Source: an uncultured bacterium
GTDB lineage: Bacteria > Cyanobacteriota > Vampirovibrionia > Gastranaerophilales > Gastranaerophilaceae
Direction: 5' to 3'
DNA: 33,026 nt
NCBI GenBank assembly: GCA_949293185.1
Contig: CASFCQ010000055.1
Location: forward strand, 1-33,026
Part shown: positions 1 to 33,026 of the stretch, in pieces
Layout of the letters: each line of letters opens with the position of its first letter
How positions within the stretch are numbered: position 1 is the first letter of the stretch
Notes under the pieces: generated by a model
Seen by the model: only the letters and a program-made list of their open reading frames with translations
The model's database searches: none
What the model was told of the DNA's origin: nothing
Program-made: the position numbers and the translations under genes

Positions 1-2556
1 TATGATAGCTACACGTTCAAGATACGGAATGTTCATAAATGTATCAGCGTGCTGGAATGCGTAGTTGAATGTTTGAAGCTGAGTTGTATAAGCACCTGCT
101 TGAGTAGCAACGGGTGAAGCTAAGACTGAGGGGTTGAATGCAGAACTTGCATTGCCGCCTGTACTTGAGGCACCTCTTAAAAAGAGGAATTCTCCTGTTT
201 CTTTATCATAGCTTATGTCATACTTATAGATTGGGCTGTAGGCTATTGGAGACGCACCTGTGTAGGACACCTGTGCTTTATAGTCATCTTTTGCAAACGG
301 GATATATGTTTCATCTTTTGTTGCATCGTTTAAAAGATTAAGATGATTAACACCTATTTGTGCGTCTTTTGATACAACGACATTTTCAGGCAATGTATCC
401 ATTTTTTCATTTTGAAGGTCAACATCTAATGCCATGTTGATGTTACCGTTTATGTTTGCACTTTGCATTATTTGTTGTTCTGCTATTCCGTTTACAAAGC
501 CTAAAGAACCTGAATTGATTGTAAAATCTGATTGTTCAAATACATTGTTTTTGCCTAAGTTGAGGTTTATTTTGTCTGATGTTACTTTTGCATTGATAAC
601 CGAGTTGTTTAGATATATTGTTCCTGTTTCATCACCTGTTAGAGAAAGGTTGTAAGCATTTGTGCGGTCAATTTCGTATTTGCCGGTTTGTGAATTCTTT
701 TTAGACACACCGCCGTCTATCTGGTCATCAAAGATAATGACACCGTTGTTTTGGGCTTGTAGTTTTATTGTAGGAGAAGAAGTTGAAGAAGTTTCAACAA
801 ATATAGCGTTATTTATTTTGCCTCTGTAGTCTTCTGTGTAGTTGCCCGAGAAATAATTAACTTGATTGTCCGCTATGAAGTTCATATCTGAATCTGTATA
901 CACAGCACCGCCTAACGCTAATTGTGAATCGGATTCTGTTTTTGCATAGTTATTGATAAATGAACCGTATATGCCGCCTACAAGGTTGCCGTCATCGTCA
1001 AGTTTGCCGATTGTTCTAGAGTTGTAAATCGCCCCGCCAGAGGCAATATTATTAGTTGAAACTGCATAGTTGCCGATAAAGTCACCTGTTATATTACCGA
1101 CTGTAGCTCTGTTGTTATGAATTGCCCCACCTAAGGCATTATTATCAGTTGAAGATGCATAGTTGCCGATAAAATCGCCTGTGATATCTTCAATTGTTGC
1201 ATAATAATAGTTATAAATCGCCCCGCCATAGGCATAATAATTAGTTGAAGACGCATAGTTGCCGATAAAATCGCCTGTGATATCGCCGATTGTTTCATTA
1301 AGGTTATAAATCGCCCCGCCATAGGCATTAGCATCAGTTGAAGATGCATAATTGCCGATAAAATCGCCTGTGATATCCTCGATTGTGCTACCAGCGTTAG
1401 AAATCGCCCCGCCAGAGGCAGAAGAATTAGTAGATGACGCATAGTTGCCGATAAAATCGCCTGTTATATTTCCGATTGTCGAATTAAAATAGTTATAAAT
1501 CGCTCCGCCATCGGCAGAATTCCCAGACGTATAGTTGCCGATAAAATCACCTGTTATATTACCAATTTCTCCTTCATCGTTACTAATTGCCGCACCATTA
1601 GGAGATCCTCCCAATATATAATTGCCGATAAAATCACCTGTTATATTTTTGATTATACCTGTATTATAAATAGTTCCGTTCATAACAAGATTTGATATTC
1701 TATCAAAATAAGTATAGTTGCCGATAAAATCGCCTGTTATATCGCCAATTGTTCCTGAGTTATAAATCGCCCCGCCATAGGCAGCAGAATCAGCAGATGA
1801 TGCATAGTTACCTATAAAATCGCCTGTTATATCTCCGATTGTTCCAGAGTTATAAATCGCCCCGCCATAGGCAGAAGAATCAGCAGATGATGCATAGTTA
1901 CCAATAAAATCGCCTGTTATGTCGCCGATTGTTCCATTATTGTTATTATAAATCGCCCCGCCATTGACCGAAGATGATGTTGTAACATTTAACCCTACAA
2001 AATCATTGTTTATATCTGCGCCCATTAAATCCATGTCTTCGGTAATTCTGTCAGGTTTAACTCTGCTTTGGTCTACATAATATTTAATTTCATATTCAAA
2101 AGCATTGCCGCTGCCGTCAGCATTGGGGGTAGTCACAGTAAAAGTTTTTGTTTCATCAGCTACATCCGGGTAGCCGTATTCTGTTTTATTAAGGTTCACC
2201 TGATAGTATTGAGGTACAAGTTTATTATCTGTTTCAGACCATTCGTATTTTGTTATTACATTTGTGCCGGGTTGATCAACCTGTTCGAGTGTGTATGATT
2301 GTTGATAGTCAGGGGGAGTTTCAGGGTCTGCTGCCATTGCCGGTGCTGCGATAAAGAAAGACAGTGCAAGGGTTAAGGCTGCTGTTTGCACGCTGCGAAG
2401 CAGTGTCATTCTGCAGCATTCATCGCTGCGGTTTTTGTTTAGATTAAAGTTAAAATCCTTTAAAAGTCTTGATATTATTGAATTGTAGGGCTTGGGAGTG
2501 GACAAAATACTATTATATAAGTTATCCTGAAGGTTTTTAAAATCTTTGTTATTCAT
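1..2556 (-). CDS. Pmp-like GGAI/FxxN repeat surface protein, probable autotransporter (partial, C-terminus off window)
   Basis: The frame is open from ATG 2556 to the window edge: 852 codons with no stop, so the C-terminus is missing. A basic, Asn-rich N-terminal extension of about 49 residues precedes a signal-peptide core (MTLLRSVQTAALTLALSFFI) with likely cleavage after APAMA at about residue 75. From about residue 198 to 512 there are ten GDFIGNY units alternating with GGAI(Y/S/H)N or GGAVY. GGA[ILV] plus FxxN (here FIGN) is the signature of chlamydial polymorphic membrane protein repeats, which fold as a beta-helix passenger. A further stretch of about 340 residues follows without the repeats. 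The AGGG upstream of 2556 supports the long start; the alternative is Met50 (2409). A surface or secreted adhesin role is inferred. A C-terminal beta-barrel, if present, lies outside the window. Confidence 0.8.
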   Translation of the reverse strand, partial: MNNKDFKNLQDNLYNSILSTPKPYNSIISRLLKDFNFNLNKNRSDECCRMTLLRSVQTAALTLALSFFIAAPAMAADPETPPDYQQSYTLEQVDQPGTNVITKYEWSETDNKLVPQYYQVNLNKTEYGYPDVADETKTFTVTTPNADGSGNAFEYEIKYYVDQSRVKPDRITEDMDLMGADINNDFVGLNVTTSSSVNGGAIYNNNNGTIGDITGDFIGNYASSADSSAYGGAIYNSGTIGDITGDFIGNYASSADSAAYGGAIYNSGTIGDITGDFIGNYTYFDRISNLVMNGTIYNTGIIKNITGDFIGNYILGGSPNGAAISNDEGEIGNITGDFIGNYTSGNSADGGAIYNYFNSTIGNITGDFIGNYASSTNSSASGGAISNAGSTIEDITGDFIGNYASSTDANAYGGAIYNLNETIGDITGDFIGNYASSTNYYAYGGAIYNYYYATIEDITGDFIGNYASSTDNNALGGAIHNNRATVGNITGDFIGNYAVSTNNIASGGAIYNSRTIGKLDDDGNLVGGIYGSFINNYAKTESDSQLALGGAVYTDSDMNFIADNQVNYFSGNYTEDYRGKINNAIFVETSSTSSPTIKLQAQNNGVIIFDDQIDGGVSKKNSQTGKYEIDRTNAYNLSLTGDETGTIYLNNSVINAKVTSDKINLNLGKNNVFEQSDFTINSGSLGFVNGIAEQQIMQSANINGNINMALDVDLQNEKMDTLPENVVVSKDAQIGVNHLNLLNDATKDETYIPFAKDDYKAQVSYTGASPIAYSPIYKYDISYDKETGEFLFLRGASSTGGNASSAFNPSVLASPVATQAGAYTTQLQTFNYAFQHADTFMNIPYLERVAII
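1021..1965 (-). repeat. tandem repeat of about 90 bp encoding GGAIYN...GDFIGNY units
   Basis: The + strand text GCCGATAAAATCGCCTGT, or a close variant, recurs near 1071, 1166, 1261, 1357, 1448, 1538, 1626, 1720, 1811 and 1901, a spacing of about 88-96 bp. All units stay in frame on the minus strand, and the spacers between GDFIGNY and GGAI vary in sequence. Two neighbouring units, about 1741-1830 and 1831-1920, differ at only a few bases, which suggests recent duplication. A degenerate extra unit (YGSFINNYA) lies further towards the C-terminus. Confidence 0.9.
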
Positions 2557-2587
2557 AACAATCCCTGCTTTCTGTTCTTAATATCGC

Positions 2588-2603
2588 CTACCGTATCAGG
2601 TAG
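2588..2603. promoter_or_regulatory. small inverted repeat in the leader of the Pmp-like gene
   Basis: CTACC and GGTAG form a 5-bp stem with a 6-nt loop, about 30 nt upstream of the minus-strand start at 2556. It sits in the likely 5' leader or promoter. It could be an operator or a short RNA hairpin; no known motif was recognised. Confidence 0.3.
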
Positions 2604-2607
2604 TAGT

Positions 2608-2623
2608 TTTTGTTTAAACAAAA
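2608..2623. promoter_or_regulatory. 16-bp perfect palindrome TTTTGTTTAAACAAAA
   Basis: This is a perfect palindrome in the 293-bp divergent region between the surface protein gene (-) and the TPR gene (+), just upstream of the hairpin at 2588-2603. A symmetric dimer-binding operator is plausible, but AT-rich palindromes also arise by chance. No other feature was recognised in 2624-2830. Confidence 0.3.
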
Positions 2624-2849
2624 TTAAACATAAAACCACATATCACCAGTCGTCAGGTTTTTGAAAAAACTTTAGGAATTTTAGTGTGATTTTTACATTA
2701 ATTTACATTTGTGTAATAGATTTTTGTCGGATTAGTAAATCTGCCGTGCACTGCAATATTATTTCTAAAATCCCTGTTCATTTTAAGTAATTTCAAACAA
2801 AATAATTCTGGTTATTGTACAATAAAAATGAACATAACGAGGTGATATT

Positions 2850-4634
2850 GTGAATAGAGAAGAGATTTTAAATAAAGCCAATGAGCTTATTGGCGGGAAA
2901 AATTTTGCGGAAGCTAAAACTGTTATCGAAGCTTATATTAATGATACTCAGGATGTTTCAACAGAGGTTGAAAAAACTCTCGGTCTTTGTAACATCAACC
3001 TCGGCAACAACAAAGATGCTAAAGATAATTTTGAAAAAGTTGTTGAGCAAAACAAAGATGATGCTACAGCCTGGTTTTATCTGGGAATGATTTATGAAGA
3101 TTTGGATGAACTTGAAAAATCCCAATCTGCCTATGAAAGGGTCATTGTTTTAAGAGAAGATTATAAAGACGCATACAAAAATCTAGGGGTTTTGCATTTA
3201 AAATTAAAAAATAATGATACAGCTATCGAGTTTGCGCAAAAAGCGCTGACATTTGATGACGAAGATTACCAGTTATATTACATTATCGGTACTGCTTATA
3301 CAGCTAAAAAAGATTATGAAAAAGCTGTTGAATTTTTGCAAAAAGGAATTGCGCTAAAACCCGAACATCCTTTGATGTATAACAACCTTGGCTCTTGTTA
3401 TCTTGCTTTAAAAAAGATAAAAGAGGCACAAAAAACTTTTGAAAAAGCTGTGGAATTGGATTCCAATAATGCAACAAGCCTCTATAATCTTGCAACAGCT
3501 TTTCAGTTGCAGCAAAAACATAAAGAAGCTTTTGAAATTTTTGAAAAAGCCTACAATATAGAACCAAGCGAATTTCATCTTTCTGCAGTTGCTGTGGCAG
3601 CAATAAATGCGGATGAGTGGGAAAAAGCTATAACCTATTATCAAAAACTTATTGTGCTGCATCCTGAAAAACAAAATTTTCAATACAACCTTGCCTGCGC
3701 ATACCACGCTCTGGGCAAATACAATGAAGCAATAAGACTGCTGGCACAGCTTGTAACACTCAATCCTAAATCAATATCAATGGGAAAAATGCTTGCTGAC
3801 TGCTATGAAAAAACAGGCAACAACGAGCTGGCAAAAAAAGTTTATACCAATATGATAAGACTGGGTAAAATACCGCCGGATGTATATTACAGCTATGCGC
3901 TTTTGTGTATGAAAACAGGTGATAAAGATAAAGCAGAAACTATTTTTAAAAAAGTTATTCAGCTTGATGCAAAAAATGCTGCAGCCCATAAGGATTTAGG
4001 TGTCGTTTATCTTTCTCAGAGGCTCTTTGACTATGCAAAAGACGAGTTTTTGACCGCTTTTGAGCTTGAGCCTGAAAATCCATCTATTGTCTTTGAGCTT
4101 GCTAATTTTTATCAGGTGATGAATGACTATAAAACCGCAGCTCAGTATTATGAAAAAGCCTATGAACTGGATAAAAATTCGATGGATATTACTATTTTCA
4201 GGGCTTTAAATTATCTGAAAATGAACGAAACTGACAGGTCTTTGGAACTGTTTTTGGATGCGATGAAAAAATTTCCTTCGCAGTATTTGATTTTGTTCAA
4301 TATAGGCTTAATTTATTATCAAAAGGGCAATTACGACGCAGCTAAAGAGTTTTTGTCAGATGCTTACAGCCTGTATCAAGATCCCGAGATTATGAATGTT
4401 CTGGCTTTGACTTTCTTTGAACTCAAAGAATATGACAATGCACGCAATCTCGCTCTTAAGCTGGCTGAAAAATATCCGGATAACATAAATATTTTGCTTC
4501 TGCTTGCTAAGATATATATCGAAACAGCAGATGCCAAAAACTCGGTTGTATATCTTGAAAAGATTTTGAAAATTTTTCCTGAGCAGCCCGAGGCAAAAGA
4601 ATTGTATGAAAAAATTAAAGGAGTAAGTAAATAA
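2850..4634 (+). CDS. large TPR-repeat protein
   Basis: 594 residues made almost entirely of tetratricopeptide repeats of about 34 residues, with typical AWFYLGMIYEDLDELEKSQ- and AYKNLGVLHLKLKNNDTAI-like helices from residue 5 to the C-terminus, about 16 units. There is no signal peptide, transmembrane segment or catalytic domain, so it is probably a cytoplasmic scaffold for protein-protein contacts. The start is GTG at 2850, with ACGAGGTG about 7 nt upstream. The stop overlaps the queD start by one base (TAATG), so the two are translationally coupled and likely co-transcribed; the link to queD is otherwise unexplained. The partner cannot be told from sequence. Confidence 0.85.
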   Translation: MNREEILNKANELIGGKNFAEAKTVIEAYINDTQDVSTEVEKTLGLCNINLGNNKDAKDNFEKVVEQNKDDATAWFYLGMIYEDLDELEKSQSAYERVIVLREDYKDAYKNLGVLHLKLKNNDTAIEFAQKALTFDDEDYQLYYIIGTAYTAKKDYEKAVEFLQKGIALKPEHPLMYNNLGSCYLALKKIKEAQKTFEKAVELDSNNATSLYNLATAFQLQQKHKEAFEIFEKAYNIEPSEFHLSAVAVAAINADEWEKAITYYQKLIVLHPEKQNFQYNLACAYHALGKYNEAIRLLAQLVTLNPKSISMGKMLADCYEKTGNNELAKKVYTNMIRLGKIPPDVYYSYALLCMKTGDKDKAETIFKKVIQLDAKNAAAHKDLGVVYLSQRLFDYAKDEFLTAFELEPENPSIVFELANFYQVMNDYKTAAQYYEKAYELDKNSMDITIFRALNYLKMNETDRSLELFLDAMKKFPSQYLILFNIGLIYYQKGNYDAAKEFLSDAYSLYQDPEIMNVLALTFFELKEYDNARNLALKLAEKYPDNINILLLLAKIYIETADAKNSVVYLEKILKIFPEQPEAKELYEKIKGVSK

Positions 4635-4999
4635 TGTACGAATTAAAGGTAATAAGCTCATTTTCTGCGGCACATCACCTTTTAAACTATGAAGGTGAAT
4701 GCGAAAATCAGCACGGGCATAACTGGAAAGTTGAAGTATTCATAAAGGGAGAAAATCTTGATAAATCAAATATCCTTGTTGATTTTAAGGTTTTAAAACG
4801 CGAGCTTAAAAAAGTACTCGACAGACTCGATCATAAAGATATTAATGAGCTTGAAGAGTTTAAAAACGTAAGTCCGAGCAGTGAAATACTTGCTAAATTT
4901 ATATATGAAGAAATGCGCAAAGTTTTCCCACAGGTATCAAAAGTCGGCGTTTGGGAAAATGAAAATTCGTGCTCTATGTATTATGAAAATTGGGACTAG
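4634..4999 (+). CDS. queD: 6-carboxy-5,6,7,8-tetrahydropterin synthase (QueD/PTPS family)
   Basis: 121 residues, the usual length for bacterial QueD. It converts 7,8-dihydroneopterin triphosphate to 6-carboxytetrahydropterin in queuosine (7-deazaguanine) synthesis. Visible motifs are FSAAHHL (zinc His at 14/15), CENQHGHN (catalytic Cys23, zinc His27 and His29), the LVDF segment at 48-51, Asp66-His67 in RLDHKDIN (catalytic partner pair) and a C-terminal VWENENSCSMYYE with the substrate-binding Glu region. Other queuosine genes (queC, queE, queF) are not in the window. It follows the TPR gene with a 1-nt overlap. A eukaryotic-type PTPS role is unlikely given the CxxxHGH form. Confidence 0.9.
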   Translation: MYELKVISSFSAAHHLLNYEGECENQHGHNWKVEVFIKGENLDKSNILVDFKVLKRELKKVLDRLDHKDINELEEFKNVSPSSEILAKFIYEEMRKVFPQVSKVGVWENENSCSMYYENWD

Positions 5000-5026
5000 T
5001 TTAAAAATTAAAGGCGGGATAGAATA

Positions 5027-5872
5027 ATGAATTTAATACAGGCAATTATTATGGGGTTGATTCAGGGATTGACAGAGTTTTTACCTGTTTCAAGCTCCGG
5101 ACATCTGGTTTTGACATCGAGTTTGTATAAATACTTTACTCATAAAGATTTTGTAACAGGAAGCAGTGAGGAAGTTATTTTTGATATAGTGTTACATCTG
5201 GGGACTTTGCTGGCTGTATGTTTGTATTTTAAAGACGATATTATAAAAATAACAAAATCTTTCTTTCGTGCGTGCATTAAGAAAGATTTTTCCGACCCTG
5301 AAGCAAAACTTGCCTGCTTTATACTTTTGGGTACGGTGTTTACAGTTCTTGTCGCTTATCCTTTAAAAATTGTATCGGAAAGCTTAATCAGTCTGCCTTA
5401 TATAGTGGGAATATTTATTTTTATAACGGGTTGGATTCTGTTTTTGGGTGAATGGGCTGCAGAAAAGAAGAAAACCAAAACTGATAAGGTTGATTTGAAA
5501 ACAGCGATAATTATCGGTCTTGCTCAGGGTATTGCATCAATCCCCGGAATATCACGCTCCGGTTCAACAATTTCTACCGGTATATTCCTCGGTTTGGACA
5601 GAGTTGCCTGCGCAAGATATTCCTTCTTGCTGAGTTTACCGATTATAGTTGGTGCTTCGATTTTTTATCCGATACTGGAACTTGATTTACATCAGATGAT
5701 GAACTTTAACTGGCTTGCTTTTGGGGTAGGGTTTGTTATTTCCTTTATTTCCGGCTATTTTTGTATAAAATATTTCCTGAAATTTTTGGGAAAACACTCT
5801 ATGAAAATATTTGCATACTACTGCTGGGCAGCAGGACTGTTTATGTTTGTATTCTTTAAATTTTTTGTATAA
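5027..5872 (+). CDS. uppP: undecaprenyl-diphosphatase (BacA/UppP family)
   Basis: 281-residue integral membrane protein that dephosphorylates undecaprenyl diphosphate to recycle the lipid carrier for peptidoglycan and other surface polymers; it is also linked to bacitracin resistance. Both signature motifs are present: LTEFLPVSSSGHL at 15-27 (Glu17, Ser22-24, His26) and PGISRSGSTIS from 172 (Arg176). Multiple hydrophobic helices cover the rest, with a basic loop at about 145-155. It starts 27 nt after queD with a weak purine-rich site (AAAGGCGGG) and is followed at once by an intrinsic terminator, so it probably closes the TPR-queD-uppP transcript. Confidence 0.95.
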   Translation: MNLIQAIIMGLIQGLTEFLPVSSSGHLVLTSSLYKYFTHKDFVTGSSEEVIFDIVLHLGTLLAVCLYFKDDIIKITKSFFRACIKKDFSDPEAKLACFILLGTVFTVLVAYPLKIVSESLISLPYIVGIFIFITGWILFLGEWAAEKKKTKTDKVDLKTAIIIGLAQGIASIPGISRSGSTISTGIFLGLDRVACARYSFLLSLPIIVGASIFYPILELDLHQMMNFNWLAFGVGFVISFISGYFCIKYFLKFLGKHSMKIFAYYCWAAGLFMFVFFKFFV

Positions 5873-5884
5873 AAATATTTCACA

Positions 5885-5917
5885 AAAAGCCGGAAGATTT
5901 TCCGGCTTTTTTATTTT
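5885..5917 (+). terminator. intrinsic terminator after uppP
   Basis: AAAAGCCGGAA / TTCCGGCTTTT stem of 11 bp with a 4-nt loop (GATT), followed by more T residues. It begins 13 nt after the uppP stop. Confidence 0.9.
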
Positions 5918-6069
5918 GCTAATTATGCTTTTGTAGATTTAGTTTATTTATATGGGAATTTCCTTAACATTTCTTAATAATATACTCTCTTTAAACGATG
6001 TAAAAACTCAAAATATTGTGCAAAATATAATTACTTAATAAGGCTTAAAAAGTCGGGAGAGGTTAAAAA

Positions 6070-6507
6070 ATGGTAGGAGCAATAGGTTCAATATCGAACA
6101 GTATTTATCAATACCAGCTTACAATGCCTGATGTTTCCCAAACATCTCAGTCATCGAGTTTTGAAGAGCTTGTATCAAACGGAAAAATAGAAAATCCTTC
6201 GGCAGAAAGCCAGTCAGCTTCTGTATCTGCTGCAGGCGGAGGTTCTTCTTCCTCAAGCAACAGCGAAATGGATTTAAACAACGATGGTCAGGTTACTTCT
6301 GATGAAGTTATACGCTACATGCAGATGCAAATGCTCGATAAGATGTCAGAACAGATGAGTTCGGAAGACGGAGCATTTGAGATGGGGCAGCAGGGTACGC
6401 AGCAAAGCAGCGGTATTGAAGAATTTCAAACCAAACAGGCAGAAAGTGCATATCGGGCGAATCAGGATTCTCTGATTGATATGATTACATCAAGCTTTAT
6501 GGCATAA
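6070..6507 (+). CDS. small hypothetical protein with one EF-hand/dockerin-like calcium loop
   Basis: 145 residues, not recognised as a named family. Ser/Gln-rich low-complexity N-terminal half, including GGGSSSSSNS at about 57-65. A canonical 12-residue EF-hand loop follows at 68-79 (DLNNDGQVTSDE: Asp68, Asn70, Asp72, Gly73, Thr76, Glu79), then a Met-rich amphipathic helix (YMQMQMLDKM) and a C-terminal helix ending in IDMITSSFMA. No signal peptide or membrane segment is visible. The start is well supported by GGGAGAGG about 8 nt upstream. A perfect TATAAT at 6026-6031 could be its -10, but I see no good -35. The single calcium loop may bind Ca2+ or dock to a partner. The length and helical C-terminus also recall export or flagellar accessory proteins, which is a guess. 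Confidence 0.75.
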   Translation: MVGAIGSISNSIYQYQLTMPDVSQTSQSSSFEELVSNGKIENPSAESQSASVSAAGGGSSSSSNSEMDLNNDGQVTSDEVIRYMQMQMLDKMSEQMSSEDGAFEMGQQGTQQSSGIEEFQTKQAESAYRANQDSLIDMITSSFMA

Positions 6508-6543
6508 CTTTTCACACGGTAAACCCAACTATATAGAACAAAA

Positions 6544-6713
6544 AAGTAACCGTTTAAACGGCTGCTGGACTTGGTTAGGCGGTCTAAACAGGAATGATTT
6601 ATGTTTTACGGACGTGAGCCCATGCACTTGTTGCCGGTGTTCAGGTTATATAGCCAATATTGTACTTGTTTATTGCACCAAGAACTCTGAAAAACGATTA
6701 AGTATCGTTTTTT
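6544..6713 (+). ncRNA. candidate structured small RNA ending in a terminator (family not recognised; 6S-like layout)
   Basis: No convincing long gene fills 6508-6942. Possible promoter TTTTCA (6509-6514), 17 nt, TATAGA (6532-6537). Downstream, nested long-range pairings make a rod: CTTGGT 6570-6575 with ACCAAG 6677-6682, and TAAACAGG 6585-6592 with CTTGTTTA 6665-6672, extended by ATGAT 6594-6598 with ATTGT 6659-6663. The end is a terminator hairpin with a T-run at 6690-6713. A length of about 170 nt and a long rod with internal loops resemble 6S RNA, but I could not match family consensus bases. A 29-codon ORF at 6601-6690 is an alternative use of the same DNA. A perfect palindrome CCGTTTAAACGG lies at 6550-6561. 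Confidence 0.35.
6690..6713 (+). terminator. intrinsic terminator of the candidate small RNA
   Basis: AAAAACGAT (6690-6698) pairs with ATCGTTTTT (from 6704) around a 5-nt loop and runs into six T residues. It serves a plus-strand transcript. Confidence 0.6.
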
Positions 6714-6720
6714 AGAGGCA

Positions 6721-6750
6721 GGCAAAGGAAAAATGTAATTTTTCCGTGCC
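6721..6750. other. strong hairpin between the + terminator and the - terminator
   Basis: GGAAAAAT (6727-6734) pairs with ATTTTTCC (6738-6745) around a 3-nt loop. GGCA (6721-6724) and TGCC (6747-6750) extend the stem past a small internal loop. No T-run follows on either strand, so it is not a standard terminator. The rest of this gap, 6751-6790 and 6814-6942, shows nothing further. Confidence 0.4.
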
Positions 6751-6790
6751 GTATAGTTATTTTGTCGGAGTCAGTTGACTTATGAAAAAC

Positions 6791-6813
6791 AAAAAAAAAG
6801 ACCTTTCGGTCTT
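6791..6813 (-). terminator. intrinsic terminator of the ClpX-Zn-finger/HEAT/ruvX/DUF1292 operon
   Basis: On the minus strand AAGACC-GAAA-GGTCTT forms a 6-bp stem with a stable GAAA tetraloop, followed by a run of about nine T. It lies 130 nt beyond the DUF1292 stop. Confidence 0.85.
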
Positions 6814-6942
6814 AAACATTGTGTGATTCCTCGTGTGTGGTAGATTTTCTCGTCTCTAATTTTTATCCTCGTATATATATAAAGTATAGATAAAGAAAAT
6901 AATTGCTACATAAGGAATATATTATTAAGAAATGTTAAGCTT

Positions 6943-7254
6943 TTATTCTTCTTCGACTTCTACTTCGCCGATATCATCAAGAGTGTCAATGTAATCTACA
7001 ACTTTGTTGAATTCATCATCATCTTCAATCATCTCAAAAGTATATTCTTCGCCTTCTTTTATTAACCGCATAAGGACGACTTCTTTTTCTTCTTCTTGGG
7101 AGTCGTCATTTTCCTGCGGAAGCAAGAGCGCGTATTCTTTGCCTTCCATTTCGATAATATCAATGAGTTGAAAATTGATAACGTTGCCTTCTTCGTCAAC
7201 GGTTTCTATCATTTGTTCTTCTAAATCTTCAAGATCGTGTTCGTGTTTTGCCAT
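6943..7254 (-). CDS. DUF1292 (YrzB-like) acidic protein
   Basis: 103 residues from the chosen start. Very acidic, with the DUF1292 pattern: a VDEEGNVINFQLIDIIEMEG stretch, then KEYALLLP and EVVLMRLIKEGEEYTFEMIEDDDEF. Function is unknown in the family. The start at 7254 is preferred because AAAAGGAAAA lies 7-9 nt upstream; an upstream in-frame ATG at 7272 has no ribosome site. It follows ruvX by 28 nt. In Bacillus subtilis yrrK (ruvX) and yrzB (DUF1292) are also neighbours, which supports the call and suggests an old functional pairing. Confidence 0.85.
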   Translation of the reverse strand: MAKHEHDLEDLEEQMIETVDEEGNVINFQLIDIIEMEGKEYALLLPQENDDSQEEEKEVVLMRLIKEGEEYTFEMIEDDDEFNKVVDYIDTLDDIGEVEVEEE

Positions 7255-7282
7255 TGTTGTTTTCCTTTTCATATTATTTTTA

Positions 7283-7699
7283 TTAATTTATTCTGTCTAA
7301 ATACTGCTGCAATATTATGCACGCACTTTTTAAGTCTACAAGTCCCTTGTTTTTTGTATATTTTTTGCCTTGCATAGCAAGTATGTTTTCTGCCTGACGG
7401 CTGGTCAGGCGTTCGTCTTCGAAAACAATTTCGATACCGGGTATTTTTATTTTTAACAGATTTGCAAAGTTTTCGCAATCCTGCGCCTGTTCTCCGATAG
7501 TGCCGTTCATATTTTTAGGCAGTCCGGCAACTATTTTTTGCACATTGTTTTGCGCACACAGCTGTGCAATCTTATCTATTGCTTTGTCTTCGGGTTCTCG
7601 GCTGATGGTTTCGCAAGGCTGTGCTGTTAATAGCAGAAAGTCGCTCAGTGCTATGCCGATACGCTTTGTTCCTATATCAAGTCCCATTACCTTGTGCAT
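7283..7699 (-). CDS. ruvX: YqgF/RuvX-family RNase H-fold nuclease (putative pre-16S rRNA nuclease)
   Basis: 138 residues, full length for the family. RNase H-like active site: Asp8 in GLDIGTKRIGIALSD, Glu96 in FEDERLTSRQAE and Asp122 in GLVDLKSACIIL, with VAGLPKNMNGTIGEQA in between. The family has been assigned to Holliday-junction resolution and to 5'-end maturation of 16S rRNA; the latter has the better experimental support in E. coli. ATG 7699 lies 3 nt past the HEAT-like gene stop with GGATG just upstream; Met5 (7687, preceded by AAGG) is a close alternative. It is part of the four-gene minus-strand operon. Confidence 0.92.
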   Translation of the reverse strand: MHKVMGLDIGTKRIGIALSDFLLLTAQPCETISREPEDKAIDKIAQLCAQNNVQKIVAGLPKNMNGTIGEQAQDCENFANLLKIKIPGIEIVFEDERLTSRQAENILAMQGKKYTKNKGLVDLKSACIILQQYLDRIN

Positions 7700-7702
7700 A
7701 AG

Positions 7703-9322
7703 TTACATCCAGTTTTCTTCTATTGTTTTTATACAGTTTTGTATGTATTTTATATCAATATTTTGCAAATCTTTGTTGGCTCGCCTTGTAAAAATAGAGG
7801 TCGCGTTTTTAAGGTTTTCGTAGCGTTCTTTCTGTGTGAGAAAATACTCATACACGCTTCTTTTCAGGATGTCGCTTATAAATTTATCTTTTACATCGGA
7901 GTTAGGAATCAAAGAGTATATTAAATCAGCAAAGGTCTGTTCTTCCGACATTTTTGCCAGATAGGCGCTTAATATCAGCCTGTTGTCAAAAATTTTCATA
8001 AAGTTTTCGCTAAAAACGCGCGCTTTGCCTTCCTCAAGAATTTTTTCAATTTCCGTGATATCACTGATTTTGTTATCAGCTATTTTATCTATTATTCCTG
8101 CAAAATCCTCGTTATGCGATGTATCAAAGAACCATTTGTTAAAATATCCTTTGTCATACAGCTGTTTTAAGAGTTCGTTGTTAAGCACGACAGTATTCAG
8201 TCCGTCTTTAAGGTTAAGCTCCTGATAATCTATATCTTTTGTAATCATTGACCATGCAGCATATTCATAAGGGATTTCTTCATATTTAAGTCGTGAGATT
8301 TTTTCTGCATTATGCAAAAGATATTTGCAAAAAGTTTCATCAACCTCAACAACCCTGTCATTTTGATAGAATTTGTTCACAATACGGTCAAATTCTTCCT
8401 CTGTAATTTCGTTAAACCCGAAACAGTCAACAATTCCGTCTATATCATTGAGCACAAGCGCAAACATTTGTATAAACGAGCTTTGATTTTTTCTTGAAAA
8501 AATCAAGCCTGTATTGCCGTGTCCGTCCGGAAAATTAACAAAACACTTGTAAACAGGTGTATCAGCAAGCAGTTTTTTGTAATATTCACCAGTAACATCC
8601 TCTTTTACTCCGGAAAGTTTTAAAAGGCTCATGCTCTTTTGTGCATTAGCTTTGACTCCAAGGTCGTCTATGTTTTCCAGCAGCGATGCAAGTACCGGAT
8701 AAGCAAGGTTGGATTTGCTTTCCCCGAGCGATTTTATGGCAAGCTGTGCAATTTTGCTGTAGGGATTGGCAAGGACGAGCGGAATGAGTATATTCGCCAG
8801 ATTATCACCGTCATAATCGTTAGCGAGAGATTCCACAAGCATTTCTTTTTCCGGTTCTGCCAGTGCGTTTATAAAATCGAGAAAATCAATCTGAGCCTCC
8901 GGATTTATTCTTGCGCTTTCCAGAAGTTTAACCGTATCCAGGTCTATTATTTCATCAGGGTTTTCAAAATATGTGAGGTACTGTTCATAGTTTACGTGTT
9001 TTCCTATTTCTCTCAGGAAGGTAACTATTTTTGCCTTTATAGAATCTTTTATCTTCGGGTTTGCCAGAGTTTCGAAAAATAATTTCTCGATTTTTTCTTT
9101 CTCAATAAGCTCGTTTAAAAGAAAAGAAATGGTGTAATCGCGCATTTCGGAGTTTTCTTTAAGCAGCTCCTTGTGCAGAATCTCAAGCACAGTGTCCTTG
9201 TCCTGTATAGTGTTAAGCTCATCAAGAGTGTTGCCCACAAAAGACAGGTCTGTTGTATTGTTTTGAAGGTTTATTATTGCAGAAAGAAGCTTTGCTCTGA
9301 TTTGAAGTTTATTTTCCGGCAT
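7703..9322 (-). CDS. hypothetical protein with HEAT-like helical repeats
   Basis: 539 residues, no family recognised. The N-terminal half (to about residue 245) is built of paired helices of HEAT/armadillo style, such as DYTISFLLNELIEKEKIEKLF- and AQLAIKSLGESKSNLAYPVLASLL-like segments. A compact segment with aromatic and Gly residues follows (FVNFPDGHGNTGLIFSRK, about 261-278), then a mainly helical acidic C-terminal half. There is no signal peptide, membrane segment or obvious catalytic motif. It starts 9 nt after the zinc-finger gene and ends 3 nt before ruvX, so it is co-expressed with them. A scaffold or binding role, perhaps in RNA or ribosome processing with RuvX, is inference from position only. 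Confidence 0.8.
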   Translation of the reverse strand: MPENKLQIRAKLLSAIINLQNNTTDLSFVGNTLDELNTIQDKDTVLEILHKELLKENSEMRDYTISFLLNELIEKEKIEKLFFETLANPKIKDSIKAKIVTFLREIGKHVNYEQYLTYFENPDEIIDLDTVKLLESARINPEAQIDFLDFINALAEPEKEMLVESLANDYDGDNLANILIPLVLANPYSKIAQLAIKSLGESKSNLAYPVLASLLENIDDLGVKANAQKSMSLLKLSGVKEDVTGEYYKKLLADTPVYKCFVNFPDGHGNTGLIFSRKNQSSFIQMFALVLNDIDGIVDCFGFNEITEEEFDRIVNKFYQNDRVVEVDETFCKYLLHNAEKISRLKYEEIPYEYAAWSMITKDIDYQELNLKDGLNTVVLNNELLKQLYDKGYFNKWFFDTSHNEDFAGIIDKIADNKISDITEIEKILEEGKARVFSENFMKIFDNRLILSAYLAKMSEEQTFADLIYSLIPNSDVKDKFISDILKRSVYEYFLTQKERYENLKNATSIFTRRANKDLQNIDIKYIQNCIKTIEENWM

Positions 9323-9331
9323 TTTGCAGTG

Positions 9332-9604
9332 TTACTCCAGTCTTGTCCAGAAGGCGTCAAGAATCTTTTGTGCCTCACCCGAAGGCATTTTATCTTCTAA
9401 AATCAGGTACTGTACGGCAATCATTGTGCATTCCGAACATATATTAACACCCGGACCTTTTACCATTTTGACAACCTGTGTGTTCGGTCTGCCGCAAAAA
9501 CTGCAGTATACTGGTTCGAATCCCTGATTATTATTTTCCTCTTTTTTAGGCTTGCTTTCGTGCTTAGCCTTGCTGAGGGATACAACTTTTTCATCATTTG
9601 ACAT
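9332..9604 (-). CDS. stand-alone ClpX-type C4 zinc-finger protein
   Basis: 90 residues. A charged, disordered N-terminal tail (1-29) precedes a zf-C4_ClpX-like module: CSFCGRP (Cys34, Cys37), MVKGPGVNICSEC (Cys56, Cys59). This matches the zinc-binding domain of the ClpX unfoldase (CxxC...GPxVxICxxC), which binds adaptors and substrates. Here there is no AAA+ domain, so it is not ClpX. AAGGA about 10 nt upstream supports ATG 9604. As first gene of the operon with the HEAT-like protein, ruvX and DUF1292, it may act as an adaptor or dimerisation module; that is inference. Confidence 0.82.
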   Translation of the reverse strand: MSNDEKVVSLSKAKHESKPKKEENNNQGFEPVYCSFCGRPNTQVVKMVKGPGVNICSECTMIAVQYLILEDKMPSGEAQKILDAFWTRLE

Positions 9605-9800
9605 ATATTAAAATCCTTATATAACGCATCCGCAAAGCGGAAAATCTTATGTGTTGAGGAGTCCGAAAATTTTTATGAAAAACAGAGTTAAACAAAAATT
9701 ATACGGATTTACACTGTTTATTGTATCTTATTTTGTCACGGTTGCCAAATATTTTTATTTTGATTATTATGTTGAAAAGTATTATAGAGTTAATATTTTT

Positions 9801-10454
9801 ATGAAGAAAGTTATACTATTAATTACTATATTATTTGTTTCTGTAATATCAACGGCATGCATTAATAATCTTGCCGTGCAAGAGTTGAATAACAAAGCTC
9901 AGGAATATATGGCAGCGGGAGAAACAGACAAAGCTATCAGCCGCCTGCGCTCCAGTATTGACCTTGATTCCAGTATATTTGAAACTCACTATAATCTCGG
10001 GGTTGCATTGATTTCTGCTCATGAGTATAAAGAAGCTCAGGAAGCACTAAAAAATGCGCTGAAGCTAAAACCCGATTATGCAGACGCCTACTATTCTTTA
10101 GCTATGGCTTACGAAGAAGAGGGGTTTGCAATAATTAATGCCGGCAATGAAGAATTGCAAGACACTGATGATGCGCAAAATATTGACCCCGCCCAAAAAA
10201 GAGAGTTGACCCAGAGCCAGAAAGAAGAGATTGTAGGACTTTTTAATTCTGCAATAGATAATTACAATACATATCTTACTAAAAAAACTGATGACCCTGA
10301 CAAAGAAAAGATTGAATCTCAGGTTACATATCTCAATAACCGTATACAGGAGTACAACGGTTTAAAATCCGGCGAGATTGAAGATTTAAGACAAATTAAA
10401 CAAAACCGTCAAGCGTCTTTGGATTCTGAATCAGAATTGGGTGATGAAGAGTAA
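9801..10454 (+). CDS. TPR lipoprotein
   Basis: 217 residues from the chosen start. Lipoprotein signal MKKVILLITILFVSVISTAC, with Cys20 as the lipidated residue (lipobox STAC, an acceptable but not ideal form). Two to three TPR units follow (AAGETDKAISRLRSSIDLD, THYNLGVALISAHEYKEAQE, DAYYSLAMAYEEEGF) over about 31-115, then an acidic helical tail. The frame stays open upstream to 9651, but that extension lacks a ribosome site and would bury the signal peptide, so 9801 is preferred although its own ribosome site is weak. The stop overlaps the lgt start by one base; lgt encodes the enzyme that would lipidate this protein. Confidence 0.8.
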   Translation: MKKVILLITILFVSVISTACINNLAVQELNNKAQEYMAAGETDKAISRLRSSIDLDSSIFETHYNLGVALISAHEYKEAQEALKNALKLKPDYADAYYSLAMAYEEEGFAIINAGNEELQDTDDAQNIDPAQKRELTQSQKEEIVGLFNSAIDNYNTYLTKKTDDPDKEKIESQVTYLNNRIQEYNGLKSGEIEDLRQIKQNRQASLDSESELGDEE

Positions 10455-11242
10455 TGCAATCTCCGCCGTCTTCTGTTCTGGTAAGCATTAACGGTTTTAG
10501 CATTCATTATTACGGATTGATAATGTTTTGTGCAATTGCTGCAGGTATTTTGGTTATGCGCTTTGTCGCAAAAAAATATTATAAAGGCATTAGTACGGAA
10601 ATACTTCTGGATATGCTGCCTGCAGTTATTCTTTGTGCAATTTTAGGGGCAAGGCTTTATTATGTAGTTATGGACTGGAGATATTTCAGCAGCCACCTTG
10701 GTGAAATTTTTGCACTCTGGCATGGAGGAATGTCTATACATGGCGCAATTTTGGGCGGTGTATTGAGCGGTTTAATTTATACCAAAATAAAAAAAATAAA
10801 CTTTTTAAAATACGCGGATATTTTTGTTTACGGTCTTAGTATCGGTCAGGCAATAGGACGTTTCGGCAATTATTTTAACTGCGAGGCGTTTGGAAAACCA
10901 TGCTCAATTCCCTTTATAAAACTATTTATACCGCTGCCTTACAGACCTTACGGGTATGAAAGTTATGAGTATTTTCATCCTGCTTTTTTATATGAATCAT
11001 TGTGGGATATAGCGGTATTTTTGTTATTATTTTTCGTGATAAGAAAAATCACCGGACTAAAAGACGGGGTGATTTTCTTTTCGTATTTGATTTTATATTC
11101 AATCGGACGAATAGCAATAGAAGCTTGCCGACTGGACAGCGTACGCAATATTTTTGGTATAGAAATTGCCCATATTGCCTCTTTAGTTCTTATTTTTGCA
11201 GGGGTTGCTGGCATCATTTTTCTTTACAAAAAAGCAAAATAG
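10454..11242 (+). CDS. lgt: prolipoprotein diacylglyceryl transferase
   Basis: 262-residue polytopic membrane enzyme that transfers diacylglycerol from phosphatidylglycerol to the lipobox Cys of prolipoproteins. Family marks: IHYYGLIMFCAI at 17-28, LGARLYYVVMDW, WHGGMSIHGAILGG at 89-102 and the Lgt signature GRFGNYFNCEAFG at 135-147, with the essential Arg136 and Asn139, then HPAFLYESLWD. About seven hydrophobic helices are visible. The ATG overlaps the stop of the preceding lipoprotein gene (TAATG), so the two are translationally coupled. A 14-bp palindrome AGTAAAATTTTACT spans the stop codon. Confidence 0.95.
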   Translation: MQSPPSSVLVSINGFSIHYYGLIMFCAIAAGILVMRFVAKKYYKGISTEILLDMLPAVILCAILGARLYYVVMDWRYFSSHLGEIFALWHGGMSIHGAILGGVLSGLIYTKIKKINFLKYADIFVYGLSIGQAIGRFGNYFNCEAFGKPCSIPFIKLFIPLPYRPYGYESYEYFHPAFLYESLWDIAVFLLLFFVIRKITGLKDGVIFFSYLILYSIGRIAIEACRLDSVRNIFGIEIAHIASLVLIFAGVAGIIFLYKKAK

Positions 11243-11450
11243 TAAAATTTTACTGCACTTTTTAATATAATTTCTGATTATTAAGTTATATAGTTTTGTA
11301 AATATTACCCATGAGGATTAACTCTGTGGGGTTATATTTTATAAATAATTGTGATATAACTATATATAATACAGACTTTTGGGAAGTCGATAATAAATAT
11401 ATATTTAAAACTAAAGCGTCACAGCGCGAAACGAAAAAGGAGAGATATTT

Positions 11451-13137
11451 ATGACAGTTGGTCAATTCGTGTTCATGTTACACTCCCACCTTCCGTATTA
11501 CAGAAAAGCAGGCATGTGGCCGTTCGGATGTCCCTTTGCTTAATGCGATTTCAGAATTATATGAAGACGAGGGGATTAAAGCAAAATTAACAGTCGGTAT
11601 TACCCCGATTCTGGCAGAACAATTAAACGATGAACACCTGCAAAACGGGTTTATCGAATATTTGGATACACGTATTAAAGCGGTTTCAAAGGATTTGGAA
11701 AGATATCCTGATCCGGAAGTTGCTCATTCGCAGCACTTAAAATATCTGGCAAAATACTATTTTGACTGGTTTAATCACATCAAAGACAGCTTTGTAAACA
11801 AATACCACAAAGATTTAATCAGTGCGTTCAAAAAATATCAGGATTTAGGCTGTATTGAAATCACAACATCAGGTGCTACTCACGGATTTTCTCCGTTATT
11901 GGCTACTGATACAAACCTCAATGCACAGTTCAAAGTAGGTTCTGATACAACAAAAAGACTTTTCGGCAAAAAAGCTAAAGGCTGCTGGCTGCCGGAATGT
12001 GCTTACAGACAGGGTTATGAATATATTGGCAAAGACGGTGAGAAAAAATGGCGTCCTGCTATAGAAGTAACTCTGCAGAATAATGATATTGAATACTTCT
12101 TTACAGAATCTCATGTAATTGAAGGCGGAAACTCTATCGGCAACAGACGTGTAATCGGTGTTTACGGTAATATCGAGTACATTCCTCTGCCTGAAAGAGA
12201 GCCAACAGGTTATGATACATATTCTGCTTACTGGCTGCCTGATGCTCAGGTCGCTGTTATGGGCAGAAATGACAGAGCAGGATTCCAGGTTTGGTCGGCT
12301 GCTGACGGATATCCCGGTGATGGCTGCTACAGAGAGTTCCACAAAAAAGACGACAAATCAGGTGCTCACTATTGGAGAATCACTTCTTCAACAACTGACC
12401 TCGGTGACAAAATGCTTTATGACCCTGTTCTGGCAATGTCACAGGTCAATCTGAACTCTGACCACTACACAACTTTGATTTATCACTTATTGAACGATTA
12501 CAAACTTTCTCATAACAAAGAAGGTCTTGTAATGGTATCATTCGATACAGAGTTGTTCGGACACTGGTGGTTTGAAGGTGTTGAATTTATTAAACAGGTA
12601 ATCAGAAAATTCAACAATTACCTTCCTCAGGTTGAAAGAATGACAGCAGGCGAATACCTTAAGGCTCATCCGCCAACCGAAGCTATTCAGATTCCTGAAT
12701 CTTCTTGGGGACAGGGCGGTCACTTCTATGTATGGCAAAACCATCTTACAGAATGGATGTGGCCTATTATCCACGGTTGTGAAAAACGTATTATTGATAT
12801 TGTTTCTAAATATGAAAAAATACCCGAGGATAAAGTTTTGCACAGAGCTTTGAACCAGCTTGCAAGAGAAAACTTGCTGCTGCAAAGTTCAGATTGGCCT
12901 TTCCTTATCACTACATGGCAGGCTAAAGACTATGCAACAGACAGATTCAGAGAGCACGTTGAAAGATTCGAAACTATTGCGGATATGATTGATTCCGGAA
13001 ATATTGATGAACACAAACTTCAAGAAATCGAATCTATTGACAATTGCTTCCCTGTAATCGATTACAGAGTCTATCTGCCGATTGAAGAAGGCAAGATTCC
13101 GCAACAGGAAGAAAAGCTAAAACCGTTATATGAATAA
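11451..13137 (+). pseudogene. GH57 1,4-alpha-glucan branching enzyme (DUF1957 type), frameshifted by a small deletion near the 5' end
   Basis: ATG 11451 has a strong site (AAGGAGAG) and encodes MTVGQFVFMLHSHLPYYRKA then GMWPFG, the correct GH57 N-terminus with the HxHLP motif, but runs into TAA at 11541-11543. The body continues in the +1 frame from about 11535 as VPLLNAISELYEDEGIKAKL to 13137. Homologues I recall have about a dozen residues (EEWLYEA-x-x-ETY-like) between WPFG and (V/I)PLL, so about 35 nt appear to be missing, giving the frame change. The rest looks healthy: nucleophile Glu in WLPECAY (GAA at 11995), acid Asp in FDTELFGHWWFEG (12544) and the C-terminal SSWGQGGHFYVWQNHLTEW. 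The enzyme would make alpha-1,6 branches in glycogen. An assembly error is a real alternative; the TTG at 11458 is not a credible start. Confidence 0.8.
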
Positions 13138-13153
13138 TTAGCGTACAATATTT

Positions 13154-13185
13154 AAAAAGCGTTATCTTTTAAGATAACGCTTTTT
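13154..13185. terminator. bidirectional intrinsic terminator between GH57 (+) and histidine kinase (-)
   Basis: A perfect 15-bp stem, AAAAAGCGTTATCTT with its complement, around a 2-nt TT loop (13154-13168 and 13171-13185). It ends in T-runs on both strands, as expected between convergent genes. Confidence 0.9.
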
Positions 13186-13190
13186 ATTTT

Positions 13191-14300
13191 TTAAACCAAA
13201 GCCGGATTAATGTTTTTTTTGAAGGGCAGTTTTACAAGGACTTCGCACCCTGAATTTTGGGCATTTTTTATCTCTATAGAACCATTATGAGCCTCAAGAA
13301 TTTTTTTGCTTATAAAAAGCCCAAGCCCTGCACTCACTTTTTTGAACCTTTTGTTATATGCCTGAGGATTCTTAAAAAGATTTTGTATTTTTTCGTTATC
13401 AATTCCTTTGCCTTCATCTTTTATTGAGATAAGTATATTTTGCCGGTAACTGCTTATTGTTAAACAGATTGTTGAATTTTTAGGCGAATATTCTGATGCA
13501 TTTGTCAGCAAATTTTTTAAAACCAGTTTTATTGTTTCTTCATCATAAATAAAACAATCATCCTGTATGTTAGAATGTACTTTTATAGTTTGTTCTGCTG
13601 ATTCAAGCATATATTTTATATCATTTACACAGCTTTCTACAGATTTTTTAATCGAATTCAGTTGTTGTTTTAAAACCAGTCCTTCTGTTTCTATCTTTAA
13701 TTTAGCCAGAACGTTATCTGTCATCCTTACCATGTATCTTGAGGAAGCCAGTATTTCTTTTAGCATTTGTTTTTGTTCTGTATTTAAATCTCCAAGAGAG
13801 CCTTCATACAATAATTCCAGTGCTCTTTCTTCCGCTCTTGCAGGAGTTTTCAGGTCATGCATAAGTGTATCGATATAATATTCTTTTTCTCTTATCCGGA
13901 GTATTTCCTGGGTATAATCATGCAGTACTATCAAATATCCGCAAAATTTGTTTTTATAAAATCTTTCGGTTATTTGAGTTTTAACATACTTACCCTCGGG
14001 TAGTACAAGCCTTAATGAAGTTTTTTGAGTTTTGCTGTTGGCATATTTTTTAATAAAAAGTATTTCTTCAATGAGGTTTCTTTTTTCGAGCAAGTCCAGA
14101 AAGTTTTCTGCATTATCATATTTTTGGGGAAATATTTTAAAGTTTCTTATTAATATATTAAAATTCTTGTCAGTGAGGATAAATTCATCGTTAGAAAATT
14201 CAAATAAAGACAGTAGTGTTCCTGAATCAACAATTGATTCATCCGACAGCATTGCAGCTGTTGATTTTAATCCTAATTTGCTTGTATTAGTCTTTTCCAT
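13191..14300 (-). CDS. soluble sensor histidine kinase (orphan)
   Basis: 369 residues. An N-terminal PAS-like region (about 30-130) is followed by a HisKA domain with His148 in MHDLKTPARAEERALELL and a HATPase_c domain with N box NLLTNASEYS (Asn267), G1 box DEGKGID (295-301) and G2 box SAGLGLFISKKI (323-334). No transmembrane segment, so it should sense a cytoplasmic signal or act through a partner. GGTGAAG about 9 nt upstream supports ATG 14300. No response regulator is encoded nearby, so its target is unknown. The adjacent permease is 88 nt upstream on the same strand; co-transcription is possible but not shown. Confidence 0.9.
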   Translation of the reverse strand: MEKTNTSKLGLKSTAAMLSDESIVDSGTLLSLFEFSNDEFILTDKNFNILIRNFKIFPQKYDNAENFLDLLEKRNLIEEILFIKKYANSKTQKTSLRLVLPEGKYVKTQITERFYKNKFCGYLIVLHDYTQEILRIREKEYYIDTLMHDLKTPARAEERALELLYEGSLGDLNTEQKQMLKEILASSRYMVRMTDNVLAKLKIETEGLVLKQQLNSIKKSVESCVNDIKYMLESAEQTIKVHSNIQDDCFIYDEETIKLVLKNLLTNASEYSPKNSTICLTISSYRQNILISIKDEGKGIDNEKIQNLFKNPQAYNKRFKKVSAGLGLFISKKILEAHNGSIEIKNAQNSGCEVLVKLPFKKNINPALV

Positions 14301-14388
14301 TCGTACTTCACCGTTAAAGATAGGATTTTTATCTTAAACCGTTTTGTTAAAAATAAGAATTACCCAACCGGCTATTTTTATTTTGTTG

Positions 14389-15213
14389 TTATTCTTTTAT
14401 TCCTCCGGCAAGTATATCTGTTATAAAGTACTTTTTGCCTAATAAGTAAACGGCAATAACAGGCATTGCGCATACAACGGAGCATGCTGTTAAATCTCCC
14501 CACATAATTGTTTCTCTAAAAGTCCCTTTAAATTGTGCAATCGCAACGGGTAGTGTTGTTATTGCATTGGAGTTTGTGACAATTAACGGCCACATAAAAC
14601 TATTCCATGTAGTAATAAATGTAAATAATGCCAGTGTTACAATTGCCGGTACTGACATCGGCAGCGCAATCGTAAAAAATATCCTTAAAACTCCGCAGCC
14701 GTCAATTTTGGCTGCTTCTTCAATTTCTGCAGATAGAGATTTGAACCATTGGCGCATCAAAAATACTCCCAATCCTCCAAAGATTCCGGGGATAATAAGA
14801 GCCTGATATGTATCTATCCAGTGAAGCTCTCTCATAAGAAAAAACAGTGGTATGATATTAACCTGCGGAGGAATCATCATTGTTACAAGAAAAATAAAAA
14901 ATATTGCATCTTTGTATTTAAATTTGCTTCTTGCAAATGCATATCCCGCCATTGCTGAAAATATAACCTGAAAAATAGTTGTTGCCAGCGCAACGAACAG
15001 GCTGTTTATAAAAAATCTAAACAGCGGAAGCTTTGTAAATATTTTTTTGTAATTGTCGATTATAAACGGGTCAGGAATAAACGACGGCGGGTAAGAAAAA
15101 ATTTGGGTATCCTTCATAAAGGAAACGGCAATAAGCCATAAAAAAGGTATAAGCATTGATAATGCGCCTATTATAAGTATAAAATAACCCGAAAATATAA
15201 GAACCCTTTTCAT
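14389..15213 (-). CDS. ABC transporter permease, carbohydrate type (MalG/UgpE-like)
   Basis: 274 residues with six hydrophobic helices. The EAA loop, EEAAKIDGCGVLRIFFTIALP, starts at 165 (Glu166-Ala-Ala168, Gly172) and marks the site that contacts the ATPase. The N-terminus (IPFLWLIAVSFMK...PPSFIPDPF...NYKKIF) is typical of the second permease of sugar or glycerol-phosphate importers. The usual partners (first permease, solute-binding protein, ATPase) are absent from the window, so it must work with proteins encoded elsewhere. There is no clear ribosome site before ATG 15213. Substrate cannot be read from sequence. Confidence 0.88.
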   Translation of the reverse strand: MKRVLIFSGYFILIIGALSMLIPFLWLIAVSFMKDTQIFSYPPSFIPDPFIIDNYKKIFTKLPLFRFFINSLFVALATTIFQVIFSAMAGYAFARSKFKYKDAIFFIFLVTMMIPPQVNIIPLFFLMRELHWIDTYQALIIPGIFGGLGVFLMRQWFKSLSAEIEEAAKIDGCGVLRIFFTIALPMSVPAIVTLALFTFITTWNSFMWPLIVTNSNAITTLPVAIAQFKGTFRETIMWGDLTACSVVCAMPVIAVYLLGKKYFITDILAGGIKE

Positions 15214-15318
15214 AGATAAATTTTAGACAAAAATCATCAGCAGTACAAATACAGATTTTTTTATTTATTATGATTTAGAAATTGCCTGATAGCTAGTGAT
15301 AGTATGTGTTAAAGCTGT

Positions 15319-15338
15319 TTTACAAATGTTTACAAATC
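15319..15338. promoter_or_regulatory. two adjacent 10-bp direct repeats (TTTACAAATG, TTTACAAATC)
   Basis: Head-to-tail copies spaced one helical turn apart in the divergent region between the permease (-) and HNH (+) genes, about 36 bp before the HNH -10 element. Turn-spaced direct repeats are typical of winged-helix (OmpR-type) regulator sites, but AT-rich sequence limits certainty. Confidence 0.3.
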
Positions 15339-15370
15339 TTGTTTTTACACTTATTTTTTTTATAAAAATA

Positions 15371-15379
15371 TGTTATACT
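15371..15379 (+). promoter_or_regulatory. extended -10 promoter of the HNH gene
   Basis: TGTTATACT matches the extended -10 form TGnTATAAT closely, which reduces the need for a -35 box. The transcript would start near 15386, about 23 nt before the start codon chosen at 15409. Confidence 0.5.
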
Positions 15380-15408
15380 ACAAATGTAACAACAAGAAAG
15401 AGTCAAAT

Positions 15409-15924
15409 ATGAATCGGGTGCTTTTAGTTAATCATGAAAACAAACCGCTTCGAATATGCAGCTGGAAGCGGGCTCTGAAATTGTTGCTAAAAGGCAAAGC
15501 CCAATGTGAAAAAAGTATTAAAAGCATAGAGGACTATATCAGTATAAACAATACTGAAATTCCTAAAGTAATACAGCTTAACTATGATGTGGCAGTTCCA
15601 TACAAGGAACTGCCATTTTGTCGAATAAATGTATATGTCAGGGATGATTACACCTGTCAGTATTGCGGGAAAAAATTGCCGCCTTCTGAATTAACGCTTG
15701 ATCATGTGTATCCAAAATCACGTTTTGGTCCGGATATATGGGAAAATATTGTAACCTGCTGTAAAGAATGCAATCAGTACAAAGCTGATAAAACTCCTAA
15801 AGAAGCCGGAATGAAACTTTTGCGTCGTCCTTTCAGACCCAAGGAGTATTTTGAATATGAAATGAAAAAATATTCTTACACTGAACAAATGTATTGGCGC
15901 AGATGGATGTATAAATCAGCATAA
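15409..15924 (+). CDS. HNH endonuclease-like protein (cyanobacterial type)
   Basis: 171 residues. The N-terminal LLVNHENKPLRICSWKRALK segment (5-24) is typical of a small HNH family common in cyanobacteria. The zinc-ribbon-flanked HNH fold follows: CQYCGKK (Cys83, Cys86), LTLDHVYPKSRFGPDIWEN (Asp98, His99, Asn113) and CCKECNQYKAD (Cys118, Cys121, Asn122). Catalytic and metal residues are in place, so nuclease activity is plausible, though the biological role of the family is not established. An upstream in-frame ATG at 15370 overlaps the probable -10 box, so 15409 is preferred; its ribosome site (AAGAAAGAG) is moderate. No intron, prophage or restriction genes lie nearby. Confidence 0.85.
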   Translation: MNRVLLVNHENKPLRICSWKRALKLLLKGKAQCEKSIKSIEDYISINNTEIPKVIQLNYDVAVPYKELPFCRINVYVRDDYTCQYCGKKLPPSELTLDHVYPKSRFGPDIWENIVTCCKECNQYKADKTPKEAGMKLLRRPFRPKEYFEYEMKKYSYTEQMYWRRWMYKSA

Positions 15925-15966
15925 GCAATCAGACCCGAATATTTATTTTTATTTATTATCGTTGTT

Positions 15967-15986
15967 GCCTGCTATAGCACGCAGGT
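15967..15986. other. short hairpin in the gap after the HNH gene
   Basis: CCTGC (15968-15972) and GCAGG (15981-15985) form a 5-bp stem with an 8-nt loop. Only isolated Ts follow, so it is a weak terminator at best. Confidence 0.2.
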
Positions 15987-16071
15987 TGCTTAATAAATTG
16001 TAAATATCTTTGTAATAATTTTATATTTTATATATAATTTAGATAATAAATAAAAAGTAAAGGTTAAGAAA

Positions 16072-16782
16072 ATGGCAGAAAATAAACTTCCTTCGGGTGT
16101 TGGTAAAAAAATTGTTCAGGCGTTAAAAAAACAAGCAGAAATTGAAATTCAGCCCGTTGCAGAAAAGAAAGAAAACGTTGTTTCTTTAGAAGATGAAGCA
16201 GCAATTCAACCTGAGATATACGATAATGTTGTAAATGATAATGTCAGCTTGGATAATGACTTTTCTGATTTTTCAATGAATGATAATTCTGAGGTAAACA
16301 ATTTGCCTGACATGGACTTGTCATTAGATGATTCTTCTAACGATAGTTTTGAAGATACATTCCCAACCTCACCTAATATTAATTTTGCAGAAACGGAAAC
16401 ACCTATGTTTGAAGAAAAAGAAACATTCGCATCAGCACAAAAACTTAATCTTACACAGCCGCAAAATAATTATTCAATGCCGGCAAATGTCGCTGTATTA
16501 AAAAGACTTATTATGCAGCTGCCTCAAGGCGTTTCAAAACAAACCGGTGCTCAAATTATCCGTCAAACAATGGAAGCACTCGGAATTTCAATGAATAGTG
16601 TATTAAAAGAAGCTCAGCAGGGACAAGACAGCATAACAGCAAGTGCAAAAGCTTGTATGTCTACGATTGCTGAATATAGAAATCATATAAAAAACCTGGA
16701 AAAACAGGTACAGGATTACAAAAAACAGGCTGTTGCTCTCAATGACCTTATCAGTCTGTTTGTAATGACTGATAAACACTAA
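16072..16782 (+). CDS. protein of unknown function: acidic disordered N-terminus plus helical/coiled-coil C-terminus
   Basis: 236 residues, family not identified. A short basic start, LPSGVGKKIVQALKKQA, is followed by about 105 residues of Asp/Asn/Ser-rich low-complexity sequence. From about residue 137 an ordered domain begins (ANVAVLKRLIMQLPQGVSKQ, TGAQIIRQTMEALGISMNSV), then a coiled coil at about 196-222 (YRNHIKNLEKQVQDYKKQ) and a hydrophobic end LNDLISLFVM. No signal peptide or membrane span. The ordered half looks strongly conserved in style; the layout suits an oligomeric, division- or scaffold-type protein, which is only a guess. AAAGG upstream supports ATG 16072, and TATAAT-like bases near 16035 may be its promoter. 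It is monocistronic, ending at the hairpin at 16814-16845. Confidence 0.75.
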   Translation: MAENKLPSGVGKKIVQALKKQAEIEIQPVAEKKENVVSLEDEAAIQPEIYDNVVNDNVSLDNDFSDFSMNDNSEVNNLPDMDLSLDDSSNDSFEDTFPTSPNINFAETETPMFEEKETFASAQKLNLTQPQNNYSMPANVAVLKRLIMQLPQGVSKQTGAQIIRQTMEALGISMNSVLKEAQQGQDSITASAKACMSTIAEYRNHIKNLEKQVQDYKKQAVALNDLISLFVMTDKH

Positions 16783-16813
16783 GCTTTATATGATTTATAT
16801 AAATGATATTTTT

Positions 16814-16845
16814 ACAAAGCGGTCTTAATTTTAAGACCGCTTTGT
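16814..16845 (+). terminator. terminator-like hairpin after the 16072-16782 gene
   Basis: A perfect 15-bp stem, ACAAAGCGGTCTTAA with its complement, around a 2-nt loop. Only three T follow the GC part before GTGC, so termination is likely but not textbook. Confidence 0.7.
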
Positions 16846-16968
16846 GCATAGATGTGGCTGCAGGAATAATTTTTAGCTATTTGTAAAAGTAACTCATATG
16901 GAAATTGGAAACTGTCTGTTATATAATTTTGGTGGCTAAATTGCATATTATCTGGGAAAGGAAAAGTA

Positions 16969-17997
16969 ATGAGTATAAATACAGCAGGCAAAAAAGGTCG
17001 TATTATGACAGGAATGCGTCCGACCGGGGAGTTGCATCTCGGGCATTATCTGGGCGTATTAAAAAATATGGTTAAACTTCAAGATGAATACGAATGTTTC
17101 TTTTTTGTTGCAGACTGGCATGCACTCACTACAAAGTTTGATTGCACTGAAAATCTTGTTAAAGATACAAGAAATATTGTGCTTGACTGGCTTGCTGCCG
17201 GCATAGATCCGGAAAAAGCTAATATTTATATCCAGTCACATTTACCTCAGACAGCGGAATTGCATATTTATTTGAGTATGATTACACCTCAAAACTGGGT
17301 GGAACGCGACCCGACCTTAAAAGATTTAACTAAAATGATACGTAGCGGTGACGACGATTCAAAACCAAATGTTTCATACGGCTTTTTGGGGTATCCTGTG
17401 TTGATGTCAGCGGATATATTGTCTTTTAATGTTGATTATGTGCCTGTAGGCATAGATCAGGTTGCGCATATTGAAATTACAAGAGATATTGCAAGAAGAT
17501 TTAATAATATCTATAAAACAGAACTGTTTAAGGAATCTAAGCCGTTGTTAACATCTACACCTATGCTAAAAGGCGTGGACGGGCAAAAAATGGGAAAATC
17601 TTTCCATAACGATATAAAAATTTGTGATGATGATGAAACAACAACAAAACAGGTAATGAAGGCTATCACTGACAGAAGCAGGGCACGACGTGACGACCCG
17701 GGACATCCTGACAAATGCGAAGTCGCTTTTGAATACTGGAAAGCTTTTGCACCTGAAGAAAAAATTAAACAGGTTCAACAGGAGTGTATTGCAGGCAAAC
17801 GAGGCTGTGTTGACTGTAAGCGTGAACTTGCCGCACTGATTAACGATTACCTCAGACCTATAAGAGAAAAGAGAAAATACTATGAACAACACCCGGAAAT
17901 TGTTGATGAAATCATTAAAAAGGGTGATGAACAAGCACGCATTGCAGCAGATGAGGTTCTTGCTCAGGTAAGAAAAGCTGTCGGAATGTTTAAATAA
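16969..17997 (+). CDS. trpS: tryptophan--tRNA ligase
   Basis: 342-residue class I aminoacyl-tRNA synthetase of normal bacterial length. HIGH-type motif PTGELHLGHYLG (His23, His26) and KMSKS-type motif KMGKS (207-211). The TrpRS-specific segments MSADILSFNVDYVPVGIDQV and AHIEITRDIARRFN place it with TrpRS rather than TyrRS. AAAGGAAAAG lies just upstream of ATG 16969. A TATAAT at 16922-16927 is a candidate -10, with no convincing -35 found. It is followed 29 nt later by coaBC and probably heads the operon trpS-coaBC-nif3-secreted protein. Confidence 0.95.
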   Translation: MSINTAGKKGRIMTGMRPTGELHLGHYLGVLKNMVKLQDEYECFFFVADWHALTTKFDCTENLVKDTRNIVLDWLAAGIDPEKANIYIQSHLPQTAELHIYLSMITPQNWVERDPTLKDLTKMIRSGDDDSKPNVSYGFLGYPVLMSADILSFNVDYVPVGIDQVAHIEITRDIARRFNNIYKTELFKESKPLLTSTPMLKGVDGQKMGKSFHNDIKICDDDETTTKQVMKAITDRSRARRDDPGHPDKCEVAFEYWKAFAPEEKIKQVQQECIAGKRGCVDCKRELAALINDYLRPIREKRKYYEQHPEIVDEIIKKGDEQARIAADEVLAQVRKAVGMFK

Positions 17998-18026
17998 AAC
18001 AGAGTAAACGTATCGGAGTCTGACCA

Positions 18027-19220
18027 GTGACAGTTAAAGATAAAAATATTCTAATCGGAATAACAGGCGGTATAGCTGCATATAAGATATGCGAGCTGAT
18101 TCGTATGTTTAAAAAAAACGGGGCGAATGTAAAGACCGTCGTCACTAAAAATGCGCTGGAATTTGTGACTCCTCTTACCTTGCAGACTCTTTCTCAGGAA
18201 GCTGTATATACGGAGCAGTTTGTAACAGAAGACAGAAAACCCGAGCATATAGCGCTTTGTGATTGGGCTGATATTTTTGTTATAGCACCGGCAAGTGCCA
18301 ATACGATAGGAAAGATTGCTAATGGGATTTGTGACAATCTTCTTACTTCACTTGCGTGTGCGTACCAAAAGCAAATAATCTTTGCCCCTGCGATGAATAC
18401 CGGCATGTGGAATAATAAAGCAGTCCGCCAAAATATATCATTTTTAAAAAGCACCGGTGCTGTTTTTGTTGAGCCTGAATCAGGCTATCTTGCCTGCGGA
18501 ACGGAAGGCAAGGGCAGATTGGCTGATATTAACAGTATTTATGAGGCAGCATATAATTGCATAAGCAATAATGAATTTTTAAAAGGTAAAAAAATAGTAA
18601 TAACCGCCGGCGGTACAAAAGAAAACTTTGATCCAGTAAGATATATAGGCAATTATAGTTCGGGAAAAATGGGCACGGCTCTCGCTGACAGAGCTTTTGA
18701 AGCAGGTGCTGATGTCTGTCTTATAAAAACTTTCCCGCTGGAGCGAAGTTACAGTACTATAGATGTTCAAAGTGCTGCTCAGATGTTAGATGCAGTCAAG
18801 CAAGAGTTTGCGGATGCGGATATTCTTATAATGACAGCTGCAGTTGCGGATTACAGACCTGAAAAAACTGCTGATTTGAAACTGAAAAAGGATACTACGG
18901 AAGAATTAGTATTAAAACTTGTAAAAAATCCTGATATTTTGTCAGAAATGTGTAAAATAAAAAAAGAAGGTCAAACTGTTATAGGCTTTTGTGCCGAAAG
19001 CAATAATTTACTGGAATACGCAAAGCAAAAAATACAAAAAAAGAATTGCGATTATATAATTGCAAATGACATATCCCGAAAAGACACCGGATTTTCAAGT
19101 GATTATAACGAAGTATTTATTTTGGATAGAGATTTAAATATAAAAAAATTAGAAAAAGATACAAAAAATAATATAGCTAAAAAAATATTGGAGAGCATAT
19201 GGCAAAAACCGGCGATATAA
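18027..19220 (+). CDS. coaBC: bifunctional phosphopantothenoylcysteine decarboxylase / phosphopantothenate--cysteine ligase
   Basis: 397 residues covering two steps of coenzyme A synthesis. The CoaC half is an FMN flavoprotein with GITGGIAAYK, catalytic His74 in PEHIALCDWAD, PAMNTGMW (121-128, Asn124) and Cys157 in GYLACGTEGKGR. The CoaB half begins near 187 with ITAGGTKENFDPVRYIGNYS and SGKMG, then TAAVADYRP and the KLKK dimer-interface Lys. The start is GTG 18027, with GGAG 8 nt upstream. Its end overlaps the Nif3-like gene by 22 nt, so translation is likely coupled. Confidence 0.95.
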   Translation: MTVKDKNILIGITGGIAAYKICELIRMFKKNGANVKTVVTKNALEFVTPLTLQTLSQEAVYTEQFVTEDRKPEHIALCDWADIFVIAPASANTIGKIANGICDNLLTSLACAYQKQIIFAPAMNTGMWNNKAVRQNISFLKSTGAVFVEPESGYLACGTEGKGRLADINSIYEAAYNCISNNEFLKGKKIVITAGGTKENFDPVRYIGNYSSGKMGTALADRAFEAGADVCLIKTFPLERSYSTIDVQSAAQMLDAVKQEFADADILIMTAAVADYRPEKTADLKLKKDTTEELVLKLVKNPDILSEMCKIKKEGQTVIGFCAESNNLLEYAKQKIQKKNCDYIIANDISRKDTGFSSDYNEVFILDRDLNIKKLEKDTKNNIAKKILESIWQKPAI

Positions 19221-19945
19221 TAAAAATATTAGAAGATTATGCTCCGCCTGAGCTTGCTGAAAGCTGGGACAATTCAGGCTGGCAGGTGTTTTTGGGAAAT
19301 GATAATACTACAAAAGTTCTTGTATGTTTAACTGTCACAAACGATGTCATAAATCAGGCTGTAGAACTCGGATGTAATTTAATTGTTTCTCATCATCCTG
19401 TTATCTTTAAACCAATAAAAATGCTCAAGGATGTAAAGCTGATAAAAGCAGTACAAAGAGGAATACAGATTTATTCTCTTCACACAAACTGTGATAAAAC
19501 TAACAAAGGTACAAGCGATATACTTGCACAAAGACTTAACCTTAAAAAAGTCGGAGTTATGAATGATTTTGTCAGAGCCGGTTTTGCGCCTTATGATATG
19601 TCTATGGAAGAATTTATTTCATACGTAAAACTTGCCTGCAATGTGACAAGGATAAAATTTGTTAATAACGGTAATAAATCAAGGGTAAAAACGGTTGCTG
19701 TTTGTGCCGGTGCCGGTGCAGAATTTATTGACGATGTAGATAAATACAATCTTGATGCGTATGTTACTGCGGATATAAAATATCATGATGCAATAGATTC
19801 GAGACGTTCTGCTATTTTGGATATAGGGCATTTTGATTCGGAAAAGCCTTTTGTTGAAGAAATAAAAACGTTGCTTGAGTCACACAAACACTGCGGCATA
19901 GATGTTGTGCTCGCAAAAGAAAAACAAGCCTGGGAATATGTTTAA
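19199..19945 (+). CDS. Nif3-like dinuclear metal-centre protein (YbgI/GTP cyclohydrolase I type 2 family)
   Basis: 248 residues, the short YbgI-like form without the inserted middle domain. Metal-ligand motifs are present: SHHPVIF (His65, His66), HTNCD (His95, Asp99) and GHFDSEK (His211, Glu215), plus the N-terminal ESWDNSGWQV. Members form toroidal hexamers with a two-metal site; the cellular role is unsettled, and the database name GTP cyclohydrolase 1 type 2 should be read with care. ATG 19199 has GGAG 5 nt upstream and lies inside the end of coaBC. Confidence 0.9.
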   Translation: MAKTGDIIKILEDYAPPELAESWDNSGWQVFLGNDNTTKVLVCLTVTNDVINQAVELGCNLIVSHHPVIFKPIKMLKDVKLIKAVQRGIQIYSLHTNCDKTNKGTSDILAQRLNLKKVGVMNDFVRAGFAPYDMSMEEFISYVKLACNVTRIKFVNNGNKSRVKTVAVCAGAGAEFIDDVDKYNLDAYVTADIKYHDAIDSRRSAILDIGHFDSEKPFVEEIKTLLESHKHCGIDVVLAKEKQAWEYV

Positions 19946-20507
19946 ACTAAAATATTTTATAATATTTATACTGTTTTTTAATGTGTTTGCATCCTGTGCA
20001 AATGCATATGAAACAGCTCTGATTACATATCCTGATTATAATAAGAACTGGAAACAAATTTATCGGGCAAAACAGTATGATGAAGTGTTGTCCCAGTGGA
20101 TTCCGTCATATGAAGACGATAAAAAATGGACAGAATCTGTTGTATTTCATTCCTACAAATGGGCAAAAGGAAATTCCAGTTACAGATTTATGTCCAATCT
20201 TCTGGCAAATGTATTGAACCGAAATTCTACAATGCGCACGCAAATTTTAAAAGACAGAGCAGAAGATTCCATAGCAATATGGTGTGCCGATAAAAATCGT
20301 AATATGGAAGCACAGTGCGAAATTTTAAGAGTGACAAAATCTTACGAGGGGCTTGTTTCTATTCACTACATAAATAAAAACCCCAAGGCTTTTGTTGAAT
20401 ATCAAAGAGACAACTGGCTGCCGATTATACAGAATGTAAGAATTTATTACAGCTATTTTCGCTGGGACAGAGTAAACGGAAAAGAAACTTCTATTCAGCT
20501 TCAATAA
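19938..20507 (+). CDS. secreted hypothetical protein
   Basis: 189 residues from ATG 19938, which overlaps the preceding stop by 8 nt and is preceded by GGGA. Clear signal peptide: MFKLKYFIIFILFFNVF, then ASCANA with cleavage likely before YE at about residue 24. The Cys in ASC is not followed by a proper lipobox context, so periplasmic rather than lipidated is more likely. The mature part is rich in Trp and Tyr (NWKQIYRAKQYD, VVFHSYKWAKG, YYSYFRWDRVNG) with no recognised domain. An in-frame upstream ATG at 19902 would hide the signal peptide. It is the last gene of the probable trpS operon and converges on lepB with a 9-nt gap and no visible terminator. Confidence 0.75.
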   Translation: MFKLKYFIIFILFFNVFASCANAYETALITYPDYNKNWKQIYRAKQYDEVLSQWIPSYEDDKKWTESVVFHSYKWAKGNSSYRFMSNLLANVLNRNSTMRTQILKDRAEDSIAIWCADKNRNMEAQCEILRVTKSYEGLVSIHYINKNPKAFVEYQRDNWLPIIQNVRIYYSYFRWDRVNGKETSIQLQ

Positions 20508-20516
20508 ATTTTTCTG

Positions 20517-21200
20517 TTAGTTTCCGATTTGTCCGTAATCTGGACGGTGAAATGCATGCCATCTGTGCAGCGGCCAGAAAATAAATATCGCTTTGCCGAT
20601 GAATCTTTCTTTCGGCAAAAATCCCCAGAATCTTGAATCCTGAGAGTTGCCTCTGTTGTCTCCCATCATAAAATAGTTACCGTCAGGAATTTGCATAGGT
20701 CCGCAAAACATTTCGTTAGAACAGGGGATGTAGTCGTCAGTGCTCATAATATAAGGTTCATTTAGCGGTTTGTCATTTATGTAAACTTTAAATGTGCCGT
20801 CAGGAAATTCTTTAACCTCCAGCTTGTCACCCGGAACACCTACTACCCTTTTTATGTAAGCGATATCTTTACAGAAAAATCCTGTTAAGCGCGCCATTAT
20901 TGATACCGGATCTGTTTTTATTTCTTCTTCCGGCGGATAAAATACCATTATATCTCCTCTTTTGGGTGTTGCATAAAAGCGGGAGAATCTTTCAACAAAA
21001 ATTCTGTCTCCTTCTATCAGTGTCGGACGCATAGAAGCTGATGGAATCCAGCGGATTTCTCCGATAAAAAATCTTATTATTATGACCATTACCAGCACAA
21101 AAACAACTGTTTCTGTCAGTTCTTGTAACCCTGCGATAAATTTTTCTTTAGGCGTTAATTTTTTTTCCTGCCCGTTTTCGTTTTGTTCTTCTCTATCCAT
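20517..21200 (-). CDS. lepB: signal peptidase I
   Basis: 227 residues. One N-terminal transmembrane helix (about 32-46) anchors a periplasmic Ser/Lys protease that removes signal peptides. Catalytic Ser56 in PSASMRPTL and Lys117 in AYIKRVVGVPGDK; box E is MMGDNRGNSQDSRFWGFLP. The charged, Gln/Glu-rich N-terminal tail (1-25) is cytoplasmic. Its ATG lies inside the end of the polyprenyl synthase gene (8-nt overlap), so the two form a coupled pair. Confidence 0.95.
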   Translation of the reverse strand: MDREEQNENGQEKKLTPKEKFIAGLQELTETVVFVLVMVIIIRFFIGEIRWIPSASMRPTLIEGDRIFVERFSRFYATPKRGDIMVFYPPEEEIKTDPVSIMARLTGFFCKDIAYIKRVVGVPGDKLEVKEFPDGTFKVYINDKPLNEPYIMSTDDYIPCSNEMFCGPMQIPDGNYFMMGDNRGNSQDSRFWGFLPKERFIGKAIFIFWPLHRWHAFHRPDYGQIGN

Positions 21201-22152
21201 TATTCTCTGTACCTGCGATTAGATTGCAAAGGTTTATGATTGCTCTTTTATATTGATTATCCTCAATAAATGATATATTTTCAATAGCCCTGTTTATATA
21301 CTGTATGGCAAGCTCTTGGGCTTTTTGCAGTGCTAGGGAATTTTTTATTTGTTTTGAAAGTTGCCCTGTATTTTGAATTTTTGATAAGTCTCCCTGATAT
21401 TTTTCATGTACATAAAAAATAAAAGGAGCGCTGTAGTCACCGTTTTTTATATCTTCGTCGAGTCTTTGTGTATCGTTAAAGTTGTCAATATCGTTTAATA
21501 TTTGAAATGCCGTACCAAAATTAAGCGCAAAGTTTTTAATATTATCAAGATAAACAGGATTATTATTGTTGTACAAATACACAGAGCCTATACCTGCTTC
21601 AAAAAGCCTTGCTGTTTTGTCTTTTGATTTTTCGATGTATTTATCCATACTTAGAAGTTTATAACGGTTGAAATACTGGCTTAGCTCTCCGTCTATAAGT
21701 TTTGATACTGCCAGTGAATGCAGTTTCCTTATGTTTGTATCATCTATGTCAAACAGAAGTTCCAGAACTTTTGCTATCAAAAAATCTCCTGCTAATACAG
21801 CGAGTTTGTTGTCATAATCAAAGTTTAGCGTTGGTTTTCCCCGTCTTAATAATGAACAGTCAATTATATCATCGTGTATCAGTGTTGCATTGTGTAAAAG
21901 TTCGTTAGCAAGTGCAATTTTTGTTATGAATGTGCTGTCATTTTGCCCCAGTGCTTTAGCAAAAAGAAAAATTAATGCAGGACGGATTTTTTTGCCTTTA
22001 CTCCCAAGAAAATCTTTGATAATCGGAACAATAGGCGAGTTTTTTGCCGGGGTGTCAAAATAATCGGTTAAACTGTTTTCCAGACTGTCGATGTCCGATT
22101 TTATTATGCTCAAAATTTCTTTATATTGTTTACTAAAAACCGAATCTGCCAA
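21193..22152 (-). CDS. trans-polyprenyl diphosphate synthase with altered second Asp-rich motif
   Basis: 319 residues, all-helical isoprenyl synthase family (octaprenyl/heptaprenyl/geranylgeranyl type). Present: GKKIRPAL (IPP-binding Lys/Arg, 53-60), first Asp-rich motif DDIID at 94-98 in LIHDDIIDCSLLRRGKPT, and the KDKTARLFEAG helix. The second motif, normally FQxxDDxxD, reads FQILNDIDNF (216-225), so the first and last Asp are Asn (Asn220, Asn224) with Asp221 kept. Activity may be weakened, need a partner subunit, or tolerate the change. Product length cannot be read. The start is TTG 22152 with GGAG 10 nt upstream and an extended -10 promoter just before it. The downstream partner is lepB. 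Confidence 0.85.
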   Translation of the reverse strand: MADSVFSKQYKEILSIIKSDIDSLENSLTDYFDTPAKNSPIVPIIKDFLGSKGKKIRPALIFLFAKALGQNDSTFITKIALANELLHNATLIHDDIIDCSLLRRGKPTLNFDYDNKLAVLAGDFLIAKVLELLFDIDDTNIRKLHSLAVSKLIDGELSQYFNRYKLLSMDKYIEKSKDKTARLFEAGIGSVYLYNNNNPVYLDNIKNFALNFGTAFQILNDIDNFNDTQRLDEDIKNGDYSAPFIFYVHEKYQGDLSKIQNTGQLSKQIKNSLALQKAQELAIQYINRAIENISFIEDNQYKRAIINLCNLIAGTENNG

Positions 22153-22173
22153 ATCTTGTCTTCTCCGCTTAAA

Positions 22174-22182
22174 ATTATAGCA
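22174..22182 (-). promoter_or_regulatory. extended -10 promoter for the polyprenyl synthase-lepB pair
   Basis: On the minus strand TGCTATAAT is a perfect TGnTATAAT. Transcription would begin near 22167, leaving a leader of about 15 nt that contains GCGGAG. No clear -35 is seen or needed. Confidence 0.5.
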
Positions 22183-22266
22183 AAAAAAGCAATTATTACA
22201 TATAGACAGGTTAGTTTCCTCTAGATACCAATAACTTGTAAAAATTTATAAATATCTATCTAATCT

Positions 22267-22365
22267 AGTGTCGCAGTTGCCGCCTCGAGCCTTCGAGCCG
22301 TCACTGCTCACCTTTTCAATGTGACACTCCAAAAATTCGTTCACGTCGCTTTGTCACGAATTTTT
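22267..22365. repeat. intergenic element with two inverted repeats
   Basis: AGTGTC (22267-22272) pairs with GACACT (22323-22328), and AAAAATTCGT (22331-22340) pairs with ACGAATTTTT (22356-22365). Between them lies a GC-rich core containing CTCGAG and TTCGAG. Base composition is visibly richer in G and C than the surroundings. No ORF or known RNA was recognised; it could be a dispersed intergenic repeat. It occupies much of the 369-nt gap 22153-22521. Confidence 0.4.
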
Positions 22366-22376
22366 CTCGGACAAAT

Positions 22377-22410
22377 AAAAAGCGATTGAGCATTCCTCAA
22401 TCGCTTTTTT
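22377..22410. terminator. bidirectional terminator downstream of flagellin
   Basis: A 14-bp stem, AAAAAGCGATTGAG / CTCAATCGCTTTTT, around a 5-nt loop, with T-runs on both strands. On the minus strand it ends the flagellin transcript about 110 nt after the stop. Confidence 0.85.
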
Positions 22411-22417
22411 ACGAGAG

Positions 22418-22445
22418 ACGGCAGCTGTGCAAAGAAAGCTGCCGT
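22418..22445 (-). other. hairpin in the flagellin 3' untranslated region
   Basis: ACGGCAGCT (22418-22426) pairs perfectly with AGCTGCCGT (22437-22445) around a 10-nt loop. It lies between the flagellin stop and the terminator with no T-run, so it may protect the 3' end of an abundant mRNA; that role is inferred. Confidence 0.4.
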
Positions 22446-22521
22446 TAAGAGAGACATTTTTGTGTCTTTATTAATGGATAATTTGTAAAAAATATTTTAA
22501 ATATTAAATAGGTAATATGGC

Positions 22522-23457
22522 TTAAGCCTGTAAAAGCTGCATTGCGATTGCAGGAATCTGGTTTGCCTGTGCTAACATCGTAGCTGATGTTTGCTGCAAT
22601 ACCTGATATTTAACCATATTGGCGCTTTCTTCTGCCATATCAACGTCCATAATCTGTGACATAGAACGTTCATAGTTTTCATTCATTACAGAAAGGTTGT
22701 CAGCTGCAGCCTGTAATCTGTTCTGGTAAGCACCTAATGTGGATCTGTCTTGTGAAATCTTATCAATAGCTGTATCGATTTTATCCAAATAAGCTCTGAT
22801 AGCTTCGTTAGACCAGTTTTCGCCGTTAACTTTGGGCGGATTAGCAGGGTTATAGCCGCCGCCTGCATCCATATAGTCTTCGCCTAAGTCACCGCTATTA
22901 GCTTCATCAATGCCTACAATATCAAGTGCAATGCCGAGTGCTGTACAAAGCATGTTTGTCATTGCAGAAGAAACATCTATTGTGTTGCAAGATGCCTCAG
23001 AGCCTGATCCTGACTGTAAAATAACTTCAGGATTAGTTCCGTTTGTCAATTCCATTCCGTTAAAAGTTGTTGAATTTGCAATAACATTGATATCTTCAAG
23101 TCTTTCTCTGATTTCATTCATCAGTGTTTGTTTCTGTTCATTTGAGTAGATACCGTTTGCTGCCTGAATGCATAATTCACGAATTCTTTGTAAGTCTTCG
23201 GTAACGTTAGTCATACCGCCTTCTGTGATGTACATCATGTTAAGACCGTCTTCTACGTTGAGCATAGCTCTTTTGTTACCTCTGATTTGAGTGTCCAGAC
23301 CTTCTGCTACACAAAGACCTGCTGCGTCATCGCCTGATTTGTTAACTCTATAGCCGGTTGATAACCTTTCGATTGCTGTTTGTAAATTTGTAGTAGCACC
23401 GTTCAAACATCTTTGTGCAATCATAGAGTTAATGTTTGTGTTGATAAATAAAGCCAT
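22522..23457 (-). CDS. flagellin
   Basis: 311 residues from MALFINTNINSMIAQR. The D0/D1 N-terminal domain (LSTGYRVNKSGDDAAGL, LQRIRELCIQAANGIYSNEQ) and the C-terminal domain (STLGAYQNRLQAAADNLSVM, VKYQVLQQTSATMLAQANQI) are complete; the variable middle is short (about 140-220). It polymerises into the flagellar filament after export. The longer frame to 23532 lacks a ribosome site, while AAAGAGAGAC lies just upstream of ATG 23457. Five cysteines (17, 49, 96, 157, 171) are unusual for a flagellin. No other flagellar genes are in the window. A sigma-28-like promoter is at 23522-23549. The name fliC/hag is not assigned because paralogues may exist. Confidence 0.95.
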   Translation of the reverse strand: MALFINTNINSMIAQRCLNGATTNLQTAIERLSTGYRVNKSGDDAAGLCVAEGLDTQIRGNKRAMLNVEDGLNMMYITEGGMTNVTEDLQRIRELCIQAANGIYSNEQKQTLMNEIRERLEDINVIANSTTFNGMELTNGTNPEVILQSGSGSEASCNTIDVSSAMTNMLCTALGIALDIVGIDEANSGDLGEDYMDAGGGYNPANPPKVNGENWSNEAIRAYLDKIDTAIDKISQDRSTLGAYQNRLQAAADNLSVMNENYERSMSQIMDVDMAEESANMVKYQVLQQTSATMLAQANQIPAIAMQLLQA

Positions 23458-23521
23458 TTTTGTCTCTCTTTCTCTCTTTTCTGGTTTATTCTCTCTATTG
23501 CATTTTTTGTGAACACTTCTT

Positions 23522-23549
23522 ATATCGGACAAACGAATTTTATACTTTA
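23522..23549 (-). promoter_or_regulatory. sigma-28 (FliA)-like promoter of the flagellin gene
   Basis: On the minus strand TAAAGTAT, 12 nt, TCCGATAT, against the known consensus TAAAGTTT-N11-GCCGATAA. This gives 7/8 and 6/8 matches, with the spacer one base longer. Transcription would start near 23514, leaving a leader of about 57 nt before ATG 23457. The -35 half overlaps the palindrome at 23541-23555. Confidence 0.65.
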
Positions 23550-23555
23550 GTATGG
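23541..23555. promoter_or_regulatory. TATACTTTAGTATGG site, copy 1 (overlaps the flagellin -35)
   Basis: Contains the inverted repeat ATACT-TT-AGTAT. An identical 15-base copy lies 79 bp away at 23620-23634 in the same orientation. It overlaps the -35 half of the sigma-28-like promoter, so a bound protein would block or modulate transcription. Confidence 0.45.
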
Positions 23556-23619
23556 TTTTTAATCAAAAAAATATAAAAATGAGGTCAAAACACTTGTTAT
23601 AAAAAGATTTTACTGCTAC

Positions 23620-23634
23620 TATACTTTAGTATGG
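23620..23634. promoter_or_regulatory. TATACTTTAGTATGG site, copy 2
   Basis: An exact 15-base duplicate of the site at 23541-23555, closer to rsmE (+). No GCCGATAA-like -10 follows it on the minus strand, so it is not a second sigma-28 promoter; a paired operator is more likely. Confidence 0.45.
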
Positions 23635-23637
23635 CAA

Positions 23638-23651
23638 ATCATACGTATGAT
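23638..23651. promoter_or_regulatory. 14-bp perfect palindrome ATCATACGTATGAT
   Basis: Lies 3 bp from copy 2 of the repeated site, upstream of rsmE. Possible operator; the core ATACGTAT also occurs at about 26381, upstream of the AMIN-like gene. Confidence 0.35.
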
Positions 23652-23676
23652 GTAGTTAAAGGACAAAAAAGCTTAT

Positions 23677-24420
23677 ATGCCGCATTTTTTTATAACAACT
23701 AAAGACGTAAATGCAGATATAGTAACAATCTCTGACAAAGAAAATTATCATCATATTGCAAAAGTCTTAAGGGCTAAAGTCGGGGAATGTCTTACCCTAG
23801 TTGATGAAAACAGAACTCAGTACAAAGTTGTTATAGAAAATATAAATTCAAAGTCCATTACAACTAAAGTTGTAGAAGTGTCAAAATCTAATCATTTACT
23901 TAATTTACGGCTGTATCTGGCACAGAGCGTTCTAAAAACCGATGCGCAAAATTTTGTTATACAAAAAGCAACGGAACTCGGGGTAAAGGGTATAATTCCT
24001 TTTGTCAGCGATAATTCTGTTATAAAAGAATCCGTAGCGGATTCCAAAATTTCAAAATGGCAAAAAATTGCAAACGAAGCTGTAAAACAATGTGAAAGAA
24101 GCGATTTCCCCTGTATTGAAAACCTGTCTTCTTTGTCTCAAATTTTAAATTCATCTGATTATGATATTAAAATAGCCTGTGTTGAAAGGTGTACGGATGG
24201 AACTTTAAAATCCTGCCTGAAAAAAATTAAAGATTACAAAGATAAAAAAATTGTTGTTATAATAGGACCGGAAGGCGGATTTTCCGCCGGCGAACTTAGG
24301 CTTTTAAATGAGGCTGAAGATGTTTATAAGGCGAGCCTCGGTAAACTTATACTAAGAGCGGAAACAGCAGTTATTTCAGCTTTATCCGGGGTGATATATG
24401 AACTTGAACAGGATGATTGA
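23677..24420 (+). CDS. rsmE: 16S rRNA (uracil1498-N3)-methyltransferase
   Basis: 247 residues, normal length for this SPOUT-class enzyme, which methylates U1498 of 16S rRNA in the 30S subunit using S-adenosylmethionine. The N-terminal PUA-like part contains YHHIAKVLRAKVGE (24-37). The trefoil-knot domain has QKATELGVKGIIPF, IGPEGGFSAGE and LGKLILRAETAVISAL, the SAM-binding knot. AAAGGA precedes ATG 23677 with a slightly long spacer. The stop lies inside the next gene (23-nt overlap), so rsmE and the CCA-adding enzyme form a coupled pair of RNA-maturation genes. Confidence 0.95.
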   Translation: MPHFFITTKDVNADIVTISDKENYHHIAKVLRAKVGECLTLVDENRTQYKVVIENINSKSITTKVVEVSKSNHLLNLRLYLAQSVLKTDAQNFVIQKATELGVKGIIPFVSDNSVIKESVADSKISKWQKIANEAVKQCERSDFPCIENLSSLSQILNSSDYDIKIACVERCTDGTLKSCLKKIKDYKDKKIVVIIGPEGGFSAGELRLLNEAEDVYKASLGKLILRAETAVISALSGVIYELEQDD

Positions 24421-25819
24421 AAAAATAGAGGACAATTTTATATTAAAAACGATTACCCCGTTTTTTGAAAAACAAAAAGCAGATTCTTATATAGTCGGAG
24501 GTTTTTTAAGAGATTGTCTTTTAAATCGTGAAAGCTGTGATGTTGATATTGTTGTCACTAAAAATAATGCAAGGTTAACGGCAAAACAGCTGGCTGACAC
24601 TATAGACGGGTATTTTGTCGAACTGGATGAAGTTAACAATATATACAGAGTGATTTTTGCTGACAAAGTTCATTATGTAGATATAGCAGATTGCTTCGCT
24701 GACTGTATTGAAGAGGATTTGAAAAGACGTGATTTTACAATAAACGCACTTGCTTTTGATTTAAAACGCAAGACTTTGGCGGATGTGAGCGGCGGTTTAA
24801 ATGATATAAAAAACAAGATACTCAGAGAAATTTCCGAATTCAATATGACTGATGATCCGATAAGGATTTTGAGAGCGTTTCGCTTTCAAAGCGAGATAGG
24901 GTTTGCTTTTTCCGAAGAACTAAAAAATATAATAAAAAAACAAGCACAGCTTGTGCAAAATCCTGCAAAGGAACGGGTGAATACAGAGATTATAAAACTT
25001 TTCAGCGGAGACTATGCCGCTAAGACACTTTTGGAGATGGATAACTATGGTGTGTTAGAAACAGTTTTTCCGTTTGTTGCGGAATTGAAAAAAATCCCTC
25101 CAAACTCCCATCATCATCTGGGGCTGCTGGAACATTCGATAGAAACCGTGAGACAGGTGCAGTTATATTATCAAAATTCTTGTGATGAGGTAAAAACACA
25201 TCTGGAGTCAGAGCTTTTTGCCGGTCATAAACGTATTGCTTATTTAAAACTCGGCGCTTTTTTACACGATATAGGAAAACCCTCAACATGGACGATTGAG
25301 CCTGAAACAGGCAGGCATCGTTTTATTATGCATGACAGCGAGGGGGCAGAAATTGTTGTTCCGTATTTAAAGGATTTAAAGTTTTCAAAAAAACAAATTG
25401 CATATTTACAAAAGATAATTAAATATCACATATATCCTGCCGGTGTTGTAACATCTGATGATGCATCGGAAAAAGCATATTTGCGTTTTTACAGAAAAAT
25501 GGAAGAAGAAACCATTGATGTCATTGCTGTAGCATATGCTGACAGAATGTCTGCATTAGGTCCTGAAATTACACAAGAAATGCTGGACAAAAATATAAAC
25601 GGCTTGGATAAACTCTTAAAAGGATATTTGGAACAAAAAAATTCGCTTAAGCCTCTTGCTAAACTGCTTGATGGAAATGAAATTATGCAGATTCTTGATA
25701 TACCTGCATCAAAGGAACTGGGCAATATTATAGAAAAATTGAAAGAAGCCCAGTTGTCCTCTGAGGTTATTACAAAAGAAGATGCTGTCAATTTTATAAA
25801 GAATTTAAAAAAAGTTTAG
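24398..25819 (+). CDS. CCA tRNA nucleotidyltransferase / poly(A) polymerase family with HD domain
   Basis: 473 residues. Class II nucleotidyltransferase head: YIVGGFLRD (Gly34-Gly35), metal-binding CDVDIVV (Asp48, Asp50) and RRDFTINALAFD (110-121), then the RNA- and nucleotide-binding helical region (DDPIRILRAFRF). A C-terminal HD phosphohydrolase domain shows HSIETV and LGAFLHDIGKPSTW. It adds or repairs the 3' CCA of tRNA; the HD part probably removes cyclic phosphates or nucleotides. Poly(A) polymerase or an A-adding half enzyme cannot be excluded. ATG 24398 follows GGGGTGAT; Met6 (24413) is an alternative. Its 3' end overlaps the next convergent gene by 4 nt. Confidence 0.9.
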   Translation: MNLNRMIEKIEDNFILKTITPFFEKQKADSYIVGGFLRDCLLNRESCDVDIVVTKNNARLTAKQLADTIDGYFVELDEVNNIYRVIFADKVHYVDIADCFADCIEEDLKRRDFTINALAFDLKRKTLADVSGGLNDIKNKILREISEFNMTDDPIRILRAFRFQSEIGFAFSEELKNIIKKQAQLVQNPAKERVNTEIIKLFSGDYAAKTLLEMDNYGVLETVFPFVAELKKIPPNSHHHLGLLEHSIETVRQVQLYYQNSCDEVKTHLESELFAGHKRIAYLKLGAFLHDIGKPSTWTIEPETGRHRFIMHDSEGAEIVVPYLKDLKFSKKQIAYLQKIIKYHIYPAGVVTSDDASEKAYLRFYRKMEEETIDVIAVAYADRMSALGPEITQEMLDKNINGLDKLLKGYLEQKNSLKPLAKLLDGNEIMQILDIPASKELGNIIEKLKEAQLSSEVITKEDAVNFIKNLKKV

Positions 25820-26097
25820 TTTTCACAGGTCATATAGCCTAATATACTGAAGGCAATGATTTTTTCTTCATTAATATTGAGCCATTCGTATTTCGGGCTT
25901 TCGATGTTACAGCTGCATTCGTCAAAATGGTGACAGATTGTGGCATTCTTGAGGGTTAGAATGTCTTTTAAACCGTCTTTGTCGTCTTTTACAACGTTGC
26001 CGTATGCTTTAAAACTTTCCGTAAATATAACTATATCAGTCACTCCGCCTGTCATATCTATAGCTTTGTATATTCGATCCAGTACATTTACTCCCAT
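25816..26097 (-). CDS. small hypothetical Cys/His-containing protein
   Basis: 93 residues, unrecognised. An N-terminal alpha/beta-looking stretch (NVLDRIYKAIDMTGGVTDIV) and a C-terminal cluster ICHHFDECSCN at about 58-68, plus a final Cys near the end (MTCEN), could bind a metal or form disulphides. The start at 26097 is chosen because AAAGGAGAACAATATG gives a strong ribosome site; the frame continues to 26157 without one. It converges with the CCA-adding enzyme gene, overlapping by 4 nt, with no terminator between them. The strong ribosome site and the absence of a competing frame support a real gene. Confidence 0.65.
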   Translation of the reverse strand: MGVNVLDRIYKAIDMTGGVTDIVIFTESFKAYGNVVKDDKDGLKDILTLKNATICHHFDECSCNIESPKYEWLNINEEKIIAFSILGYMTCEN

Positions 26098-26297
26098 ATT
26101 GTTCTCCTTTCGATTTGCTGATAAAAGGATTATTAAATCTAACAATGTATTTTTCATTACCCTTGAGATGCTGCGCCGGCTTATTTTTATGTGAGAAGCT
26201 GTTCAAAAAATCAGTGTGGTATTATAACTATTATCAATTGAGAATGCTGGACTTTGGCTGAATAATCAGGTAGTAACGTGGTAGAATTAACGTTTCC

Positions 26298-26339
26298 CCC
26301 AAAAGAGATATTAACCATATGGCTAATATCTCTTTTGGG
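26298..26339. other. strong perfect hairpin in the gap before the AMIN-like gene
   Basis: CCCAAAAGAGATATTA (26298-26313) pairs perfectly over 16 bp with 26324-26339. The 10-nt loop ACCATATGGC can itself pair through CCATATGG. No T-run follows on either strand, so it is not an ordinary terminator. It lies about 95 nt before ATG 26435. Apart from an ATACGTAT palindrome near 26381, I see nothing else in 26098-26434. Confidence 0.55.
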
Positions 26340-26434
26340 AATCTTAAACCCTTGGATTGATGTTTTTACCATGACGAATACGTATGATTTATATGTAAAC
26401 AATGTTGAGTAACTCTTGGGAGTATTGGGAAATA

Positions 26435-27661
26435 ATGAGAGGTATCGTAAAATTTTCTACTAAGTTATCAATTGCAGGTCTGGCTGTTTTGATGGGGATG
26501 TCTGCCGGATTTGCTAACACTCTTTCTGAAATTCAGATAGATGCTCAGGACAGCGGCTACGGAATAGTTTTAAAGACTGAACAAAAAGCGCAAATGAAAA
26601 AAACTGTTTCTGCCGATAATAACAAATTGACTATCCAATTAAAAGATGTAGAGGTTTCTCCTGATTTAAACACTGTATACAACAATGTAACAAATCTGGA
26701 AAATGTTACTGTAGCTCCGGCTGGTAAAGGCGATATAAAAATTATCTTTACCGGAGAAGATATAGCTGACAGCAAAGTTTATTTTGAAAATATGAAACCT
26801 TCATCTGTTGAACCTATGGCTGCAACAGGTGAATCTATACAGCTTAGTGCTCCTGTTTCAAGTTATACTCCAGTTTATGATAAGTATGCTCAAGCTGAGG
26901 AGGAAATCCAGGATGATCAAACTGCTAATCCTCAAGTGAATGAAATTTTAACAGGCATGCATGTTTCAAGAGAAATGCTCATAAATACCAAAAGTTTAAT
27001 AAAAAAAGCATTGAATAAGGCTGCTTCAGGCGATATTAATTTAATAACCATACTCGGTGTGATTTTTATTATTGCATCAATGATGTTCAGACCTAAACGT
27101 AAATATTCGACTCCAAAACAGCAAAGTTTGAGCGAATTGCTTTCAAAGCCGAAATCTTCGGATATGATGGAAAGAGAAATTGCGCTAAATCGCAGAATGG
27201 CTGATAATATGGCATTAACAAGACCTGACGGACTCGGGGCTGTTAATCCCGTAAATGCCGGCTATGGTATAAAAGCATACCGCAACAGTCAGAAAAATCC
27301 ATACACAACAAATGTTGAACCTTCGGGAATTTCCGGTATTCCAAGACGTAAACCGCTGCATACTCCGGTTGCTCCGGCATCATCTCAACACAGAAATATT
27401 GTGAGACAGTCGGTTGCGCCAATTAAAACACAACCTGTTATTAATAAACCGATATCTGATTCTCCGGTCGCTACAAAACCGCAGACTTTGCATAATCCTA
27501 AAACATCAGCAGTAAAGTCTTCATCATCGGATTTGGATAGTGTAAAGTTTTTGGAATCTATTACAAAAATATATGAAAAAAACGGAAGAGCTGATTTAGC
27601 CAAAGGGCTGAAAGAAAATTTGAGAAAAGCTCAGGCACATTCAGCAAGAAGAGCTTTTTAA
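26435..27661 (+). CDS. exported membrane protein with AMIN-like N-terminal domain
   Basis: 408 residues from MRGIVKFSTKLSIAGLAVLM. Signal peptide ends at GFA before NTLSE (about residue 27). A beta-rich segment (about 29-120: LSEIQIDAQDSGYGIVLKTE... LTIQLKDVEVSPD... DIKIIFTGED) has the alternating pattern of AMIN domains, which target envelope and peptidoglycan systems and are common in cyanobacteria; this is a pattern match only. A single transmembrane helix lies at about 203-219 (LITILGVIFIIASMMF), then a basic, Pro/Ser-rich cytoplasmic tail and a C-terminal helix (VKFLESITKIYEKNGRADLA). The ribosome site at 26435 is GGGAAATA, moderate. It is monocistronic with a strong terminator. Confidence 0.7.
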   Translation: MRGIVKFSTKLSIAGLAVLMGMSAGFANTLSEIQIDAQDSGYGIVLKTEQKAQMKKTVSADNNKLTIQLKDVEVSPDLNTVYNNVTNLENVTVAPAGKGDIKIIFTGEDIADSKVYFENMKPSSVEPMAATGESIQLSAPVSSYTPVYDKYAQAEEEIQDDQTANPQVNEILTGMHVSREMLINTKSLIKKALNKAASGDINLITILGVIFIIASMMFRPKRKYSTPKQQSLSELLSKPKSSDMMEREIALNRRMADNMALTRPDGLGAVNPVNAGYGIKAYRNSQKNPYTTNVEPSGISGIPRRKPLHTPVAPASSQHRNIVRQSVAPIKTQPVINKPISDSPVATKPQTLHNPKTSAVKSSSSDLDSVKFLESITKIYEKNGRADLAKGLKENLRKAQAHSARRAF

Positions 27662-27711
27662 AACAACCATGAGAGAGAGAATTTAAATAGACGATACTCA
27701 ACAATATACAC

Positions 27712-27734
27712 GAGGCTTTGAGCCTCTTTTTTTT
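27712..27734 (+). terminator. intrinsic terminator after the AMIN-like gene
   Basis: GAGGCT-TTG-AGCCTC stem followed by eight T residues, about 50 nt past the stop. Confidence 0.95.
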
Positions 27735-27826
27735 ATCTTATCCCCCAACAGAGGGATATTTGTTTAGTGTTGTATTATTGTTGTTTGATTTATGTTTTAA
27801 TAAAAGAATAATAAAAAGGAGTTTAC

Positions 27827-29035
27827 TTGAGCGAAATAGGGTCGAAACAATATCTTTGCATTTTTGGCGGCGGGGCAATAAGAGGTCTTGCTTATCTTGG
27901 TGCTTTGCGTGCTATGAAAGAACTCGGTATAACCATTAAATCTTTTGCAGGATCATCTGTCGGCGCTGTTTTTGCTGCTTATGCATCATTGGATTATACT
28001 TATGAAGAGTTTGAAGAAATTTTTAAAGAAGTAAATTTTGACCTTTTTAGAGACGTGAGGTTTGATATTACCAAAAAATTTGCAATAAGCAAAGGCGAAC
28101 ATTTTTTGGAGTGGATTCGCACCGGTATTGAAAAAAAGTTTTATGCTGATAAGTACGAAAAAGGAAAAAATAAACCTGTAACGTTTAAAGACATTGATAA
28201 AGATTTTTTTGTAATAACAACGAACATAAACGGCTGCAATCCTTATGTTTTTTCTAAATATACAACACCTGATTTTGAGGTCGCTCAGGCAGTAAGAATA
28301 TCGACTTCGCTTCCCGGATTGTTAGAACCGTTTGAGTTTGAAAATAATGTTTTAATAGACGGTGATATTATGAAAAGCTGGCCTATGTGGCGTATTTGCG
28401 ATATTTTATGTCCGAAGGACTGCCGTGTTATAGAGTTTAGACTCGAGGGGGCAAAATGCTGGCCTGATGTTAAAAATTCTGTAGAATATTTAAATGCGGT
28501 TTTTGCAACAATGTCCAATTTTGCAACTGAATATATTATGCAAACATATCAGCCAAAGGACAAATTTGACTATATAAAAATCGATACCGACCATATACTG
28601 CCGGTTCAATTTACTCTTCCACAGGCAGAGAGAGACAAACTTGTCGAAATCGGATATGAGACTACTCTTGAGTATTTTAAAAAGACACTTCCGCAAAAGA
28701 AAAAAGAGTTATTGCCCAGATATACGGTTATTTTGGATCATTTGATAAAAGTTAAAAACGCCCTTGCTTCCAACAGGGTATTAACTGCAAAATCACTTGT
28801 CTGTGATTTGTTTATGTATCTGTGCGACGCAAAAAGATATATAGATTCTGCTATTTATGATTCTATATTAAAGTTTAAAGATTACTTTTTTTCTCATATA
28901 ACCGAAAGTTTTTTCTGGAAAAAAGCAGAACTTAAAGATGCAAGAGAGGTGGAATTTTATTTAAATAACCTGTATAACGATGTTCTTGAACGCTGCATAG
29001 AGCTTGAGGATTATATAAAACAATTGTCCGTATAA
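27827..29035 (+). CDS. patatin-like phospholipase
   Basis: 402 residues. Patatin fold hydrolase: oxyanion-hole GGGAIRG (14-20), nucleophile elbow GSSVG with Ser44 (42-46), and the Asp of the Ser-Asp dyad at 178 in LIDGDIM, where DGD replaces the common DG[AG]. The remaining 200 residues are helical and not recognised. No signal peptide, so it is probably cytoplasmic or membrane-peripheral, acting on lipid acyl esters; some relatives are secreted effectors, for which there is no evidence here. The start is TTG 27827, set 5 nt after AAAAAGGAG, a very strong site. It stands alone between terminators and the lpdA region. Confidence 0.88.
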   Translation: MSEIGSKQYLCIFGGGAIRGLAYLGALRAMKELGITIKSFAGSSVGAVFAAYASLDYTYEEFEEIFKEVNFDLFRDVRFDITKKFAISKGEHFLEWIRTGIEKKFYADKYEKGKNKPVTFKDIDKDFFVITTNINGCNPYVFSKYTTPDFEVAQAVRISTSLPGLLEPFEFENNVLIDGDIMKSWPMWRICDILCPKDCRVIEFRLEGAKCWPDVKNSVEYLNAVFATMSNFATEYIMQTYQPKDKFDYIKIDTDHILPVQFTLPQAERDKLVEIGYETTLEYFKKTLPQKKKELLPRYTVILDHLIKVKNALASNRVLTAKSLVCDLFMYLCDAKRYIDSAIYDSILKFKDYFFSHITESFFWKKAELKDAREVEFYLNNLYNDVLERCIELEDYIKQLSV

Positions 29036-29158
29036 ATGTTTATTCGTTAAAGATTACATGTAATATAATGTATTAGAGTGTAAAACATGTCATGTTATTT
29101 TAATAAAAAACAGTTGTCTGCACGCTGAATTCTAAAAGGTATTAAAGGATAGATTTTT

Positions 29159-30502
29159 ATGGAAAAAATTTTTGAACTCGGTATTATAGGAGGCGGACCT
29201 GCCGGCTATACTGCGGCAATAAGGGCTGCCCAAAAAGGACTTTCTGTTGTGCTGTTTGAGAAAAATAGCCTTGGCGGAGTCTGTCTTAACAAAGGTTGTA
29301 TTCCTACAAAAACAATTCTGCATTGTTCTGACCTGTATAAAAGTTTTAGAAAAGCGGAAAAGTTCGGTATAAATACGGCTGAACTTTCTTATGACTACGA
29401 AAAAATTTTTAACCGTAAAAATGAAATAGTTCAAAAACTCCAAAAATCTTTGACAAAACTTGTCCAAAGCTATGGTGTTGAAATAATTCCAGCAGAGGCA
29501 AAATTTATTTCCCATGATAAAATCGAGGCGGATAAAAACATTTATACCTGCAAAAACATTATCATTGCAACAGGTTCAAAACCATCAGGGATAAAAGGAT
29601 TAGAACCTGACGGAGTATTTGTTTTAACTTCTGACGATATTTTGAATCTTGCAAATCTTCCGCAAAAGATTTTGATAATTGGCTCCGGTGCTATCGGCGT
29701 TGAATGGGCAAGGATTTTCAGTGCACTTGATAGGGAAGTTACTATAGTGGAAGTTGCTGACAGACTTTTACCTGCAGCGGATGTCGATGTTTCCAAGAGA
29801 CTGGACAGGCTTTTTAAAAAGAGCAAAATAAAATTTTTTACCGGAACAATGGTTGAAAGTATACAAAACAAAACCGTTACGCTTTCAAACTCTCAGATTT
29901 TAACACCTGATATAGTGCTTTGTGCAGCCGGAAGAGAGCCGGTGATTCCGGTGGGGCTTGAGTTTGAAAAAAACGGAAAGTTTGTTAAGGTAAATGAAAA
30001 TTTTCAGACAAATTTTAAAAATATCTATGCTGCAGGAGATGTTAACGGGAAAATTCAGCTTGCGCACAGCGCTATACATCAGGCACTCGGGATTGTGGAC
30101 TATATTACGGAGGGGAAAAAGGTGCACTTTGATATAGATAAAGTTCCGTCTGTAATTTACGGCTCTCCTGAAATAGCCTGGGTAGGCAAGACAGAGGACA
30201 AATTGACAGGTGCTGAGTATAAGGTCTCAAATTTCCCTGTATCAGCATTGGGTAAAGCATTTGCTGATGATGAAATTGACGGTTTTGTCAAAGTACTGTC
30301 TGTTAATGATAAAATTGCAGGCGCGCATATTGTGTGTCCTGAAGCTTCGTCATTGATTCACGAATTTGCTTTAATGATTGATAACGGCATAAAAACTGAT
30401 GATGTCTTGAATACTGTTTTTGCGCATCCAACATACTCTGAGGCGGTTTTTGAATCGATTATGGGGCTTGATAATTTGAATTTGAATCTACCGCGTTCTT
30501 AA
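29159..30502 (+). CDS. lpdA: dihydrolipoamide dehydrogenase (E3)
   Basis: 447 residues, slightly short of the usual 460-475. FAD-binding GGGPAG (11-16), redox disulphide GGVCLNKGCIPTK (Cys42, Cys47), ATG motif IIIATGSKPSG, NAD-binding IIGSGAIGVEWARIF, FAD segment YAAGDVNGKIQLAHSA and catalytic HPTYSE (His423, Glu428). It reoxidises the lipoyl groups of 2-oxoacid dehydrogenase or glycine-cleavage complexes with NAD+. The E1/E2 or gcv genes are not adjacent, so the partner complex is unknown. AAAGGA about 11 nt upstream supports ATG 29159. Confidence 0.93.
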   Translation: MEKIFELGIIGGGPAGYTAAIRAAQKGLSVVLFEKNSLGGVCLNKGCIPTKTILHCSDLYKSFRKAEKFGINTAELSYDYEKIFNRKNEIVQKLQKSLTKLVQSYGVEIIPAEAKFISHDKIEADKNIYTCKNIIIATGSKPSGIKGLEPDGVFVLTSDDILNLANLPQKILIIGSGAIGVEWARIFSALDREVTIVEVADRLLPAADVDVSKRLDRLFKKSKIKFFTGTMVESIQNKTVTLSNSQILTPDIVLCAAGREPVIPVGLEFEKNGKFVKVNENFQTNFKNIYAAGDVNGKIQLAHSAIHQALGIVDYITEGKKVHFDIDKVPSVIYGSPEIAWVGKTEDKLTGAEYKVSNFPVSALGKAFADDEIDGFVKVLSVNDKIAGAHIVCPEASSLIHEFALMIDNGIKTDDVLNTVFAHPTYSEAVFESIMGLDNLNLNLPRS

Positions 30503-30505
30503 TAC

Positions 30506-31612
30506 TTATACTGTAACCTCTTGCTGCTCTGTTGTTAGTGCAGGCTCGGGAATTTGTTTTGTACTTTTGGCGCCGAGTTCATTTAGCCTTTCGCATTGAC
30601 GTATAAGATTGTCGCGTCCGGAAAGTTTTGTCATTGCTTTTGTCAGGCTGCCTTGAACACTGTTTAAATCTTTAACCATATCCGCAAACTTGTCCATCAT
30701 TTTGCCGGCAAGAGACGCAATTTCTTGAGCATTTTTATTCTGTCTGTTTACCATATTAAAGCTGTTGATTATTTTTAGAGCAGCAAGTAACGTTGAGGGG
30801 GATACCGGCATGATTTTGTTTTTCCAGGCAAGTTCCCACAGCTCTGCATTGTCGGCAAACAACATTGCATAACAGCTTTCTACCGGGATGAACATTAGTA
30901 CGTATTCCGGTGATACAAAATTATCGATTTCAAAGTACTCTCTTTTGGAAAGTCCCGCTATGTGGGATTTTATGGAATCTTTGAACTGTTTTAGAGCCGA
31001 CATTGCATCTTGTTCATTTTGAGCGTTGATATATGCGTCATAAGAAGCCAGAGAGGTTTTTGCATCAATAAAAACAGCCTTGTTGTCAGGAAGAAGAATT
31101 GTTGCATCAGGCTTTTTGGAATCGAATCCGGCTTGTAAAAGATATTCTTCGCCTTTTCTCAATCCTGAAAGCTCAAGTACTTTTTCTAAAATAAGTTCAC
31201 CCCATTTGCCCTGTTTCATATTGTCGCCTTTTAGGGCGGAAGCGAGAGCGTTTGTGTCGTTAGAAATTTTTGCTCCTGTTTGAATAACATCTTTTATGTG
31301 CAAATCCAGCTGTGCAAACTGCTGGTTGTTAAAAGTCGATTGTTTTTTTAGTTCCTCAAATTTCTCTTTAAAAGGTTCAAGAATTTCATTGATTCTTTCC
31401 TTAGATGTGGTAGAAAAATCCTGAGTAGTTTCTTTAAATATTTTGTTGGAAAGATTTTCAAACTGCAGCTTCATTTTTTCATATATATCGTCGTAAGCTT
31501 TTTGCATTATCTCTGTTTTGTTGTCTTGGATATTTTTCATTATAAAAAATACTGATAGCGCGCCTGTTGCAAGACCGGCTAAAAATATAACGGCAATCAT
31601 TGTTATGCTCAT
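30506..31612 (-). CDS. rmuC: DNA recombination protein RmuC homologue
   Basis: 368 residues. N-terminal membrane helix (about 4-25), coiled coil (about 30-115), then the RmuC nuclease-like core with GKWGELILEKVLELSGL, the PD-(D/E)xK-like series PDATILLPDNKAVFIDAKTSL and YVLMFIPVESCYAML. RmuC limits inversion at short inverted repeats and has been linked to defence against foreign DNA; its exact biochemistry is not settled. The stop lies 3 nt from the lpdA stop (convergent, no room for a terminator). ATG 31612 is preceded by GGGGTAAAAG at a long spacing; Met5 is an alternative start. Confidence 0.9.
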   Translation of the reverse strand: MSITMIAVIFLAGLATGALSVFFIMKNIQDNKTEIMQKAYDDIYEKMKLQFENLSNKIFKETTQDFSTTSKERINEILEPFKEKFEELKKQSTFNNQQFAQLDLHIKDVIQTGAKISNDTNALASALKGDNMKQGKWGELILEKVLELSGLRKGEEYLLQAGFDSKKPDATILLPDNKAVFIDAKTSLASYDAYINAQNEQDAMSALKQFKDSIKSHIAGLSKREYFEIDNFVSPEYVLMFIPVESCYAMLFADNAELWELAWKNKIMPVSPSTLLAALKIINSFNMVNRQNKNAQEIASLAGKMMDKFADMVKDLNSVQGSLTKAMTKLSGRDNLIRQCERLNELGAKSTKQIPEPALTTEQQEVTV

Positions 31613-31738
31613 ATTAAACTTTTACCCCGTTTGTTTTGTATAAAAAAATTTTATCATAATTCTGTAACGCATTTGTGTTTTGTAAAAAAAGAAATATAAT
31701 ATTTAATATATCTTTATGAGTTTTCAGGGAGGATTTTT

Positions 31739-32068
31739 GTGGAAAACAAACGCTGGTACGATAAACATAGAGAAACAAGAAGAGCGCTGGATATACTGAG
31801 AACACTGCCTCCTGCATTAAGAAAAAAACTTTTGGAAGATATTATTAATGTTGCAGGAGCAATAAAAACTGTTCATCGTGAGAATAATACAGCACCGTTG
31901 AGTATCGGGCTCGAGAGGGTTCTCGGGCTGTATCAAACCAATAAAGGACGCCGCTGGTATGACAAACAGCAGGATTTGTCTGTCGCTATAAAAACTGTAT
32001 CTACTTTGCCTGAGAGTGATTATGTAAATATCATGGAAGGTATTTGTATGTCTTTAAAGCAGGATTAA
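31739..32068 (+). CDS. small two-repeat protein (RWYDK...TLP repeats), unknown family
   Basis: 109 residues, not recognised. The sequence is an internal duplication with an exact offset of 67 residues: RWYDK at 5-9 and 72-76, followed in each copy by an amphipathic helix, TLP at 22-24 and 89-91, then a second helix (RKKLLEDII and DYVNIMEGI). It is probably an all-helical cytoplasmic protein. The start is GTG 31739 after a very strong site (AGGGAGGA), and its stop is 1 nt before tcdA, so it is a real gene co-expressed with tcdA. Divergent from rmuC. Function unknown. Confidence 0.75.
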   Translation: MENKRWYDKHRETRRALDILRTLPPALRKKLLEDIINVAGAIKTVHRENNTAPLSIGLERVLGLYQTNKGRRWYDKQQDLSVAIKTVSTLPESDYVNIMEGICMSLKQD

Positions 32069-32069
32069 A

Positions 32070-32819
32070 ATGAATAATACGGATTTTAGCCGCAATGAAT
32101 TGATATGGGGAAAAGAAAAACAGTCTTTGTTAAAAAACAAAGTTGTCTTTATTTTCGGCTTGGGCGGCGTGGGCGGTTTTGCGCTGGAGGCATTAGCCAG
32201 AAGCGGGGTTGAAAATTTTAAAATTATTGATTTTGATGAGGTTTCTAGCTCCAATATTAACCGTCAGATTATTGCTCTTAACTCTACTGTCGGTTTAAAA
32301 AAAACGGAGTTGTTTAAACAGAGGCTGATTGATATAAATCCTGAGATTAAAGCGGAATGCGTTTGTGATTTTTACAGTGAAAAACTGAGGGATAAAATTT
32401 TTAACATAAAACCTGATTATGTTGTAGACGCAATAGATACTATGCGCTCGAAAATAGATTTGCTTGTTTATTGTAAAGAAAATAATATCCCCGTCATTAC
32501 TTCAATGGGGGCAGGCAACAGATTTGATCCTACACAGCTTTATATTACCGATATAAAAGATATTGAAAATAAAAAGTGCACTTTTACAAAAAATGTTTTG
32601 TACCAGCTTAAAAAAAGAGGTGTAGAATCCGGTATAACTGCAGTGTGCAGCAGAGAGAAACCTAATGTTATTGAAAAAATATCTGCGGTTGAAAATATCC
32701 GGACAAATGATGGTGATAATATCGAATTTACTAAAATAACTCCTGGTTCAACTCCTTTTGTTCCCGCCGTTGCCGGATATTATATGGCATATTTTGTTAT
32801 AAAAGAATTTTTAAAATAG
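32070..32819 (+). CDS. tcdA: tRNA threonylcarbamoyladenosine dehydratase (TcdA/CsdL)
   Basis: 249 residues, HesA/MoeB/ThiF superfamily. It activates the carboxylate of t6A37 with ATP to form cyclic ct6A in tRNAs that read ANN codons. ATP-binding GLGGVGGFALEALARSG (30-46), EVSSSNINRQIIALNSTVG, DAIDTMRSKIDLL, the TcdA-type TSMGAGNRFDPTQL, CSREKP and the C-terminal PGSTPFVPAVAGYYMA, which separate it from MoeB and ThiF. AGGA just before ATG 32070 overlaps the end of the RWYDK gene. Confidence 0.93.
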   Translation: MNNTDFSRNELIWGKEKQSLLKNKVVFIFGLGGVGGFALEALARSGVENFKIIDFDEVSSSNINRQIIALNSTVGLKKTELFKQRLIDINPEIKAECVCDFYSEKLRDKIFNIKPDYVVDAIDTMRSKIDLLVYCKENNIPVITSMGAGNRFDPTQLYITDIKDIENKKCTFTKNVLYQLKKRGVESGITAVCSREKPNVIEKISAVENIRTNDGDNIEFTKITPGSTPFVPAVAGYYMAYFVIKEFLK

Positions 32820-32829
32820 AATTTTGTGT

Positions 32830-33010
32830 CATCCGGTGGAGTCAGCCGTACATATCAGGGTGCTCGTAGAGTACGGTCATATTCATTCCCTCGGAATGAC
32901 GAGAAAAGCAATAAAATGAGACGTCATCCTGAGGGTGAAACCCGTACTCTGCGAGTATCCTGATTCGTACGGCTCGCCGCTGGCTTGCCTACGACTCAAG
33001 CAAGGATCTA
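32830..33010. repeat. large inverted-repeat intergenic element (REP/MITE-like)
   Basis: Arms 32844-32876 and 32942-32974 (33 nt each) are complementary at 28 of 33 positions, and two or three of the mismatches are compatible with G-U pairs in RNA. The outer flanks contain GAGTC and GACTC and ATCC and GGAT. The loop holds smaller inverted pieces (TCATTCCCTCGGAATGA; GTCATCCTGAGGGTGA). No transposase or ORF is present, and composition is richer in G and C than the neighbouring genes. This is probably one copy of a dispersed genomic repeat. Confidence 0.6.
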
Positions 33011-33026
33011 TGTTGCAATTTAAAAG

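Follow-up and report, generated by a model that had tools for sequence, protein, structure and literature searches.

The gene at the start of the studied DNA very probably encodes a type Va autotransporter from a family with at least 14 members in the same genome; several of its sister genes are candidates for switching by slippage, and the copy itself is fixed in frame. The DNA (the window, 33,026 nucleotides) is the whole contig G000:C55 from a 2.2-Mb genome assembled in 95 contigs. An earlier note on the sequence had considered that the organism might be a gut Melainabacterium, and the genome does belong to the Gastranaerophilales (Melainabacteria). The protein is a type Va autotransporter that is Pmp-like in its repeats, and it is not a chlamydial Pmp. 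The most informative part of the gene is a leader of 49 residues, which is absent from the earlier note.

Layout of the window gene and predicted fold of its product

The reading frame remains open, without a stop, from the leader ATG up to the contig edge; because this edge cuts the gene, its own C-terminus is not visible (Table 1). The divergent neighbour encodes a TPR protein and further on PTPS, BacA/UppP, RuvX, Lgt and a GH57 enzyme are found. These genes are ordinary and provide no operon context.

Table 1. Parts of the autotransporter gene in the window
Feature	Position	Strand	Remarks
Autotransporter gene	1..2556	-	852 codons from leader ATG; 3' end cut by contig edge
Shine-Dalgarno-like GCAGGGA, before leader ATG	2562..2568	-	common to paralogues C56 and C29
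Translated leader, residues 1-49, ahead of signal peptide	2410..2556	-	homologous to tract-bearing leaders of C56, C29 and C18
Decayed homopolymer position, TCCACTCCC	2492..2502	-	9-12 C in paralogues; frame open (read as locked on)
Signal peptide core MTLLRSVQTAALTLALSFFIAAPAMA, residues 50-75	2332..2409	-	ORF translation; aligned with paralogues
Conserved N-terminal cap domain, beta-rich, without Pfam family, residues 76-180	2017..2331	-	
FxxN/GGA[ILV] repeats, residues 181-571, as rungs of 29-32 residues in the beta-helix	844..2016	-	
Middle beta region joining helix to linker, residues 572-794	175..843	-	one of two sequence types among paralogues
Alpha-helical pore linker, residues 809-835	52..132	-	predicted structure; also in full-length relative
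Last residues before barrel	1..51	-	barrel itself beyond contig

Ten GDFIGNY units, alternating with GGAI/GGAV motifs behind a signal peptide, had been described before. The unit indeed occurs in exactly ten copies (residues 215 to 491), and the mature protein contains ten GGA[ILV] and 13 FxxN motifs, both more than in any of 10,000 shuffled sequences (mean 0.16, maximum 4, for GGA[ILV]; mean 3.4, maximum 11, for FxxN); the GDFIGNY units and the GGA[ILV] motifs lie far above the shuffled level. The repeats have a period of 29-32 residues with a spacing from FxxN to GGA of 14 residues in most units, and two units are degenerate (NGTI and GAAI). The signal peptide, identified by inspection from its hydrophobic core and AMA site and conserved in most paralogues, is likewise borne out, but its core begins only at residue 50, after the leader.

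The right-handed beta-helix that the earlier note proposed to look for is present in the AF2 model of the mature protein (pLDDT 91.7), in which a cap at the N-terminus is followed by regular beta-helix rungs, another beta region and, at the C-terminal end, a helix. The passenger matches the folds of Vag8 (Z 20.3) and pertactin (Z 16.6). A sequence search of the PDB found no relative. An NCBIfam match to gltX, and weak Pfam matches to Filamin, DUF6808 and Bflower_2, were judged to be due to chance.

An alpha-helical linker followed by a 12-strand barrel is present in the full-length relative L030 and, by alignment, in the paralogues, the window gene showing only the linker before the contig ends. 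In seven complete paralogues the last residues of the window protein are extended into the 12-stranded barrel. For L030 (67% identical), the same parts are predicted as for the window protein, beta-helix and pore linker included, with 12 barrel strands in addition, and its barrel and helix match those of NalP (1uyn) with a Z-score of 32.0 and an rmsd of 1.7 over 268 residues; EstA, EspP and AIDA-I also match. The Pfam barrel model PF03797 scores above its cut-off in paralogue C42 (48 bits), the barrel of which is 74% identical to that of C7, and likewise in 14 of 40 related genomes, one of these hits being possibly a contaminant. The barrel of the paralogues supports the type V autotransporter suggested earlier. 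With PF03797 the picture is mixed: among the paralogues C42 alone exceeds the cut-off, and most window-type barrels go unmatched, though they are about 74% or more identical to that of C42, and annotation by Pfam alone therefore undercounts the family. The match in locus L021 (G008:C157:730-1407), at 163 bits, lies far above the others in the related genomes and may stem from a contaminating contig. Two Omp85 proteins are encoded in the genome. Judging from its architecture and its known relatives, the window protein is likely an outer-surface adhesin.

A family of paralogues and their homopolymeric leaders

A DNA search of the same genome yielded many partial copies of the window gene. With a barrel alignment built from four paralogues, 17 barrel pieces were found. 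Seven are complete or nearly so, seven lack all but the C-terminal portion, and three are N-terminal portions, that of the window among them. Four further N-terminal halves (C29, C8, C18 and C36) end at contig edges inside the passenger or the leader. Since seven N-terminal halves match seven C-terminal halves, the genome has at least 14 family members. The barrels are 74-87% identical among four complete paralogues, and near-identical barrels are probably the cause of the assembly breaks. No exact contig-end overlap joining the window contig to a barrel was found in a comparison in which several minus-strand loci were used without reverse complementing. One copy (L018, G000:C36:458-680) contains a seemingly duplicated signal-peptide segment with an early stop and may represent a pseudogene or a misassembly at the contig edge. 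The 79 loci retained from genome_contigs carry the labels Gastranaerophilales, Melainabacteria, Cyanobacteria or unnamed bacterium; rumen or deer gut is the source of several.

The middle region of the window gene is of the type shared with C4 (74% identity), and its last residues match C56, C68 and C7. Identity to C56 is 92% at the barrel start and 80% in the N-terminal third. Such jumps in identity to single paralogues along the gene suggest a mosaic that may have arisen by recombination between family copies.

Alignment of the upstream regions revealed a shared leader, in which a Shine-Dalgarno sequence and an ATG precede the signal peptide core by some 150 nt; a homopolymeric run stands between ATG and core. 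Runs were found in the leaders of C56 (9 C), C36 (10 C), C18 (11 C), C8 (11 C), C29 (12 C) and C42 (G11). When the whole genome was scanned for C or G runs of at least 9, only seven places emerged, six being these family leaders and the seventh an AlgX-like gene; about 0.7 runs are expected by chance at the base composition of the genome, and the probability of finding six of seven in such leaders is about 5e-16. Read from the leader ATG, C18 and C8 are in frame and continue into the signal peptide and, where the sequence is available, the passenger; C56, C36, C29 and C42 are out of frame and stop after 24-29 codons. A frame that is set by a long 5' homopolymer, on in two and off in four of six paralogues, is a signature of slipped-strand phase variation. 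The familiar cases of random on/off switching by slippery runs come from bacteria adapted to a host, Neisseria and Chlamydia among them.

The pattern extends to eight related genomes, in which 20 of the 27 runs of at least 10 belong to the window-gene family (for one of the 20, located where a contig ends, the leader was the sole basis of the assignment). An ATG that is preceded by a Shine-Dalgarno sequence, lies 40-80 nt before the run and is open up to it was found for 29 of 32 leaders, versus 3 of 32 on the antisense strand and 62 of 1600 random positions (about 4%). The run puts the gene in frame in 11 of these leaders and out of frame in 21, which matches the one third expected if lengths drift freely; this ratio is approximate, as the longest downstream frame was taken as the coding frame and does not reach a visible signal peptide in some leaders of G002, G013 and G019, which are longer and interrupted or cut by contig ends.

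The proteins could be type Va autotransporters whose runs have no part in translational control, with the start at the ATG of the signal peptide and the runs being neutral or acting on transcription. We regard this as unlikely. It would agree with the ATG (encoding the M of RMT) located directly before the signal peptide core in the window's genome, between tract and signal peptide, and with the interruption between tract and gene in some G019 leaders. Against it stand the retention of a well-placed start before the run in nearly all leaders, the on:off ratio and 11 tabulated leaders whose coding frame is free of ATG codons from the run to the signal peptide; in these the start very likely precedes the run. 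Under the preferred reading, control of the frame by the run, the same ATG in the window's genome implies that the "off" state might be leaky. In the window (2399-2435, with a hairpin at 2411-2431), and in the leaders in L010, L011 and L013, a palindromic RSDE..RMT repeat has the signal-peptide ATG at its end. It resembles dispersed repeats of the HPEERSE type and is fused to several of the family's leaders.

Errors of sequencing or assembly (of the poly-G kind) are hardly credible as the origin of the tracts: the draft assemblies are fragmented and homopolymer length is open to miscalling, but the sequence flanking the runs is conserved, the coding strand has C in some of them and G in others, several species share them, and a single gene family holds most of them. 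The tract lengths themselves are those of MAG consensus assemblies, with one genome per species.

A long homopolymer that sets the frame is a feature of the family and not of the window gene, in which the run has decayed while the frame stayed open. This gene is best read as a copy that has been locked on.

We propose that the leader-extended signal peptide would carry the protein to the periplasm, where the Bam machinery would insert the C-terminal 12-strand barrel and the passenger would be threaded through it. Outside the cell the passenger would fold as a beta-helix, with the FxxN and GGA motifs forming the turns of the rungs. The loops between them would offer a variable surface whose most likely partners are host, mucus or neighbouring cells. 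Slippage in living cells at the poly-C or poly-G run between leader ATG and signal peptide would shift the frame of several sister genes; each tract-bearing gene would then be on at roughly every third length, and the proteins displayed by the population would keep changing. Having lost its run, the window copy would be fixed in frame.

Long runs were also observed in other genes. An AlgX/DHHW-like gene, assigned by Pfam on the L142 copy, contains a run of 10-11 C in its coding region in three species (L142, G000:C71:8773-8783; L180, G002:C48; L187, G019:C2) and is likely a second phase-variable surface gene. In L181 (G021:C2, 1844-1855) a run of 12 G interrupts a flagellin gene (Flagellin_N), which is out of frame in the assembly; a phase-variable flagellin is possible. 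In L186 (G006:C7), neighbouring genes contain C11 runs at 1400 and 1977, both of them G11 when read on the coding strand; one of these genes encodes a DNA methylase (N6_N4_Mtase), possibly a phase-variable methyltransferase.

Likeness to chlamydial Pmp and other known systems

The family shares with the chlamydial Pmp proteins its multigene nature and the paired FxxN and GGA[ILV] motifs in the rungs of the beta-helix, the order FxxN, loop, GGA being that of the Pmp rungs (PMC10715098). These motifs had been taken as a chlamydial hallmark, which does not stand: they occur in over 100 non-chlamydial species, and their role is structural, not directly adhesive (PMC10715098). The proposed profile check with PF02415 failed for the window protein, which scores 10.6 bits against a cut-off of 20.6; paralogues C42, C7, C6, C2 and C11 exceed the cut-off, and 5 of 30 relatives are matched at E-values up to 0.01. 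The Pmp middle domain (ChlamPMP_M) was detected neither in the window (E up to 1) nor in 30 members (E up to 0.01). The likeness to Pmp seen in the earlier note therefore comes down to rung architecture; the protein would act in the manner of a Pmp without being classed among them. Lateral transfer of a true chlamydial Pmp, to which the common repeats and these PF02415 matches might point, is very improbable in view of the low score of the window protein, the failure to detect a middle domain in 30 members, the spread of the motifs and the distribution of the family, which was matched in 36 of 117 sampled genomes of the phylum, all 36 in the window's own taxonomic family. The family also differs from Pmp in having its own cap and middle region, and barrels that are near-identical among paralogues. 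For pmpG, too, a poly-G tract has been described (PMC4488443), but here the tract is part of a translated leader that precedes the signal peptide.

Among the classical autotransporters the neisserial NalP is phase-variable. It shares with the window family the 12-strand barrel with pore helix and a homopolymeric run as the element that, in the window family, would exert control from the 5' coding region, but it has another passenger and belongs to a different phylum, and in the window family many paralogues would be switched independently. Pertactin, Vag8 and BrkA of Bordetella and AIDA-I and Ag43 of E. coli share the fold of the beta-helix passenger, the barrel or both, at a passenger sequence identity of only about 10%, and we know of no description of the FxxN/GGA rung pattern for them.

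Gastranaerophilales are gut bacteria that have been little studied at the bench. A literature search combining them with autotransporters or phase variation found no report, the adhesin papers being unrelated as far as their titles and the beginnings of their abstracts indicate; a flagellin paper (PMC7018530) reportedly contains both "Melainabacteria" and "phase variation". The present results would assign beta-helices of the Pmp type, together with phase variation, to a lineage for which the literature search found neither reported for these proteins. On balance we favour, with some reserve, the view that these commensal, non-photosynthetic relatives of the Cyanobacteria maintain a repertoire resembling that of antigenic variation. 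It would consist of at least a dozen beta-helix autotransporters that have their barrels in common, are mosaic in their passengers and are switched independently by slipped-strand events; pressure from host immunity, the mucosa or phage may have preserved it across species. If true, so large and partly slippage-switched a set would indicate selection by host, phage or neighbours, and the surface autotransporters offer a directly testable handle on the life of Gastranaerophilales in the gut.
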